The notes under the pieces: generated by a model
What the model saw: the letters and a program-made list of their open reading frames with translations, nothing else
Told to the model about the DNA's origin: nothing
The model's database searches: none
Program-made: the position numbers and the translations under genes
Assembly (NCBI RefSeq): GCF_001190925.1
Contig: NZ_CP011072.1
Location: 372,001 to 436,000 of the forward strand
Direction: 5' to 3'
Length of the DNA: 64,000 nt
Source: Azoarcus sp. CIB
Lineage (GTDB): Bacteria; Pseudomonadota; Gammaproteobacteria; Burkholderiales; Rhodocyclaceae
Part shown: positions 1 to 64,000 of the stretch, one piece after another
Numbering within the stretch: the stretch's first letter is position 1
How the letters are laid out: the number at the start of each line of letters is the position of its first letter

Positions 1-1746
1 GGACATCCCGTTCGTACCGCTGGCGGTCCCCCCCGTATAGCTGCCGAGTGCGGGGAAGGAGGTGCCGGCGCCGTAGTCGGAATGGCACTTCAGGCACAGC
101 TGGTATTCACGCGTAAGGAACGGGTTGCTGCGCGCGGTATCCTCGTTGGCGCCGGGGTCGCCGCGCTTGACCGCATACGTCGTCGGCTGATTCGGCCAAT
201 CGGTGCTGGTGGTGAGGGCCGGATAGGTCGGTTCCACACCCCAGGTGCCGCGCAGGGGACCTGACGCGACGTTGCCGTTCACTCCGCCGAGTTCATGCGT
301 TCGACGCGTCGAAAGACCTTTGCCATTGAAGAGTGAATTCTTGAGCACGCGGTGCGGGTTATGGCAGTCCGTGCATTCAACGTGGCGGTTGGCATGGTTG
401 CCCGCGCCGAGCAGCGAGCGCCGTTCGATGAAGTCCGCGCCGCACTTGTTGGTGGGGCCGCTGCAGTCGACGAAGACGTCGTCGGTGAAATTCCCGCCAA
501 TATCGTGTCTTTCGGCGCTGGCCGGCTGGTCGGTGTTCGAGATCGGCATGCGCTTGTTGCCCGAGGTCGTGAACTCGGTGCGGATGTCCGGTACGCCGGT
601 GCTCGCGGTCATCGCAGCTACGTTGAGAATGCTTGCCGTTGTCGTGGTGTGACACTGATAGCAGGTTTCCTCGATTGCCGGATTGCCTCCGGACTTGGGA
701 ACGGAGGCGTTGTCGGTGCCCTCACGCAACAGGCGGCGCGAGCCCTGGACGGTGTGGGTGTCGTGGCAGTTCAGGCAGCCGGCTTCCCATACCTTGATGC
801 TCGCCGGGAACTCGCGCTGCGTTGCAGCCGTGCCCTGATACGCCGGAGTGGCGACGTTGGAGTTGGCGTGGGCCGAGTTCGACCATGCGAGATAGGCGGC
901 GCCCGTCCGATCCTTATTCTTGTCGTGGCAACCGAGGCAGATCTGGTCTGTGCTCGGATTGAAGCTTGTCCCGGGGCTGCTGGCCGTCTGGAAGCGGTTC
1001 AGGCGCAGGAATTTGCTTGCGTCGAGATGGGGGTCGTGACAGCTCGTGCACTGCACCTTGCCCTCGTGGTCGAGCGGCAGCATTGGTTTGGTGCCACGGC
1101 TGCGAATCCCGACCACGGTCTTCGTCTCACCCGCAACCACGACCGAATAGGGCGGCGAGCGGAATTCGCCGTCACGTTTTGACAGGGTGTCGGTGTCGGG
1201 GGCTGCGCTCTGGAAGGTGAAGGAGATCGGGTGGTCGTTGGTGAGATCGATCCCGAGGTTGCGCGTGTAGCCGGTCGTATTGCCGGCCGTCGGCATCTTG
1301 CCGTCGGGCGTGCCGACCATGGAGAGGGTCCTGCCGGTGCCGCTCCCGGGCGAGTTCGCGACCGCACCGAGCGCGAGTGTGCCGTCATGACAGGACAGGC
1401 ACAGTTTGGAGGCGCCGCCGGGCTGGCCGATCGGGCCATTGAGGATGTCTTCGGCGTCGAGCGAGTTCGAGGTGTAGGGCGTGTAGGTGGCCGAAGACAG
1501 CGTGCGGTTCCACAGTGGACCGGGAGCGGTGGCATTCGCTGCGTGCGGTGTGTGGCAGAAGACGCAGATCTGGTCGGTGCCGCTCGCGCCGGTCGCGGCC
1601 TTCACCGTTCCGGGGCCGGAGGTCGACAGATTGTGCTTGGTGTTCGAGACCTTCGCATTCGTGTTCTGGGCCAGTGCCAGCGTGGCCTGTCCGAACAGCG
1701 CCGCAGCGATGAGCAGCAGGGCATGGAATTTAGGGAAATTCTTCAT
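1..1746 (-). CDS. Exported multiheme c-type cytochrome, 3' end outside window
   Basis: The ATG at 1744-1746 follows an AAAAGG-type ribosome site and opens a signal peptide (hydrophobic core LLLIAAALFG, likely cut after ALA). The frame stays open to base 1, giving 582 codons without a stop, so the C-terminus is missing. Eight CXXCH haem sites are visible, read in order as CVFCH, CLSCH, CTSCH, CLGCH, CLNCH, CYQCH, CTDCH and CLKCH. The protein matches the cytochrome at 5122-7755 in N-terminal sequence (NTKHNLSTSG, then TYTPYTSNSLDA) and in haem-site order, so the two are paralogues. Expected role: periplasmic or outer-surface electron transfer; the partner is unknown. It is the last visible gene of a leftward run that also carries a radical SAM and a LuxE-like gene. 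Confidence 0.9.
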   Translation of the reverse strand, partial: MKNFPKFHALLLIAAALFGQATLALAQNTNAKVSNTKHNLSTSGPGTVKAATGASGTDQICVFCHTPHAANATAPGPLWNRTLSSATYTPYTSNSLDAEDILNGPIGQPGGASKLCLSCHDGTLALGAVANSPGSGTGRTLSMVGTPDGKMPTAGNTTGYTRNLGIDLTNDHPISFTFQSAAPDTDTLSKRDGEFRSPPYSVVVAGETKTVVGIRSRGTKPMLPLDHEGKVQCTSCHDPHLDASKFLRLNRFQTASSPGTSFNPSTDQICLGCHDKNKDRTGAAYLAWSNSAHANSNVATPAYQGTAATQREFPASIKVWEAGCLNCHDTHTVQGSRRLLREGTDNASVPKSGGNPAIEETCYQCHTTTTASILNVAAMTASTGVPDIRTEFTTSGNKRMPISNTDQPASAERHDIGGNFTDDVFVDCSGPTNKCGADFIERRSLLGAGNHANRHVECTDCHNPHRVLKNSLFNGKGLSTRRTHELGGVNGNVASGPLRGTWGVEPTYPALTTSTDWPNQPTTYAVKRGDPGANEDTARSNPFLTREYQLCLKCHSDYGAGTSFPALGSYTGGTASGTNGMS

Positions 1747-1810
1747 AACCTTTTGATGGCCGCGGGTATTTGGGCGCGCTCTGGGATGCGAAACGGTTAA
1801 TGCTAAACGA

Positions 1811-3403
1811 TTATGGGATCGGTGCGAAGTTTCGCGGCTCGGCGCCGGCCTGGACCTTGAGGTCGCGGCGCGTGGCATTGACCTTGCGCAGCATCTGCTT
1901 GACCGCTTCGGGCATGCGCTGGCCGGCGGCCATTTCCTGCATCTGGCCCGAGAGGTAGGAGTGGTTGATGAGGATGTCGAACACCGCCAGCATGAACTCC
2001 TGCTTCCACTCCGAGAGCTGGTCGAGGTTCTGGAATTTGTGCATGAAGAAGTTGCGCGACGCGCGGCCCAGTTCGCGTTCGACTTCCTCGAGCGTCATCG
2101 CGTCGGGTTTGACGACGGGCTGTACGAGGTTGTACTTGCTGTAGTCCTTGGTCGCGACGTGGGCCTCGAGTTGCGGGTAGAGGTCCGCGTAAGGCCACGG
2201 GGCGATCGCGAGGAAGAAGGCCATGTCGGGGTTGTAGAGCTTGGCGAGTTCGACGGCTTCCTTGAAGGTCTCGGGCGTGTCGCCGGGCATGCCGAGCACG
2301 AAGGAGGTCTCGGAGACGATGTCGGAGCCGTTGATGATGTCGATCGCGCGGCGCGAGTCGGCAGCTTTCGAGCCTTTCTTGAAGAGGTCCAGGGTGGCTT
2401 GCTGGCCGGCCTCGACGCCGACGTAGATGTGTTCGACGCCGGCTTCGGCATAGCGGTCCATGATGTCCTCGTCGCGCACGATGTCGTCGACGCGGGTTTC
2501 CATCAGCAGGCGCACGCCAGGCTTGCGCTCGATCATCAGTTCGAGGATGCGCTCCCAGCGGGGGCGGTCGAAGGTCGGGATCTCGTCGGCGAGCATGGCG
2601 ACCTGCACGCCGTACTTCTGGTGCAGCATTTCGATTTCGGCGACGAAGTTCTCGGCGCTGCGGGCGCGCCAGCCGCGGCGCCAGAACAGCTTTTGCGAGC
2701 AGAAGGAGCAGTCCTGCTGGCAGCCGCGCGCGGAGGAGACGATCGCCAGGCGCGCGTCGTTCTTGGCGCGGTACTTGTAGATCGGCCACTCGACGAGGTC
2801 CCACGCGGTGGGTAGCGAGTCGAGGTCGCGGATGAAGGGGGCGGAGCGGGTCGCGATGACGCCGCCGTCGCGCCAGAAGGCGAGGCCGGCGACTTTTGCC
2901 GGGTCGTCGCCGGCGTTGAGGCAGTTCAGCAGCTGGGGTAGCGTCAGTTCGCCTTCGCCGCGCACGACGAAGTCGATCGCGTCGTTGTCGATGCGCAGCA
3001 TCTCCTGGTAGCAGAAGGTCGCGTGCACATTGCCGATGACGGTGACGATCTCCGGGTCGATTTCCTTGGCGAGGCGCAGCAGTTTCGTCGCTGCGACGAT
3101 CGCGGCGGTGAAAGCCGAGGTGCACACCACATCGGGGCGGAAGTCCTCGAGACGCTTCTGGATCTGGGCCTCGTCGTGCCACAGGGACATCGCGTCGTAG
3201 TAGTCGACCTCGTAGCCCGCTTCGCGCAGGGCGCCGGCGATGTAGACGAAGCCAACGTTGAGCCAGGTACCGGCCGATTCCACGACCCCCGAGTGATAAG
3301 GCACGGTGACGAGCGCGACGCGCTTGATCTTGCGTTGCCGCGGCGTGGCGGGACCGGTGCGCGGGGGAGGGGTGAAGGTGATCGGGGAGCCGTTGGTTTT
3401 CAT
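1811..3403 (-). CDS. B12-binding-type radical SAM protein (BchE-like)
   Basis: A 530-residue protein with an N-terminal cobalamin-binding-like Rossmann domain (about residues 25-165) followed by a radical SAM domain. The iron-sulfur site is CxxxCxxC in GCQQDCSFC near residue 230. The DxHxxG histidine of methionine-synthase-type B12 domains is not seen, as is usual in the BchE-like branch. The family performs methylations, cyclisations and other radical reactions; the substrate here cannot be inferred. I prefer the ATG at 3403 (MKTNGSP) over an upstream start at 3448 because the conserved domain starts shortly after it, though neither has a strong ribosome site. It lies 161 bp after the LuxE-like gene and 64 bp before a multiheme cytochrome gene, so co-transcription is likely. 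Confidence 0.85.
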   Translation of the reverse strand: MKTNGSPITFTPPPRTGPATPRQRKIKRVALVTVPYHSGVVESAGTWLNVGFVYIAGALREAGYEVDYYDAMSLWHDEAQIQKRLEDFRPDVVCTSAFTAAIVAATKLLRLAKEIDPEIVTVIGNVHATFCYQEMLRIDNDAIDFVVRGEGELTLPQLLNCLNAGDDPAKVAGLAFWRDGGVIATRSAPFIRDLDSLPTAWDLVEWPIYKYRAKNDARLAIVSSARGCQQDCSFCSQKLFWRRGWRARSAENFVAEIEMLHQKYGVQVAMLADEIPTFDRPRWERILELMIERKPGVRLLMETRVDDIVRDEDIMDRYAEAGVEHIYVGVEAGQQATLDLFKKGSKAADSRRAIDIINGSDIVSETSFVLGMPGDTPETFKEAVELAKLYNPDMAFFLAIAPWPYADLYPQLEAHVATKDYSKYNLVQPVVKPDAMTLEEVERELGRASRNFFMHKFQNLDQLSEWKQEFMLAVFDILINHSYLSGQMQEMAAGQRMPEAVKQMLRKVNATRRDLKVQAGAEPRNFAPIP

Positions 3404-3564
3404 TGTTTTCTGCGTGCGGACGTGTCGGGGGGAGACTACCGGCGGCATGGTAGGTGAGCACCTGCCCGAGGCGTTTGACGTACATCAACGGCATTGCCGA
3501 AGGCATGGCGGAACCGCGTGCCGACGGGGCCGGTACGCGGGAAGGGGGCAGGAAGGGCGCCGGA

Positions 3565-4935
3565 TCAGCGCGCTGCGGCGGTGGAGTCGGTGGCGGAGTC
3601 CACGCGGGGGACGGGGTTGGCGAGCATCTCCTCGCTCAACTCGTCGCACGGGCATACGGGCGGCGTCATCGGCAGCGGCGCCGGGATGGCGCTGTCGGCC
3701 GCTGCGGGCTTGCGTGCGCGGGCGAGGCCCATCTTGAAGCGGATGGAGAAATTCACGTAGGCCTCGAGGAAGCGGAAGATGCGCTTGTCGCCCATCGGGC
3801 CGACTGCGCGTTCGCTCGGCAGCGGGGTGACCTTGCCATCGACGAGCTTCGCGCGACCGACGATCTGGAAGCTGCCGTCATGGTCGACGTAGCCGAGGTT
3901 GTCGGTCTGCACGGCCAGCACGGTCGGCAGGTTGGCGAGGTCGTAGTGGCGCAGCAGGCCGACTTCGCCGGGAGGGAGGGGGCGCAGGTCGTCGAGGCCG
4001 ACTGCGGCGACGCGCGCCCACGGCGGGGTGAGCCGGCGGCGCTGCGAGGTCCGGCCCTGGACGGCGGCGCGCAGCGTGTCGTCGAAGTAGTTCGTGGCGC
4101 TCTCGGCCATGCCGAGCACGTTCACGCAGTGCGAGGCCGGAATGCCGAGGACCTCGCCGGCGAGGCGGAAGTAGTCGTCCTGCGTGAGTTCGCCGAAGCG
4201 CCCGCGGTAGCCGCCGCCGTCGCCGATGCGACTACCGGTGGGCAGGCGGAAGCGCAGGCCGCGCGCCTTGCAGGCGTTGAAGAAATACACGAAGGCCGAG
4301 GTGGAGCCGATCATCGCGAGCGGGACGCCGGTGGCTTCGGATTCTTCCAGCGCGGCGATAAGCCCCTTGATGTCGAGGCCCGAGTAGTCGAGCAGGAAGC
4401 GGCTGTCAGGGGTGCCGAAGTGGCGGCGTGTCTCGTCCATACCGACCGCCATGCCCATCGACGGCGCCATCTCGGGGCTGGGGGCGAGGATGAGGATGCG
4501 GCAGCGCTGGCCGCGCGCGAAGTCGGGGAACAGGTAGGCCCCGGTCATCGTGCGGTTGGCGGTGAGGATAAGCTCGCGGCCGATGTCGTCGCGAAAGATC
4601 TGGCCGCGCCGGTTGGCGGTGGTGCCGCTGGTGATCTGCGCCATCACGGCCTGTTCGGGCGGGAAGGACGTGACGATAGCGGTCTTGAAACTGTCGGTCG
4701 GGAAGGCGGGGATGTGGCGCCAGTCGGTGACCTGGGCGGGCGTGATGCCTTTGGCTTCGCAGAATTCGCGGTAGGGGATGTTGCGCTCGAACTGCCACGC
4801 GAAGATTTCCGGTGCGAGGGCGTCGAAGGGCGCGCGGTCGGCGTCGATGCCGGCGGCGATCATGGCGCGGATGCGTTCGGCGAGTCGCTCGCGCACGGGG
4901 TCGGGCTGGGTGTCGGGGGAGGTATTCGTGGTCAT
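3565..4935 (-). CDS. LuxE/acyl-protein synthetase-like ANL-family enzyme
   Basis: A 456-residue member of the LuxE-type branch of adenylate-forming enzymes. It has an ITSGTTANR phosphate-binding loop near residue 110 and an adenylate-forming core, and it lacks the large C-terminal lid domain of CoA ligases. LuxE proteins activate a fatty acid as acyl-AMP and then carry it as a thioester. No LuxC reductase or luciferase genes are nearby, so bioluminescence is not suggested. The last ~50 residues are low-complexity and include CPCDE. Start chosen at the ATG at 4935 (MTTNTSP); an in-frame upstream extension is Ala/Arg-rich and not protein-like. The pairing with a B12-type radical SAM gene suggests a modification pathway acting on an acyl or aryl acid, which is inference. 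Confidence 0.8.
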   Translation of the reverse strand: MTTNTSPDTQPDPVRERLAERIRAMIAAGIDADRAPFDALAPEIFAWQFERNIPYREFCEAKGITPAQVTDWRHIPAFPTDSFKTAIVTSFPPEQAVMAQITSGTTANRRGQIFRDDIGRELILTANRTMTGAYLFPDFARGQRCRILILAPSPEMAPSMGMAVGMDETRRHFGTPDSRFLLDYSGLDIKGLIAALEESEATGVPLAMIGSTSAFVYFFNACKARGLRFRLPTGSRIGDGGGYRGRFGELTQDDYFRLAGEVLGIPASHCVNVLGMAESATNYFDDTLRAAVQGRTSQRRRLTPPWARVAAVGLDDLRPLPPGEVGLLRHYDLANLPTVLAVQTDNLGYVDHDGSFQIVGRAKLVDGKVTPLPSERAVGPMGDKRIFRFLEAYVNFSIRFKMGLARARKPAAADSAIPAPLPMTPPVCPCDELSEEMLANPVPRVDSATDSTAAAR

Positions 4936-5121
4936 GGCGGCGACTCGGAGTGTGCACGCCGCGGTGGTTGCGGCGGGGCCGCATGCCGCGCGAGCAAGGC
5001 GCTCGCGGGTGGCCCGGGAAAGGTGTGCGCACTCTATCAACAGTCGTCATGCGACTTGTTGACGAGGATCAGTCGCCGCGGTGCCGGCCCGGCGCGGCTG
5101 CGGCACCGCGCCGGACACAGC

Positions 5122-7755
5122 TTAGGGCGGATTGGAGCAGGTGTTCGTCATCCAGTCCTTGCCGGTGGCTGGATTGGTGTTGTTGGAGGTGTTGCCGTTG
5201 CTCGCAGGAATGCGATCTCCAACTGCCTTTTGCGACGAGCCGCAGTCGCTGTCGGACCAATCGGCGTTCTGGCGGAAATTGACGATCTTCAGCTTGGCGC
5301 GCCGGTAGTAGGGGCCTTCGCTGTAGTTGTCGGAGCTTCCGTTTATCGCGACCTCCTTGCTGCCGACCTGGCCGGCCTCGGCGCCGACGTCGTTGAGGTT
5401 CACGAGGAAGGACTTGTTCTTCCAGCCGTGCGGGACGGCGACGTGACACCAGTTGCAGCGCATGCTGCCGATCTTCTCGCGGTGATAGGCGTGCAGGTCG
5501 CCCCGGCCGCCGCCGCGGAAGCCTGTCGTGCCGCCGCCGTTGGCATACACGGTCGAATGGCACTTGAAGCACAGGGCGCCGGTGTCGGGGCTGCCGGTGC
5601 TGGTGTTATACGGGCCCTTCAGCAGGAAATTGTTGGTCGAACCGTGCGGCCCCCATGGGTTCGGGCTGGTCGGCGTGATCGTGCCGGCCGCGGTGGCGTT
5701 GCCGTGGCAATCGGTGCAATGCATCGTGTTGGTGCCGACGCTGGAGTTCCACGGTGCGAGCCAGGAGTTGGCGCTTGCGTTGTTGCGCAGGGAGGTCGTG
5801 CGCCCGGTGTTGGCCATGACGGGATGCCACGAGCGGTGGTTGCCGCTGTTGTAGGCTGTGCCGGCGCCGGCGTCGGTGCCGAGGGGGCCGGGGGCACCCT
5901 GGTGCGTGATCGGGGCCTGGAATTCGCGCGCCTGGTTGGTGTAGCGCGTGTAGTTGTTCCTTTCGGTGACCGCGCTGCCGGAGGGCGTGCCGGGTGCGCC
6001 GAGCTCGGGACGCCGGATGCCGCTCGGATAGACATTGTCGTCCGGATAGCCGTAATCGGAATGACACTTCAGGCACACCTGGTATTCGCGCGTCACCCAC
6101 GGGCTGGTGACGGCCGTGGCGGCGCCTTGTCCGCCATCGCCGCTCTTTTCCGTGTAGCTGTTCGGCAGTGCGAAGAAGCTGCGCGTTCCGTAGACCGGCT
6201 CGACGCCGAAGGTGCCGCGCAGCGCGCCCGACGCGATGTTGCCGTTCGCACCGCCCGGGACGTGGGTGCGTTGGTCGGTGCCGGTGAGGTTGAACACGCT
6301 GTTGCGCGTGACGCGGTGCGGGTTGTGGCAGTCGGTGCACTCGGCGTGGCGGTTGTTCACGTCGATCTGGCCGAGCGTCGTGCGGTCTTCGGCGAAGTTG
6401 TGGTCCTTGATGTCGTGGCTCTCGACACCGGATTTTTGTTCCGCGGTCGTGATCGGCATGTGCCGCGGCAGGCTGAAGTCGGTCTTGATGTTGGGTACGG
6501 TGCCGGTGGCGGTGCCGATGATGCTTTCGCCCGAGGTCGTGTGGCACTGGTAGCAGGTTTCCTCGACTGCCGAGACGGCGTTGGGCGCGGCTGTCGAGCC
6601 GGTCCTGAAACTGCCGACGCCGGTGCCGCCGGTGGCGCCGCTGATGCCCTCGCGCAGCAGGCGGCGCGTGCCCTGCACGGCGTGGGTGTCGTGGCAGTTG
6701 AGGCAGGCGGCCTGCCAGACCTGTGTCGTTGTCGGGAATTCGCGGCGGTTCGCGGAGTCGGTCTTGTACTGCTCGTCGGCGATCGTCTGCGAGGCGTGTG
6801 AGGATTGCGACCAGGCGGTGCCGAGCTTGTCGTGGCAGCCGAGGCAGATCTGGTCGGAGGCGGCATTGAACGCGCCGCCGGCCGGGTTGGCGCTCTGGAA
6901 GCGGTTCAGGCGCAGGAATTTCGACACGTCGAGGTGCGGGTCGTGGCAGGTCGTGCATTGCACCTGTCCGGCCCCGGCCGTGCCGGTCGGCTGCAGCGGC
7001 AGCAAAGGCTTGAGGCCGGGACCGCGGATGCCGATCACGCTGCCGCTGGCAGGGGGGTGGCGCTGCTGTGCGTCCATGCGGCGCAGTTCGCCGTCGGCTG
7101 CAGCCAGCGTGTCGTTGAAAGTGAAGGAAATCGGGTGGTCGTTGCGCAGATCGACGCCGAGATTGCGCGTGAAGCCCGAAGTTGCGCCCTGCGGACCGGC
7201 GGGCATCTTGCCTGCGTCGGTGCCGCTCATCGTCACCGATACGTTGGTGTTACCCCCCAGCACGCCGACCGTGCCGATCGCCATCGTGCCGTCGTGACAG
7301 GAAAGGCACAGTTTGGAGCTGCCGCCGGGCTGCGACAGCGCCCCGAAGATCGTCTGCGCGTCGAGCGAGTTCGAGGTGTAGGGCGTGTAGGTCGCGTTGG
7401 AGAGTTCGCGGTTCCACAGCGGCGCCGGTGCGCTCGCATTGGCGGCGTGCGGCGTGTGGCAGAACACGCAGATCTGGCTTTCCGTGTTGGCCTTGACCGT
7501 GCCGGAGCCGGACGTGGACAGGTTGTGCTTGGTGTTGGCGATCTTCGACTGCTGTGCCGATGCGGGCGTGATGCAGGCGATCGCGAGCAGGGCGAGTGCG
7601 GTGCGCTGCAGTGCGCGGACCCAGCGGCGGGTATCGACAACCCGGTGCGGGGTGTGGCCGGCGTGCCGGGTCGCGGCTACAGCGGTAGCGGAGGCTCGGC
7701 GGTTCCGCAGTGGCGGTGCGCCGATGGGGGGGCCATCGTTGATGGGCTCGTTCAT
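5122..7755 (-). CDS. Exported undecaheme c-type cytochrome
   Basis: 877 residues from the ATG at 7755 (MNEPIND). A hydrophobic export segment (LALLAIACITPASAQ) starts about 55 residues in. This is a long N-region, so the true start may lie further inside; no good ribosome site marks it. Eleven CXXCH sites are readable: CVFCH, CLSCH, CTTCH, CLGCH, CLNCH, CYQCH, CTDCH, CLKCH, CTDCH, CFKCH and CNWCH. Several sit in paired contexts typical of doubled-CXXCH cytochromes. It is the full-length paralogue of the cytochrome at 1-1746 and adds three haem sites beyond the region visible there. Likely a periplasmic or extracellular electron carrier. It heads the leftward set with LuxE-like, radical SAM and cytochrome genes. 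Confidence 0.9.
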   Translation of the reverse strand: MNEPINDGPPIGAPPLRNRRASATAVAATRHAGHTPHRVVDTRRWVRALQRTALALLAIACITPASAQQSKIANTKHNLSTSGSGTVKANTESQICVFCHTPHAANASAPAPLWNRELSNATYTPYTSNSLDAQTIFGALSQPGGSSKLCLSCHDGTMAIGTVGVLGGNTNVSVTMSGTDAGKMPAGPQGATSGFTRNLGVDLRNDHPISFTFNDTLAAADGELRRMDAQQRHPPASGSVIGIRGPGLKPLLPLQPTGTAGAGQVQCTTCHDPHLDVSKFLRLNRFQSANPAGGAFNAASDQICLGCHDKLGTAWSQSSHASQTIADEQYKTDSANRREFPTTTQVWQAACLNCHDTHAVQGTRRLLREGISGATGGTGVGSFRTGSTAAPNAVSAVEETCYQCHTTSGESIIGTATGTVPNIKTDFSLPRHMPITTAEQKSGVESHDIKDHNFAEDRTTLGQIDVNNRHAECTDCHNPHRVTRNSVFNLTGTDQRTHVPGGANGNIASGALRGTFGVEPVYGTRSFFALPNSYTEKSGDGGQGAATAVTSPWVTREYQVCLKCHSDYGYPDDNVYPSGIRRPELGAPGTPSGSAVTERNNYTRYTNQAREFQAPITHQGAPGPLGTDAGAGTAYNSGNHRSWHPVMANTGRTTSLRNNASANSWLAPWNSSVGTNTMHCTDCHGNATAAGTITPTSPNPWGPHGSTNNFLLKGPYNTSTGSPDTGALCFKCHSTVYANGGGTTGFRGGGRGDLHAYHREKIGSMRCNWCHVAVPHGWKNKSFLVNLNDVGAEAGQVGSKEVAINGSSDNYSEGPYYRRAKLKIVNFRQNADWSDSDCGSSQKAVGDRIPASNGNTSNNTNPATGKDWMTNTCSNPP

Positions 7756-7988
7756 CGTCTGTCGGGTGTGCGTTGACCGTTGGGTTGCCCGCACGCCATC
7801 CGGAGCGGGCCCGAATAGACCGGCCCCATGTCGACGCCGAATCGGGGTTGCAAGTTCCCCCCGGCCCGGCGGGCAGGGACGGATAGTCACGCTTGCTTGT
7901 GCAAGGCTCGTTCTTTTCGCCGATTATCGGGCACGGTCTGGCGAATGCAAAGCGCCGAAACGTATCCGTTTTGCACGCTACGCGCGGA

Positions 7989-9398
7989 TTACCGCGCTGC
8001 GGAGGCGGGGGGCGTTTCCAGGTAGGGGAAGTATTGCCGGTCTGCGCCGACGAGGTGCTGGGCGACGATGTCGTAGGCGAGGAACTGGAATACCTCCGCG
8101 ATGGGGAGCTCGGCGTCCCGCCGGGCGCGCTCGAACAGCCGGGTGGCCTGCGCGAGCAGGTGTCCGTGCTCGGCGGCATGCGCCACGCGGGCGGGATAGC
8201 CGATGGCGTCGTGCAGCTGCTCTTCTTCCGCGAAATGCGCGGTGATGTCTTCGACGAGGACTTCCATCGCTTCGAGGACTTCTGCGCGCGGTGCGTGCGA
8301 GATCACGGCGTGCAGAAGGCGGTTCGCGTGTTCGAAGAGCTGACGGTGCTGGTGGTCCACCCGCTCGTTGCCGCTGCGGTAGCTTTCGCGCCACACCAGC
8401 TCGACCGGCGAACTTGCCAGGCGGGTACCGTCGCTCGCGAATGCGGAATAGGGGTCGGAGACGACGCGATTGCGTCCGGTATCCTTGGCCCGGTACATCG
8501 CGCGGTCGGCGCGTGCGAGCCAGTGCTCGAAGCCTTCGCTGCTGTGGTATTCGGCGACGCCGACACTGATGGTGACCGGTCGTGCGCTCGACAGTTGCGC
8601 CTCGGCCACGCGCGCACACAGCTTCTGTGCCAGTTGTTCGGCTTCGCGCAGGGCGGTGTCGGGCGCGAGCACGACGAATTCCTCGCCGCCCCAGCGCGTG
8701 ACGGTGTCGGCACGGCGGATGTCGCCGCGGATGCAGCGGACGAGCTCGACGAGCACGTAGTCGCCGACGGCATGGCCGAGTTGGTCGTTGATTTCCTTGA
8801 AGTGGTCGACGTCGAGCACCAGCAGGGAGACGGAGTGGCCGTGACGTTCGGCGCGGGACATTTCCAGCAGGGCGGCGTCTTCGAGATGGCGGCGGTTCCA
8901 CGCACCGGTCAGCCGGTCGGTGTAGGCGAGGCGCTCCATCTGTTCGAGGGCGTGCAGGAGCTCTGCGTGGCGCGCCTCGGCGTACTCGGCCGGGTTGGCG
9001 ATGGCGCCGGTGCGTGCGCCGGTTTCGGTGGCGATCATCCCCGATGCGATGATCTCGCCGTCGCCCGCGCGTAGCGGGAAGCGCGTGATGAGGAAGCGGC
9101 GCGAGCGCAGTCCCACGATGGCTTCTTCTTCGCTGTGCGTGACCTCCACGGATGCGCCGTTGCCGATGCGCAGGACCCGGGGTACGCCGGCGGTGCGCAG
9201 CACGTCGTCTTCGTGCCTGCCCGGTAGCGATTCGGCCGGAAGATTCAGCATCTGCGCGAAGGCCTCGTTCGCGTAGAGGTAGGTGCCGTCATTGCCGCGA
9301 ATCGCGATCAGGGCCGGCGACTGGGCAACGAGCGAATGCAGGAGCGATGCGCGGGCGTCGCGAGCCGGGGTTTCCGTTGAGACCAGGGTTTCGCTCAT
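7989..9398 (-). CDS. PAS - diguanylate cyclase (GGEEF) - bacteriohemerythrin protein
   Basis: A 469-residue cytoplasmic protein. Domains in order are PAS (about 20-125), GGDEF (about 160-320, active-site GGEEF near residue 236) and a C-terminal hemerythrin-like domain (about 335-465). An inhibitory RxxD site lies exactly five residues before GGEEF, so product feedback is expected. The hemerythrin ligand pattern is intact: HQH, a second His seven residues on, HFAEEE, HAAEHGH, and a final HLVGAD. Such domains bind O2 at a di-iron centre, so c-di-GMP synthesis is probably tuned by oxygen or redox state. I chose the ATG at 9398 (MSETLVS); the upstream in-frame ATG at 9443 is less likely. No membrane segment is seen. 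Confidence 0.9.
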   Translation of the reverse strand: MSETLVSTETPARDARASLLHSLVAQSPALIAIRGNDGTYLYANEAFAQMLNLPAESLPGRHEDDVLRTAGVPRVLRIGNGASVEVTHSEEEAIVGLRSRRFLITRFPLRAGDGEIIASGMIATETGARTGAIANPAEYAEARHAELLHALEQMERLAYTDRLTGAWNRRHLEDAALLEMSRAERHGHSVSLLVLDVDHFKEINDQLGHAVGDYVLVELVRCIRGDIRRADTVTRWGGEEFVVLAPDTALREAEQLAQKLCARVAEAQLSSARPVTISVGVAEYHSSEGFEHWLARADRAMYRAKDTGRNRVVSDPYSAFASDGTRLASSPVELVWRESYRSGNERVDHQHRQLFEHANRLLHAVISHAPRAEVLEAMEVLVEDITAHFAEEEQLHDAIGYPARVAHAAEHGHLLAQATRLFERARRDAELPIAEVFQFLAYDIVAQHLVGADRQYFPYLETPPASAAR

Positions 9399-9549
9399 TC
9401 GACCAGATTCCGAGTGCGTGAACAATAACCGCACTCCCGTCATTGGCTTGCGATCAGCGGCATTTTAGCGGGATCGGGGCGTGTCTGGCGTGATTCCGGT
9501 CACGTGCGTTCGGGCTGTGGCGACAGGCGACGGCGGGGGCAAAGCGCGG

Positions 9550-9555
9550 TATAGT
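9550..9555 (+). promoter_or_regulatory. Candidate -10 box upstream of the glycosyltransferase operon
   Basis: TATAGT sits about 135 bp before the GT9 start in the 290-bp gap. No convincing -35 lies at the right distance. A 6-bp inverted repeat (CATGCG, six bases, CGCATG) lies downstream at 9602-9619 and could be an operator or leader hairpin. Confidence 0.3.
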
Positions 9556-9688
9556 CCGCTCCGTTCGACATCACCTGAATTGCCTGTTTGTATGCGTATT
9601 TCATGCGATTGCACGCATGTCTTCGAAATGAATTCGAGGCCGGCGCAGATGACGCAGCGGAACGGCGATCTGCGTCGGAGGAGTGGTC

Positions 9689-10954
9689 GTGCCCGGCCCT
9701 GAGGCGATGCGCCGCATGGACCGCTGGCTCGGTGTGCCGCTGTGTGCCGCGCTGTCGGGACTGCGCAGGGCGGTGCGTGCGTGGTGGCGAACGCGGGCTC
9801 AGGAACAGGCGGTGCGCCGCGTGCTCTTCGTGCAATTGGCCGAATCCGGCAGCATGGTGCTCGCAGATCCGGCGATGCGTGCGCTGGCGGCGCGCAGCGG
9901 TGCGCAGGCGTATTGCCTGACCTTTGCGCATAATCGCGACAGCCTCGCGATTGCCGGTACGGTGCCGCCCGAGCGGGTGTTCGTGATCCGCACGGGATCG
10001 CTGCGCATGCTGGCGGCGGATGCCTGGCGTTTCCTGCGCGACGTGCGCCGGGCGCGCATCGATGCGCTTGTCGATCTCGAACTGTTCTCGCGCCTGACCG
10101 CGGCCTTGTGCCTGCTGACGGGGGTGCGCCGGCGCGCGGGTTTCCACCGCTTCGAAGGGGTCGGTCTGTATCGCGGCGACTTGTATACGCATCCGCTGGC
10201 CTTCAATCCGCAGCTGCACATGGCACAGAACTACCTGATGCTGGTCGAGGCCTTGTTCGCCGAGGATGTGCCGCCCGCGCCACGCCTGCCGGCGGCAATG
10301 CTGGTGCCGCGCGTGCGTCGGCGCGAGTTGGGCGCGGACGAGCTGGCGGCGGTGCGGAACAGGCTGGCCCGCTTTGGGGGCGGTCCGGTCGGCGACGAAC
10401 GCATCGTGTTCGTGAATGCCAACGCGAGCGCGATGCTGCCTCAGCGGCGCTGGCCGCAAGCACACTTCGTGGCGCTGGTACGCGCGACGCTCGCACGCCA
10501 TGCGGAGGTGCGTGTGCTGCTGATCGGTGCCGAGGACGACCGGGCGACGACGGCGGCGATCGCGGCCGAGGTCGGGGATGTGCGCTGCGTCGATATCGCG
10601 GGGCACTTCGCCCTCGGCGAATTGCCGGCGCTGTTTACGCTCGGCGCCGCGCTGGTCAGCAACGACTCGGGGCCCGCGCACTTCGCCGCGGTTACGGCCC
10701 TGCCTGTGATCGCCCTGTTCGGTCCCGAGACGCCGGTGTTGTTCCGGCCGCTGGGGGATGCGACCGTGATTAGTGCCGGGCTGGCTTGTTCGCCGTGCGT
10801 GAATGCGGGCAATCAGCGGCGCACGCGCTGCACGGATAACCAGTGCATGCAGCGGATTTCGGTCGCAGAGGTGTTCGGTGCGCTGTGCCGCGTGCTCGAT
10901 GCGCGGCCGGCGCGGCTGGTACAAAGCGACGGTCTGGCCGGGGTCGGGGCGTGA
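9689..10954 (+). CDS. Glycosyltransferase family 9 (heptosyltransferase-like)
   Basis: 421 residues. GTG at 9689 is chosen because GGAGGA at 9677-9682 is spaced six bases before it; the in-frame GTG at 9683 would abut that site. The C-terminal half has the GT9 signature NDSGPAHFAAVTALPVIALFGP and the typical following Cys region (CSPC, then CTDNQCM). An N-terminal basic/hydrophobic stretch comes before the first Rossmann domain (VLFVQLAESGS). GT9 enzymes such as WaaC/WaaF transfer heptose or related sugars from nucleotide donors to lipid A-core or other acceptors. It is the first gene of a three-gene coupled operon. No LPS core genes adjoin it, so the acceptor is uncertain. Confidence 0.85.
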   Translation: MPGPEAMRRMDRWLGVPLCAALSGLRRAVRAWWRTRAQEQAVRRVLFVQLAESGSMVLADPAMRALAARSGAQAYCLTFAHNRDSLAIAGTVPPERVFVIRTGSLRMLAADAWRFLRDVRRARIDALVDLELFSRLTAALCLLTGVRRRAGFHRFEGVGLYRGDLYTHPLAFNPQLHMAQNYLMLVEALFAEDVPPAPRLPAAMLVPRVRRRELGADELAAVRNRLARFGGGPVGDERIVFVNANASAMLPQRRWPQAHFVALVRATLARHAEVRVLLIGAEDDRATTAAIAAEVGDVRCVDIAGHFALGELPALFTLGAALVSNDSGPAHFAAVTALPVIALFGPETPVLFRPLGDATVISAGLACSPCVNAGNQRRTRCTDNQCMQRISVAEVFGALCRVLDARPARLVQSDGLAGVGA

Positions 10955-12156
10955 TTCCGCGCCGGCGCATTCCGCTGGAGTGGGGCGATCTCGCGGACGC
11001 GTTGCGTGCGCCGTGGGGGTCGGCCGACGCCACGGCGGCGCAGGTGGCGGCTTTCGAGCGCGCCTTCGCCGACGCGGTCGGCGTGCCGCATGCGATCGCG
11101 ACCGCGAGCGGCCGCGATGCGCTCGGCCTGATCCTGGACGGGCTGGGGCTCGGCGCGGGCGACGAGTTGGTGATCCCGGCCTATACGCTGGGCGAACTGG
11201 TTCCGCTGATTCGCGCGCGCGGCATCGTGCCGGTGCCGGCCGACGTGGATCCGGCGAGCTTCAACATGACGGCCGCCAGCGTCGCCACCCGCATCGGGCC
11301 GCGCACGCGTGCGATCTTCGTCGTGCATCTGCTCGGCGCGCCGTGCGACATCCGCGGCATCTGCGCCCTTGCGAATGCGCACGGCATTGCGGTGGTCGAG
11401 GACTGCGCGCATGCCTTCGGGGCGTCGATCGACGGCCGTCCGGCCGGCAGTTTCGGCCGCGCCGCGCTGTTCAGCCTGGAGGCGACGAAGGCCGTGGCGG
11501 CGTTCGGCGGTGGCGTCCTGACGACGGCGGACGAGGCGCTGGCGGCCGCGACGCGGGCGCGCCTGGCCGGGCGCGCACGACGCGAGTGGCCGCCGGTGCG
11601 CAAGATGCTGCTGAAGTTCGCGGAAGAGCTTGCGGTGCGCAGCCCCGCCTACGCGATCGCCGCGCGCGTGATGTTTTCGGCGCGTCGTGGCGGCGGTTTC
11701 GACCGCCTCTATCGCCAGGCACATGACCGGGTGCGCGGGACGGCGGCTGCGTTCAGCGGCTTCCAGGCGCGGCTGGGCCTGCGCAAGCTGCAGCGGGCAC
11801 AGGCGCGGCAGAAGCGCCTCGATGCGCAGTGGGAGGTGCTCGCGCGCAGCCTGCCGCCGCGTTTTGTCACCCAGCGGCGCGGTGATTTCGGCCGGCCGGC
11901 GTTCTACAACTTCGTCGCGCGCTTTCAGGGCGACATCGGCGCCCTGCGTGCCGCGGCGCAGCGGCACGGCCTGGACCTGGGCATAGGCGGGGAGGTGATG
12001 GACGATACCGCGGCGATGCTCGGCTACACCGATTGTCCCGGTGCCGCGACGGCGGCGGCTCAGGCGGTGTTGATCCCCCTGTACGACGGGCTTTCGGAGG
12101 GGCGTCTGCGGCGCACGGCCGCCATTCTCCGGCGACTTGCGGAGGAACTCCCATGA
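10951..12156 (+). CDS. DegT/DnrJ/EryC1-type PLP aminotransferase
   Basis: 401 residues starting with GTG at 10951, whose GTGA overlaps the TGA stop of the glycosyltransferase by four bases, so translation is coupled. Family features are the ASGRDALGLIL cofactor-phosphate region, DELVIPAYTL, VVEDCAHAFGA (the Asp that contacts the PLP ring nitrogen) and a Schiff-base Lys in LEATKAVAAFGGG. These enzymes aminate keto-sugars of nucleotide sugars, or act as related dehydratases. Together with GT9 this suggests synthesis and transfer of an amino sugar, but no nucleotide-sugar epimerase or dehydratase is nearby. In some clusters the family acts on lipid or cyclitol substrates instead. Confidence 0.85.
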   Translation: MIPRRRIPLEWGDLADALRAPWGSADATAAQVAAFERAFADAVGVPHAIATASGRDALGLILDGLGLGAGDELVIPAYTLGELVPLIRARGIVPVPADVDPASFNMTAASVATRIGPRTRAIFVVHLLGAPCDIRGICALANAHGIAVVEDCAHAFGASIDGRPAGSFGRAALFSLEATKAVAAFGGGVLTTADEALAAATRARLAGRARREWPPVRKMLLKFAEELAVRSPAYAIAARVMFSARRGGGFDRLYRQAHDRVRGTAAAFSGFQARLGLRKLQRAQARQKRLDAQWEVLARSLPPRFVTQRRGDFGRPAFYNFVARFQGDIGALRAAAQRHGLDLGIGGEVMDDTAAMLGYTDCPGAATAAAQAVLIPLYDGLSEGRLRRTAAILRRLAEELP

Positions 12157-13574
12157 CCGGTTCGGGACATCCCGTCGTCGTGCTGCGCGTCGACCGCGAG
12201 GCGGGGCGCCATACGGGTCATCCGCGCCACCTGCATCCGGCGCTCGACCTGATGTACGTGCAGGGCGGGCTGGAGGAGGCCCTGAAGGTCGCGGTGCCGC
12301 TGCTCGATGGCTGGCTGGGGGATTTTTCCGTCGACGCGTTCGTCGCGCGGGTGCTGGCCTTGAAACCGCGTGTCGCGGTGATCCGTGCCGTGACCTGGTG
12401 CCTGGAGGAGTCGGTACGCGTCGCCGCGGCGTTGCGCGCGGCTGGAGTCGTCACGATCGCGGTCGGGCAGCAGGTGCAGCACGTCGCGCGGACGCGGTTT
12501 CATGGCTGGAGCGAGGCCTACGACCTGGCCGTGCCGGGCGAGCCCGAGGAGGAGGCGCCGCGCTTGGCGCTGCGTGTGCTGGCGGGCGAGGATCTTGCGG
12601 CCCTGCGCGAGGAATGCCGCTTGCGCGTGGGTGCAGGCGAAATCGTGCTCGTGGGCGCGCCCGATGCGCTGCCGCGCCCGCGCTTCGGGCGCGATGCACT
12701 GAAGGCGTATGCGTTCCCGTTCCCGGTGCGCGGGCGGCCGGCGGCGCGGTGGGGCTACGTGCTCACCGCATGGGGCTGTCCGCGGCCGTGCCGCCATTGC
12801 ACGGCCATCGTGCGCAAGAGCGTTGGACGGGACTTGCGGGTGCGCTCGGTCGGCGACGTGGTCGACGAGGTACTCGCGCTGAAGGCTGCCGGGGCGCAGG
12901 CGATCGCCTTCGAGGATGATTCGCTGCTGGTGCATCGCGGTCGCTTCCTGCAACTGGCCGACGAACTGGTGCGTCGCGGCGTCGAGCTGCCGTGGATGGC
13001 GAATGCGCGCCCCGACGAGCTCGACGAGGAGCGGGTGGCCGCGGCCGCGGCGGCCGGCGCGGTATTGCTGAAGGTGGGCGTCGACAGCGGTTCGGCGCGG
13101 CTGATCGAGCGTCTGGGCAAGACTGCGGATGGTGCGGGCTGGGTTGCCGCGACGGAATCGGCTTTCGAACGGCTGGATCGGGCCGGCATCGGCTCGGTGG
13201 CCTTGTTCATGGTCGGCATGCCGGACGAGACCGAGGACGATGCCGAGGATACGCTGGCGCTGGCGCGGCGCATCAGCCCCGATTACCTGCAGATGCAGAT
13301 CTATCGCCCGTATCCGGACGTGCCCTTGTGGAGCGAGCTGCCGCCGCAGCGGCGCACGCACGGCGCCGAATACCACTACCTGACGCCGGCGAGCAGCTGC
13401 AGCCGCATTCCGCCGGCCGCGTTGACGGCCCTGCAGCGCCGCTTCTACCGGACCTTTTACCTGCGTCCGGGATTCGTCGCGCGCCACCTCGCGCGCCACT
13501 GGCGGCATTACCTGTCGGTGGCCGGGCTGGCGCGCGCGCCCGGCGCGCTGGTGTACCTGCTGCGCGGCGCCTGA
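12153..13574 (+). CDS. B12-binding-type radical SAM protein
   Basis: 473 residues. The ATG at 12153 overlaps the previous stop as ATGA. An N-terminal cobalamin-binding-like region (about 1-150) is followed by a radical SAM core with CxxxCxxC in GCPRPCRHC near residue 212. Further conserved segments are AIAFEDDSLL, VGVDSGS and VALFMVGMPDETEDD, and the C-terminus is long and Arg/His-rich. It differs clearly from the radical SAM protein at 1811-3403. Its place as third gene of a coupled operon with a glycosyltransferase and a DegT-type enzyme suggests it modifies the same glycan or lipid. The chemistry (methylation or another C-C bond step) cannot be read from sequence. Confidence 0.85.
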   Translation: MTGSGHPVVVLRVDREAGRHTGHPRHLHPALDLMYVQGGLEEALKVAVPLLDGWLGDFSVDAFVARVLALKPRVAVIRAVTWCLEESVRVAAALRAAGVVTIAVGQQVQHVARTRFHGWSEAYDLAVPGEPEEEAPRLALRVLAGEDLAALREECRLRVGAGEIVLVGAPDALPRPRFGRDALKAYAFPFPVRGRPAARWGYVLTAWGCPRPCRHCTAIVRKSVGRDLRVRSVGDVVDEVLALKAAGAQAIAFEDDSLLVHRGRFLQLADELVRRGVELPWMANARPDELDEERVAAAAAAGAVLLKVGVDSGSARLIERLGKTADGAGWVAATESAFERLDRAGIGSVALFMVGMPDETEDDAEDTLALARRISPDYLQMQIYRPYPDVPLWSELPPQRRTHGAEYHYLTPASSCSRIPPAALTALQRRFYRTFYLRPGFVARHLARHWRHYLSVAGLARAPGALVYLLRGA

Positions 13575-13588
13575 ATATCTGTAAATGA

Positions 13589-13607
13589 GCCCGGCGCGCG
13601 GCCGGGC
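13589..13607. terminator. GC-rich hairpin between convergent genes
   Basis: GCCCGGC and GCCGGGC form a short, strong stem just after the radical SAM stop and just before the DUF2249 gene end. No U-run follows. It may serve both directions. Confidence 0.5.
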
Positions 13608-13622
13608 CCGCAGTGGGCTTGG

Positions 13623-13976
13623 TTAGTGGCCCGAGCAGCCGCAGCCGCCACCACCGCCACCGCAACCGCCTCCGCTCTGGCGGGCCGGTGCAGGTGCCGC
13701 AGCGGGTTCGGAGTCGCGTGCCTGGAGCTGGATGCGGAAGTCGATGACGATATTGCCCGGTTCGCGGGCCACATACTCGATCGTGACCTGCGAGCCGTAG
13801 CGCTGCTGGATCTGGCCGAGCAGCGGCAGGGGGTCGTGGTCGTTCACGAAGCGCATCGTCTCGCCGTCCTCGAGCGATTCGAGGGCGCCGAAGATCGCGG
13901 CATGGCGGAAGCGTTTGGCGACGCCGCGGGCGTCGAAGGGAAAGACGGTGTTGTCGAGGATGGGCAGCTCGCTCAT
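13623..13976 (-). CDS. DUF2249 protein with Gly/Cys-rich tail
   Basis: 117 residues from the ATG at 13976 (MSELPILDN). The body (about 1-85) resembles DUF2249: a short LDARG-like opening, here FDARGVAKRF, then GETMRFVNDHDPLPLL, and a region ending GNIVIDFRIQL. The family is common in denitrifiers and often linked to hemerythrin or nitrogen-oxide genes; its biochemical role is unknown. The last ~16 residues are almost only Gly and Cys with a terminal His (three Cys), which looks like a metal-binding tail. The gene stands alone, convergent with the radical SAM operon. Family assignment is by recognised motifs, not by alignment. Confidence 0.75.
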   Translation of the reverse strand: MSELPILDNTVFPFDARGVAKRFRHAAIFGALESLEDGETMRFVNDHDPLPLLGQIQQRYGSQVTIEYVAREPGNIVIDFRIQLQARDSEPAAAPAPARQSGGGCGGGGGGCGCSGH

Positions 13977-14346
13977 GAATCGGGTCTCCGGGTTGGGGCG
14001 GCGATAGCGCAACGAATGGGGTGCAAAAAGGGTACATAAAGGGGTGCCGCAGGGTTCCGATCGTAGGGGGCGCCGGGGGGCTGCGCCTTGAGCCAGAACA
14101 AGAATCGACCCGTGGCCTCGGGGGGCGGGGAGGCGCCACCGGTTGCGCGCGCTATGACAATGGCCAGGTTTTGTTCCGTGTGTTATCTTTAAATAAAACA
14201 AGAACATATTTGAGCAAAAGGGATGAAGCGACCTGGGCGAAGTCCTTTCGGGTGCCGGAGGCCCGAGGCGACGGGGATAATCGCAGTGCGCCGCTGCGGC
14301 ATGCGGGGAGGTCTTGCGGGCGGGAGCCGCAATCATCGAGGGGCCG
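13977..14346. other. 370-bp gap with AT-rich island before a GGDEF-EAL gene
   Basis: The stretch at about 14155-14220 is markedly AT-rich (TTATCTTTAAATAAAACAAG) against a GC-rich background and probably holds promoter sequence for one or both divergent genes. Downstream, around 14246-14275, a stem of about seven pairs can form from UUUCGGG and CCCGAGG. I see no open frame with coding character and no riboswitch signature I can name. Confidence 0.5.
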
Positions 14347-17300
14347 ATGCGCGCTAGCCGCCCGTCGGCGCCCCCGCTGCCGGATGCGCGCAAACGCATG
14401 CGTCTGGGTTTGCGCGGACGCTATACCCTTTATGGCGCCGCGCTGACCACGCTGGTCGTGGTCGTGATGGCGGCGCTGTCGTATTTCAATGCGCGTGCCC
14501 TGGTGCACGGAATTGCCACGGGGCACCTCGCGCAGATCGCCAATTCCGTGTCGGATCGCATCGAGCGCACGCTGGAGCTCGCGCATCGCGAGCTGGCGGC
14601 GCTTGCTGCGCAGCCGTTGCTGTCGAACGCACTGCTCGACTCGCAGGGACGCGACGCTTACCTGAGGCCCTTCCTCGCCCGGCACTCGCTGCCGGTGTCC
14701 ATCGACTACAACCTGGTCGTGACCGACTACCGCGGCGAGCCCGTCGCCGCGCGCAAGGCCCCGCGGAGCTTCCGTGGCGAGGCATGGCTGGCGGACAAGG
14801 TGTTGCGCGGCGAAACCCATGCCGCCATCGAGCGGCTCGACGCCGATGCCGTGTTGCGTGTCGCGGTCCCCATCCTGGTCAATGCCACGGGCACCTTTGA
14901 GGGGGCGCTGGTGTTCGAGGCGAATCTCAGCCAGTGGTTGCGCAGTGCCGGTTCGCCCTTCGATCTGCACGACGACGGCCTGACGGAGGTGGCCCTGACT
15001 GCGGGAGGCGGCATGCTCATGCAGCGCAGTTTTCCGGGAAATTCCGCGCGGCGGGTGTCGAGCTCGCATGCGGTGAACGCGGGTTTGCCCCTGTCGGACC
15101 CCTTGCTGGTGAGGGTGAGCATGGATGCCGAGGTGTTCGAGCGACCGATCGAGGCGCTGCTCGCCGAGCACGTGGCATGGGGCCTTGTCGCGATCCTGCT
15201 GGTCGGGGCGGCGAGCCGCGCGCTCGCACGCGCGCAGACGCGCCGCATCGAGGAGCTCGCCAGCGAGGCGCGTGAGGTCGCGCTGACAGGGCTGCCGCGG
15301 CAGGGATTCAGTGCGGGGCACTTCGGCAACGACGAGGTGGGGGATCTCGCGGCGAGCCTGGTGCGCCTGCTCGAGGAACTGAAGGCGCACGAGAGCGAGC
15401 TGGAAACCCTGGTCGAGGAGCGTACCGCCGACCTGAACCGCGCGCAGGCGATCGCGCATGTGGGGAGCTGGGTCTACCTGCCGCAGGTGCCGAAGCTCGA
15501 ACTGTCGGCCGAGACGCGCCGGCTTTTCGGCTTGCCGGCCGATTCCCGGCTGTCGTGGCAGGTCCTGCTGGAGGCGGTGCACCCCGAGGATCGCAAGATG
15601 GTGCGGAAGGCATGGAGGCGGGTGATCGCCGGCGAGCCCTTCGACATCGAGCATCGCGTCCTTCTCGACGGGGAGGTGCGTTGGGTGCGCGGGATCGCCG
15701 AGCGCATCGTGGTCCCGGGCGTGCCGCCGCGCTGCGTCGGCACGGTGGAGGACGTCACGGAGCGGCGCCTGACCGAGGCGCGCATGCGCGAGGCGATGGT
15801 GGTGTTCTCGGCGTCGAGCCAGGGCATCATGACGATGAATGCGCAAGGCGCGATCACGTCGGTGAACCCCGCGTTCTGCCGCATCACCGGGCACCCGGCC
15901 GAGGAAGTCATCGGCCACCAGTCCACCGTCTTCCGTTCCGGGCGCCAGGACGACGCCTTCTATGACGCGATGTGGTCGGCGTTGAGGACCTGTGGGGAGT
16001 GGGAGGGGGAAGTCTGGAACCGGCGCCGCAGCGGCGAAATCTATCCGCAGTGGCTGACGATGTCGGCGGTGCGCGGCGAGAAGGACGGGGTTGTCGAATA
16101 TGTCGCGATGTTCAGCGACATCACGGAGCGCAAGCAGCACGAGGACGAGATCTGGCGTCAGGCCAACTTCGACGCGCTGACCGGGCTGGCGAACCGCAGC
16201 CTGCTGTATGACCGCCTCGATCGAACGCTCGCGCATGCGCGCCGCAATGGCTGCAAGGCGGGACTGCTGTTCCTGGATCTCGACGGATTCAAGTGGGTGA
16301 ATGACACGCTCGGCCACGACGTCGGCGACGAGCTGCTGGTCGAGGTCGCGCGCCGCCTGAAGGGCTGCGTGCGCGAGCAGGACACGGTGGCGCGTCTGGG
16401 CGGGGACGAGTTCACGATCGTGGTCGGCGAGCTGCACGATCCCGAGGACCTGCGCACGGTCGGGGAGAAGGTGCTGGGCGTGCTGGAGGAGCCGATCGCG
16501 CTGGCGGGCACGCGGCACCAGATCTCGGGCAGCATGGGCATCACGGTGTTTCCGGACGACGGCGAGGACGTGCACAGCCTGCTGCGCAACGCCGACATCG
16601 CGATGTACAAGTCCAAGCAGAACGGCAAGAACCGCTTCCACTTCTACTCGCGCGAGATGCAGTGCGATGCGCTCAAGCGCATGCAGGTCGAGGCGGACCT
16701 GCGCACGGCGCTCGCGCATGACGAATTCACCCTCGAATACCAGCCCATCGTCGTCGCCGACAGCGGCGAACTGTTCGGCGCCGAGGCGCTGATCCGCTGG
16801 GCGCACCCGCAGCTCGGCGCGGTGTCACCCGCCGATTTCGTGCCGGTGGCGGAGGACAGCGGCCTGATCGTGCCGATCGGCGCATGGGTGTTGCGCGAGG
16901 CGGTGCGCCAGATGCACGCCTGGCGCCTGCTCGGCCATACCCTGCCGCATCTGGCCGTCAACGTGTCGGGTGTGCAGTTCCGCGATCCGGCGCTGCCCGA
17001 GCTGGTCGCCGAGGTGATGGACGCCTACGCGGTGGCGTCGGGGGCGCTGACGCTGGAGATCTGCGAGTCGGTGATGGTCGACGCCAACAGCGCCACCGAG
17101 AAGCGCATGCGTGCGCTGAAGGAGCAGGGCGTCGCGTATTCGCTCGACGACTTCGGCACGGGGTTCTCGTCGCTATCCTACCTGAAGCGCTTTCCGGTCG
17201 ACATCGTCAAGATCGACCGCAGCTTCGTGCGCGATTGTCCCGACGACCGCAGCGACGCGCACCTGGTCGCGGCCATCATCAACATGGCGCACAGCCTTGA

Positions 17301-17484
17301 CCTGAAGGTGGTCGCGGAAGGCGTCGAGACGCAGGCGCAGGCGGATTTCCTGCGCGATCGGGGGTGCGATTACCTGCAGGGCTACCTGATCGCCAAACCG
17401 CTGCGCGCGGAAGCCTTCGAGCGGCTGCTGCGCCGCAGGGGGGCGCAGGCCGGGCGTGGGGGGCTCGTGCTGGCGGCGGGGTAA
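14347..17484 (+). CDS. Membrane PAS-PAS-GGDEF-EAL c-di-GMP enzyme
   Basis: 1045 residues. The first membrane segment is about 25-50, a periplasmic sensor about 50-270, and the second membrane segment about 272-290. A HAMP-like linker follows, then PAS (about 355-475), a second PAS (about 480-600), GGDEF (GGDEF near 684) and EAL (GAEALIRW near 812, then DDFGTGFSS and EGVET). RxxD lies five residues before GGDEF, so the product-inhibition site is intact. Both catalytic signatures are complete, so cyclase, phosphodiesterase or switchable activity is possible. ATG at 14347 is chosen; an in-frame TTG at 14314 would add 11 residues. It is monocistronic and convergent with alr. Confidence 0.9.
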   Translation: MRASRPSAPPLPDARKRMRLGLRGRYTLYGAALTTLVVVVMAALSYFNARALVHGIATGHLAQIANSVSDRIERTLELAHRELAALAAQPLLSNALLDSQGRDAYLRPFLARHSLPVSIDYNLVVTDYRGEPVAARKAPRSFRGEAWLADKVLRGETHAAIERLDADAVLRVAVPILVNATGTFEGALVFEANLSQWLRSAGSPFDLHDDGLTEVALTAGGGMLMQRSFPGNSARRVSSSHAVNAGLPLSDPLLVRVSMDAEVFERPIEALLAEHVAWGLVAILLVGAASRALARAQTRRIEELASEAREVALTGLPRQGFSAGHFGNDEVGDLAASLVRLLEELKAHESELETLVEERTADLNRAQAIAHVGSWVYLPQVPKLELSAETRRLFGLPADSRLSWQVLLEAVHPEDRKMVRKAWRRVIAGEPFDIEHRVLLDGEVRWVRGIAERIVVPGVPPRCVGTVEDVTERRLTEARMREAMVVFSASSQGIMTMNAQGAITSVNPAFCRITGHPAEEVIGHQSTVFRSGRQDDAFYDAMWSALRTCGEWEGEVWNRRRSGEIYPQWLTMSAVRGEKDGVVEYVAMFSDITERKQHEDEIWRQANFDALTGLANRSLLYDRLDRTLAHARRNGCKAGLLFLDLDGFKWVNDTLGHDVGDELLVEVARRLKGCVREQDTVARLGGDEFTIVVGELHDPEDLRTVGEKVLGVLEEPIALAGTRHQISGSMGITVFPDDGEDVHSLLRNADIAMYKSKQNGKNRFHFYSREMQCDALKRMQVEADLRTALAHDEFTLEYQPIVVADSGELFGAEALIRWAHPQLGAVSPADFVPVAEDSGLIVPIGAWVLREAVRQMHAWRLLGHTLPHLAVNVSGVQFRDPALPELVAEVMDAYAVASGALTLEICESVMVDANSATEKRMRALKEQGVAYSLDDFGTGFSSLSYLKRFPVDIVKIDRSFVRDCPDDRSDAHLVAAIINMAHSLDLKVVAEGVETQAQADFLRDRGCDYLQGYLIAKPLRAEAFERLLRRRGAQAGRGGLVLAAG

Positions 17485-17516
17485 GGGATTACTGAGGGGT
17501 TGCTGAGGGGCCGGGT

Positions 17517-18578
17517 TCAGTCCGTGTATTCGAAGCGCACGCGCTTGACGTTGCACAGCAACTCGTAGGAGATCGTGTTCACTGCTTCGGCGATGCGATT
17601 CACCGGAACGTTGTTGCCCCACAGCTCGACGCGGCTGCCCAGCTTGGCGTCGGGCAGGTCGGTGAGATCGACGGTGAGCATGTCCATCGACACGCGGCCG
17701 ATCAGGCGCGTGCGGATGCCGTCGACGGCGACCGGCGTGCCGTCGGGCACCGTGCGCGGATAGCCGTCGGCGTAGCCCATTGCGACGAGGCCGACGCGGG
17801 TGGGGCGTTCGGCGCGGAAGCGCGCGCCGTAGCCGAGCGGGGCGCCGGCGGGAATCTCGCGTATTGCCATCACCGCGCTCTCCAACGTCATCACGGGACG
17901 CAGGCTGTTGGGTTCGCCCGGCATCGGGTCGGCGCCGTACAGCAGGATGCCTGGGCGTGCCCAGTCGCGGTGGGCGTCGGGCCAGCCCAGGATGGCGCCG
18001 GAGTTGGCGAGGCTGCGCGGTCCGGGCAGGTCGCGGGTAGCGGCGTCGAAGGCGGCGACCTGTTCGGGCGTGGACAGGACGTGGGGTTCGTCGGCGCGGG
18101 CGAAGTGGGTCATCAGCGTGATGCTGCCGACCCTGCCGTTGTCCTTGAGGCGTTGCCATGCGGCGCGCAGCTCGTGCGGCATGAAGCCGGCCCGGTTCAT
18201 GCCGCTGTTGACCTTGAGCCATACGTCCAGCGGCAGCGCCGGTTTCGCGTGGTCGATGATACGGATCTGCTCCGCGTGGTGCACGACCATCCACAGGTCG
18301 TGGCGCACCACGTCGTCGAGTTCGTCGGCATCGAAGATGCCTTCGAGCAGCAGGATGGGCTGCTCGATGCCGGCCGCACGCAGTTCCAGCGCTTCCTCGA
18401 GGAAGGCGACGGCGAAGCCGTCGACTTCCGGTGCGAGGGCGCGCGCGCAGGCGACGGCGCCGTGGCCGTAGGCGTTGGCCTTGACGACGGCGAGCGCCCG
18501 GCCGCCGTGGCGGCTGCGGGCGAGGCGGTAGTTGTGACGCAGGGCGTCGAGGTCGATCAGGGCGCGGGCGGGTCTCAT
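17517..18578 (-). CDS. alr: Alanine racemase (catabolic type by context)
   Basis: 353 residues, the normal family length. The PLP lysine is in VKANAYGHG near residue 34. The second catalytic Tyr is expected in the GYGARF segment, and the fold-III PLP contacts are present ([17 protein letters not shown]). It interconverts L- and D-alanine. The ATG overlaps the TGA of dadA by four bases (ATGA), so the two are translationally coupled, as in dadAX operons: racemase makes D-alanine, DadA oxidises it to pyruvate and ammonia. It could therefore be called dadX; whether the genome has a second biosynthetic racemase cannot be seen here. Confidence 0.93.
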
Positions 18579-19876
18579 GCAGCGGGGGAGAGGTTAAGGC
18601 CTTGTGAGCGTGAAGCTGCTACTTTGCCATAACGCGCGAGTCCCAAGTCGCGATGACGAATCGCCGGCTGGCGGCCGGTGACCAGATCGGCGACGAGTTG
18701 GCCGGAGCCGCAGGCCATCGTCCAGCCCAGCGTGCCGTGGCCGGTGTTGAGGTAGAGCTGCGGATAGGCGGTTTCGCCGACGATGGGGGTGCCGTCTGGC
18801 GTCATCGGGCGCAGGCCGGTCCAGAATTCCGCCGCGGGAAGGTCGCCGCCGCCGGGGAAGAGGTCGCCGACGACCATCTCCAGCGTCTCGCGGCGGCGCG
18901 GGTTGAGCGAGAGGTCGAAGCCGGCGAGTTCGGCCATGCCGCCGACGCGGATGCGGTCGTCGAAGCGGGTGATCGCGATCTTGTAGGTCTCGTCGAGCAC
19001 GGTGGACACCGGGGCCTTCGCGGCGTCGACGAGCGGCACGGTGAGCGAGTAACCCTTCAGCGGGTATACCGGCAGGTCGAGGCCGAGCGGCTTGAGCATC
19101 TTGCGCGAGTAGCTGCCGAGCGCGAGCACGTAGCGGTCGGCGGCGAGCACTTCCTCGCCGACCTGCACGCCGATGACGTCGCCGCCGCCCACCAGCACTT
19201 CGCGGATGTCCTGGCCGAAGCGGAACTCGACGCCCAGTTCGCGCGCCTTTTCGGCGAGTCGTGTGGTGAACAGCTGGCAGTCGCCGGTCTCGTCGTTGGG
19301 CAGGCGCAGGCCGCCGGCGAGCTTGTCGCGCACCGCGGCGAGCGCCGGTTCGGCACCGGCGAGGGTGTCGCGATCGAGCATCTCGAAAGGTACGCCGCAT
19401 TCCTTCAGCACCTCGATGTCGCGCGCCGCGGCGTCGACCTGGGCCTGGCTGCGGAAGAGCTGCAGCGTACCGTTCGTGCGCTCCTCGTACGTGAGGCCGG
19501 TGTCGGCACGCAGCGCGCGCAGGACGTCGCGGCTGTATTCCGACAACCGCATCATGCGTTCCTTGTTCACGGCGTAGCGGTCGGCGGTGCAGTTCTTCAG
19601 CATCTCGGCCATCCAGCGCAGCTGGAACAGGCTGCCGTCGGCGCGGATCGCGAGCGGCGCGTGGCGCTGGAACAGCCACTTCATCGCCTTCAGCGGGATG
19701 CCGGGCGCGGCCCACGGGGTGGAGTAGCCGGGCGAGACCTGGCCGGCGTTGGCGTAGCTGGTCTCGAGCGCGGGGGCGGGCTGGCGGTCGATGACCGTGA
19801 CCTGGGCGCCGCTGCGGGCGAGGTAGTACGCGGTGGTGGTGCCGACGACGCCGCTGCCGAGGACGAGAACGCGCAT
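18575..19876 (-). CDS. dadA: D-amino acid dehydrogenase, small subunit type
   Basis: 433 residues, typical for DadA. The N-terminus carries the FAD-binding Rossmann motif [22 protein letters not shown], and the C-terminus has the FAD-closing segment [17 protein letters not shown]. It is a membrane-associated flavoprotein that oxidises D-alanine and other D-amino acids and passes electrons to the respiratory quinone pool. ACGGAG lies just before the ATG. It is the first gene of the dadA-alr operon and is divergent from an Lrp/AsnC regulator across a 134-bp AT-rich gap with operator-like repeats, so control by that regulator is likely. Confidence 0.93.
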
Positions 19877-19908
19877 GACTGACTCCGTGGATTTCGGTGA
19901 ATTGAATA

Positions 19909-19989
19909 TCGCCAGTCTAGTGATGGTTTGGTAGTGAAATTCACTTGATTTTATGTGCTGTGCAGTGAGTTTATGTATATTCTGGCGAT
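19909..19989. repeat. Widely spaced inverted repeat between dadA and lrp-like gene
   Basis: ATCGCCAG (19909-19916) and CTGGCGAT (19982-19989) are perfect 8-bp inverse copies 65 bp apart. They bracket the AT-rich core of the divergent control region and could be two binding sites of a wrapped Lrp-type octamer. Confidence 0.45.
19933..19945. promoter_or_regulatory. Candidate Lrp/AsnC operator
   Basis: AGTGAA-A-TTCACT is a perfect 6-bp inverted repeat around one central base. Further AGTGAA or GTGAA half-sites lie at about 19898 and 20003-20008. Its position midway between dadA and the divergent Lrp-like gene fits substrate-responsive control of both. Confidence 0.5.
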
Positions 19990-20010
19990 GTTTACCTCCG
20001 GAATAGTGAA

Positions 20011-20475
20011 ATGCGCGAACTCGATCGCATCGACCGCCGCATCCTCGATCTGCTGCAGAAGGACGGCCGGATTTCGATGACCGATCTGGCGGCGAAGATC
20101 GGCCTGTCGGCGACGCCCTGCACCGAGCGCGTGCGGCGCCTGGAGCGCGAGGGCGTGATCACGGGCTACCACGCGCACGTGAATCCGCATGCGCTGGGAA
20201 AGAACCTGCTGGTGTTCGTCGAGATCAAGCTGTCGGCGAAGTCCGGCGAGGTGTTCGACCGCGTCAAGAAGGAGCTGAGCTTCGTGCCCGAGGTGATGGA
20301 GTGCCATCTCGTGTCGGGCGACTTCGACTATCTCGTGAAAGCGCGCATCACCGAGATGGGCGAATACCGGCGCCTGCTCGGCAACATCCTGCTGAAGCTG
20401 CCGTCGGCGGCCGAGTCGCGCAGTTATGTGGTGATGGAGGAGCTGAAGGAGACGCTGTACATCGCCGCCGAGTGA
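20011..20475 (+). CDS. Lrp/AsnC family transcription regulator
   Basis: 154 residues. An N-terminal helix-turn-helix (about 1-60; [20 protein letters not shown], then [20 protein letters not shown]) is followed by the RAM ligand-binding/oligomerisation domain (about 65-150, with [14 protein letters not shown]). It closely resembles Lrp of gammaproteobacteria in length and HTH sequence. Divergent placement next to dadA-alr suggests it senses alanine or another amino acid and controls that operon, as Lrp/DadR do elsewhere. Whether it is a global Lrp or a local regulator cannot be decided from this window. Confidence 0.9.
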
Positions 20476-20482
20476 TCTCGCT

Positions 20483-21211
20483 TCAGATCAGGCCGGGGAT
20501 TTCCGGGCGGAACAGCGAGTCCGCGATCGGGGTGTCGTATTCGACCGATTCGATGACCGAGCGGCCGATGTAGCGGCCCATGGCGTAGTGGTGTTCGACG
20601 GCGGCGTAGAGGCGGCCGTCGGTGGTGCGGAAATCCTCGTACACGGTGCCGAACACCATCTCGCTGCCGCCCGGGTGGATGAGGATGCCGCGCGAGCGCA
20701 GGATGCGCCCGGACTCGGGATCGACTTCGGCGACCATACGCAGGTTGTCGCCAAGCGGCATTTCGACGAAGTGCAGGCGCACGTCGCCGAGGCGTTGCTC
20801 GCCGCCGTCGCGCAGCCGCTCGCGTGCGGCGAGCAGGTTCCACGGCAGGGCGACGCGTGCCGCCTGCAGGATCAGCGCGCCGCGGAAGGCTTCGCTCATC
20901 GGCTTGCTGCTTTGCCAGGCCGCCGGGCCGTCGATGATGCGGGTTTCGACGCCGGAACGGTAGCGGATCTCGATGCGGAAGCGTTCGGCGCCGCGGTAGG
21001 CGCGCAGGAGCGTGCCCTCGCCGCGGCTGTGCGAGAGCGTGCGTCCGCGCTGCAGGATGCTGTTTGGCTGCGTGACCGTACCGTAGGCGCGCTCGATGCG
21101 TTCGAGCAGCGGTCCGAGCTCGCCCGCGCCTGCCGTGCCGGGGAAGGACAGCACGGCCGCGGCGAGGAGCAGCCGCAGCCAGGATGCAGGGCCGGACCCG
21201 CGGCGGCGCAT
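20483..21211 (-). CDS. Exported LolA-like outer-membrane lipoprotein-sorting-type protein
   Basis: 242 residues from the ATG at 21211 (MRRRGSG). The signal peptide has core WLRLLLAAAVLSFPG and likely cleavage after AGA. The mature part has alternating beta segments typical of the LolA/DUF-type half-barrel seen in exported proteins linked to lipid or efflux systems (for example LRAYRGAERFRIEIRYRSG and DPESGRILRSRGILIHPGG). The exact family is uncertain. It starts four bases after the end of the EF-hand gene, so the two form an operon. Function unknown; a periplasmic lipid- or ligand-binding role is inferred from fold type only. Confidence 0.6.
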   Translation of the reverse strand: MRRRGSGPASWLRLLLAAAVLSFPGTAGAGELGPLLERIERAYGTVTQPNSILQRGRTLSHSRGEGTLLRAYRGAERFRIEIRYRSGVETRIIDGPAAWQSSKPMSEAFRGALILQAARVALPWNLLAARERLRDGGEQRLGDVRLHFVEMPLGDNLRMVAEVDPESGRILRSRGILIHPGGSEMVFGTVYEDFRTTDGRLYAAVEHHYAMGRYIGRSVIESVEYDTPIADSLFRPEIPGLI

Positions 21212-21215
21212 CGCC

Positions 21216-21533
21216 TTATTCCTTCTTCCAGCGGTCGTGACCGATGAATTCTTCCCAGTCGAGGAAGCCGTCGCGGTTCTTGTCGTTCTGGTCGAAGTTC
21301 TCGCTCTGGTAGGTGAAGCGGCCGCTGACTTCTTCGCGCGAGAGCTTGCCGTCCTTGTCGGTGTCGGCACTGTCGAAGCGCTCGATGGCCTTCTGGCGCG
21401 CGGCGCGGCCGACCTCGCCGAGGTGGTCGTTGCGGTCGAGCGAGGGGATGCGCGACTGGGCCGTCGCAGTCAGGGGGGCGGCCAGCGCGAGCGCGAGCAG
21501 GGTGGCGGCCAGGGGGTGTGCGGGGGAGTTCAT
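21216..21533 (-). CDS. Small exported EF-hand protein
   Basis: 105 residues from the ATG at 21533 (MNSPAHP). A signal peptide (LAATLLALALAAPLTATA) is followed by two EF-hand loops: DTDKDGKLSREE (about residues 58-69) and DKNRDGFLDWEE (about 83-94). Both keep Asp at positions 1, 3 and 5 or equivalent, and Glu at 12, so calcium binding is expected. Such small periplasmic calmodulin-like proteins are known in proteobacteria but mostly uncharacterised. It leads a two-gene operon with the LolA-like protein. Confidence 0.8.
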   Translation of the reverse strand: MNSPAHPLAATLLALALAAPLTATAQSRIPSLDRNDHLGEVGRAARQKAIERFDSADTDKDGKLSREEVSGRFTYQSENFDQNDKNRDGFLDWEEFIGHDRWKKE

Positions 21534-21938
21534 GATCGGTTCGATACAGGGGCGGGGAACTGCGCCGGTGCGCGGCGGGCGCCGGGGTGTCGGAAGGATG
21601 TTCCGCCAAATCGCCGGCGCTGGCAATCGCGAACGGGCGAATATCCCCGCTTGCGCCGACCCGAGGTGTTCCACCCTGTAACAAGTGTGTCGTCGGCCGG
21701 TTGCGCGCTGTGTCAAAGCGGATCAATTTTGTGCGGCGATATAGGGGTGATGCGTAGCGAAAAACGCTAAAAAGGCAGCGAAAGTGCGGTAATCCGGAAT
21801 TGGCCCGGAGTTTGCGAAGTGCGCCCAGGCCCGCCCACCGGCGAGGCTGTACGCACCGGTTGTCGCCCTTCGGGACAGGGGCGCGGGGGCGGAACGCAAA
21901 CAAACAAGGCAGCAAATCCAGAGGCCAAGGAGGAAAAC
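21534..21938. other. 405-bp divergent control region (EF-hand gene / porin)
   Basis: The gap separates a leftward EF-hand gene from a rightward porin gene. A small perfect hairpin TAGCG-AAAAA-CGCTA lies at 21755-21769. A locally AT-richer stretch at 21680-21790 probably carries the porin promoter, but no -35/-10 pair with good spacing stands out. No coding character is seen. Confidence 0.4.
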
Positions 21939-23117
21939 ATGACTATTCGTGCGAAATCGGGTGTGCTGAAGCGGACGGCGATGGCGGGGGCGCTGTGCGC
22001 GCTCGGACTGGGGCAGGCCCATGCGGTGAGCTTCTCGCAGGGCGATTCGACGATCGACATCAACGGGACGATCAACGGCTTCTATTCGAGCCGCACGCAG
22101 GAGGTGGGCGGGGTCAAGACGCGCGAATCGGCGCTGACCAACGGCCTGCTGCCGGGCTGGATCAACTTCGTGTTCACGACCAAGGTCGAGGGGCTGGACA
22201 TCAAGGCGCACGTCGGCTTCGCGCCCGGCATCAACGACAAGTCGGACGTCGTCGGCCTGCCGACCAACCCCGGCTGCGGCGGGGCGAGCGGCTGTGACAG
22301 CCCGTTCTCGCAGATCGACACGCGCAACCTGTACTTCCAGTTCGGCGCGCCGGACTGGGGCACCGTGAAGCTCGGCCGCGACATCGGCCTGTTCGGCCAG
22401 AAGATCATCCTGTCCGACATGACCCTGCTGGGCCTGGGCGGCAACAGCTACGCGGCGACGCCGTTCAACACCACCTTCGGCATGATCGGCCACGGCTACA
22501 TGTACACCGGCTTCCAGCCGCAGATCACCTACACGACGCCGACGATGGGCGGTTTCTCGGCCTCGGCCGGCATCTTCGATCCGAACAAGTTCGCCGGCGA
22601 CGAGACCAAGGATCCCGGCTTCCAGGCGATGCTGAACTACGACTGGAAGGCGAGCGAGACGACGACCGGTTCGCTGTGGGCGGGCTTCATCCACCAGGGT
22701 ACCAGCGGCGAAGGCAGCTTCGATGCGAGCGGCTACGAGCTCGGTGCGAAGGTCGGCATCGGCAACTTCGAGGCGGTGGCGTACGGCTTCGACGCGAAGG
22801 GGTTGGGGCTGTCGACGGTCGGCGCGCTGTACTTCTCGCCCTTCGAGAAGACCAAGGGCAAGGGCTACTTCGTGCAGGGTACGTACAAATTCGGCAAGAC
22901 CAAGGTGGGCCTGAACTACGGCGAAAACCGCGACAGTAGCGGGCTGCTGACCGAGACCAACAAGTTCCGCTCGGCGACCCTCGGCGTGTATCACAGCTTG
23001 AACAAGCACATCACGCTGGTGGCCGAGTACAACCGCGAGAAGGGCTCCGGAGCGGACATCTTCCCGGGCGACCTGAAGACCCGCACGATCTCGCTGGGCG
23101 GCATCCTGTTCTTCTGA
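21939..23117 (+). CDS. Outer-membrane porin, general (Gram-negative trimeric type)
   Basis: 392 residues from the ATG at 21939, with AAGGAGG at about 21928. The signal peptide ends near HA-VSF. The mature chain shows repeated beta-strand patterns ending in aromatic residues and closes with a terminal Phe (ISLGGILFF), the usual outer-membrane assembly signal. A CGGASGC loop with two Cys lies near residue 110. It resembles porins of beta- and gammaproteobacteria that form beta-barrels with structural similarity to Porin_4/DUF3138-like groups. Solute specificity cannot be read. A strong palindrome follows the stop. Confidence 0.8.
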   Translation: MTIRAKSGVLKRTAMAGALCALGLGQAHAVSFSQGDSTIDINGTINGFYSSRTQEVGGVKTRESALTNGLLPGWINFVFTTKVEGLDIKAHVGFAPGINDKSDVVGLPTNPGCGGASGCDSPFSQIDTRNLYFQFGAPDWGTVKLGRDIGLFGQKIILSDMTLLGLGGNSYAATPFNTTFGMIGHGYMYTGFQPQITYTTPTMGGFSASAGIFDPNKFAGDETKDPGFQAMLNYDWKASETTTGSLWAGFIHQGTSGEGSFDASGYELGAKVGIGNFEAVAYGFDAKGLGLSTVGALYFSPFEKTKGKGYFVQGTYKFGKTKVGLNYGENRDSSGLLTETNKFRSATLGVYHSLNKHITLVAEYNREKGSGADIFPGDLKTRTISLGGILFF

Positions 23118-23131
23118 GACTCACGTCTCAG

Positions 23132-23153
23132 CCCCGGCATCATGATGCCGGGG
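23132..23153 (+). terminator. Perfect 22-bp palindrome after porin gene
   Basis: CCCCGGCATCA and TGATGCCGGGG form an uninterrupted inverted repeat 14 bp after the porin stop. It lacks a T-run, so it may be a terminator or an mRNA 3'-stabilising hairpin. Confidence 0.55.
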
Positions 23154-23204
23154 GCTCGGCCCGGGGCGTTGCCGGGCCGGAGGCGGGGATGACGGGAATC
23201 CCGA

Positions 23205-23210
23205 TATAAT
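23205..23210 (+). promoter_or_regulatory. Candidate -10 of torR
   Basis: A perfect TATAAT lies 30 bp before the first possible torR GTG and 31-64 bp before the ATG/GTG starts I consider more likely. No good -35 is seen, as expected if an activator is needed. Confidence 0.45.
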
Positions 23211-23240
23211 CGGACGCGCGTCGCCGTGGCGGCGCGCCCG

Positions 23241-23993
23241 ATGCTCCGTCCAATCTTGGTAGCCCCGCCGACCGTGATCGAGAATCGACCCGCCAGACTC
23301 CTTGTCGTCGATGACGATCCGGTGACCCGTGCCCGGCTCGAGGCGTATTTCGCCAACGAGGGCTACGAGGTGCTGGCCGCGTCGAACGGCGAGGACATGT
23401 GGCGCATCCTTCACAGCGAGCCCGTCGACGTCGTGCTGCTCGACGTCGGCCTGCCGGGCAAGGACGGGCTGGAGCTGGCGCGGGAGCTGCGTGCCCACGA
23501 CGAGCGCCTCGGCATCATCCTCGTGACCGGGCGCAGCGACGACATCGACAAGATCGTCGGCCTCGAATCGGGCGCCGACGACTACGTCACCAAGCCATTC
23601 AATTCGCGCGAACTGCTCGCGCGCGTGAAGATCGTCCTGCGCGGCAACCGCAACCGCCCTGCGACGCAGGAATCCAGTGCCTACCGCTTCGGCCGCTGGA
23701 CGCTGGACATCGGTCATCGGCGTCTGGTCGCGAGCGACGGCAGCCGGGAGAGCCTGACCCGCGGCGAATTCGAATTGCTGGCGAGCTTCCTGCGCCGGCC
23801 GGGCGTGGTGCTGAGCCGCGACCGCCTGATGCAGACCGTGAGCCACCGCGCGTGGGATCCCAACGATCGCACGATCGACGTGCTGATCTCGCGCCTGCGT
23901 GACAAGCTCGAGGACGACCCCAAGGCGCCCGAGCTGATCGTGACGGTGCGCGGCGAGGGCTACCTGTTCGCGGGCGACGTCACGTCCGTTTAG
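23241..23993 (+). CDS. torR: TorR-like OmpR-family response regulator
   Basis: About 250 residues. Receiver domain: acidic pair VVDDD near the N-terminus, phosphoacceptor Asp in VLLDVGLPG, Thr in VTGRS, Lys in TKPFNSRELLARVK. The C-terminal winged helix has TRGEFELLASFLRRPG and RTIDVLISRLRDKLEDDP. Pairing with a TorS-type kinase and a TorT-type binding protein identifies it as the regulator of the TMAO-type respiratory locus. The start is uncertain: GTG at 23226, ATG at 23241 or GTG at 23274, none with a clear ribosome site. Its stop codon overlaps the torS stop (tail to tail, four bases). Confidence 0.88.
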   Translation: MLRPILVAPPTVIENRPARLLVVDDDPVTRARLEAYFANEGYEVLAASNGEDMWRILHSEPVDVVLLDVGLPGKDGLELARELRAHDERLGIILVTGRSDDIDKIVGLESGADDYVTKPFNSRELLARVKIVLRGNRNRPATQESSAYRFGRWTLDIGHRRLVASDGSRESLTRGEFELLASFLRRPGVVLSRDRLMQTVSHRAWDPNDRTIDVLISRLRDKLEDDPKAPELIVTVRGEGYLFAGDVTSV

Positions 23994-26932
23994 CCGGCCG
24001 CGTCCTTGCCCTGCGCGGTGAGCCAGTCCTCGAGCGCCGCACAGGCTTGCCGGCAGTCCTCGCACAGGGTATCGATCATCGGCGGTAGCGCCGTCCCGTC
24101 CGTGGTCGGGTCGGTCGCGGCGTTCTCCAGGCGGCGCGTTGCCGCCATCACCCGCAGGAAACCCAGATTGCCGGCGGCGCTGCGCAGGCGGTGTGCGCGC
24201 TTGCCGAGCGCCTGCCGGTCAGGCGTGGCGAGGTGGCCTTCGAGTTCGACCAGTGCCGTGTCGGCGTCCGCACGGAAGAGTTCCAGTAGCCGCGCGAGCG
24301 TCGCGGGGCCGAGGCTGTCGAGCTCCCCGGCGAGGTAGTCCTCGTCGAGCACCGGTTCGCCCGAGTCAGCTTGGAGGGCGGGGGGGGAATCGTCGGGGCT
24401 GCCGGCCGTCGCGGCGGCGAGGGCGCGGGCGAGTTGCGCGCGGTCGAAGGGTTTGCTGAGGAAGCCCGCCATGCCGGCGCCGACGTAGCGTTCGACGGCA
24501 TCGGCGGACACGTGCGCCGACATCGCGATGACCGGCACCGCCGCCCAGCGGCCACCGTCGAGCGCGCGGATGTCGCGCGCCACCTCGACGCCGGACGCGC
24601 CCGGCAGGCTGATGTCCATCAGCACGGCGTCGATCGGGTCGCGGCGCTGGCCGAGCAGCGCGATGGCCTCCTCGCCGTCGCCGGCGACGAACGGGTGGTG
24701 GCCGAGCGATTCGAGATAGCGCACGCAGACGATGCGGTTGATCTCGTCGTCCTCGACCAGCAGGACGTCGAGCGGGCGTTGCGCGGCATCGGGGCGCGTG
24801 TCGGCGGCCTGCTGCGGCAGCGCGTCGGCCAGCTCGAAGGCGATGTCGAAACCGACCTGCGTTCCCTGTCCGGGGACGCTTTCCAGTCCGATGCGGCCGC
24901 CCATCAGTTCGACCAGCCGTTGGCAGATCGCGAGCCCGAGGCCGGTGCCGCCGGGCCGGTGGTGCCGGGCGTCCTCGACCTGCACGAAGGGCTTGAAGAC
25001 TTCCGCGCACTGGTCGGGCGGGATGCCGATCCCCGTGTCGGTGACGGTGAAATGCAGGAGCGCTTTTCCGTCCGCTGCGGCGGGTTCGGCGCGCACGGAC
25101 ACGGTCACCGAACCCTCGTCGGTGAACTTGATCGCGTTGCCGAGGACGTTGAGCAGGATCTGGTTGAGCTTGCGCCGGTCGCCGACGAGGATGTCGGGCA
25201 CGTTGGGGGCGATGTCGCGCACCAGCGCGATGCCCTTCGCGCGCGCCGCGACGCCCTGCAGCGCGAGCATGTTGTCGATGGTGTCGCGCAGCGCGAACGG
25301 GAGGTGCTCGAAGTCGAGCTTGCCGGCCTCCAGGCGCGAGAAGCTCAGCATGTCCTCGAGGATCTCCAGCAGCGTCGCGTTGGCGTAGCCGATCATGCGC
25401 ACGTATTCCTGCTGGCGTGCGTCGAGCCCGGTGTCGCGCAGCAGGTGCACGCTGCCGCTGACGCCGCTGAGCGGCGTGCGCAGCTCGTGGCTGAGGGTCG
25501 CGAGGAACACGTTCTTCGCGCGGTTGGCTTCTTCCGCCTCGCGCCGCGCGACCGCGTGCTCGGCGACTTCGCGTTCGAGCAGCGTGTTGCTCTGCTGCAG
25601 CTGTTCGGTACGCGCGGCGACCTGGTCTTCCAGTTCGTGCTGGTGACGCAGCAGTTCGCCTTCCAGGCGCACGCGCTCGCGCGCGTTGTCGCGGAACTGT
25701 TCCAGCGCCCGCGCGAGCGGGGCGAGCGGGTCGTTGGCGCGCGTGGCGATGCGCACGTCGTAATCGCCGCTCGCCAGCGCGCGCACCGTGGTTTCCATGC
25801 CCTGCAGGCGGCCGAGCACGTGATAGCGGAACAGCACCCACAGCGTCGCCATGAGGGCGAAGAACAGCAGGGCGCCGACCGCGAGGAAGCCGACGATGCC
25901 GCGTTCGACCGCGCGCTTCGACTGATCGCCGGCGACGTCGATCGCGCGGTGCGCCGCGACGACCAGTGCGCCCGCCTGCTCGGCCAGTTGTGCTGCCTGC
26001 GCGGCGCCGTCGTCGCGCAGTTGCATGAAGCTGCGCACCAGCTCGAGGCGCTGCCCGCGGGTGGCGAACAGGCCGTCCGGTTGCGTCGCCGTCTCGAGTA
26101 CCGCGAAATGCGCGACGCCGCTCGCCTTGCGGCCGGGGTCGACGATGTCGTCCAGGCGGCGCCGCAGGATGTCGAGGTTGCCGTCGAACCCCGCCTGCAG
26201 CGTCGCGAGCGCGTCCGGCGCGTCCTCGCGTTCGAGGCGTTCGAGCAGCGTCTTGAGATTGAAGCACGCGAGCTGGAACTCGCCCATGCGCTCCATGCGG
26301 TCGAAGTTGACCTCGACGAGGCGGTCGAGCGATTCGAAGACGCGCTCCCTCGGCGGGTTGCGCTCGATCAGCGGATAGAGGTTGGAGATCGTTGCCGTCG
26401 TCGCGGTCGAGGCGTTGGCCGCGAGCGATTCGGACAGCATCACCAGCGCGAGCACGGCCTGCTGCTGGCCGGCGAACAACGCCTGTTCGCGGCGGGCGAG
26501 CGCGAGGCGGCGTCGCACCTCGTCGGCCTGCCGGCCGAGGTTCGCCGCGATCGCATCGAGCGTCGATGCGATTGCCGTGCCGAGTCCCGGTTCGAAGTGG
26601 CGCTGCTCGAGCCGCTGCAGCAATCCGCGCAGCTCGGCGAGTTGCTCGCCCGCGGTCTGCTGCAGGCGATCGACCTCCTCGGGCGACTCCGCGCGGCCCA
26701 GCCTGTCGACCACGGTGCCGACGCGCATGTTGAGGCGCGCGACCGCCTGCACCGCGTCCATCGCGGGCACCGCGTCGTCGATGATCGCGCGCTGCGTCGC
26801 CACCACCTGCTGGAAGCTCAGCCACGCGATCGTCGCGACCACGAACGTGAGCAGCGCTGCCGCGCCCAGGACGAGGACGAGCTTGCCGATCAGGCCGAGG
26901 CGCGCATCGAGGCGTGCGATCCAGGCTTTCAT
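23990..26932 (-). CDS. torS: TorS-like hybrid sensor histidine kinase
   Basis: 980 residues. A membrane segment at about 15-36, a large periplasmic sensor, a second membrane segment at about 345-372, HAMP, and a coiled linker come first. HisKA follows with the phospho-His in LSHELRTPLSG near 481, then HATPase (GTGLGLAICQRL near 664), a receiver (VEDDEINR near 726, Asp in VLMDISLPG) and a C-terminal HPt with His in KRAHRLRSAAGN near 913. The tripartite kinase-receiver-HPt order is that of E. coli TorS (914 residues). TorS senses TMAO through TorT and phosphorylates TorR. It is divergent from torT, across 190 bp. Confidence 0.92.
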   Translation of the reverse strand: MKAWIARLDARLGLIGKLVLVLGAAALLTFVVATIAWLSFQQVVATQRAIIDDAVPAMDAVQAVARLNMRVGTVVDRLGRAESPEEVDRLQQTAGEQLAELRGLLQRLEQRHFEPGLGTAIASTLDAIAANLGRQADEVRRRLALARREQALFAGQQQAVLALVMLSESLAANASTATTATISNLYPLIERNPPRERVFESLDRLVEVNFDRMERMGEFQLACFNLKTLLERLEREDAPDALATLQAGFDGNLDILRRRLDDIVDPGRKASGVAHFAVLETATQPDGLFATRGQRLELVRSFMQLRDDGAAQAAQLAEQAGALVVAAHRAIDVAGDQSKRAVERGIVGFLAVGALLFFALMATLWVLFRYHVLGRLQGMETTVRALASGDYDVRIATRANDPLAPLARALEQFRDNARERVRLEGELLRHQHELEDQVAARTEQLQQSNTLLEREVAEHAVARREAEEANRAKNVFLATLSHELRTPLSGVSGSVHLLRDTGLDARQQEYVRMIGYANATLLEILEDMLSFSRLEAGKLDFEHLPFALRDTIDNMLALQGVAARAKGIALVRDIAPNVPDILVGDRRKLNQILLNVLGNAIKFTDEGSVTVSVRAEPAAADGKALLHFTVTDTGIGIPPDQCAEVFKPFVQVEDARHHRPGGTGLGLAICQRLVELMGGRIGLESVPGQGTQVGFDIAFELADALPQQAADTRPDAAQRPLDVLLVEDDEINRIVCVRYLESLGHHPFVAGDGEEAIALLGQRRDPIDAVLMDISLPGASGVEVARDIRALDGGRWAAVPVIAMSAHVSADAVERYVGAGMAGFLSKPFDRAQLARALAAATAGSPDDSPPALQADSGEPVLDEDYLAGELDSLGPATLARLLELFRADADTALVELEGHLATPDRQALGKRAHRLRSAAGNLGFLRVMAATRRLENAATDPTTDGTALPPMIDTLCEDCRQACAALEDWLTAQGKDAAG

Positions 26933-27122
26933 CTATGGTGTGCGTCCGGTCGGAGCGGGGCTGGCGGGACGCCGGAAAGTCGCGCGGAAATGACTTTGTC
27001 CCGGCGTGGCGATTGGAATACCATTTTGCGCGCAAGGCGCGAACTCAGGCAACGCGGGCGTTTGCGCCGTCCGCCGGCGGCACCTGTCGTGCCGGCGTAC
27101 CTGAATCCTCCGGGAACCATCC

Positions 27123-28202
27123 ATGCGGCGTTTCCCTGTCGTCATCGCGAGTGCGCTGCTGGGCCTGGCCGGCGGGGCTCCCGCCGCGGCGGCGGCGCAA
27201 CGCGAGATCACGCGCTGGGAGGCGCCCTACGACTATTCGCAGCCCGGCGTCGCGGCACCCTACGTGCCGGCAAAGCCGGCGACACGGCGCTGGACGCTGT
27301 GCGCGGCCTTCCCGCACATCAAGGACGCCTACTGGCTGGGGGTGAATTACGGCATGGTCGACGAGGCGCGGCGCCTCGGCGTGCAGTTGCGCCTCGTGGA
27401 GGCCGGCGGCTATCCGAATCTGAGTCTTCAACGCGAGCAACTCAAGGCCTGCGGCAGCGACCCGGCGGTCGATGCGGTGATTCTCGGCACCGTGTCGTTC
27501 GACGGCCTCTCCGACGTGATCGACGAGGTCGCGCGGCGCATTCCGGTGCTCGCGACGGTCAACGACATCGCCAGCGAAGGGATCGCGGCGAAGGTCGGCG
27601 TGTCGTGGTACGAGATGGGACGGCTCGCCGGGGCGTACCTCGTGCAGCGTCATCCGGGGCGCGGTGACGAGATCCCGATCGCGTGGTTTCCTGGTCCGCA
27701 GGGCGCGGGCTGGGTGCCCTTCGTCGATCGCGGTTTTCGCGAGGCGATCGCGGGCAGTCGCATCGCCATCCGCGCGACGGCATGGGGCGACACCGCGAAG
27801 TCGATCCAGCGCAACCTCGTGCAGGGCACGCTGGACGAGCACCCGGAAGTGCGCTACGTGGTCGGCAACGCGCTGATGGCCGAGGCGGCGATCAGCGTGG
27901 TGCGCGAGCGGGGGCTGCAAGAGCGTATCGGCATCGTCGCGACCTACTTCACGCCGGCGGTGTACCGCGGCATCCTGCGCGGGCGCATCCTCGCCGCGCC
28001 CTCGGACGCGCCGGTGCTGCAGGGGCGGCTGTCGGTCGGGCAGGCGGTCGATCTCCTCGAAGGGCGGCCGGTCGCGCGCCATGTCGGCCCGCGCGTGCAG
28101 GTCGTCGATCGCGCCGCGCTGAAGCGCATCGAGCTCGACGATTCGCTGGCGCCGAGTACCTTCGTGCCGCAGTTCCGCTATCCGTCCGCGTCGACGCAAT
28201 AA
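27123..28202 (+). CDS. torT: TorT-like periplasmic TMAO-binding protein
   Basis: 359 residues with a signal peptide (IASALLGLAGGAPAAAAA). It shows the segments typical of TorT: LCAAFPHIKDAYWLGVNYGM, VEAGGYPN, GVSWYEMGRLAG, QRNLVQGTLDEHPEVRYVVGNA and a C-terminal LAPSTFVPQF. TorT is a periplasmic-binding-protein homologue that binds TMAO and relays this to TorS. Placement between divergent torS and the convergent reductase gene supports the role. The ligand could be TMAO or another N- or S-oxide. Confidence 0.93.
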   Translation: MRRFPVVIASALLGLAGGAPAAAAAQREITRWEAPYDYSQPGVAAPYVPAKPATRRWTLCAAFPHIKDAYWLGVNYGMVDEARRLGVQLRLVEAGGYPNLSLQREQLKACGSDPAVDAVILGTVSFDGLSDVIDEVARRIPVLATVNDIASEGIAAKVGVSWYEMGRLAGAYLVQRHPGRGDEIPIAWFPGPQGAGWVPFVDRGFREAIAGSRIAIRATAWGDTAKSIQRNLVQGTLDEHPEVRYVVGNALMAEAAISVVRERGLQERIGIVATYFTPAVYRGILRGRILAAPSDAPVLQGRLSVGQAVDLLEGRPVARHVGPRVQVVDRAALKRIELDDSLAPSTFVPQFRYPSASTQ

Positions 28203-28237
28203 AGCCCGGCCGGGGGTGATTCCCCTCAACCGGGCTT
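28202..28237. terminator. Hairpin after torT
   Basis: AAGCCCGG (28202-28209) pairs with CCGGGCTT (28230-28237), starting at the torT stop. A further inner stem GGGG/CCCC is possible. It probably ends torT transcription and faces the reductase gene terminator. Confidence 0.6.
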
Positions 28238-28245
28238 CGCCGCGA

Positions 28246-28265
28246 GACGCCCCGCTCGGGGCGTC
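28246..28265 (-). terminator. Hairpin after the TorA-cytochrome gene
   Basis: GACGCCCC-GCTC-GGGGCGTC is a perfect 8-bp stem with a 4-base loop, five bases after the end of the leftward reductase gene. Confidence 0.6.
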
Positions 28266-28270
28266 GCCGT

Positions 28271-30931
28271 TCACATCGCCGCCGCGTCCTTCGCGTTCTT
28301 CTCAAGGAAGTCGAGCACGATCTTCTTCTGCGCGTCGTCGAGGCCGGCGCGCGGGAACATGCTCTGCGTGATGCCGTGCCACTGCTTCTTCGTGTAGTCG
28401 CCCGGTTCGCGCGGCACATGGCACAGCGTGCAACGCTCGTAGAAGAGCTTCTCGCCCGGCGTCATGCTCGCCATCGTTGCGCCCTTCAGTGCGGCGGCGC
28501 GTTCGAAGAGCTTCATGCCGGCAACGTCGAGCGCGAGCTTGTTCGCCTTTTCCACCAGCGGAGGCTCGTAGGCGCGGTTCTCCGATTCGGCGTCGATGCA
28601 CTTTTTCAGACTCGCGATGCAGGTGTTCGCGCTCGTCGCCTGGCTCAGGCCGCTCGACGCGACGCTGGTCGTGATCATGTTGATGGCGCCGCTGTTGCAG
28701 CGTCCGCGCGAGTCGAGCTGGATCCAGTTGCCTTCCTCGAGGCTCACAACACCTTTCATGATCTGGTCGGTGACCACCGCGCCGGCGATCAGCGCGCCCC
28801 GCTCGTTGTGCAGCTCGACGAGATCGCCGCTCTTGATGCCGTTCGCCTTGGCGTCCTCGACGCTGATGCGCACGTGCTGCCGGCCCTTCACGTTCTCGTA
28901 CTTGCGCACGTCGGCCTGCGCCATCTGCGAATGCACGCGGTTGAAGGGGTGCGGGCTGACGACGTGCACCTGGCCGGGCTTCGCGTTGCCGAGGTATTCG
29001 GCAGGCTCGAGGAATTTCGGGATCGGCGGGCAGTCAGGGATCTTGAAGCTGTCGATCTCGGAGCAATACACCTCGATCTTGCCGGACTTGGTGTGCAGCG
29101 GATTCTTCACCGGGTCGGTGTAGAAGTCGCCGTGACGCACCCACTGGCGCATCTTCTCGGGCACCTCGATGCGCACGATGCCTTTCTCCCAGAACTCGTC
29201 GAAGGGCACGGGCGGGTTCGTGCGGTCGTAGGACTCGCGCAGGATCTGGGGCACGGTCTTGCCTTCCGAGAACTGGAAGCCGACGCCCATCAGGTCGCCC
29301 AGGCGGCGGAAGATCTCGAAGTCGTCGAGGCTCTCGCCGTAGGGCTGGATCACCTGGCGCATGGCGTAGATCTTGTCGTTGCTGTAGGTGCCGCCGCTGC
29401 TCATGTCGTCACGCTCGAGCGCGGAGGTCGCCGGCAGCACGATGTCGGCGAAGCGTGACGACGCGCACCACCACGGATCCTGGCAGATCACCGTGCGCAC
29501 CTTCTGGTTCATCGCGCGCAGCAACTCGTTGGTGTTCTGCTGGTGCGACATGAAGTTGTTGCCGGCGTTATAGATCAGGTGCACGTCGGGGTAGGTATGT
29601 GTCGCGCCGTCACGCGTGTATTGCTTGCCGGGGTTCATCAGCATCTCGCTGATGCGCGAAGCCGGACACCGCGCCTTCACCGGGTTGCGTCCCTGCGACA
29701 GGCCGACCGGCATCGGGTGGTTCGATTGCGGCATGCCCCCGCCGCCGTAGTGCCAGCTGAAGCCCACGCCCTGGCCGGGTTTGCCGATCTTGCCCAGCAT
29801 CGCGGCGAAGTTGATGATCGCCCAGTGCGTCATCTCGCCATGGTGCGCGCGCTGCAGCGCCCATGCGCCGGCGAACTGGGTGCGCTTGGTGGCGAAAAGT
29901 TCGGCCAGCTCGACGATCTTCTGCGCCGGGATGCCGGTGATCTTTGCCGCCCATTCGGGGGTCTTCGGCGGAGTGCCGTCGGCGTCCTTGCCGAGCAGGT
30001 AGGGCAGGAACTTGTCGAAGCCGACCGTGTACTTGTCGAGGTAGGCCTTGTCGTACTTGCCCGTCGTATACACGTGGTAGGCCATCGCGAGGAACAGCGC
30101 GGTGTCGGTGTTGGGGACGATCTTCACCCATTCCGAGCCGAGCGCCTCGTCGGTGGTCGTGAATTGCGGGTTGATCGAGATGAACTTTACGCCGCGATCC
30201 TTGATGAGCTTCCAGCGCGGGTACATCTGGTGGTCGGCCACCGTGTATTCGATGCGGTTGTTCTTCCACGGGTCGCAGCCCACCCACACCATCACCTCGG
30301 TGTGCTCGGCCATCACCTCCCACGCGGTCTGCGGCGAATACACTTCCATGTCGCCGATGATGTGCGGCAGGCTGATCTGCGAGGCGCCGCCGGAATAGTC
30401 GCCGGTCGTCACCGAATGCCCGCCGATGAGGCCGAAGAGGCGACCCTGCAGCACCTGCGGGCGCAGCAGGCCGGCGTGCGACCAGCCGCCATAGGAGCTG
30501 CTGAACAGGCTCTCGTTGCCGTGCTGCTCGGCGGTCGTGACGATGGCGTTGGCGGTGATCGCGAGGATCTCGTCCCAGGTCACGCGCACGAACGGTTCCT
30601 TGCCGCGCAGATGCGGCTTGACGTCGCCCGTCGGGTTGGCGAGGTAGGACTTGCGCACCATCGGGTATTGCACGCGGGTCTTGTGATAGACGCGGCTGAT
30701 CAGGCCTTCGGTGAGCATCTTCGTCGGCATCGCGTCGATGTCCGAAAGCGGCTGCACACCGACCAGCACGCCATTCTTCACCACCGCCTTGAACGGACCC
30801 CAGTGGCTCGCGCTCGGGATCACGACGGTGTCGGCGCCGAACACCTCGCTCGCGCCGAACCAGGCCAGCCCATTGGCAGCGACCGCCGAAGCGACGGAAG
30901 CCTTCAGAAATTCCCTTCTCGACATGCTCAT
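28271..30931 (-). CDS. torA: TorA-family molybdoenzyme fused to a TorC-like haem domain
   Basis: 886 residues. The N-terminus is a Tat signal (SRREFLK, then an Ala-rich core). The body follows TorA/BisC S/N-oxide reductases: SHWGPFKAVVKNG, TGDYSGGASQ with the Ser that should ligate molybdenum (near 175), HYGGGGMPQ, FADIVLPATSALERDD and SPHPFNRVHSQMAQ. There is no N-terminal iron-sulfur Cys cluster, as in this family. After about residue 800 comes an extra domain with one CXXCH (CTLCH near 835) followed by DYTKKQWHGITQSM, which resembles the C-terminal domain of pentahaem TorC/TorY. So reductase and electron-entry haem are in one chain. No torC or torD gene is nearby. Substrate (TMAO, DMSO or other oxide) is not proven. 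Confidence 0.9.
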   Translation of the reverse strand: MSMSRREFLKASVASAVAANGLAWFGASEVFGADTVVIPSASHWGPFKAVVKNGVLVGVQPLSDIDAMPTKMLTEGLISRVYHKTRVQYPMVRKSYLANPTGDVKPHLRGKEPFVRVTWDEILAITANAIVTTAEQHGNESLFSSSYGGWSHAGLLRPQVLQGRLFGLIGGHSVTTGDYSGGASQISLPHIIGDMEVYSPQTAWEVMAEHTEVMVWVGCDPWKNNRIEYTVADHQMYPRWKLIKDRGVKFISINPQFTTTDEALGSEWVKIVPNTDTALFLAMAYHVYTTGKYDKAYLDKYTVGFDKFLPYLLGKDADGTPPKTPEWAAKITGIPAQKIVELAELFATKRTQFAGAWALQRAHHGEMTHWAIINFAAMLGKIGKPGQGVGFSWHYGGGGMPQSNHPMPVGLSQGRNPVKARCPASRISEMLMNPGKQYTRDGATHTYPDVHLIYNAGNNFMSHQQNTNELLRAMNQKVRTVICQDPWWCASSRFADIVLPATSALERDDMSSGGTYSNDKIYAMRQVIQPYGESLDDFEIFRRLGDLMGVGFQFSEGKTVPQILRESYDRTNPPVPFDEFWEKGIVRIEVPEKMRQWVRHGDFYTDPVKNPLHTKSGKIEVYCSEIDSFKIPDCPPIPKFLEPAEYLGNAKPGQVHVVSPHPFNRVHSQMAQADVRKYENVKGRQHVRISVEDAKANGIKSGDLVELHNERGALIAGAVVTDQIMKGVVSLEEGNWIQLDSRGRCNSGAINMITTSVASSGLSQATSANTCIASLKKCIDAESENRAYEPPLVEKANKLALDVAGMKLFERAAALKGATMASMTPGEKLFYERCTLCHVPREPGDYTKKQWHGITQSMFPRAGLDDAQKKIVLDFLEKNAKDAAAM

Positions 30932-31271
30932 GATTGCATCTCCTTCAGTGCCGGTTGCTCGATTGCCTTTTCCGACCCCAATGCTAGGGAGCGTGAATGA
31001 ACAGCAGGCGCCGATTTGTCGGTTCTTCGTGAAGATGCGTTAACCACTGTTAACAGCGTGCCCGCGCATTAACCTGCGGACTGCTTCCGGTGCCGTGAAA
31101 CCCTTGCTGCGCATGGGATGTGTGCTTCAGGGCGGTTTTACACAGTCGCAATCTGCATTCACCTTGTTCGGCGCCGCCGTTCATGTCGCTTCCCCATCAT
31201 GCAATCCGAACGAGTGCGGAAGATCCGCTGCGACTCGCAAGACATTGCAACCACGATGAGGGAGTTCGATC
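30932..31271. other. 340-bp divergent control region, torA-type gene / torF
   Basis: This gap should hold promoters for the leftward reductase and the rightward torF gene. The main visible signal is a set of TTAAC repeats at 31039-31073 (listed separately). The torF start has a GAGGGAG ribosome site. No coding character is seen. Confidence 0.5.
31039..31073. promoter_or_regulatory. Candidate TorR-box array (TTAAC repeats)
   Basis: GTTAAC occurs at 31039-31044 and 31049-31054, exactly one helical turn apart, and TTAAC again at 31069-31073, about two turns on. The second copy is inside the perfect palindrome CTGTTAACAG (31047-31056). Helically phased direct repeats are typical of OmpR-family regulators, so TorR is the best candidate. 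The motif is not the E. coli tor-box decamer. Confidence 0.45.
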
Positions 31272-32018
31272 ATGAAAACGCGTTATTCGATGCTGCTGGC
31301 AGGCGCTGCGCTGGTGCTGTCCCAGACCGCGCTGGCGGAGGAAAAACCGGAAGTGCTCGGCGGCACGATCGGCGGCTCGGTGAAATTCGCCACCGACTAT
31401 GTCTTCCGCGGCGAGTCGGAGACCGTCAGCGGCGAGATCCCGGCCGTGCAGGCCTCGCTGACCTGGACGCACTCGACCGGCGTCTATCTCGGCTATTTCG
31501 GCTCGACCAACAAGTTCGAGGGCTCGCCCGACATCTACGCGGTCGTCGGCCCCTATCTCGGCAAGTACGGCAGCATCGGCGACACCGGCTTCAACTACAA
31601 CGTGATGGCCTTCTCGTACCAGTACCCGGGCGCCAACCGCTACAACTACAGCGAGCTGTACATGTACCTCGACCGCAACTTCGGGCCGGTCAACCTGAAA
31701 CTGGAGGTCACTCCGACGCTAGACGACTGGTTCGGTGTCGACGGATGGAAGGGCGTGAACTACGCGATCCACCCGAAGGTCACGCTCGGCGACGGCTGGG
31801 GCATCGACGGCTCGATCGGCTACCAGGAGCTCACCGGGCATGGCGCCGAGGGCTGGACGCACTGGAACGTGGGCGTCACGAAGCAGATGTGGGGGCTCAA
31901 CTTCGACCTGCGCTACCACGACACCGACATCGACCGCGGCCACAAGGTGTATGGCAGCCATGACGGTCGCAAGATCTTCAAGGAACGGGTCGTGTTCGCC
32001 GTGTCGAAGAGCTTCTGA
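31272..32018 (+). CDS. torF: TorF-family putative porin
   Basis: 248 residues with a signal peptide ending TALA-EEK. The mature protein starts with a TorF-type segment (GGSVKFATDYVFRGESET) and continues as alternating beta strands rich in Tyr and Trp, ending with a terminal Phe (VFAVSKSF), so an outer-membrane beta-barrel is expected. TorF proteins were named for their association with TMAO respiration and may let substrate or product cross the outer membrane. Here the gene is divergent from the TorA-type reductase, which supports a shared role. A strong hairpin follows. Confidence 0.88.
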   Translation: MKTRYSMLLAGAALVLSQTALAEEKPEVLGGTIGGSVKFATDYVFRGESETVSGEIPAVQASLTWTHSTGVYLGYFGSTNKFEGSPDIYAVVGPYLGKYGSIGDTGFNYNVMAFSYQYPGANRYNYSELYMYLDRNFGPVNLKLEVTPTLDDWFGVDGWKGVNYAIHPKVTLGDGWGIDGSIGYQELTGHGAEGWTHWNVGVTKQMWGLNFDLRYHDTDIDRGHKVYGSHDGRKIFKERVVFAVSKSF

Positions 32019-32025
32019 TCGGGCC

Positions 32026-32052
32026 GGCCGCGCACGATCGTCGTGCGCGGCC
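32026..32052 (+). terminator. Strong hairpin after torF
   Basis: GGCCGCGCACGA (32026-32037) and TCGTGCGCGGCC (32041-32052) form a perfect 12-bp stem with a 3-base loop, eight bases after the stop. No long T-run. Confidence 0.6.
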
Positions 32053-32125
32053 GAAACCATTCGTTGCAGCATGCGGTCATAGGCACGTTATCCTTCAACG
32101 TTTTTCGCGCCCCGCATCCCTGCCG

Positions 32126-32530
32126 ATGACCGACCCGACTTACGAGGCGCAACGCGCCGTGGCCACCGAGCTGGTGGCCCTCACCCTGCTGGCGGACGGC
32201 GTGCTCGCCAGCCGCGAGCTCGAGGCGCTCGACCGCCTCGGCATTCCCCAACTGCTGGGCGTCGAGCGCGACGCCCTGATCCAGGCCATCATCGACCACT
32301 GCCGCCGCCTGCTGCAGCGGCCCGAACGCATCGACCCGGTGCGCCTGCTCGACATCGAGCGCTTCGAGTTGATGCTCGACCGCATCACCGATCCGGTCCT
32401 GCGCGAGATGGTGTGCCGCGCGATGCTGGTGCTGTCCAAGGCCGATGGCATCATCTGCCTGCCCGAGCAGACCCTGCTGCGCGACGCCCTGACGCGCTGG
32501 GGCATCCCGCTCGAGAACCTGCGTGACTGA
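32126..32530 (+). CDS. TerB-like (DUF533/tellurite-resistance TerB fold) protein
   Basis: 134 residues, all-helical and without signal peptide. It shows the TerB-type pattern LTLLADGVLASRELEALDRLGI near the N-terminus and LSKADGIICLPEQTLLRDAL near the C-terminus, with acidic Asp-Gly positions where metal may bind. TerB-like domains occur in tellurite resistance and in many stress or membrane-linked proteins; the molecular role is unknown. There are no other ter genes nearby. It stands between torF and a GGDEF-EAL gene with no sign of an operon. Confidence 0.7.
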   Translation: MTDPTYEAQRAVATELVALTLLADGVLASRELEALDRLGIPQLLGVERDALIQAIIDHCRRLLQRPERIDPVRLLDIERFELMLDRITDPVLREMVCRAMLVLSKADGIICLPEQTLLRDALTRWGIPLENLRD

Positions 32531-32671
32531 TTCCTCCGGGGCGATGCAGATCGCGTCCGGGCGGCGCTGACGGGCGCTGCCGACGCGGAAGAATGGTCGT
32601 ATGATGGACTGCGGCGGCCGCGCGTTTGCGGGCCGTCCGGCGCGACAGGCCGGCAGGCGACCGGGGGATGC

Positions 32672-35098
32672 ATGTTCAGACTGACCCGCTATTTTTCGAT
32701 TGCGAGCGGAATCGCCGTGCTGGTGCTTTCGCTGGTGTTCCTGTGGGGATACCGCAGCAGCGAGATCGCCGAGCGCACGGATATCTCCGGTACGCGCAAC
32801 GAACTGCTGGCGCGCACCATCGCGAACGCGATCTGGCCCGAGTTCGGCGCGGCGCTGATGGATTCCGGAGGCCGCGACGCGCTTGCGCTGCGCGACCGCG
32901 AACTGACGGCACGCCTGCGCGAACGCATCCGCGAGCTGTCGACGGGCGTGCCGGTGATCAAGATCAAGGTGTACGACCTGAAGGGCACGGCCGTGTTCTC
33001 GACCGTCGTGCGCGAGATCGGCGAGGACAAGAGCGGCAATCCCGGTTTCCTCGCGGCGCGCGGCGGCGTGACCATGAGCGACCTCGTCTATCGCGGCCGC
33101 ATGAGCGCGACCGAGGGCGAGATCGAGAACGTGAACGTGGTGTCGAGCTACATCCCGATCCGCCCCGATGCGGACGGGCAGGTGAAGGCGGTGTTCGAGC
33201 TGTACACCGACGTCTCGGGCGACATCCGCGAGATCGACAGCGATTCGTGGCGGCTGTTGCTCGCGATCGTGCTGGGCTTCGGTGCGCTCTACGCGGTGCT
33301 GCTGCTGGTCGTTGGCCGCGCCGACCGCATCCTGCGCCGGCAGTACGGAGCGCTGCGCGAGCACGAGGCCAGCATGCGCGCGCAGAACGAGGCGCTGGAG
33401 GCCGCCAACCGGCGCCTGCACATGGCCGCGAGCGTGTTCGAACGCAGCATCGAGGGCATCGTCATCACCGACCCCGAGCAGCGCGTGATCGAGGTGAACC
33501 GCGCCTTCACCGAGATCACCGGCTATACGCCCGAGGAGGCGATCGGCGGCACCCCGCGCCTGCTGTCGTCGGGCTGGCACGACGACACCTTCTACCACGA
33601 CATGTGGAAGACGGTTAACGAGCGCGGCTACTGGCAGGGCGAAGTCACCAACCGGCGCAAGAGCGGCGAGGTTTACCGTCAGTGGCTGACCCTGTGCGCG
33701 GACTACAACGACCGGCAGGAGCTCGTGTACTACATCGGGATGTTCTACGACATCACCGAGAAACGCCTCAGCGAGGAGCGCATCGCGCGCCTGGCCTATT
33801 ACGACGCGCTGACCGGGCTGGCGAACCGGCGACTGTTCGAGGACCGGCTGGAAAACGCGGTGTTGCTCGCGCGGCGCCAGAACTCGAGCCTCGCGGTACT
33901 GTTCATCGACCTCGACCGCTTCAAGCCGGTGAACGACAGCCTCGGCCACAAGGCCGGCGACGCGCTGCTCAAGCAGGTGGCCGCGCGCCTGAGCGGCATC
34001 GTGCGCGACTGCGACACGACCGCGCGCCTGGGCGGCGACGAGTTCGGGGTGTTGCTCGCGGGCGAATCCTTCGACCGCCGACAGGTCACCGCCGCGGTCG
34101 CGCAACGCGTCCTCGATTCCCTGTCCACGCCCTTCCTCGTCGAAGGGCGGGAGATCGCGACGGGGGCCAGCATCGGCATCAGCTTCTACCCGGAGGACGG
34201 CAGCACGCCCGAGGTGCTCACCAAGCACGCCGACGTCGCGATGTACCAGTCCAAGCGCGCCGGGCGCAACCGTTACCGCTTCTTCCTGCCGTCGATGAAC
34301 GAGGGCGCGCTGGAGCGCCTGGGGCTGGAGGAGAACCTGCGCCATGCGCTGGAGCGCAACGAGTTCGAGCTGCACTTCCAGCCCAAGGTGGATACCGTGA
34401 GCGGTGCGATGACCGGTGCCGAGGTGCTGTTGCGCTGGCGCCAGCCCGAGCGTGGTCTGGTGCCGCCCGCCGAGTTCATCCCGATCGCCGAGGACACCGG
34501 CCTGATCGTCGAGATCGGCGCCTGGGTGCTGGAGCAGGCCTGCCGCAAGGTGGTCGAATGGGGCGAACGCCTGCCGCCGGGGTTCCGACTGGCGGTGAAC
34601 CTCTCGGTGCGGCAGCTGCAGGGCGACATCGACGAGACCGTGCGTGAGGCGCTCGCGGTGACCGGCGCGGATCCCGCGCGCATCGAGCTCGAGCTCACCG
34701 AGAGCATGCTGATGGAAGACACCGAACGCGCGATCGGGCTGATGGACAGGCTCTCCGCGCAGGGCGTGCAGCTCGCGCTGGACGACTTCGGCACCGGCTA
34801 TTCGTCCCTGTACTACCTCAAGCGTTTTCCGATCCACCGCCTGAAGATCGACGGCTCCTTCGTCAGCGAGCTGCCGAACGACCGCAGCTGCGCCGCGATC
34901 GTGCAGGCGACGATCGCGCTCGCACGCAGCCTCGGGCTGGAAGTGATCGCGGAAGGGGTCGAGACGACCGACCAGCGCGATTTCCTGCGCGACGCGGGCT
35001 GTCCGGAATGCCAGGGCTACCTGTTCGGATCGCCAATGCCTGCGGACGCCTTCGCGGCCCTGCTCGACGCGTGTCGGCCGCAGGCCCGGGCGTCGTGA
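32672..35098 (+). CDS. Membrane PAS-GGDEF-EAL c-di-GMP enzyme
   Basis: 808 residues. Membrane segment about 8-27, periplasmic sensor about 28-190, second membrane segment about 192-215, coiled linker, PAS (about 250-370), GGDEF (GGDEF near 454) and EAL (near 583). RxxD precedes GGDEF by five residues, so the inhibitory site is present. The EAL signature reads EVL (GAEVLLRW), a common variant; DDFGTGYSS, KIDGSFV and EGVET are intact. Likely a bifunctional or phosphodiesterase enzyme. The PAS/GGDEF portion resembles the protein at 14347-17484, but the sensor region is different. Confidence 0.9.
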   Translation: MFRLTRYFSIASGIAVLVLSLVFLWGYRSSEIAERTDISGTRNELLARTIANAIWPEFGAALMDSGGRDALALRDRELTARLRERIRELSTGVPVIKIKVYDLKGTAVFSTVVREIGEDKSGNPGFLAARGGVTMSDLVYRGRMSATEGEIENVNVVSSYIPIRPDADGQVKAVFELYTDVSGDIREIDSDSWRLLLAIVLGFGALYAVLLLVVGRADRILRRQYGALREHEASMRAQNEALEAANRRLHMAASVFERSIEGIVITDPEQRVIEVNRAFTEITGYTPEEAIGGTPRLLSSGWHDDTFYHDMWKTVNERGYWQGEVTNRRKSGEVYRQWLTLCADYNDRQELVYYIGMFYDITEKRLSEERIARLAYYDALTGLANRRLFEDRLENAVLLARRQNSSLAVLFIDLDRFKPVNDSLGHKAGDALLKQVAARLSGIVRDCDTTARLGGDEFGVLLAGESFDRRQVTAAVAQRVLDSLSTPFLVEGREIATGASIGISFYPEDGSTPEVLTKHADVAMYQSKRAGRNRYRFFLPSMNEGALERLGLEENLRHALERNEFELHFQPKVDTVSGAMTGAEVLLRWRQPERGLVPPAEFIPIAEDTGLIVEIGAWVLEQACRKVVEWGERLPPGFRLAVNLSVRQLQGDIDETVREALAVTGADPARIELELTESMLMEDTERAIGLMDRLSAQGVQLALDDFGTGYSSLYYLKRFPIHRLKIDGSFVSELPNDRSCAAIVQATIALARSLGLEVIAEGVETTDQRDFLRDAGCPECQGYLFGSPMPADAFAALLDACRPQARAS

Positions 35099-35221
35099 AC
35101 CGCCGCGCAAACTTGCTGCCCCCGCGCCAGTCTACGCCTGAAGCGTTGCGGTAATATTGCGCACCTTCCGGTGCCTGCGGCGCCGCCGCACGGAAGTCCG
35201 CCCGCCGGAGTCGTCCTGTCA

Positions 35222-36871
35222 ATGCGTGTCCGAAAGCTGCTCAAACCCCTGGCGATCCTCGTCGGCTGCCTGCTGTATGCGCTGCCCGACTGGCTCACCG
35301 ACGAGTTCGGCTCGGTCACGATAGATCAGGTGCTCTACCACCTGCGCTTCGGTGCCGAAGGCCTGATGACCAGCGACCCCGAGCTGACCCGTCGCTTCCT
35401 GTGGCGCGCGCTGGCGTTGCCGGTCGCGCTGGCGATGGTGCTGTGGGGGCTGGACGAGTGGGTCAACCACCTGCGCGCGCATCCGGAGAAGTGGCCGGTG
35501 CCGTGGCTGCGCCGCGGTTGGTACTGGCTGCGTGTCGGCATGCGCCGCGTCGGCCGCGCGCTGGCGCGCTTCACGCGCCACGGCGTGTCGCGGGCGATCC
35601 CGCTGATCGTGCTCGGGGCGGGCGTCGCCTTCTTCATCGACAGCTTCTCGCTGGCGCGCTACGTGCGGGCCTACTTCGGCGAGGATTATTTCGCCGGCTC
35701 CTACGTCGACCCGAGCCGCGTGTCGGTCAAGCGCGGCAAGGAGCAGCCGAAGAACCTCGTGCTGATCTACGTCGAGAGCCTCGAGAGCACCTATTCCGAT
35801 CCGGCGCTGTTCGGGCGCGACCTCCTGTACCGGCTCAACGCCTTCAAGGGCAAGCCGCGGGTGGTGTCCTTCGACAGCTACCGCGAGATGATGGGCGCGC
35901 ACTTCACGATTGCCGGCATCGTCGCGACACAGTGCGGCCTGCCGCTGAAGTCGGTGGCGCTGTTCGGCGGCAATGCGCAGGGCGAGCAGGTCGAGAGCTT
36001 CCTGCCGCGCGCCCGCTGCCTCGGCGACATCCTCGCGAGCAACGGCTACACCAACATCTTCCTCAACGGTTCCAGCCTCGCCTTCGCCGGCGTCGGCAAG
36101 TTCTTCAAGGATCACCACTACAGCAAGGTGATGGGGCGCGAGGAGTGGGTGAACGCGGGCGAGCGGCCGGAGCTGATGAGCGGCTGGGGGCTGTACGACG
36201 ACGATCTGTTCCGCCACGCCCGCAGCGAGCTCGATGCGCTGATGAAGTCGCGCAAGCCCTTCAACCTCACCGTCCTCACGATCGACATGCACCACCCCTA
36301 CGGCCACCTCTCGTCGACCTGCGAGCGCCAGGGCTTCCAGGACTTCGAGGGCATCGTCGAATGCACGGCGGGGCAGGTCGCGGACTTCATCGAGTACATC
36401 AACAAGAAGGGCTGGTCGGACCGCATCGCGGTCGTCGTGCAGGGCGACCATCTCGCGATGGGCAACACCTCGTACGACAAGCTGGTGAAGAATCCGGAGC
36501 GGCGCGTGTACAACCTGCTGATCGGCGCCGACAAGAAGCTCGTGAAGAACACCGACGAGGTCACGCACTTCGACATGCTGCCGACCATGCTGAGGATGCT
36601 CGGCTTCGAGGTCGAGGGCGAGCGCGCCGGCCTCGGCTACGCGGCGATCGGTCCGGCCAACGTGCCGCGCCCGCCGGATCGCATCGCCAGGATGACCGAG
36701 CAGCTGATGAACTACAGCGCGACTTACCGCGCGCTGTGGGACATTCCGGTGATCGAGCCCGTGGCGACAGGCGCCGGCGGGCCTGCGGACGTGGTCGTGA
36801 CGCCGGTGCCGGTGCCGCCGCGTCCGCCTGCGCGCACCACCGTGCAGCGCGACATCGCGCACGACCGCTGA
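35222..36871 (+). CDS. OpgB/LTA-synthase-like membrane phosphoglycerol transferase
   Basis: 549 residues from the ATG at 35222 (MRVRKLL); a GTG at 35171 would add 17 Ala/Pro-rich residues. Two or three membrane segments (about 10-25, 60-80, 120-145) precede a periplasmic alkaline-phosphatase-superfamily domain from about 178 (NLVLIYVESLES). The nucleophile Thr is in HFTIAGIVATQCGLPL, the same pattern as OpgB. The metal/substrate region has DMHHPYGH, and QGDHLAMGN comes later. OpgB transfers phosphoglycerol from phosphatidylglycerol to osmoregulated periplasmic glucans. No opgGH genes are visible, so the acceptor is unproven. The C-terminus is Pro-rich. Confidence 0.85.
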   Translation: MRVRKLLKPLAILVGCLLYALPDWLTDEFGSVTIDQVLYHLRFGAEGLMTSDPELTRRFLWRALALPVALAMVLWGLDEWVNHLRAHPEKWPVPWLRRGWYWLRVGMRRVGRALARFTRHGVSRAIPLIVLGAGVAFFIDSFSLARYVRAYFGEDYFAGSYVDPSRVSVKRGKEQPKNLVLIYVESLESTYSDPALFGRDLLYRLNAFKGKPRVVSFDSYREMMGAHFTIAGIVATQCGLPLKSVALFGGNAQGEQVESFLPRARCLGDILASNGYTNIFLNGSSLAFAGVGKFFKDHHYSKVMGREEWVNAGERPELMSGWGLYDDDLFRHARSELDALMKSRKPFNLTVLTIDMHHPYGHLSSTCERQGFQDFEGIVECTAGQVADFIEYINKKGWSDRIAVVVQGDHLAMGNTSYDKLVKNPERRVYNLLIGADKKLVKNTDEVTHFDMLPTMLRMLGFEVEGERAGLGYAAIGPANVPRPPDRIARMTEQLMNYSATYRALWDIPVIEPVATGAGGPADVVVTPVPVPPRPPARTTVQRDIAHDR

Positions 36872-36884
36872 GGCGCAGTCCGCT

Positions 36885-37877
36885 TCAGGCGGCGTCCTGC
36901 GGGCGGTTCACCTCCACCGAGATGTGGATCAGCTCCTCGTGCGGGGCGAGCGCGCGCTTGATCGCGGTGGGCGTGATCGTCGGGTCGCCGGTGAGCACGC
37001 TGACGATCGCGGCGAAGCGGTTGCGGCCGACGCGCCACACATGCAGGTCCACGATGCGCGGCGCCTCGGGCCAGTGCGGGTGGCTCGCGAGCGCCTCGCG
37101 GATCTCGCCGACAACCGGGTGATCCATCTCGCGGTCGAGCAGTACGCGGCCGGTGTCGCGCAGCAGTCCGCGCGACCAGCGTGCGACCAGTACCGCGCCG
37201 ACGATGCCCATCGCCGGGTCCAGCCAGTTCCAGCCGTACAGCATGCCGCCCAGCAGCGCGACGATCGCCAGCACCGAGGTCGCCGCATCGACGACCACGT
37301 GCAGGTAGGCGGCGCGCAGGTTGAGGTCGTGATGATGGTGATCGTGGTGGTCGCTGTGATCGTGATCATGCGCGTGGGCAGGGTCGTGATGCGCATGCCC
37401 GTGTCCGCCGTGCGAATGCTCGCCCGCGTGGTTGAGGATCAGCGCGCACACCACGTTTACGACGAGGCCGAGCACCGCGACCGTGATCGCCTCGGGGAAG
37501 CGGATGTCCTGCGGCGCGAGCAGGCGCTCCACCGAGCCGATGACCATCGCGAGCGCGACGCCGATGAGGAAGATCGCGCTCGCGAAACCCGCGAGGATCT
37601 CGATCTTCCACGTGCCGAAGGCGAAGCGCGGATCGTCGGCGTAGCGCCGCGCGGCGGCGTAGGCGAGCGCCGAGAGGCCGATCGCGAGCGCGTGGGAGCT
37701 CATGTGCCAGCCGTCGGCGAGCAGCGCCATCGAGTTGAACCACCAGCCGGCGGCGATCTCGACCACCATCGTCACCGCGGTGATCAGCAGCACGAGGCGC
37801 GTGCCGCGCTCGCCGGCGGCATTGCCGTCGTCGAAGCTGTGGTTCGGGGTCCAGTATTGCGGGGATTCGGGGGACAT
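36885..37877 (-). CDS. Cation diffusion facilitator (DmeF-like Co/Ni/Zn efflux)
   Basis: 330 residues. Six membrane segments carry the CDF metal-site pattern LLADGWHMSSHALAIG (HxxxD-type site in segment 2) and VVVDAATSVLAI in segment 5. Between segments 4 and 5 is a very His-rich loop (SHGGHGHAHHDP, then a run of D/H). The cytoplasmic C-terminal domain has DLHVWRVG. The N-terminal FDDGNAAGERGTRLVLLITAVTM resembles DmeF-type Co/Ni exporters. It exports divalent metal ions in exchange for protons. It is convergent with the OpgB-like gene, and last in the leftward run paaN-cupin-CDF. Confidence 0.88.
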   Translation of the reverse strand: MSPESPQYWTPNHSFDDGNAAGERGTRLVLLITAVTMVVEIAAGWWFNSMALLADGWHMSSHALAIGLSALAYAAARRYADDPRFAFGTWKIEILAGFASAIFLIGVALAMVIGSVERLLAPQDIRFPEAITVAVLGLVVNVVCALILNHAGEHSHGGHGHAHHDPAHAHDHDHSDHHDHHHHDLNLRAAYLHVVVDAATSVLAIVALLGGMLYGWNWLDPAMGIVGAVLVARWSRGLLRDTGRVLLDREMDHPVVGEIREALASHPHWPEAPRIVDLHVWRVGRNRFAAIVSVLTGDPTITPTAIKRALAPHEELIHISVEVNRPQDAA

Positions 37878-37904
37878 GGCGTGACGTCGATGATCGCTAT
37901 GTCA

Positions 37905-38222
37905 TCAGTCTACATGCACGGCGAGCCAGACGGTCGCGGGGCCGGTCGATTCGACGCGGTGGCGGCGGTGCGGCGCGATCGCGACCCAGTCGCCCGCGCG
38001 CATCTCGCGCCGTTCGCCGTCCGCGAACGCGAGTACCGCCTCGCCCTGCACGACGATCACCCACTCGGCCTGCGCCTGGTCGTACCAGAAGCCGGGCGGG
38101 CTGGCGTGGCCGTGCGAGACGATGCGCTCGATGCGCGTGCTGGCGCGCTCGAACAGGGTGTCGAAGCTTTCGTCGCCGCCGGGCGGCGGCAGCGTGTCGA
38201 GGAGGTTGCCGCTGTCGGGCAT
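37905..38222 (-). CDS. Small cupin protein
   Basis: 105 residues forming a single cupin barrel. Motif 1 is partly degraded: QAEWVIVVQGEAVLAFADGE has the Gly but lacks the HxH pair. Motif 2 is GDWVAIAPHRRHRVEST. Only the second-motif His residues are clear, so metal binding may be incomplete. The function of such stand-alone cupins is generally unknown. It lies 84 bp downstream of paaN and 27 bp upstream of the CDF gene on the same strand. Confidence 0.7.
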   Translation of the reverse strand: MPDSGNLLDTLPPPGGDESFDTLFERASTRIERIVSHGHASPPGFWYDQAQAEWVIVVQGEAVLAFADGERREMRAGDWVAIAPHRRHRVESTGPATVWLAVHVD

Positions 38223-38306
38223 CGCGCGGGGTCTCGTCCGGTCCGGGGAAGACGCAGTGTAGACGAGGCCCGCGCGTGCGGCGTTGCGCCTTGCGGCCGG
38301 GGCCGC

Positions 38307-39995
38307 TTACTCGACGTGGTAGCGGCGCTGCACGACGCGGAAGCGGTTGGCGACGAAGGCGCTGTCGGACAGGCTCGCGTTGGCGGCCGGGTTCATGCCC
38401 ACGCCGTGGTAGTCGGAGAAGCCCGCCGACTGGTTCACGAACACGCCGCCGGTGAGGTTGATCGACAGCGCGACGCCGGCGTGCCAGCTCGCCTCGGTCA
38501 TCGCGTCGACGACTTCCGGCTTCGTCGAGTAAATACCGACCGTGAGCGCGCCGTGCTCGCGCACGATGCGCTCGGACAGCGCAACCGCGGCGGCACCGTC
38601 GGCGACCTTCACGACGAAGGCGATCGGGCCGAAGCGCTCTTCCATGTAGCTCTTCTCGTCGGCAGCGTCGCACGCGAGCAGTACCGGCGAATGCACTTCG
38701 GCGCCGGGGAACTCGGCGTGGGCGATCTTCTTCGATGCGAGCACGACGCGGCCGTGCTCGGGCGCCTCGGCGATGCGGGCGAGGGTGTCGGGCGACTGGA
38801 TCGCACCCAGCACGGCGGTCGCGACCGCCGGGTCGGCGAGGAACTTGTCGATCGATGCGGCGAGATCGGCGCACACCTCGTCGTAGGTCTTGTGCCCCTG
38901 GTCGGTGTCGATGCCGCCGCCCGGCACGAGGATCGCCTGTGTCGTCGTGCACATCTGGCCCGAGTACAGGCACAGCGTGAAGGCGAGGTTCCTCAGCATC
39001 GCCTTGTACTGGTCGGTGGATTCGATGACGACGTTGTTCACGCCGGCGAGTTCGGCGTATACCTGCGCCTGCTTCGCATTGCTGATCAGCCACTGGCCGA
39101 AGCTGTTGCCGCCGGTGAAGTCGATGGATTTCACCGCCGGGTGGGTCGCCAGCGCCTGCGTGGCCTCGCGCTTGTCGAAGGCGGCGAGCGTGACGAGGTT
39201 GGGGTCGAGGCCGGCCTCGGCGAGCACTTCGCGCGCGATGCGCACAGTGATCGCGGCTGGCAGGATCGCGTTCTGGTGCGGCTTGACAATGACCGGGTTG
39301 CCGGTCGCGAGCGCGGCGAAGAGGCCCGGGTAGGTGTTCCAGGTCGGGAAGGTGCCGCAGCCGATCACCAGCGCGACGCCGCGGCCGACGATCTCGAAGT
39401 GCTTCTTCATCTTGAGCGGCGGGTTCTTGCCCTGCGGCTTCTCCCACACCGTCTCGTGCGGCACGAACTTCATCTCGCGGTAGGCGTAGGCGACGGCTTC
39501 GAGGCCGCGGTCCTGCGCGTGCGGGCCGCCGGCCTGGAAGGCCATCATCCAGCCCTGGCCGGTGGTGAGCATCACCGCGTGAGCGATCTCGAAGCTCTTC
39601 TTGTTGATGCGATCGAGGATCTCCAGGCACACGCCGGCGCGGCCCTGCGCGCCGATGCGCTGCCAGCCCGGCATCGCGGCGTGCGCGGCGGCGATCAGCG
39701 CGTCGGCGTCGCACACCGGGTAGCGCACGCCCAACTCGACGCCGTAGGGCGAACGCTCGCTCGCCATCCAGCCGCTCCGGCCGGGCTGGCCGAGCTCGAA
39801 CTCCTGGCCGAAGGTGGCCTCGACGGCGCGGCGTCCGTCATCCTGTGCCGTTTCTCCATACACCTTGGGGCTGGGCATCTCGGGGTAGGGCGTCCAGTAG
39901 CCGCGGGCGTGGATCGCCTGGACGGCGGCTTCGAGGGTCGCGTGGTGCTTGTCGAACAACTGGGCGGGCGTGGTGGTGGACGCGGCGTGGGACAT
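38307..39995 (-). CDS. paaN: PaaN: phenylacetate-pathway aldehyde dehydrogenase
   Basis: 562 residues with the long-chain aldehyde dehydrogenase fold: SIDFTGGNSFGQWL, catalytic Cys in LYSGQMCTTTQAI, and ERFGPIAFVVK. A leader region before the dehydrogenase core contains GYWTPYPEMPSPKVYGE. This is the stand-alone PaaN type, without the MaoC hydratase domain that E. coli PaaZ carries. It oxidises the reactive semialdehyde formed after oxepin-CoA ring opening. GAGGAGA precedes the ATG. It is divergent from paaG and shares its 328-bp control region. A separate hydratase gene is not in this window. Confidence 0.93.
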   Translation of the reverse strand: MSHAASTTTPAQLFDKHHATLEAAVQAIHARGYWTPYPEMPSPKVYGETAQDDGRRAVEATFGQEFELGQPGRSGWMASERSPYGVELGVRYPVCDADALIAAAHAAMPGWQRIGAQGRAGVCLEILDRINKKSFEIAHAVMLTTGQGWMMAFQAGGPHAQDRGLEAVAYAYREMKFVPHETVWEKPQGKNPPLKMKKHFEIVGRGVALVIGCGTFPTWNTYPGLFAALATGNPVIVKPHQNAILPAAITVRIAREVLAEAGLDPNLVTLAAFDKREATQALATHPAVKSIDFTGGNSFGQWLISNAKQAQVYAELAGVNNVVIESTDQYKAMLRNLAFTLCLYSGQMCTTTQAILVPGGGIDTDQGHKTYDEVCADLAASIDKFLADPAVATAVLGAIQSPDTLARIAEAPEHGRVVLASKKIAHAEFPGAEVHSPVLLACDAADEKSYMEERFGPIAFVVKVADGAAAVALSERIVREHGALTVGIYSTKPEVVDAMTEASWHAGVALSINLTGGVFVNQSAGFSDYHGVGMNPAANASLSDSAFVANRFRVVQRRYHVE

Positions 39996-40116
39996 CGAGG
40001 GTCTCCTCTGGTGATGGGGCGGGGCTTCTGCGGCCCCTGCGGATCGGTGCTGCTGACAGTGTTATAGCGGCTGGCGCATTGCTGCGCTGCGGTGAAACTT
40101 GTCAAGCAAAAAACTG

Positions 40117-40146
40117 TTGTCTTTTGATCTGGATCAAGCTTACTAT
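40117..40146 (+). promoter_or_regulatory. Predicted paaG promoter
   Basis: TTGTCT (40117-40122) and TACTAT (40141-40146) are spaced 18 bp, giving an expected start near 40153. Both repressor-type sites below overlap it. Confidence 0.5.
40124..40137. promoter_or_regulatory. FNR/Anr-type box in the paa promoter
   Basis: TTGATCTGGATCAA matches the FNR consensus TTGAT-N4-ATCAA perfectly. It lies in the spacer between the predicted -35 and -10, a position where binding would block RNA polymerase. Because the encoded pathway needs O2, anaerobic repression is a sensible outcome. Activation of the divergent paaN is an alternative. Confidence 0.65.
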
Positions 40147-40149
40147 TGA

Positions 40150-40165
40150 TTGACCGGTCGGTCAA
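40150..40165. promoter_or_regulatory. Candidate PaaR (TetR-type) operator
   Basis: TTGACCGGTCGGTCAA is a 16-bp palindrome with perfect 7-bp arms (TTGACCG / CGGTCAA). It covers the predicted transcription start. A TetR-family gene closes the same cluster, so PaaR relieved by phenylacetyl-CoA is the likely ligand-controlled repressor. Confidence 0.7.
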
Positions 40166-40323
40166 ACAATGGCCGGACTAGAAAGAAAGCTCGGACTACC
40201 GGGCACCGACCCCGCCGACAGGAGGCCCCGAAGCCTTCCGGGCGATCCGAAAAAGGAGACTCTGCAGAAGCGCCGCCTGAGGGCATGGGTGGGCGTTTGT
40301 GCAGAGGGATGACAGGAGGAGAC

Positions 40324-41157
40324 ATGAGCAGCGCGTTGGGCAGAACGGATTGGAGCATGCAGGGCGAGACGATTCGCCTCGATGTGGTCGAAGGCGTCGC
40401 GACGCTGACGCTGAACCGGCCGGACCGGCTGAACTCGTTCACGGCCCGGATGCACGAGGAGGTGCGTGCGGCGCTGGCGAAGGTCAGGGAAGGCCGCGCG
40501 GCGGGCGTCGTGCGCGTGCTGGTGCTGACCGGCGCGGGGCGCGGCTTCTGTGCCGGGCAGGACCTGTCGGACCGCGCCGTGGCGCCGGGCGAGAAGCCGG
40601 TCGACCTGGGCGAATCGGTCGAGAAGAACTATAAGCCGCTGGTGCTCGCGCTGCGCAGCCTGGAGCTGCCGGTGATCGCCGCGGTGAACGGCGTCGCGGC
40701 CGGTGCCGGCGCGAGCATCGCACTGGCGTGCGACCTCGTGTTCGCGGCGCGCTCGGCGAGCTTCATCCAGTCCTTCAGCAAGCTCGGCGTCGTACCGGAC
40801 ACCGGCGGCAGCTGGATCCTGCCGCGCCTCGTCGGCCCGGCGCGTGCGATGGGCATGGCGCTGCTGGGCGAAAAGCTGTCGGCCGAGCAGGCCGAGGCCT
40901 GGGGCCTGATCTGGAAGTGCGTCGATGACGAAGCGCTGTTGCCGACCGTGCAGCAGGTCGCCGCCGGTCTCGCCAAAGGCCCGACCTTCGGCTACGCGAA
41001 GACCAAGCAGGCGATGTGGGCAAGCTCGACCAACGACTTCGAGACCCAGCTCAACCTCGAGCGCGACCTGATGACCGTGTGCGGCCAGTCGAACGACTAC
41101 CGCGAAGGGGTCGCCGCGTTCATGGAAAAGCGCAGCCCGAATTTCAAGGGTGATTGA
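40324..41157 (+). CDS. paaG: PaaG: ring-1,2-epoxyphenylacetyl-CoA isomerase
   Basis: 277 residues of the crotonase fold. The oxyanion-hole segments are GRGFCAGQDLSD and NGVAAGAGASIALACD, and LGVVPDTGGSW carries the acidic residue typical of PaaG. It isomerises the epoxide of phenylacetyl-CoA to oxepin-CoA and also shifts double bonds later in the pathway. The ATG at 40324 has AGGAGGA just before it. paaH starts with no gap after the stop, so the genes are coupled. The second crotonase, PaaF, is not seen here. Confidence 0.92.
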   Translation: MSSALGRTDWSMQGETIRLDVVEGVATLTLNRPDRLNSFTARMHEEVRAALAKVREGRAAGVVRVLVLTGAGRGFCAGQDLSDRAVAPGEKPVDLGESVEKNYKPLVLALRSLELPVIAAVNGVAAGAGASIALACDLVFAARSASFIQSFSKLGVVPDTGGSWILPRLVGPARAMGMALLGEKLSAEQAEAWGLIWKCVDDEALLPTVQQVAAGLAKGPTFGYAKTKQAMWASSTNDFETQLNLERDLMTVCGQSNDYREGVAAFMEKRSPNFKGD

Positions 41158-42690
41158 ATGAGTTCCCTCGGCAAGGATGTAAAGATCGTCGTGATCGGCG
41201 CCGGCGCGATGGGCAGCGGCATCGCCCAGGTCGCCGCGCGCGCGGGCCACACCGTGTACCTGTTCGACGGCCGCGCCGAGGCGATCGTCGCCGGGCGCGC
41301 GGCGATCGACAAGGATCTGAAGTTCCTCGTGTCGAAGAACCGGCTCGACCCGGCCGAAGCCGCGGCGACGCTCGAGCGCGTCGTGCCGGTCGCGGCGCTG
41401 GCCGAGGTGGCGGATGCGGGCCTCGCGATCGAGGCGATCGTCGAGAACCTCGAGGTCAAGCGCAAGCTCTTCGCTGAGCTGGAAGCTACGCTCGGCGCGG
41501 ACGCGATCATCGCGAGCAACACCTCGTCGCTGTCGATCAACGCGATGGCGGCGGGGCTCGCCCGTCCCGGTCGGCTCGCCGGCCTGCACTTCTTCAATCC
41601 CGCGCCGCGCATGGCGCTGGTCGAGGTGGTGTCGGGGCTCAACACCGAGCGCGACGTCGCCGAGTGCCTGCACGCGACCGCGCGCACCTGGGGCAAGATG
41701 CCCGTGCATGCGGCCTCGACGCCCGGCTTCATCGTGAACCGCGTCGCGCGTCCCTACTATGCGGAGGCGCTGCGCGTGCTGGCCGAGCACGAGGCGGAGC
41801 CGGCGACGCTGGACGCGATCCTGCGCGAGGGCTGCGGCTTCGCGATGGGGCCCTTCGAGGTGATGGACCTGATCGGCCACGACGTGAACTTCGCGGTGAC
41901 CAAGTCGGTGTTCGAGGCCTACTTCTGCGACCGCCGCTTTGCGCCGAGCCCGTTCCAGCAGGAGCTCGTCGCCGCCGGGCGGCTGGGGCGCAAGACCGGG
42001 CGCGGCATCTACGAATACGGCGAACTCGCCGCGAAGGCCGTGCCGCAGGACGAGCCGGCACAGGACGGCGAGCCGCGCGTCACCGTGGTCGGCGACATCG
42101 GCGCGGCGGCGCCGCTGCTGGCGCGCCTTGAAGCGGCCGGTATCGAGGTGCGGCGCGAGGCGGGCATGCACGGCAGGCGCGGCTGGATGCAGATCGGCCC
42201 TGCGCGCGTCGCGCTCACCGACGGCCGCACCGCGACGCTGCGCGCGGCCGAGGAGCGCGTGCCGAACCTCGTGCTCTTCGACCTGTGCCTCGACTACGCG
42301 ACCAGCACCCGCATCGCGCTCACGCGCGCCGACCAGTGCGGGCAGGGCGCCTTGCGCGTCGTCGCCGGCACCTTCCAGAAGGCCGGCTTCAAGGTCAGCG
42401 CGATCGACGACGTCGCCGGGCTGATCGCGCTGCGCACCGTCGCGATGCTCGCCAACGAGGCCGCCGACGCGGTGCTGCAGGGCGTGGCGAGCGCGCGCGA
42501 CGTCGATACGGCGATGCGCTACGGCACCAACTATCCGAAGGGCGGCCCGCTCGCGTGGGCCGACCAGCTCGGGGCGGGTTTCGTCGTCGAGGTGCTCGCG
42601 AATCTCAAGGATCACTACGGCGAGGAGCGCTATCGCGTGTCGCCGCTGCTGCGCCGCAAGGCCTGCAACGGGGAGGCGATGTATGACTGA
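41158..42690 (+). CDS. paaH: PaaH: 3-hydroxyadipyl-CoA dehydrogenase
   Basis: 510 residues. An N-terminal NAD-binding Rossmann domain (VIGAGAMGSGIAQVAARAGH) is followed by the 3-hydroxyacyl-CoA dehydrogenase signature (GLHFFNPAPRMALVEVVSG). Two C-terminal helical repeats include GFIVNRVARPYYAEALR and GPFEVMDLIGHDVN. The length and double C-terminal domain are typical of PaaH (PaaC in older naming). It oxidises 3-hydroxyadipyl-CoA to 3-oxoadipyl-CoA. It starts directly after the paaG stop and overlaps paaI by eight bases. Confidence 0.93.
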   Translation: MSSLGKDVKIVVIGAGAMGSGIAQVAARAGHTVYLFDGRAEAIVAGRAAIDKDLKFLVSKNRLDPAEAAATLERVVPVAALAEVADAGLAIEAIVENLEVKRKLFAELEATLGADAIIASNTSSLSINAMAAGLARPGRLAGLHFFNPAPRMALVEVVSGLNTERDVAECLHATARTWGKMPVHAASTPGFIVNRVARPYYAEALRVLAEHEAEPATLDAILREGCGFAMGPFEVMDLIGHDVNFAVTKSVFEAYFCDRRFAPSPFQQELVAAGRLGRKTGRGIYEYGELAAKAVPQDEPAQDGEPRVTVVGDIGAAAPLLARLEAAGIEVRREAGMHGRRGWMQIGPARVALTDGRTATLRAAEERVPNLVLFDLCLDYATSTRIALTRADQCGQGALRVVAGTFQKAGFKVSAIDDVAGLIALRTVAMLANEAADAVLQGVASARDVDTAMRYGTNYPKGGPLAWADQLGAGFVVEVLANLKDHYGEERYRVSPLLRRKACNGEAMYD

Positions 42691-43147
42691 GGCGGGCTAT
42701 CGCGATCTCACGAACGGGCTGGATCCGCAGCTCGTCGCCGAGCGCGTGCGCGACGGCATGGCGGAGAACGACCGCGTGCTGCGCGCCAACGGCATTCGCT
42801 TCGAGGCGGTCGGCCCGGGCTACGCGAAGGTGACGATGACGGTGCGCGAGGAGATGTTGAACGGCTTCGCGATCTGCCACGGCGGCTTCATCACGGTGCT
42901 CGCCGACACGGCCTTCGCCTACGCGTGCAACAGCTACAACGAGCAGACCGTGGCGTCCGGCATCAGCCTCGACTTCATGGCGCCGGGCCGTCCCGGTGAG
43001 GTTCTGTGCGCCGAGGCGAGGGAAGTGTTCGCCGCCGGGCGCACCGGTGTGTACGACATCAGCGTCACCAACCCCAAGGGCGAGCTGATCGCGGTGATGC
43101 GCGGCAGGTCCTACCGGCTGAAGGGCAGGGCCGTCGTCGAGTTGTGA
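42683..43147 (+). CDS. paaI: PaaI: hotdog-fold thioesterase
   Basis: 154 residues. The hotdog-fold active-site segment is ICHGGFITVLADTAFAYACNSYN with the conserved HGG and Asp. PaaI hydrolyses phenylacetyl-CoA and hydroxylated derivatives, salvaging CoA when intermediates accumulate. The start overlaps paaH by eight bases. A perfect hairpin follows in the gap before paaK. Confidence 0.93.
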   Translation: MTEAGYRDLTNGLDPQLVAERVRDGMAENDRVLRANGIRFEAVGPGYAKVTMTVREEMLNGFAICHGGFITVLADTAFAYACNSYNEQTVASGISLDFMAPGRPGEVLCAEAREVFAAGRTGVYDISVTNPKGELIAVMRGRSYRLKGRAVVEL

Positions 43148-43173
43148 GGATGGGTTGACGCGGGTCACCCGGG

Positions 43174-43193
43174 ATTCCCCAGATGTGGGGAAT
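43174..43193 (+). terminator. Intercistronic hairpin between paaI and paaK
   Basis: ATTCCCCA-GATG-TGGGGAAT is a perfect 8-bp stem with a 4-base loop in the 100-bp gap. It may attenuate or process the transcript rather than end it, since the paa genes continue in the same direction. Confidence 0.5.
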
Positions 43194-43247
43194 AATTCCG
43201 TCATCATATGAAACCCGCGCGAACCGAAGAAACCAGGAGGAGAGAGA

Positions 43248-44570
43248 ATGCCCGTAAAGACCCCGTCGCCCGGCGACCTGGAAGCGATCGAAACTGCCAG
43301 TCAGGATGAGCTGCGCGCGCTGCAGCTCGAACGCATGAAGTGGAGCGTGCGCCACGCCTACGAGAACGTGGCGCACTACCGCAAGGCTTTCGACGCCAAG
43401 GGCGTGCATCCGGACGACCTGAAGACGCTCGCCGATCTGGCGAAATTTCCCTTCACCGCGAAGAGCGACCTGCGCGACAACTACCCCTTCGGCATGTTCG
43501 CGGTGCCGCGCGAGAAGGTCGCGCGCGTGCATGCGTCGTCCGGCACGACCGGCAAGCCGACAGTGGTCGGCTACACGCTGAAGGACATCGACACCTGGGC
43601 CTCCGTCGTCGCGCGCTCGATCCGTGCCGCGGGCGGCCGCGCCGGCGACATGGTGCATGTGTCCTACGGCTACGGCCTCTTTACCGGCGGGCTGGGCGCG
43701 CATTATGGCGCCGAGCGGCTCGGCTGCACCGTCGTGCCGATGTCCGGCGGGCAGACCGAGAAGCAGATCCAGGTGATCCAGGACTTCAGGCCCGACATCA
43801 TCATGGTGACGCCGTCCTACATGCTGACCATCCTCGACGAGATGGAGCGCATGGGCATCGACCCGAAATCGACCTCGCTGAAGGTCGGCATCTTCGGCGC
43901 CGAGCCCTGGACGCAGGGCATGCGCGAGGCGATGGAAGCGCGGTCGGGACTCGACGCCGTCGACATCTATGGCCTGTCGGAAGTGATGGGCCCGGGTGTG
44001 GCCAGCGAGTGCGTCGAGAGCAAGGACGGCCCGGTGGTGTGGGAAGACCATTTCTACCCCGAGATCATCGACCCGAAGACCGGCGAAGTGCTGCCGGACG
44101 GCGAGGAAGGCGAGCTGGTGTTCACGACGCTGACCAAGGAAGCGATGCCGGTGATCCGCTACCGCACGCGCGACCTCACGCGCCTGCTGCCGCCGACCTC
44201 GCGCGCCATGCGGCGCATGGCCAAGATCACCGGCCGTTCCGACGACATGCTGATCATCCGCGGGGTGAACCTCTTCCCGACGCAGATCGAGGAGCTGATC
44301 TGCCACATGCCCCAGCTCGCCGCGCAATACGTGCTGGAAGTCGACAAGAAGGGCCACATGGACACGCTGACGGTGAAGGTCGAGCTGGACCCGGATGCGG
44401 TCGTCGGCCGGCATCCCGAGCAGAAGGAAGCGATCGGCGAGGAGCTCGCGCATCGCATCAAGACCTTCATCGGCGTCTCGGCGAAGGTCATCGTCGGCGA
44501 GCCGTTCTCGATCGAGCGCGTGACGATCGGCAAGGCGAAACGGGTCATCGACCACCGCCCCAAAGAGTGA
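43248..44570 (+). CDS. paaK: PaaK: phenylacetate-CoA ligase
   Basis: 440 residues, normal for the family. ATP/AMP motif [14 protein letters not shown] near 95, [10 protein letters not shown] near 240, and the C-terminal segment with [21 protein letters not shown]. It activates phenylacetate to phenylacetyl-CoA with ATP and CoA, the committed first step and the source of the PaaR inducer. AGGAGAGAG precedes the ATG. It sits between paaI and paaA. Confidence 0.95.
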
Positions 44571-44589
44571 GAGAGGAGGAGACAACACA

Positions 44590-45591
44590 ATGTATACCCA
44601 AGCACTGGACATCCCGCAGCAGGGTGCCGACAAGGGGCCCAAGGCCATCGAGAACCCGGCTTACCAGGTCGAGTTCGACGCGAAGATCGACGCCGGCGGC
44701 TACATCGAGGCCAAGGATTGGATGCCCGAGGCCTACCGCAAGACCCTGGTGCGCCAGATCAGCCAGCACGCGCATTCCGAGATCGTCGGCATGCTGCCCG
44801 AAGGCAACTGGATCACGCGCGCGCCGACGCTGAAGCGCAAGGCGATCCTGATCGCCAAGGTGCAGGACGAGGGCGGCCACGGCCTGTACCTCTACGCTGC
44901 GGCCGAGACGCTGGGCGTGTCGCGCGACGAGCTGCTCGACGCGCTGCACACCGGCCGCGCCAAGTACAGCTCGATCTTCAACTACCCGACGCTGACCTGG
45001 GCGGACATCGGCGTGATCGGCTGGCTGGTCGACGGCGCCGCGATCATGAACCAGATCCCGCTGTGCAAGTGCAGCTACGGCCCCTATGCGCGCGCGATGG
45101 TGCGCATCTGCAAGGAGGAATCCTTCCACCAGCGCCAGGGCTACGACCTGCTGCTGGCGATGATGAAGGGCACCCAGGAGCAGCGCGAGATGGTGCAGGA
45201 CGCGGTCAATCGCTGGTGGTGGCCGTCGATCATGATGTTCGGCCCGCACGACAAGGATTCCCCCAACTCGGCGCAAAGTTCGCGCTGGGGCATCAAGCGC
45301 ATCTCCAACGACGACCTGCGCCAGAAGTTCGTCGATGCGACCGTCGAACAGGCGAAGGTGCTGGGCGTGACGATGCCCGACCCGGAACTCAAGTGGAACG
45401 CCGAGCGCGGCCACCACGATTTCGGCGCGATCGACTGGGACGAGTTCTGGAACGTCGTCAATGGCCACGGCCAGGGCAACGTCGACCGCCTTTCAGCGCG
45501 CGTGAAGGCGTGGGAAGACGGCGCCTGGGTGCGCGAGGCCGCGCTCGAGCACGAGCGCAAGCGGGCCGTGCGCGAACACCAGGCCGCCTGA
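44590..45591 (+). CDS. paaA: PaaA: catalytic subunit of phenylacetyl-CoA epoxidase
   Basis: 333 residues of the ferritin-like bacterial multicomponent monooxygenase type. Carboxylate/His iron-ligand patterns are seen in [13 protein letters not shown] and [13 protein letters not shown], i.e. ExxH pairs. PaaA holds the di-iron centre that inserts one O2-derived oxygen into the aromatic ring of phenylacetyl-CoA. It works as PaaABC with PaaE as reductase. GAGGAGA precedes the ATG; 67 bp separate it from paaB. Confidence 0.95.
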
Positions 45592-45658
45592 CAGGACTAT
45601 CCGCAACACACCAACAGAAGGGGCGGCCCCGGCCAGCCCTCACGAGAGGAGAAGAGAC

Positions 45659-45946
45659 ATGGAACGCAAGGAATGGCCGCTGTGGGAAGTCTTCGTGCGC
45701 AGCCGCAACGGACTCGATCACAAGCACTGCGGCAGCGTGCACGCGCCCGACGCCAAGCTCGCGCTGCAGGTCGCGCGCGACGTGTATACCCGTCGCCAGG
45801 AAGGCGTGAGCATCTGGGTGGTGCAGGCCGACCACATCGTCGCCTCCGACCCGGACGCCAAGCCCGAGCTGTTCGACCCGGCCGAGGACAAGATCTACCG
45901 GCATCCGACCTTCTACCAGCTGCCCGACGAAGTTAACCACATGTGA
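45659..45946 (+). CDS. paaB: PaaB: epoxidase complex subunit
   Basis: 95 residues, the usual size. Characteristic stretches are WPLWEVFVRSRNGLDHKHCG, ALQVARDVYTRRQEGVSIWV and a C-terminal YRHPTFYQLPDEVNHM. PaaB bridges PaaAC heterodimers in the epoxidase complex and has no catalytic site of its own. AGAGGAGAAG precedes the ATG, and paaC starts 13 bp after the stop. Confidence 0.95.
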   Translation: MERKEWPLWEVFVRSRNGLDHKHCGSVHAPDAKLALQVARDVYTRRQEGVSIWVVQADHIVASDPDAKPELFDPAEDKIYRHPTFYQLPDEVNHM

Positions 45947-45959
45947 GAGGGCTGCAAAG

Positions 45960-46721
45960 ATGACCACCCCCAACCCCGCTCATACCGAATACGTCACCCG
46001 CATCGGCGACAACGCGCTGATCCTCGGCCAGCGCATGTCCGAATGGTGCGGCCACGCGCCGGTGCTCGAAGAGGACATGGCGCTCGCGAACATGTCGCTC
46101 GACCTGATCGGCCAGGCGCGCATGCTGCTGACCCGCGCCGGACAGGTCGAAGGCAAGGGCCGCGACGAAGACCAGCTCGCCTTCCTGCGCACCGAGATGC
46201 ACTACCGCAACCTGACCCTGTGCGAACTGCCGAACGCGGATTTCGGCCGCACGATGGTGCGCAACTTCCTCTTCGCGAGCTTCCAGGTGTTGCTGTGGGA
46301 ACGCCTGCTTGCCTCCAGTGACACCGAGCTCGCCGCGATCGCCGCGAAGAGCCTCAAGGAGGCGCGCTACCACGCGCAGCACGCCGGCGACTGGGTCGTG
46401 CGCCTGGGCGACGGCACGGCCGAATCGCACGAGCGCACGCAGGCCGCGCTCGACTACCTGTGGCCCTACACCGCCGAGTTCTTCGCCGCGAATCCGACCG
46501 ACGAGGCGATTGCCGCCGCCGGCATCGGCCCGGCGTGGGGCGAGCTCGAAGCGGCGTGGGAAGCGGCGGTCGTGCCGGTGCTTGTCGAGGCGACCTTGAC
46601 CGTGCCGGCGCGCACGCCGTTCAAGTCCTACGGCAAGTTCGGCCGCCACAGCGAGCATCTGGGGCACCTGCTGTCCGAGATGCAGTACCTGCAGCGCACC
46701 TATCCTGGAGCGCAGTGGTGA
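45960..46721 (+). CDS. paaC: PaaC: structural subunit of phenylacetyl-CoA epoxidase
   Basis: 253 residues, ferritin-like fold related to PaaA but without a full iron-ligand set. Typical stretches are NALILGQRMSEWCGHAPVLEED, MSLDLIGQARMLL, LKEARYHAQHAGDWVVRLGDG and a C-terminal FGRHSEHLGHLLSEMQYLQR. It forms the stable PaaAC core. The stop is followed by a palindromic repeat element, not directly by paaD. Confidence 0.95.
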   Translation: MTTPNPAHTEYVTRIGDNALILGQRMSEWCGHAPVLEEDMALANMSLDLIGQARMLLTRAGQVEGKGRDEDQLAFLRTEMHYRNLTLCELPNADFGRTMVRNFLFASFQVLLWERLLASSDTELAAIAAKSLKEARYHAQHAGDWVVRLGDGTAESHERTQAALDYLWPYTAEFFAANPTDEAIAAAGIGPAWGELEAAWEAAVVPVLVEATLTVPARTPFKSYGKFGRHSEHLGHLLSEMQYLQRTYPGAQW

Positions 46722-46750
46722 AGAAGAGTCGGGCGGGCGGCGCCTTGCTC

Positions 46751-46841
46751 CCTCCCCTTCAAGGGGAGGGTTGGGGTGGGGATGGGTTCAGCGAACGCCG
46801 GAAACCCATCCCCCTCCTGACCTCCCCCTTGAAGGGGGAGG
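46751..46841. repeat. Palindromic intergenic element, copy 1
   Basis: The 91-bp unit starts with the palindrome CCTCCCCTTCAAGGGGAGG (46751-46769), followed by GGGGATGGGTT. After a short loop comes ACCCATCCCC, and it ends with a second palindrome CCTCCCCCTTGAAGGGGG plus AGG (46821-46841). The halves are mirror images, so the whole can fold as a long double hairpin. It lies between paaC and paaD. A related copy is at 54362-54460. Confidence 0.8.
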
Positions 46842-46891
46842 AACGCACGCTCATCCCGCTCGGCGAAAACTGTTGTGACAGGTAGACAACG

Positions 46892-47380
46892 ATGATCACC
46901 GAAACCCAAGCCTGGGACGTCCTCCACGCCGTGCCCGATCCCGAGATCCCGGTGATCTCGGTGACCGAGCTCGGCATCGTGCGCGAAGTCCTCGTGCGCG
47001 AGGGCGGCCTGCACGTCGTCGTCACGCCGACCTATTCCGGCTGCCCCGCGACCGAGGTCATCTCGCAGAGCATCCACGACGCGCTGGTCGCCGCCGGTGC
47101 CGGCAACGTGACGGTCGAGACGCGCCTCGCGCCCGCCTGGACCACCGACTGGATCACCGAGCCGGCGAAGGAAAAGCTCCGCGCCTATGGCATCGCGCCC
47201 CCGGGCGGCGACGCCCCAGTCGGCCCGCAGCCGCTCCGCTTCGTCCCGCGCAAGCTCGCCTGCCCGCGCTGCGGCTCGACCGACACGACTCGGCTGTCGC
47301 AGTTCGGCTCGACCGCATGCAAGGCGCTGTACCGCTGCCAGAGCTGTCTCGAACCATTCGAGTACTTCAAGCCAATCTGA
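46892..47380 (+). CDS. paaD: PaaD: MIP18-type iron-sulfur assembly factor for the epoxidase
   Basis: 162 residues. The N-terminal MIP18/DUF59 domain reads DPEIPVISVTELGIVREV, then YSGCPATEVISQSI with the conserved Cys. The C-terminal zinc-ribbon-like part has CPRCGSTDTTRLSQFG and YRCQSCLEPFEYFKPI. PaaD is thought to mature a metal cluster of the epoxidase system rather than act in catalysis. It is separated from paaC by the palindromic element, and paaE follows after 38 bp. Confidence 0.94.
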   Translation: MITETQAWDVLHAVPDPEIPVISVTELGIVREVLVREGGLHVVVTPTYSGCPATEVISQSIHDALVAAGAGNVTVETRLAPAWTTDWITEPAKEKLRAYGIAPPGGDAPVGPQPLRFVPRKLACPRCGSTDTTRLSQFGSTACKALYRCQSCLEPFEYFKPI

Positions 47381-47418
47381 TTCGAATCGCCACGAGAAGC
47401 GATCGAGGAGACCACGAC

Positions 47419-48501
47419 ATGACGACGCACAGAACGCCGAAATTCCATCCACTCACAATCGTCGAGGTACGGCGCGAAACGCCCGAGGCGGTGAGCCTGC
47501 GCTTCGAGATTCCGGCCGAGCTCGCCGAGGATTACCGCTTCGAACAGGGCCAGCACCTCAACCTGAAGGTCCAGGTCAATGGCGAAGAACTGCGCCGCTC
47601 CTACTCGATCTGCTCCGGTGTCGACGACGGCGAACTGCGCGTCGCGATCAAGAAGATCAACGGCGGCGCGTTCTCGACCTGGGCCAACGACGGCGGCATC
47701 AAGGCCGGCGACGTGCTGGAGATCATGACGCCCGAAGGGCGCTTCCACACCCCGCTCGACCCGGCCCACGCCAAGCACTACGTCGCCTTCGCCGCGGGCA
47801 GCGGCATCACGCCGATCCTGTCGCTGGTGAAGACCACGCTGCGCGCCGAGCCGAACAGCCGCTTCACGCTGGTCTACAGCAACCGCCGCCAGGCGAGCGT
47901 GATGTTCGCCGAGACGCTCGAGGACCTGAAGAACCGCTACATGTCGCGCTTCACGCTGTACAACCTGTTCTCGCGCGAGGAGCAGGAGGTGCCGCTGTTC
48001 AACGGCCGGCTCGACGGCGAGCGCGTGCGCATGTTCCTCGACACGCTGATCCCCGTCGACACCATCGACGAGGCCTTCATCTGCGGCCCCGGCGGCATGA
48101 TCGACGAGGTCGAGGCAGCGCTGCAGGCGGGCGGCGTCGCGCACGAACACATCCATCTGGAACGCTTCGGCGTGCCGGCGACGGCGCCCGAGCATCATGT
48201 CGAACCGGGCGACGCGACGCAGGCCAGGGTCACGGTCATCGCCGACGGCCTCAGGCGCGAGATGGAGTTCCGCGCCGAGGATCCGTCCATCCTCGATGTC
48301 GCGCTGCGCGCCGGCATGGACCTGCCGTACTCGTGCAAGGGCGGCGTGTGCTGCACCTGCCGCGCGAAACTGCTTGAGGGCAAGGTGCGCATGGACAAGA
48401 ATTTCACCCTCGAACAGCCGGACGTCGATGCCGGCTACATTCTCACCTGCCAGGCGCACCCCCTCACCGATCGCGTCGTCATCAGTTTCGACGAGCGCTG
48501 A
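47419..48501 (+). CDS. paaE: PaaE: NAD(P)H-dependent reductase of the epoxidase
   Basis: 360 residues. An FAD domain with RRSYSICSG, an NAD(P) domain with AAGSGITPILSLVK and FICGPGGMI, and a C-terminal plant-type 2Fe-2S ferredoxin domain with CKGGVCCTC and a distal Cys in YILTCQAHP. It passes electrons from NAD(P)H to the PaaA di-iron centre. Start at the ATG at 47419, with GAGGAG upstream; an in-frame extension from 47317 overlaps paaD and lacks a ribosome site. Confidence 0.95.
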   Translation: MTTHRTPKFHPLTIVEVRRETPEAVSLRFEIPAELAEDYRFEQGQHLNLKVQVNGEELRRSYSICSGVDDGELRVAIKKINGGAFSTWANDGGIKAGDVLEIMTPEGRFHTPLDPAHAKHYVAFAAGSGITPILSLVKTTLRAEPNSRFTLVYSNRRQASVMFAETLEDLKNRYMSRFTLYNLFSREEQEVPLFNGRLDGERVRMFLDTLIPVDTIDEAFICGPGGMIDEVEAALQAGGVAHEHIHLERFGVPATAPEHHVEPGDATQARVTVIADGLRREMEFRAEDPSILDVALRAGMDLPYSCKGGVCCTCRAKLLEGKVRMDKNFTLEQPDVDAGYILTCQAHPLTDRVVISFDER

Positions 48502-48539
48502 GGGGCGCGGCTGGCCCTGCAACAGGCACGACATCCGGC

Positions 48540-49181
48540 ATGGCACGAGGCAAGGCACCCACTTTCGAGCTGCAGCGCGCGGCGATGCTGCGCGCGGCGG
48601 CGGGGCTGTTCGCGGAAAAGGGCTTCCACAACGCCTCGATGTCGGCGATCGCGCAGGCCTGCGGCGTGTCCAAGCCGCTGCTGTACCACTACTACCGCGA
48701 CAAGGAACACCTGCTGTTCGACATCGCCGACAGCTACATCGACGAGCTGCTGGCGATCGTCGCCTCCGTGGAGGCGCGCAAGCTCGGCCCGGAGGCCCAT
48801 TTCACCGAGCTCGTGACGCGCTTCATGGAGGAATACGAGCACGCGCAGGACCATCACATGGTTCTGGTGCAGGACGTGAAATTCCTCAAGGAGGAGCAGG
48901 CGGAGAGCGTCGCCGGCAAGCAGCGGCGCGTCGTCGCGGCCTTTGCCGACGCGCTCGCGCGGGTCGAGCCGGGCCTCCACGGGCGCAAGCTGGACAAGGC
49001 GGTCACGATGATCCTGTTCGGGATGATCAACTGGACCTTCACCTGGCTGCGTGCCGACGGCCCGCTCACCTTCCACGACATGGCGCCCATCGTCACCGGG
49101 ATCTTCCTCAACGGCGTGCGCGGCCTGATGCGTAACGAGGGCGGCAGTGTGGCAGCGTCGCGGGCGGAGGCCGGTGCGTAG
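48540..49181 (+). CDS. paaR: PaaR: TetR-family regulator of the paa cluster
   Basis: 213 residues. N-terminal TetR helix-turn-helix (LRAAAGLFAEKGFHNASMSA, then GVSKPLLYHYYRDKEHLL) and a C-terminal ligand-binding domain. Its place at the end of the paa operon, 38 bp after paaE, is the same as in betaproteobacterial paa clusters whose TetR-type PaaR represses the genes and responds to phenylacetyl-CoA. The likely operator is at 40150-40165. If it is co-transcribed with the genes it represses, this forms a negative feedback loop. Confidence 0.88.
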   Translation: MARGKAPTFELQRAAMLRAAAGLFAEKGFHNASMSAIAQACGVSKPLLYHYYRDKEHLLFDIADSYIDELLAIVASVEARKLGPEAHFTELVTRFMEEYEHAQDHHMVLVQDVKFLKEEQAESVAGKQRRVVAAFADALARVEPGLHGRKLDKAVTMILFGMINWTFTWLRADGPLTFHDMAPIVTGIFLNGVRGLMRNEGGSVAASRAEAGA

Positions 49182-49272
49182 CGCGTCAGGCGAATGCAAG
49201 CGATGGGGGCTATGGTCGTTACGCCACAGGTGCGGAAAACATCGCGCAACAGGGCGGCGGTGTGGCGAAAAC

Positions 49273-49286
49273 GTGATTCAGATCAA
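49273..49286. promoter_or_regulatory. FNR-like box before the ABC importer
   Basis: GTGAT-TCAG-ATCAA matches TTGAT-N4-ATCAA at nine of ten positions. Its centre is 41.5 bp before 49321, and TATCGT at 49309-49314 lies exactly where the -10 of that start would be. This is class II activator geometry, so anaerobic induction of the importer is possible. A CRP-type site is a weaker reading. Confidence 0.45.
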
Positions 49287-49390
49287 TAGTTGGACTAGCA
49301 ATAGTTTGTATCGTAAGCAATAATCGCCGGACGCGACCGCGACTTCCCTCAGGTTCGGTCGCCAAATAATCCAAGAGGAGGAGACACACC

Positions 49391-50539
49391 ATGAAACTGC
49401 GCACTTCCATGATGGCCGCCATCGGTCTGGCCTTCGCCGCAACCGCCGCGCACGCCGAGATCAATGTCGGCGTGACCGTGTCGGCGACCGGCCCGGCTGC
49501 TTCGCTCGGTATTCCGGAGAAGAACACGATCGCGCTGCTGCCGACGACGATCGCCGGCGAGAAGATCAACTACATCGTCCTCGACGACGCCTCCGATACG
49601 ACCTCGGCGGTGAAGAACGTCCGCAAGCTGATCTCCGAGGACAAGGTCGATATCGTGCTGGGCTCCACGATCACGCCGAACTCGCTGGCGATGATCGACG
49701 TGGTCGCCGAGGCCGCGACGCCGATGATCTCGATGGCCGCCTCCGCGCGCATCGTCGAGCCGATGGACGACAAGAAGCGCTGGGTGTTCAAGACGCCGCA
49801 GAATGACGCGCAGATGTCGACCGCGATCATCGAGCACATGACCAACAGCGGCGTGAAGACGGTCGCCTTCATCGGCTTCTCCGACGCCTACGGCGAAGGC
49901 TGGTACGAGCAGTTCGCCGCCGTGGCCGATGCGCGCAAGCTCAAGATGGTTGCCAACGAGCGCTTCACCCGCACCGACACCTCGGTGACCGGCCAGGTGC
50001 TCAAGATCATGGCGGCGAAGCCGGATGCGGTGCTGATCGCCGGTTCCGGCACCCCGGCCGCCCTGCCGCAGAAGGCGTTCAAGGAGCGCGGCTTCACCGG
50101 CAAGATCTACCAGACCCACGGCGTCGCCAACAACGACTTCCTGCGGGTGTGCGGCAAGGACTGTGAGGGCACCTTCCTGCCGGCCGGTCCGGTGCTGGTC
50201 GCCGATCAGCTGCCCGACTCCAATCCGGTGAAGAAGAGCGCGGTCGAGTACATCAACAAGTACGAAGCCGCCCACGGCAAGGGCAGCGTGTCGACCTTCG
50301 GCGCGCACGGCTGGGACAGCGGCGTGCTGCTCGCCGCCGCGGTGCCGACGGCGCTGAAGAAGGCCAAGCCCGGCACCAAGGAGTTCCGTGCCGCGCTGCG
50401 CGACGCGCTCGAAGGCCTGAAGGAAGTGCCCGCCGCGCACGGCATCTTCACCATGAGCCCCAATGACCACCTCGGCCTGGACCAGCGCGCGCGCGTGATG
50501 GTGCAGATCCAGGGCGGCGCATGGAAACTCGTCAAGTAA
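49391..50539 (+). CDS. Periplasmic substrate-binding protein of a HAAT-type ABC importer
   Basis: 382 residues with a signal peptide (MMAAIGLAFAATAAHA). The type I periplasmic-binding fold, LivK/aromatic-acid-type, shows INVGVTVSATGPAASLG, VDIVLGSTITPNSLAM, VAFIGFSDAYGEGWYEQF and AHGWDSGVLLAAA. The family imports branched-chain amino acids, but many members near aromatic clusters import aromatic acids; the location just after paaR suggests phenylacetate or a related acid. GAGGAGGAGA precedes the ATG. Two strong hairpins follow the stop, which fits extra stability of the binding-protein part of the transcript. Confidence 0.9.
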   Translation: MKLRTSMMAAIGLAFAATAAHAEINVGVTVSATGPAASLGIPEKNTIALLPTTIAGEKINYIVLDDASDTTSAVKNVRKLISEDKVDIVLGSTITPNSLAMIDVVAEAATPMISMAASARIVEPMDDKKRWVFKTPQNDAQMSTAIIEHMTNSGVKTVAFIGFSDAYGEGWYEQFAAVADARKLKMVANERFTRTDTSVTGQVLKIMAAKPDAVLIAGSGTPAALPQKAFKERGFTGKIYQTHGVANNDFLRVCGKDCEGTFLPAGPVLVADQLPDSNPVKKSAVEYINKYEAAHGKGSVSTFGAHGWDSGVLLAAAVPTALKKAKPGTKEFRAALRDALEGLKEVPAAHGIFTMSPNDHLGLDQRARVMVQIQGGAWKLVK

Positions 50540-50572
50540 GTTTCTGAGCTGAAACCGTGACGGCCGGGCTTC

Positions 50573-50591
50573 GCCCCGCGCCGCGCGGGGC
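50573..50591 (+). terminator. Intercistronic hairpin 1 after the binding-protein gene
   Basis: GCCCCGCG-CCG-CGCGGGGC is a perfect 8-bp stem, 34 bases after the stop. Confidence 0.55.
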
Positions 50592-50612
50592 ATTCATTCG
50601 TTGCTGAAAGAG

Positions 50613-50638
50613 TCGGGAGCGGCCTGCGCCGCTCCCGA
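50613..50638 (+). terminator. Intercistronic hairpin 2 before the permease gene
   Basis: TCGGGAGCGGC and GCCGCTCCCGA form a perfect 11-bp stem around CTGC. With the hairpin at 50573 it probably causes partial termination or protects the upstream mRNA, so that more binding protein than permease is made. Confidence 0.6.
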
Positions 50639-50653
50639 TAGCGGGGTTCGTCC

Positions 50654-51691
50654 ATGGATTTCCAGATAGCGCTGTTGCTCGCACAGGACGGCATCACCAA
50701 CGGTGCGATCTACGCGCTGCTCGCGCTCGCGCTGGTGTTGGTGTTTGCCGTGACGCGGGTGATCTTCATTCCGCAGGGGGAGTTCGTCGCCTATGGCGCG
50801 CTGACTCTCGTCATGATCCAGGCCGGCACGGTACCGGCGACGCTGTGGCTCTTGCTCGGCGCGGGCGTGCTCGCCGCGGCGGTCGATGCGCGCGGCGCGC
50901 TGCATAGCGGCCAGAAGGGGCGCCTCGCGGGCGTGCTGGCGTGGAACGTCGGCTACCCCGCGCTGCTCGCGGCGCTGCTGTACGGGCTGCCGCTCACGAC
51001 CCTCGCGCTGCCGCTGCAGGTGCTGCTGGCGCTCCTCGTGGTGGTGCCGATGGGCCCGCTGATGTACCGCCTGATCTACCAGCCGATCGCCGCCGCCCCG
51101 GTCCTGATCCTCTTGATCGTCTCGGTCGCGGTGCATGTGGGCATGGTCGGCCTCGGGCTGCTGTTCTTCGGCGCCGAGGGTTCCCGCACCCCGGCCTTCT
51201 CGGAGGCGCGCTTCGAGCTTGGGCCGATGCTGGTGAACGGCCAGACGATCTGGGTCATCGCCGCCTCGGTCGTGCTCATCGTCGCGCTCTACCTGTTCTT
51301 CGGCCGCACGATCTACGGCAAGGCGCTGCGCGCGACCGCGATGAACCGCAACGGCGCGCGCCTGATGGGCATCTCGCCCGCGCTCGCCGGGCGCCTCACC
51401 TTCCTGCTCGCGGCGCTCATCGGGGCGCTCTCGGGCGTGCTGATCGCCCCGATCACCACCATCTACTACGACACCGGCTTCCTCATCGGCTTGAAGGGCT
51501 TCGTGGCCGCCATCGTCGGCGGACTCGCCAGCTACCCGATCGCCGCCGCCGGCGCCGTGCTCGTCGGCCTGCTCGAAGCCTTCAGCTCCTTCTGGGCCAG
51601 CGCCTACAAGGAAGTCATCGTGTTCACGCTCATCATCCCGGTGCTCTTGTGGCGTTCGTTCACCAGCCACCACGTGGAGGAAGAGGAATGA
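50654..51691 (+). CDS. LivH-type ABC permease
   Basis: 345 residues, about eight membrane segments, with the LivH pattern [22 protein letters not shown] near the N-terminus and the cytoplasmic loop [21 protein letters not shown] that contacts the ATPase. It ends with the charged tail SHHVEEEE. It is longer than typical LivH (about 300) because of a loop near residues 75-100. The stop overlaps the next start as ATGA, so the next subunit is coupled. Confidence 0.9.
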
Positions 51692-53490
51692 AGCCCGCAC
51701 TGTCCGCCCGGTCCGTCCTGGGCAGCTTCCTCGCGCTGCTGCTGGTGGCGCCGCTCGTGATGCCGCCCTTCTACGTCACGTTGCTCAACTACATCGGCCT
51801 GTATGCGCTGGTCGCCCTCGGCCTCGTGCTGCTCACCGGCGTCGGCGGCCTCACGAGCTTCGGCCAGGCCGCCTTCGTGGGCCTCGGCGCCTACACCACC
51901 GCGGTGCTCACCACCGCCACGGAACTGCCCGCGTGGCTCGCGTGGGCGGGCGGCTCGCCGTGGCTGGCCCTATTCGTCGGCCTGGCGTTCACCGCCACCG
52001 TCGCGTTCGTCCTCGGCTCGCTCACGCTGCGCCTGTCGGGCCACTACCTGCCGCTGGGCACCATCGCGTGGGGCATCAGCCTGTACTTCCTCTTCGGCAC
52101 CCTCGAAACGCTGGGCGGCCATACGGGCCTTACCGGCATCCCGCCGATCGCGATCTTCGGGTTCGAGCTCACCGACGGCAGCCAGATCTTCTACCTCATC
52201 TGGGCCTTCCTGCTCTTGGCGGTGTTCACCACCCAGAACCTGCTCGACTCGCGCGAAGGCCGCGCGATCCGCGCCTTGAAGGGCGGCATGGTGATGGCCG
52301 AGGCGATGGGGGTGGATACCGCGCGCGCGCGCATGGTGATCTTCGTCATCGCCGCACTCCACGCCTGCGCCTCGGGCTGGCTCTACGCGCACATGCAGCG
52401 CTTCGTGAACCCCACCCCCTTTGGACTCCACATCGGCATCGAGTACCTGTTCATGGCGGTGGTCGGCGGCGCCGGCCAGGTGTGGGGCGCGCTCCTCGGC
52501 GCGGGCGTCATCACCATCGCCAAGCAGTGGCTGCAGGACATCCTGCCCCGCATCTTCGGCCAGAGCGGCAACTTCGAGGTGATCTTCTTCGGCCTGATGA
52601 TGATCATCATCCTGCAGCGCGCGCGCGAAGGCCTGTGGCCCTTGTTCGCCCGCTTCGTGCCGGTGAAGGCGACCCAACGCACGCTCGATGCCGCGGCCGA
52701 GCCGCTGCCGAGAAAGCCGCTGCCCGCGCGCGGGGACGTGATCCTCGAAGCGAAGGAGGTCACGCGCAAGTTCGGTGGTCTCGTCGCCAACAACGCCATG
52801 AGCCTCACCGTCAAGGCGGGCGAGATCCTCGCGCTGATCGGCCCCAACGGCGCGGGCAAAAGCACCATGTTCAACCAGATCTCGGGCGTCGACACCCCGA
52901 CCTCGGGCGACGTGCTGTTCCTCGGCAAACCGGTCGCCGGGCGCGGCTCGCGCGCGATCGCCCGCATGGGCATGAGCCGCACCTTCCAGCACGTGAAGCT
53001 GCTGCCCACCATGAGCGTGCTCGAGAACGTCGCCATCGGCGCGCACATGCGCGGCGACAAGGGCGTGTTCCCCGCCGCATGGCGCCTCGACCGCGCCGAG
53101 GAAGCGCGGCTCTTGAACGAAGCCGCGCGCCAGATCGAGCGCGTGGGCCTCGCCGAGCACATGTTCGACGCCGCCGGCAGCCTCGCGCTGGGCCAGCAGC
53201 GCATCCTCGAGATCGCCCGCGCACTGGCCGCCGACCCCTGCCTGCTGCTCCTGGACGAGCCGGCCGCGGGCCTGCGCTTCAAGGAGAAGCAGGCGCTCGC
53301 CGAGCTCCTCAGGAAGCTCCGGGGCGAAGGCATGGGCATCCTGCTGGTCGAACACGACATGGACTTCGTCATGGGCCTCGTCGATCGCGTCGTCGTGATG
53401 GAGTTCGGCCAGAAGATCGCCGAGGGCCTGCCCGAGGAAGTGCAGCAGAACCCCGCGGTGCTCGAAGCCTATCTCGGAGGTGTGGAATGA
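51688..53490 (+). CDS. Fused LivM permease - LivG ATPase subunit
   Basis: 600 residues. Residues 1-320 are a LivM-type permease ([37 protein letters not shown] and the coupling loop [20 protein letters not shown]). After a short linker, residues 350-600 are a LivG-type ATPase with Walker [10 protein letters not shown], signature [16 protein letters not shown] and Walker [11 protein letters not shown]. Normally these are two proteins. The start is the ATG at 51688, overlapping the LivH stop. LivF follows with the same coupling. Confidence 0.93.
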
Positions 53491-54308
53491 ACGGCATGAG
53501 CGTGGAGATCAACGTGATCGGGCAGACGGTCGACGAGGCTGGCAAAAGCGCGCCCGGCACCCCGCGCACGGTGCTCGAGGTGCGCGACCTGTGTGTCGCC
53601 TACGGCAAGGTGGAGGCCTTGTCGAACGCCAACCTGCGCGTCGGCGAAGGGCAGATCGTCACCGTGATCGGCCCCAACGGCGCGGGCAAGACGACCATGC
53701 TGTCGGCGATCATGGGCCTGTTGGAGTCGCGCGGGCAGGTCACCTTCGACGGCGAGGCCGAGTACGTGCCGCGGGTGGAGCGCATGGTCGCGCGCGGCAT
53801 GAACCTCGTCCCGGAAAAACGCGAGCTCTTCGCCGAGATGAGCGTCGAGGACAACCTGCTGCTGGGCGCCTTCCAGCGCTACCGCATGGGCAAGCGCGAT
53901 CACGCCGAGACGATGGAAGAGGTGTATCACCTCTTCCCGCGCCTCAAGGAGCGCAAGGCGCAGCTCGCCGGCACGCTCTCCGGTGGCGAGCGCCAGATGC
54001 TCGCGGTGGGCCGCGCGCTGATGGCCAAGCCGAAGCTGCTGATGCTCGATGAACCGAGCCTGGGCCTCGCCCCGCTGATCGTGCGCGAGATATTCCGCAT
54101 CATCGGCGAGCTGCGCCGGCGCGGGGTGTCGATCCTGCTGGTGGAGCAGAACGCGCGCGCGGCGCTGCAGGTCGCGGACTACGCGTATGTGCTGGAGACC
54201 GGCGAGATCTCGATGGAAGGCCCGGCCAAGCAGCTCGCCGATGATCCGCGGGTGATCGAGGCGTATCTGGGGCTGGGTGGGAAGCACCAGGCCATGTTGT
54301 CGACCTGA
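53487..54308 (+). CDS. LivF-type ABC ATPase
   Basis: 273 residues. Walker A GPNGAGKTTMLSAIMGLLES, signature LSGGERQMLAVGRALMA, Walker B LLMLDEPSLGLAP, H-loop replaced by VEQNARAAL as is usual in LivF. About 28 extra N-terminal residues precede the conserved core. The ATG overlaps the previous stop (ATGA). A second in-frame ATG five codons in cannot be excluded. It completes the importer and pairs with the LivG half of the fused subunit. Confidence 0.92.
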   Translation: MNGMSVEINVIGQTVDEAGKSAPGTPRTVLEVRDLCVAYGKVEALSNANLRVGEGQIVTVIGPNGAGKTTMLSAIMGLLESRGQVTFDGEAEYVPRVERMVARGMNLVPEKRELFAEMSVEDNLLLGAFQRYRMGKRDHAETMEEVYHLFPRLKERKAQLAGTLSGGERQMLAVGRALMAKPKLLMLDEPSLGLAPLIVREIFRIIGELRRRGVSILLVEQNARAALQVADYAYVLETGEISMEGPAKQLADDPRVIEAYLGLGGKHQAMLST

Positions 54309-54316
54309 GATTAGGG

Positions 54317-54332
54317 CGCGCGTCGGCGCGCG
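54317..54332 (+). terminator. Hairpin after the ABC operon
   Basis: CGCGCG-TCGG-CGCGCG lies eight bases after the LivF stop. The palindromic element copy 2 follows. Confidence 0.4.
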
Positions 54333-54361
54333 CGTTCGTCGCGGGTGCCAATTAGTAGGTT

Positions 54362-54460
54362 CCTTCCCCTTCAAGGGGAAGGACAGGATGGGGATGGGTT
54401 TCTTTCAGGCGCTTCGGAGTCCACCCATCCCCACCCCAGCCCTCCCCTTGAAGGGGAGGG
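54362..54460. repeat. Palindromic intergenic element, copy 2
   Basis: This 99-bp unit has the same layout as copy 1: palindrome CCTTCCCCTTCAAGGGGAAG, then GGGGATGGGTTT, a variable loop, ACCCATCCCC, and the palindrome CCCTCCCCTTGAAGGGGAGG to 54460. The loops differ, but arms and order are kept. It lies between convergent genes (LivF and EamA) and could act as a bidirectional terminator. Confidence 0.8.
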
Positions 54461-54494
54461 AGCTTTGCCGTGTCAATTCAGGTGCAACACGACG

Positions 54495-55409
54495 CTAATG
54501 CGTTGCCGGGCAGGCGCCCGGAACCAGGCGCGCAATGGGCCGCGCCGCGACGAAGGCTCCGAACGACACGCACACCAGCCCCGCCAGCAACCAGCCGGTC
54601 AGCTCCTCGCCGAGCAGCGGTGCCGCGGCGACACCGGCGAGCACCGGCACCAGCGCGATCAGCGCGCCGACGCGTTCGGCGCCGAGCTTCTCGACCGCCT
54701 TCAGGAACAGCAGCATCGCGACGATGGTCGCCCCGACGCCCTGGTACAGGCCCTGCAGCACGAGCGTGGACATCGGCACCGCGTCGAGCTGCTTGGGCAG
54801 CCACAGCAGGTACACCGGCAGGTAGATCAGCGCCGAGCTGAAGGCCACGAACCGCGTCAGCAACCACGGATGGAAGCCCCAGCGCTTCGCGAGCACGCTG
54901 TAGAAGGCCCATGCGAGCGCGGACGACAGAATCAGCGCGTCGCCCACCAGCATCGCCGTCGACCAGGCGCTGCCGGCCAGGTAGGACTGGGCGGCGAAAC
55001 CCACCCCCAGCGCGATGAAGGCGAGCCCGAAGGCGCGTTCGCGCGGCATGCGCTGGCGCGTCAGCAGCCACGCGACGGCGGCGACGAGGAAGGGCTGCAT
55101 CCCCGGCAGCAGGATGCCGCCGTGCGCGGCCGGCACCAGCTTGAAGCCCGCATACACGAGCACGCCGTACAGCAGGCCGCCGATCATGCCCAGCGTCCAC
55201 AGGCGCGCATCGCGCCACGACCCGCGCGGCAGGCTGCCCGCGAAAGGCAGCAGCAGCAGGGCGGCGACGCCCAGGCGCAGCGCGAGGATGTCGTGGCCGG
55301 TCAGCGCGCTCTTGCCGCCGAGGCGCGAGACGAGGATGAAGCCCGTCCAGATCGCTACGGTGCCGGCGGCGGCGAGGTAGCCGATGGTCTGGTCCCGTCC
55401 GGTACTCAT
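54495..55409 (-). CDS. EamA/DMT-family transporter
   Basis: 304 residues with ten predicted membrane segments in two EamA repeats (first from GYLAAAGTVAIWTGFILVSR; second from about residue 150, ALILSSALAWAFYSVLAKRW). The second repeat ends with the family's VLAGVAAAPLLGEELTGWLLAG. Such proteins usually export amino acids or metabolites. A GGGAGC site precedes the ATG. It is divergent from a LysR gene across 101 bp, and LysR-type control is plausible. Substrate unknown. Confidence 0.88.
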   Translation of the reverse strand: MSTGRDQTIGYLAAAGTVAIWTGFILVSRLGGKSALTGHDILALRLGVAALLLLPFAGSLPRGSWRDARLWTLGMIGGLLYGVLVYAGFKLVPAAHGGILLPGMQPFLVAAVAWLLTRQRMPRERAFGLAFIALGVGFAAQSYLAGSAWSTAMLVGDALILSSALAWAFYSVLAKRWGFHPWLLTRFVAFSSALIYLPVYLLWLPKQLDAVPMSTLVLQGLYQGVGATIVAMLLFLKAVEKLGAERVGALIALVPVLAGVAAAPLLGEELTGWLLAGLVCVSFGAFVAARPIARLVPGACPATH

Positions 55410-55510
55410 GGGTTGCTCCCGAATGCTGTTGGTACGGCTGCCACGATAAGGCTGGACAATGTTCGCGTAAAATGAATAATTCTGATTCGAAGCATTCCTG
55501 AGAGAGAATC

Positions 55511-56368
55511 ATGGACCTCGACGACCTGACCATCTTCCGCGCCGTGGTGCGCGAGGGCGGCATCACGCGCGCGGCCGAGAAGCTGCATCGCGTGCAGTCC
55601 AACGTCACCACGCGCATTCGTCAGCTCGAGGGCAAGCTGGGCGTCGAGCTCTTCATCCGCGAGGGGCGGCGCCTGATCGTGTCGCCCTCCGGGCGCGTGC
55701 TGCTCGACTACGCCGACCGCCTGCTCGCGCTCGCCGACGAGGCGCGCGCCGCGGTCAGTGACGGCACGCCGCGCGGCCGGCTGCGCTTCGGCTCGATGGA
55801 GAGCACCGCGGCGGCACGCCTGCCGGCGCTGCTCGCGCGCTTCCACGCGCAGTACCCGGAGGTGCAGCTGGAGCTGCGCACCGGCCCGACCGGTCCGCTG
55901 ATCGCCGAGGTCATCGACGGCCAACTCGAATGCGCGCTCGTCAGCGGGCCGGTCGAGGACGTGCGCGTCGCCAGCGTGCCGGCCTTTGACGAGGAGCTCG
56001 TGCTCGTCGCGCCCGCGGGCCACCCGGCGATCGCCTCGCCGCGCGACCTGCGCGCACGCACGCTGCTCACGTTCGAGCCCGGCTGCGCCTATCGCCAGCG
56101 CCTGCAGGCCTGGCTCGCGTCGGGCGAGGTCGTGCCCGAACGCGTCGTCGAGCTCGCGTCCTATCACGCGATGATCGGCTGCGTCGCGTCCGGCATGGGC
56201 GTTGCGCTGGTGCCGCGCAGCCTGCTCGCGATGCTGCCGGTCGAGGACAGCGTGTCGATCCATGTGTTGCCGCCCGAGTTCGCACTCGCGCGCACCGTGC
56301 TGATCCACCGCCGCGGCGCGCCTGGCCCGACGGTGCGGGCGCTGGCCGAACTGATCGGGCGCGGCTGA
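55511..56368 (+). CDS. LysR-family transcription regulator
   Basis: 285 residues. N-terminal LysR helix-turn-helix (LDDLTIFRAVVREGGITRAAEKL, then VTTRIRQLEGKLGVELFIREGR) and a C-terminal two-lobed effector domain. It is divergent from the EamA transporter, the classical layout for its target. An inverted GAAT-N7-ATTC repeat at 55474-55488 in the gap could be its site. The stop is one base before the start of a histidine kinase gene on the same strand, so it may also head an operon with the two-component pair. Confidence 0.9.
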   Translation: MDLDDLTIFRAVVREGGITRAAEKLHRVQSNVTTRIRQLEGKLGVELFIREGRRLIVSPSGRVLLDYADRLLALADEARAAVSDGTPRGRLRFGSMESTAAARLPALLARFHAQYPEVQLELRTGPTGPLIAEVIDGQLECALVSGPVEDVRVASVPAFDEELVLVAPAGHPAIASPRDLRARTLLTFEPGCAYRQRLQAWLASGEVVPERVVELASYHAMIGCVASGMGVALVPRSLLAMLPVEDSVSIHVLPPEFALARTVLIHRRGAPGPTVRALAELIGRG

Positions 56369-56369
56369 G

Positions 56370-57965
56370 ATGCTCCCTTCCCTTTTCGGCCGGGCTTCCG
56401 TGCCCGCGCCGTCCGTCGGCGCGTTGCGGCATCCGTGGCTGCTGGCGCTGGCTTTCGGCATCGCCTACCTGCTGCTCGACCGCGCGAGCTACCTGTACCC
56501 GATGGCGGACTTCAAGGTCACGCCGTGGAACCCGCAGCCCAGCCTCGCGATCGCCTTCCTGATGGTGCTCGGGTGGCGCTGGCTGTGGGCCGTGCTCGTG
56601 TCGGTCGTGGTCGCGGAGATGACGATCCGCGATGTCGCCTCGCCCGTCGCGGCCTTCCTGATCGCGCTGGTGCTCTCGCTCGGCTACGCGGCGATCGCGG
56701 CGACGCTTCAGGGGCGGTTCCACGTCGCGGTGGCGCTGCGCCAGCGCAGCGACGTGTTGCGCCTGTTTGCCGTCGTCGCCGGTGGCAGCCTGCTGATCGG
56801 CGCGGCCTACGTCGCCGCGGTCGCGCTGCTGGGCGGCACTTCCCGTGGCATGGCCGAGGCGTGGCTGCGCTTCTGGATCGGCGACACGGTGGGCATCGTC
56901 GTGTCCCTGCCGCTGATCCTGATGATGCTCGACGCGTCGCGCCGCGCGCAGGTCGCGCTGCTGCTGCGCAACCGCGAGGTGGTGCTGCAACTGGGCGCGA
57001 TTCTCGCGAGCCTGTGGATCGTGTTCGCGTTGCCGGACGCCCAGCGCTTCAATTATTTCTACGTCCTCTTCCTGCCGCTGGTGTGGATCGCCGCGCGCCA
57101 CGGCATGGCCGGCACGGCTCCGGCGATGATCCTGCTGCAGGTCGGCGTGATCATCGTCATGGAGGCGTCGGGCATCAGCTCGCTGGGCGTGTTCGAACTG
57201 CAGGCGCTGCTGCTTGCGCTCGCGATGACGGGTTACTTCGTGGCCGTCACGGTCGACGAGCGCCAGCGTATCTCCGACGACCTGCGCCGCACCCTCAAGC
57301 TCGCCGCCGCCGGCGAGATGGCCGCGGCGATCACGCACGAGCTCAACCAGCCGCTGACGGCGCTGAACAACTATGCGCGCGCCTGCCGGCTGATCCTGGA
57401 GTCCGACTCGCCGGCCGCGCACGCGAACCTGCCCGACACCCTCGATCGCATCTCCGCCGAGGCGCGCCGTGCGGGCGACGTGATCCGCCGCCTGCGCGAC
57501 CTCTTCAAGGGCGGCGTCGAAGGGCGCGAGCCGGTCGATGTCGGCGCCGTCGCCGTCGCGATGGTCGATGCCTTCCGCGGCCATGCGGGCCGCATCCACT
57601 TCCGCCTCGATCGGCCCGCGCTGCCCGCAGTGGTGCTGGCCGATCGCGTGCAGATCGAACTCGTGCTGCGCAACCTGCTGCAGAATGCCGTCGACGCGCT
57701 GGCGGGCCTGCCGGACGGCACGATCAGCCTGCGGCTGCGTGCGGACGACGATGAACTGCGCGTGGACGTCGAGGATACCGGGCCCGGCGTTCCGGCAGAC
57801 CGGGTACTGAGCGTGTTCGAGCCCTTCGCGTCCGATAAGATCAATGGCATGGGCGTGGGCCTGCCGATGAGCCGCGCGATCGTCGAGTCGCACGGCGGAC
57901 GACTGGTCGCGGAGCCGGGGCCGGGCGGCCGCGTCCATTTCACGCTGCCACGACTGAAGGGCTGA
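56370..57965 (+). CDS. MASE1-domain sensor histidine kinase
   Basis: 531 residues. The N-terminal half (about 20-290) has eight or so membrane segments of the MASE1 type (WNPQPSLAIAFLMVLGWRW, WIGDTVGIVVSLPLI, WIAARHGMAG). HisKA follows with the phospho-His in AAITHELNQPLTAL near 322, then HATPase (NAVDALAGLPDG, DTGPGVP, GMGVGLPMSRAIVESHGG). The HELNQPL form is typical of FixL/DctB-type kinases that pair with FixJ-type regulators. The response regulator gene starts two bases after its stop. The signal is unknown. Confidence 0.92.
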   Translation: MLPSLFGRASVPAPSVGALRHPWLLALAFGIAYLLLDRASYLYPMADFKVTPWNPQPSLAIAFLMVLGWRWLWAVLVSVVVAEMTIRDVASPVAAFLIALVLSLGYAAIAATLQGRFHVAVALRQRSDVLRLFAVVAGGSLLIGAAYVAAVALLGGTSRGMAEAWLRFWIGDTVGIVVSLPLILMMLDASRRAQVALLLRNREVVLQLGAILASLWIVFALPDAQRFNYFYVLFLPLVWIAARHGMAGTAPAMILLQVGVIIVMEASGISSLGVFELQALLLALAMTGYFVAVTVDERQRISDDLRRTLKLAAAGEMAAAITHELNQPLTALNNYARACRLILESDSPAAHANLPDTLDRISAEARRAGDVIRRLRDLFKGGVEGREPVDVGAVAVAMVDAFRGHAGRIHFRLDRPALPAVVLADRVQIELVLRNLLQNAVDALAGLPDGTISLRLRADDDELRVDVEDTGPGVPADRVLSVFEPFASDKINGMGVGLPMSRAIVESHGGRLVAEPGPGGRVHFTLPRLKG

Positions 57966-57967
57966 GC

Positions 57968-58588
57968 ATGGACAACGACCAACGCCTGTGCGTGTTTCTG
58001 ATCGACGATGACGCCTCGGTGCGCGATTCCTTGTCGCTGCTGCTGGGCATCCGCGGCTACGCGACGCGCGTGTTCGACAGCGCCGACGCCTTCCTGCACG
58101 CCGCGGGCGAGGGCGGCGACGCGTGGGCCGGCTGCGTGCTCACCGACATCCGCATGCCCGGCCTGTCCGGCCTCGACCTGCAGCGCGTCGCCGCCGAGCG
58201 CTGCATGCCGCTGCCCTTCGTCGTGATGAGCGCGCACGGTGACGCGGCCGTCGCGCGCCAGGCCTTCCGCCAGGCCGCGATCGACTTCCTCGAAAAGCCC
58301 TTCGACGATGCCGACCTCTTCGCCGCGATCGAGCAGGCCTTCGCGCGCGAACGCGAACGCCTCGCCGCCGTGCGGCGCGAACACACGGTCAGCGGGCGTC
58401 TCGCCGCGCTCACCGAGCGCGAGCGCGAAGTGTGCGACCTGATGGTGCAGGGCCTGTCGAACCACGAGATCGCTGCGCGCCTGGGCATCAGCCATCGCAC
58501 TGCGCAGGTGCATCGCGGCCGCGTGATGCAGAAGATGGAAGCCGAGTCGCTCGCCGCCCTGATCGCCGCCTGCCGCGAGGCCTCCTGA
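57968..58588 (+). CDS. FixJ/LuxR-type response regulator
   Basis: 206 residues. The receiver domain has IDDDASVRDSLSLLL, phospho-Asp in VLTDIRMPGLSG near 58, and Lys in LEKPFDDADL. The LuxR-type DNA-binding domain has LTEREREVCDLMVQGLSNHE, then IAARLGISHRTAQVHRGRVM. It resembles FixJ and TodT/StyR-like regulators. It is co-transcribed with the MASE1 kinase. Targets are unknown; the antiporter gene 133 bp downstream or the divergent EamA gene are candidates. Confidence 0.93.
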   Translation: MDNDQRLCVFLIDDDASVRDSLSLLLGIRGYATRVFDSADAFLHAAGEGGDAWAGCVLTDIRMPGLSGLDLQRVAAERCMPLPFVVMSAHGDAAVARQAFRQAAIDFLEKPFDDADLFAAIEQAFARERERLAAVRREHTVSGRLAALTEREREVCDLMVQGLSNHEIAARLGISHRTAQVHRGRVMQKMEAESLAALIAACREAS

Positions 58589-58721
58589 CGCACGCCGCAG
58601 GCGCACGGATACGCCGATCCGCGTACGCGCGCTGTCCAATTTTCCGCTGCGCGCCCTGTCGGTAAGCTCCCGTTGTGCAGGGCTTTTCCTGCGCGACCTT
58701 CCTCCAGGGAGCGCACGACCC

Positions 58722-59981
58722 ATGAGCGAGGCGACACCCGTACAGCTGCTGGCAGCTGGCCTGTTCGCAGTGGCCATCATCCATACCTTCTCGACCAAAT
58801 TCTTCGAGCAGCTGGCGCACCGCCACCCGGCGCATGCGGGCGTATTCCACCTGCTCGGCGAAGTCGAAGTCGTGTTCGGCTTCTGGGCGATGGTGCTGAT
58901 CGTCGCGATGGGCGTGCTCGCCGGGCGGACCGACGCGATCGCCTACCTCGACAGCCGCAACTTCACCGAGCCGATGTTCGTGTTCGCGATCATGGTGATC
59001 GCCGGCAGCCGTCCGATCCTGCGCTTCTCACTCGCGCTCGTGCGCACGGCGGCGAACTTCCTGCCGCTGCACCCGAACGTCGCGTTCTACTTCATCACGA
59101 TGGCGATGGTGCCGCTGCTCGGCTCCTTCATCACCGAGCCGGCGGCGATGACGCTCGCGGCGCTGATCCTGCGCGACAAGTTCTTCGCCCACGGCATCTC
59201 CAACCGCCTCAAGTACGCGACGATCGGCACGCTCTTCGTCAACATCTCGATCGGTGGAACCCTCACGCCCTTCGCCGCGCCGCCGGTGCTAATGGTCGCC
59301 GGCACCTGGGGCTGGGACATCTGGTTCATGATCGCGACCTTCGGCTGGAAGGCGCTGATCGCGGTCTTGTTCAACGCCCTCGTGATTACGGCGGTGTTCC
59401 GTCAGGAGATCGCCGCGCTCGACACCGGCGCCGCGAAGAGCGGCGAGCGCATGCCGGTGCTCATGGTCGTGATCCACCTGCTGTTCCTCGCCGGCGTCGT
59501 CGCCTTCGCCCACCACCCAGCAGTGTTCATGGGCCTGCTGCTGTTCTTCCTCGGCTTCGCGACCGCCTACAAGCGCCACCAGGACCGCCTGATCCTGCGC
59601 GAAGGTCTGCTCGTCGCCTTCTTCCTCGCCGGGCTGGTCGTGCTTGGCGGGCAGCAGCAGTGGTGGCTGCAGCCCGTGCTCACGGGCATGGACGCGACGA
59701 CCGTGTATTTCGGTGCGACCGCACTGACGGCATTCACCGACAACGCCGCGCTCACCTACCTCGGCTCGCTGGTGGAGGGCCTGTCGCCGGAATTCAAGTA
59801 CGCGCTGGTGGCCGGCGCGGTGACCGGCGGCGGCCTCACCATCATCGCCAACGCGCCCAACCCGGCGGGCTTCGCGATCCTGCGCGGGCATTTCCCCGAC
59901 GAAGCGATCCACCCGATCGGCCTGCTGCTGTCCGCGCTGCCGCCGACCCTGGTCGCGATCGTCGCCTTCCAGGTCCTGTAA
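58722..59981 (+). CDS. Putative Na+/H+ antiporter (NhaD/DUF1504-like membrane protein)
   Basis: 419 residues with about 11 membrane segments. Motifs of the putative Na+/H+ antiporter family include FSTKFFEQLAHRHPAHAGVFHLL, LGSFITEPAAMTLAALIL, NISIGGTLTPFAAPPVLMVAG and TDNAALTYLGSLVEG, with acidic and Asn residues inside membrane segments. Ion specificity is not established for this group. GAGCGCACG precedes the ATG weakly. It is followed 11 bp later by a 57-residue membrane peptide gene, probably in one operon. Confidence 0.85.
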   Translation: MSEATPVQLLAAGLFAVAIIHTFSTKFFEQLAHRHPAHAGVFHLLGEVEVVFGFWAMVLIVAMGVLAGRTDAIAYLDSRNFTEPMFVFAIMVIAGSRPILRFSLALVRTAANFLPLHPNVAFYFITMAMVPLLGSFITEPAAMTLAALILRDKFFAHGISNRLKYATIGTLFVNISIGGTLTPFAAPPVLMVAGTWGWDIWFMIATFGWKALIAVLFNALVITAVFRQEIAALDTGAAKSGERMPVLMVVIHLLFLAGVVAFAHHPAVFMGLLLFFLGFATAYKRHQDRLILREGLLVAFFLAGLVVLGGQQQWWLQPVLTGMDATTVYFGATALTAFTDNAALTYLGSLVEGLSPEFKYALVAGAVTGGGLTIIANAPNPAGFAILRGHFPDEAIHPIGLLLSALPPTLVAIVAFQVL

Positions 59982-59992
59982 GGAAGACCGCC

Positions 59993-60166
59993 ATGAGCAC
60001 GTTCGACGAAATCCTGCAGTGGTTCGAGACCCTGCCCGCGAGCTTCGCCTTCCTGCTCGCGCTGCCCTTCGTGATCGCCTTCGTCAGCCTGCTCAAGGAC
60101 GCGGTAGAGCGACGCAGCAGCAAGGCAGGGCGCCGCGGCCGCCACGCCGAGCCGAAGATCCTGTAG
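59993..60166 (+). CDS. 57-residue single-pass membrane peptide
   Basis: The start ATG at 59993 follows an AAGGAAG ribosome site overlapping the antiporter stop region. Residues 13-34 are one hydrophobic segment (LPASFAFLLALPFVIAFVSL), followed by a very basic tail (RRSSKAGRRGRRHAE-type), so the C-terminus should be cytoplasmic. I know no family. Tight coupling to the antiporter gene suggests an accessory or stabilising subunit. Confidence 0.6.
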   Translation: MSTFDEILQWFETLPASFAFLLALPFVIAFVSLLKDAVERRSSKAGRRGRHAEPKIL

Positions 60167-60178
60167 GCGGGTCGCCCC

Positions 60179-60697
60179 TCAGGCGGGCGCTGCGCCGAGC
60201 AGCGCCTCGTACTGCGCGAGGTCGCCCGCCGAGAAGCAACAGAAGATCACCTCGGCGATCGTCGGCAAGGCTGCGACGCCCTCGCGCACGGTCGCCACCG
60301 CGATGCGCGCCGCCTCGTCCTTCGGGTAGCCATAGACGCCGGTGCTGATTCCCGGAAACGCCACCGTCGCCGCGCCGTTTTCTGCCGCCACTTCGAGCGC
60401 GCGCAGGTAGCACGACGCCAGCAGCGCCGGCTCGCCGCGCGTGCCGCCGTGCCACACCGGGCCCACGGTGTGGATCACGAAGCGCGCCGGCAAGCGGTAG
60501 CCCTGCGTCAGCTTCGCCTCGCCGGTCGGGCAGCCGCCCAGCGCGCGGCATTCGTTGAGCAGTTCCGGCCCCGCCGCGCGGTGGATCGCCCCGTCCACGC
60601 CGCCTCCACCCAGTAGCGAGGAATTCGCGGCGTTGACGATGGCATCGACGGGCAAGGTCGTGATGTCGGCCTGCAGCGCACGGAGGGTGGCGGTCAT
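60179..60697 (-). CDS. Macrodomain protein (O-acetyl-ADP-ribose deacetylase-like)
   Basis: 172 residues, a stand-alone macrodomain. ADP-ribose-binding motifs are [20 protein letters not shown] near the N-terminus (catalytic Asn and Asp region) and [17 protein letters not shown]. It resembles YmdB/MacroD-type hydrolases that remove acetyl from O-acetyl-ADP-ribose or ADP-ribose from proteins. The ATG at 60697 has AGGAGA before it; a longer in-frame extension upstream has no coding character. It is convergent with the antiporter operon. Confidence 0.92.
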
Positions 60698-60929
60698 GGT
60701 CGGTCTCCTGTCATTCCGGCGGGGCGGTGATGAGCCAAGCCTAGCTTCCTCCCGGCATTGACTGCAATACGGAACCGTCTCCCTGCGCGCAACATCGCAC
60801 TGTGAAGCGAGCTGTAACACTTGCCGTACGGAATCTTGAACCCGTGTTCACGGAACGTTCACATGCCGACCCCGAAAATGGCTGCCGTGTCATATCGACA
60901 TGCCGTTCAAATTTTTCAGGAGTTCAAGC

Positions 60930-61202
60930 ATGAAAATTCGTCACCTCGTCACCGCTGCCATGACCCTCAGCATCGGGACCGCCGCGTTCGCCGGCCCGCA
61001 ATGCACCGAGGCGCCGAAGTCGTCCTGGCTCACCGAAGACGCGATGAAGCAGAAGATCGCCACCGACGGCTATACGATCGACAAGTTCAAGGTCACGTCC
61101 GGCAATTGCTACGAGATCTACGGCAAGGACAAGGAAGGGAAGAAGGCCGAGGTGTACTTCAATCCGGTCGACGGCAACGTCGTGAAGGCCAAGCAGGGCT
61201 GA
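60930..61202 (+). CDS. Small exported PepSY-domain protein
   Basis: 90 residues from the ATG at 60930, preceded by AGGAG. The signal peptide ends TAAFA-GPQ. The mature PepSY-type domain shows WLTEDAMKQKIATDGYTIDK and then KAEVYFNPVDGNVVK, with two Cys (QC and NC) that may form a disulfide. Such proteins are often paired with cytochrome b561-type membrane proteins, as here, and may take part in metal or redox homeostasis. Direct repeats GTTCAC at 60846 and 60857 (11 bp apart) lie in its upstream region and could bind a response regulator. Confidence 0.8.
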   Translation: MKIRHLVTAAMTLSIGTAAFAGPQCTEAPKSSWLTEDAMKQKIATDGYTIDKFKVTSGNCYEIYGKDKEGKKAEVYFNPVDGNVVKAKQG

Positions 61203-61225
61203 CGCGCGCAGCGCGGGAGTCGGCC

Positions 61226-61747
61226 ATGAGCAGCGAACGTATCCGCGTCTGGGACCTTCCCGTGCGCGTGTTCCACTGGGGACTGGTGGCGATGTTCGCC
61301 ACCGCCTGGTTCACGTCGGAGGATGCCGAGGCGCCACACCACTGGGCCGGCTACGTCGCCCTCGGCCTGCTCGCCTTCCGCATCGCGTGGGGCTTCGTCG
61401 GCAGCCCGCACGCGCGCTTCGCGGACTTCGTGCCGCGCGCCGCGGTGCTGCGCGACTATGTCGGCAAGCTGCTGCGCGGCCGCGAGCCGCGCCACCTCGG
61501 CCACAACCCGGCCGCGGCGGTGATGATCCTGTTGCTGATGGCGATGGTCGCCCTGATCGGCGCCACCGGCTGGCTCATGACCACCGACTGGGGCTGGGGC
61601 AGCGAGGTCCTCGAGGAACTTCACGAGGGCGCCGTCAATATCACCCTGCTGGCGGTCGCCGTGCACGTCGCGGCGGCGATCTTCGAAAGCGTGCGCCACC
61701 GCGAGAACCTCGTGCGCGCGATGGTCACCGGCTACAAGCGCCGCTGA
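61226..61747 (+). CDS. Cytochrome b561-family di-haem membrane protein
   Basis: 173 residues with four membrane segments. N-terminal VWDLPVRVFHWGLVAMFATAW carries the first haem His; further His occur in HHWAGYVALGLLAFRIAWGF, LEELHEGAVNITLL and VAVHVAAAIFE. This is the usual bis-His pattern for two b haems. It transfers electrons across or within the inner membrane, probably to the PepSY partner or a periplasmic acceptor. The ATG follows the PepSY stop by 23 bp, and a strong terminator follows. Confidence 0.92.
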   Translation: MSSERIRVWDLPVRVFHWGLVAMFATAWFTSEDAEAPHHWAGYVALGLLAFRIAWGFVGSPHARFADFVPRAAVLRDYVGKLLRGREPRHLGHNPAAAVMILLLMAMVALIGATGWLMTTDWGWGSEVLEELHEGAVNITLLAVAVHVAAAIFESVRHRENLVRAMVTGYKRR

Positions 61748-61767
61748 CGCGCAACACGGCCTCAAGG

Positions 61768-61813
61768 AATACGGGCGGTGCCGGAAAGGATTCCGGCGCC
61801 GCCCGTATTTTTT
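61768..61813. terminator. Bidirectional rho-independent terminator
   Basis: A 19-bp stem (61768-61786 with 61791-61809, one G-T pair) with loop AGGA runs directly into TTTTTT at 61808-61813. On the opposite strand the stem is flanked by the matching A/T end. It separates convergent b561 and mmsA genes and is the clearest intrinsic terminator of the window. Confidence 0.9.
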
Positions 61814-61821
61814 GCGGCGCG

Positions 61822-63315
61822 TCAGCCGTTGCTCGGGAACGCGAACTGCGCCTTCTCGATGCCGGCCACCGCCCAGCGCTGCGTCATCGTCTTGCGCCGC
61901 GTGTAGAAGCGCACCGCGTCCGGCCCGTAGGCGTACAGGTCGCCGAACAGCGAGCGCTTCCAGCCGCCGAAGCTCTGGCACGCCACCGGTACCGGCAGCG
62001 GCACGTTCACGCCCACCATGCCGACCTGCACGGTGTCGGTAAAATGCCGCGCGACCGCGCCGTCGCGCGTGAACACGCAGGTGCCGTTGCCGAACTCGTG
62101 CGCGTCGATGAGGCGGATCGCCTCGTCGAGGCTGCGCACGCGCACGACTGCGAGCACGGGGCCGAAGATCTCCTCGCGATACACGCGCATCGACGGCTGC
62201 ACGTGGTCGAACAGCGTGCCGCCGAGGAAGAAGCCCTTCTCGTGACCGGGCACCTTCAGCGTGCGTCCATCGACGACGAGCTGCGCCCCTTCCTCGGCGC
62301 CGAGGTCGATGTAGCTCCTCACCTTGTCACGGTGCGGCCCGGTCACCAGCGGACCCATGTCCAGCCCGCGTTCCTTGCCGTTGCCGATCCTGAGCTCCTC
62401 GACCTTGGGCTTGAGGCGCGTGACCAGTTCGTCGCCCACCGCGTCGCCGACCGCGACGATCACCGAGATCGCCATGCAGCGCTCGCCGCAGGAGCCGTAG
62501 GCCGCGCCCATGATCGCGTTGACCGCGTTGTCGAGGTCCGCGTCGGGCATCACCACCGCGTGGTTCTTCGCCCCACCCAACGCCTGCACGCGCTTGCCGT
62601 GCGCGGTGCCGGTCGAGTAGATGTATTCGGCGATGGGCGTCGAGCCGACGAAGCTCACCGCCTGCACGCGCGGGTCGGTCAGGAGCGTGTCGACCGCCTC
62701 CTTGTCGCCATTGACCACGTTGAACACGCCCGCCGGCAGGCCCGCCTCGGTCAGCAGTTCCGCGAGGATCAGCGACGTCGCCGGATCCTTCTCCGAGGGT
62801 TTCAGCACGAAGGTGTTGCCGCAGGCGATCGCCATCGGGAACATCCACATCGGCACCATCGCCGGGAAGTTGAACGGCGTGATGCCCGCGACGACGCCCA
62901 GCGGCGGGAATTCCGACCACGAATCGATGTCCGGCCCGACGTCGCGGCTGTGCTCGCCCTTCAGGAACTCGGGCGCCCCGCACGCGTATTCGACGACCTC
63001 GATGCCGCGCGCGAGCTCACCGTGCGCGTCCTCCCATACCTTGCCGTGCTCCTCGACGATCGCCGCGACGACGCGGTCGGCATTGCGCTCGAGCAGCTCC
63101 TTGAACTTGAACAGCACGCGCGCGCGCTTGAGCGGCGGCGTCTTGCGCCACGCCGGGAAGGCCGCGGCCGCGGCGGCGATCGCCTGCTCGACGGTCGCCT
63201 TGGAGGCCATCGCCACCTGCCGCACGGCGTGGCCGAGGGCCGGGTTGAAGACGGGCTGAGTGCGATTGTCGTCAGTGACGCGCGCGCCGGCGATGTAGTG
63301 TCCCAAGGTTTCCAT
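61822..63315 (-). CDS. mmsA: Methylmalonate-semialdehyde dehydrogenase (CoA-acylating)
   Basis: 497 residues from the ATG at 63315 (METLGHYI), which aligns with the usual start of the family; an ATG at 63336 would add seven residues. Aldehyde dehydrogenase fold with [20 protein letters not shown], the catalytic Cys in [12 protein letters not shown], and the C-terminal [20 protein letters not shown] typical of the CoA-dependent MmsA group. It converts methylmalonate or malonate semialdehyde to propionyl- or acetyl-CoA. Pairing with a class III aminotransferase suggests beta-alanine or valine/thymine catabolism (bauC-like role). Confidence 0.93.
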
Positions 63316-63354
63316 TTTGCGGGCTGTCTCTCTCATTGATGTCTTGTCAGGGTG

Positions 63355-64000
63355 TCAGGCGATGTTGCGCAGCGCCTGCCGCACGGTGTCGAAAATACGG
63401 CCCAGCTCGTCGGGCGTCGAATCGAGGAAGGGCGAGAACTGCAGCACGTCGCCGCCGTTGCGGATCACCACGCCGGCCTCGAAGCACTTCAGGAACACCT
63501 CGAAGCCGCGCGCACCGACCGCTCCCGGGCGCGGCGCGAGTTCGATGCCGCCCATCAGGCCGACGTTGCGGATGTCGACGACCTTCGCCTCGTCACGCAG
63601 CGAATGGATCATTTCCTCGAAGATCGGTTCCACGGTGCGGGCGCGCGCGAAACTGTCCTCCTCGCGGTAGGCGGCGAGCGTCGCTAGTCCCGCGGCCGCC
63701 GCGAGCGGGTGGCCGGAGTAGGTGTAGCCGTGGAAGAGCTCGACGACGTGCTCGGGCCCCTGCATCAACGCGTCATAGACGCCGTCGCGCACGATCACCG
63801 CGCCCATCGGCACGACGCCGTTGGTGAGCCCCTTCGCGGTCGTGATGATGTCCGGCGTGACGCCGAAGCGCGCCGCGGCGAAGGGCGCGCCGACACGCCC
63901 GAAGGCGGTGATTACCTCGTCGAAGATCAGCAGGATGCCGTACTTGTCGCAGATCTCGCGCAGGCGCTGCAGGTAGCCGATCGGCGGCACGAGGATGCCG
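63355..64000 (-). CDS. Class III (omega) aminotransferase, 5' end outside window
   Basis: The frame is open to base 64000, so only the C-terminal ~214 residues are visible. Fold-type I class III features are ILLIFDEVITAFGRVGAPFAA (Asp contacting PLP), TTAKGLTNGVVPMGAV (Schiff-base Lys) and FHGYTYSGHPLAAAAGLA. Closest in style to omega-amino acid:pyruvate (beta-alanine:pyruvate) aminotransferases. It lies 39 bp upstream of mmsA on the same strand. Transamination of beta-alanine to malonate semialdehyde would feed MmsA. Confidence 0.9.
   Translation of the reverse strand, partial: GILVPPIGYLQRLREICDKYGILLIFDEVITAFGRVGAPFAAARFGVTPDIITTAKGLTNGVVPMGAVIVRDGVYDALMQGPEHVVELFHGYTYSGHPLAAAAGLATLAAYREEDSFARARTVEPIFEEMIHSLRDEAKVVDIRNVGLMGGIELAPRPGAVGARGFEVFLKCFEAGVVIRNGGDVLQFSPFLDSTPDELGRIFDTVRQALRNIA

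Follow-up and report, generated by a model that had tools for sequence, protein, structure and literature searches.

What do a LuxE-like acyl-activating enzyme and a B12-type radical SAM enzyme do between two multihaem cytochromes? The question arises at the start of the 64,000-nucleotide stretch of the Azoarcus sp. CIB genome analysed here ("the window"; bases 372001 to 436000 of a 5.26-Mb single-contig genome), for which the original prediction described four leftward genes in a row. All four frames are present, the second cytochrome (MHC2) only partly within the window. They are the front of a nine-gene leftward block that the window edge cuts: MHC1, LuxE-like enzyme, B12 radical SAM enzyme, MHC2, ResB, FGE1, FGE2, TPR, and CcsA (Table 1). 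With the assigned starts, the gaps at the MHC1/LuxE/radical SAM/MHC2/ResB junctions are 186, 161, 64, and 31 bases, and neighbouring genes from ResB through CcsA either share 4 bases or are separated by 12.

Table 1. Features of the block and of related genes in the same genome (positions are those of the window unless marked as genome positions)
Feature	Position	Strand	Description
MHC1	5122-7755	-	11 CXXCH; OmcE-like N-terminal module; 877 aa from assigned start
LuxE-like enzyme	3565-4935	-	PF04443; presumed carboxylate-activating; invariant C-terminal Cys (C430)
B12-binding radical SAM enzyme	1811-3403	-	One clade with BchE; CxxxCxxC in sequence
MHC2, N-terminal 582 residues	1-1746	-	OmcE-like N terminus; gene runs on ~860 bases leftward
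PAS-GGDEF-haemerythrin protein	7989-9443	-	Upstream of MHC1, same strand
ResB-like, two FGE-domain proteins, TPR protein, CcsA	genome 366660-371108, left of window		In this order after MHC2
OmcE-type cluster (L176)	genome C1:318000-337999		Two 4-haem OmcE-like genes, NHL proteins, PPIase, large TPR-type protein (label by eye), 3-haem cytochrome, ResB, CcsA

The block ResB is short (327 aa) and matched PF05140 at 36.2 bits (cut-off, 24.6), and the block CcsA matched PF01578 at 96.5 bits (cut-off, 29.9) and the NCBIfam CcsB model at 142.9, under that model's cut-off of 187.6; the CcsB model also found matches in 3 of 14 named control genomes. Judged by these domains, the pair is an additional, second set of System II haem-attachment genes, differing from a System II synthase (CcsBA) in its combination with LuxE-like and radical SAM enzymes. 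Both FGE-domain proteins have N termini that look signal peptide-like by eye. An Rfam scan of window positions 1 to 12500 returned no match at the gathering score, and a promoter and terminator scan of positions 1 to 10000 gave counts equal to or under those of shuffled sequence, with five terminator-like sites, all on the strand opposite to the block. The PAS-GGDEF-haemerythrin gene adjoins MHC1 in six of eight examined relatives (L014 to L017, L019, and L020), and in the remaining two the contig stops short of it; its product may be an oxygen-sensing c-di-GMP switch serving the block. Divergent from the block are genes for a GT9 glycosyltransferase, a DegT-type aminotransferase, and another radical SAM protein (12033-13571) on the plus strand (9683-13571), which also adjoin the block in several relatives, and a GT87 gene immediately follows the block CcsA.

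The block is conserved across two genera. A search for the LuxE-like protein in 61 genomes around the source genome returned high-scoring matches in nine, namely, 8 of the 17 genus members (source genome included) and G025, which belongs to another genus; a weak tenth match (G056; 25% identity, E = 1.7e-7) was excluded from this count. The order LuxE-radical SAM-MHC2, the uniqueness of which to this strain had been left as a point to check, is kept in all nine LuxE-positive genomes, and LuxE identity across them is 81 to 97%. MHC1 stands ahead of LuxE in eight, the ninth contig stopping at LuxE, and ResB, FGE1, FGE2, TPR, and CcsA follow MHC2 as far as the contigs extend; ResB was present in all eight genomes checked (seven relatives and the source genome). 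Between MHC1 and LuxE, G014 carries a GT87-like frame (recognized by eye), and G025, G002, and G010 carry a gene for a small membrane protein, which had no match in the source genome or in five further LuxE-positive genomes of the genus.

The complete MHC2 has 868 aa from its assigned start and 11 CXXCH motifs, in keeping with the predicted minimum of eight haems, and the paralogy first read from the order of eight haem sites extends to 11 sites that line up in order across 16 aligned MHC1/MHC2-type copies. Fifteen more His columns are conserved in at least 15 of these 16 copies, and the source genome's MHC1 and MHC2 are 52% identical. The cytochromes are paralogues, as proposed, but the cytochrome tree gave no support to the further suggestion that one arose from the other around the two enzymes: it dates the duplication earlier than the divergence of G025 and the source genus and does not resolve whether MHC1 or MHC2 is the older copy. 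In phmmer searches against all PDB sequences (E up to 1), the sole matches were OmcE (7tfs; E = 5.9e-26 for MHC1 and 7.7e-22 for MHC2, in both cases over the N-terminal part only) and the multihaem chain 9yuq. The N-terminal parts of MHC1 and MHC2 are homologous to OmcE, with the CVFCHTPH / CxSCHDG / NDHP pattern in common. However, OmcE has 4 haems in a 232-residue chain, whereas MHC1 and MHC2 have 11 motifs in 868 to 877 residues with no full-length match, and their block includes synthase genes of its own as well as the LuxE-like and radical SAM enzymes. OmcE polymerizes into extracellular filaments with His ligation between subunits; MHC1 and MHC2 are candidates for such assembly. Given these OmcE-like N termini, extracellular-type electron transfer is a likely setting, one of the two (extracellular or periplasmic) that the original prediction named. 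An AlphaFold model of MHC1 from a 12-row alignment had a mean pLDDT of 27.6 and was unusable.

Across the family, an MHC2 query over 121 genomes found matches in eight at E = 1e-30, the source genome and G025 among them. Four genomes of four other genera (G363, G387, G399, and G437) hold a relative 47 to 55% identical to MHC1, with 11 motifs in three and the fourth cut by a contig end; G365 and G033 gave only weaker OmcE-like matches. As in OmcE-type clusters, these single-copy relatives have NHL, ResB, and CcsA neighbours: on L051, L052, and L053, the 11-haem gene adjoins genes for NHL-repeat and TPR-type proteins, small cytochromes, ResB, and CcsA, and L052 and L053 also hold a PPIase gene and a 4-haem OmcE-like gene. 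LuxE, radical SAM, and FGE had no match on the stretches holding the 11-haem gene in the four genera. The source genome has an OmcE-type cluster without an 11-haem gene at 318 to 336 kb, ~35 to 55 kb from the block, in which a 4-haem protein matches OmcE over nearly its full length (E = 6.9e-28) and an NHL gene directly adjoins ResB, leaving the 11-haem slot empty. The slot is empty in all ten OmcE-type cluster copies read from the source genus and G025 (L057, L176, and L178 to L185), so the giant cytochromes, present in two copies, have a second locus of their own that includes another ResB/CcsA pair. In agreement, all eight LuxE-positive genus members have two CcsA matches, and all nine LuxE-negative members have none or one. 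Between the OmcE-type cluster and the LuxE block lie three tandem genes for multi-TPR proteins whose N termini share an FHxDD motif (L177 3-5488; genome C1:338002-343487); they resemble protein O-mannosyltransferases, and filament glycosylation is a possible role.

The radical SAM enzyme matched the Pfam B12-binding and radical SAM domains at 100.9 and 86.3 bits. On the NCBIfam BchE model it scored 400.5 bits, under the cut-off of 481.35, followed by HpnR at 148; it scored 96.5 bits on a ladderane-type model. At E = 1e-90 the BchE model had no match in the 14 named control genomes, and at E = 1e-20 it had matches in 3 of them. The BchE score alone proves little, because proteins from G172 (426.9) and G243 (402.6) outscore the block enzyme yet fall outside the BchE clade, the seven BchE rows of which score 817 to 835. 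In a 36-row tree, BchE, type A (Aromatoleum and Coriobacteriia), and type B (Coriobacteriia and Motiliproteus/Neptunomonas) grouped together with 100/100 support, apart from five other BchE-model matches. This second tree omits six long or broken rows (L065, L071, L072, L073, L105, and window 12033-13571); the first tree, which had a single BchE and a larger set of outside rows, supported the BchE clade at 99/98. BchE proper is a separate 100/100 clade, the block enzyme forms a separate lineage outside it, and types A and B came together as one clade without BchE in only 31% of bootstraps. Twenty-one alignment columns unite BchE with types A and B and are missing from the five outside proteins. 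The block enzyme, 37% identical to a BchE, resembles BchE in its two domains, its clade, and these columns, but differs in its score below the cut-off, its place outside the BchE subclade, and its LuxE-like partner. No chlorophyll genes were among the annotated genes around it. BchE is the anaerobic Mg-protoporphyrin IX monomethyl ester cyclase. PMC13142503 describes it as adding a ketone and building a fifth ring at the ester side chain of a porphyrin, and counts it among non-methylating B12 radical SAM enzymes, which act on widely differing molecules.

The LuxE-like partner of the block enzyme matched the Pfam LuxE family (PF04443) at 64.4 bits (cut-off, 24.9) and the NCBIfam LuxE model at 55.5 bits, under the cut-off of 550, and aligned to LuxE (PDB 7xc6 chain E) over 304 chain residues (E = 1.8e-23). 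LuxE, the acyl-protein synthetase of luminescence, carries its acyl group on a C-terminal Cys. A Cys near the C terminus is invariant in all eight aligned LuxE-family rows across lineages, in a region beyond the end of the 7xc6 alignment. PF04443 is thus common to both enzymes, whereas the block enzyme is tied to ResB/CcsA, and no LuxC or LuxD was among the annotated block neighbours. LuxE relatives at ~200 bits in other Proteobacteria (L036 to L039) were set aside as another subfamily; for two, the next frame is LuxC-like by eye (L079 and L080). The AlphaFold model of the LuxE-like protein (9 rows) had a mean pLDDT of 45.4 and was likewise unusable.

The same enzymes occur in distant bacteria. 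A LuxE alignment scan of a species-genome collection recovered 14 loci, six of them of the Aromatoleum type, three at ~60% identity (a Coriobacteriia bin, Motiliproteus, and a Neptunomonas bin), and five at 26 to 36%; on the Coriobacteriia contig, the order is MHC-ResB-LuxE-CcsA. Among 149 Coriobacteriia genomes, LuxE was found in 14, BchE-clade radical SAM genes in 52 (membership assigned by score, with 16 placed by tree), and CcsA in 63. Measured against whichever of two queries is nearer, the LuxE proteins are 55 to 66% identical (47% for one second copy), and the 58 radical SAM rows comprise 26 of type A and 32 of type B, one gene being split over two rows. LuxE adjoins ResB and/or CcsA in 11 of the 14 genomes and is near neither in 3; a frame with at least five haem motifs occurs on only 3 of the 14 LuxE stretches. 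Radical SAM genes were present in 13/14 LuxE-positive genomes versus 39/135 others (Fisher P = 4e-6, without correction for descent, which confounds co-occurrence within one class), and 51/52 radical SAM-positive genomes also had a CcsA match. Fifteen of the 58 radical SAM rows (13/32 type B and 2/26 type A) lie within 5 kb of CcsA, versus 0.9 expected if 1.5% is assumed for each gene (binomial P = 7e-15). All 14 linked stretches examined (the fifteenth being L107) held ResB, CcsA, and a frame with at least five haem motifs; these frames have 6 to 27 motifs and weak or no resemblance to MHC1 or MHC2. The small membrane protein is ~115 residues long, falls in no Pfam family, and carries an N-[ND]-[YF]-x-H-D motif (N-F-V-H-D in a single case) and a K-H late in the sequence. 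It occurs alongside LuxE, radical SAM, or CcsA on 5 of the 14 LuxE stretches, in Motiliproteus, and in 3 Aromatoleum-type blocks, and it was present on 6 of the 14 linked radical SAM stretches, which were chosen for linkage. Two Coriobacteriia genomes carry a different B12-type radical SAM frame, a weak match to the block enzyme, between CcsA and the small membrane protein/LuxE (L105 5015-6367 and L103 11129-13558).

The remaining 43 Coriobacteriia radical SAM rows are not within 5 kb of CcsA. Neither ResB nor CcsA was present on 20 examined stretches of these, and a PilT-like frame (by eye) lay near the radical SAM gene in 15 of 17 unlinked type A stretches examined. Type A and some type B genes occupy one conserved site beside this PilT-like ATPase frame (L129 to L147; by eye). 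No LuxE was found at E = 1e-40 in 39 of the 52 radical SAM-positive genomes. Motiliproteus and a Neptunomonas bin have the LuxE-radical SAM pair with no multihaem cytochrome, ResB, or CcsA in the 21 and 8 kb examined around it; CcsA lies elsewhere in the Motiliproteus genome, and the Neptunomonas bin had no CcsA match. Right after the pair in Motiliproteus is a gene for an NnrU-family membrane protein (Pfam; L032 12910-13587), and a similar frame is found in the Neptunomonas bin (L028 5378-6052).

Gene positions thus establish a genomic linkage between the enzyme pair and a predicted haem-attachment machine. The original prediction offered a lipid- or aryl-linked cofactor as a product; the ResB/CcsA genes in the block, the linkage in Coriobacteriia, and the BchE-clade radical SAM enzyme shift the interpretation to haem and cytochrome maturation, and the accompanying suggestion that the enzymes modify the cytochromes holds in a broad sense, through this haem-attachment context. 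Our leading reading, to which we give a probability of about 0.45, is that the LuxE-like and radical SAM enzymes tailor a tetrapyrrole (haem or a precursor, probably at a propionate) that CcsBA attaches to the cytochromes, the block being devoted to making two OmcE-related cytochromes of 11 haems each. The substrate and product that we infer for the pair are as follows. In the cytoplasm, the LuxE-like enzyme would adenylate a tetrapyrrole carboxylate, most plausibly a haem (or porphyrin) propionate, and might hold it as a thioester on the invariant C-terminal Cys, activating or blocking the carboxylate in a role akin to that of the methyl ester in the BchE substrate. The BchE-like enzyme would then oxidize or cyclize the activated side chain to a ketone, an olefin, or a fifth ring. 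Where it occurs, the small membrane protein may handle the tailored product in the membrane, and CcsBA would export this product and ligate it to CXXCH sites, giving a modified haem c that could leave the haem chain with altered potential, stacking, or insulation. Tailoring before attachment would be the economical reading, because a BchE-clade enzyme, the LuxE family, a His-bearing membrane protein, and a haem-attachment machine are common to the lineages.

Haem tailoring is weakened most by the Motiliproteus and Neptunomonas pairs without cytochromes and by the unlinked majority of Coriobacteriia copies. Confidence is slightly lower still because so few LuxE stretches hold a multihaem frame and because proteins outside the BchE clade reach equally high scores with that model; the radical SAM-positive genomes without LuxE, the small membrane protein missing from the source genome, and the 11-haem cytochrome on enzyme-free stretches in four genera are further points against it. 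LuxE-type enzymes act on fatty acids, and the cytochrome-free Motiliproteus pair would suit an enzyme pair that makes another small molecule for cytochrome-bearing envelopes, such as a lipid anchor, a quinone derivative, or the sugar precursor of a filament glycan, with ResB/CcsA adjacent since they serve the same electron chain. B12 radical SAM enzymes do include lipid enzymes, according to PMC13142503; glycosyltransferases flank the block (GT9, with DegT and radical SAM, to the right and GT87 after CcsA, with the GT87-like frame inside the G014 block); and PMC9473688 describes OmcE as extensively glycosylated. We nevertheless consider this less likely: the neighbours common to the lineages, as screened with the block proteins and by eye rather than for lipid or sugar genes, are ResB, CcsA, and the His-bearing membrane protein, and the radical SAM enzyme groups with BchE in trees and scores lower on the hopanoid model HpnR and on the ladderane-type lipid model.

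Modification of the cytochrome polypeptide itself, by radical methylation or cross-linking or by acyl transfer to Lys or Cys, as a maturation step before or after export, appears improbable. Peptide-methylating B12 radical SAM families exist, LuxE forms acyl-enzyme intermediates, and the FGE superfamily, represented nearby, includes protein-modifying members. However, c-type cytochromes are exported and receive their haem outside the cytoplasm, neither enzyme has a signal peptide-like N terminus by eye, and the multihaem frames on linked Coriobacteriia stretches hardly resemble MHC1 or MHC2. Nor do we see much likelihood that the enzymes are ordinary neighbours, performing an anaerobic tetrapyrrole or B12-linked step near the cytochromes, such as precursor supply under anoxia, while leaving the attached haem alone. 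In Coriobacteriia, LuxE and radical SAM can occur apart, and most radical SAM copies are not beside CcsA, many of them at the one site near the PilT-like frame; against this stand a gene order kept over nine genomes of two genera with high LuxE identity and repeated ResB/CcsA links, for both enzyme families, in another phylum.

If the enzymes do tailor haem, a broader version can be put forward with slightly less assurance: a new pathway yielding a modified haem, perhaps one bearing an oxidized propionate or an isocyclic ring, for a dedicated CcsBA to attach to nanowire-type cytochromes, with parallel versions in Coriobacteriia and an ancestor in common with BchE. The cytochromes and the synthase are versions of types already known. 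The enzyme combination, unfamiliar at first reading, also had no counterpart in searches of open-licence literature: no report among the matches listed tied the pair to multihaem cytochromes or haem attachment. By the usual view, c-type cytochromes carry unmodified haem b held by thioether bonds; the occurrence of related enzymes next to haem attachment in distant bacteria hints at a chemically altered haem, and the conserved link among a BchE-clade enzyme, a presumed carboxylate-activating enzyme, and haem attachment suggests that some nanowire-type cytochromes may carry one. If so, altered haem would offer a route to tuning conductive protein wires and would bear on the origin of the anaerobic chlorophyll cyclase. 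Even with another substrate, the locus places 11-haem OmcE-related cytochromes, with maturation genes of their own, in the Aromatoleum group.
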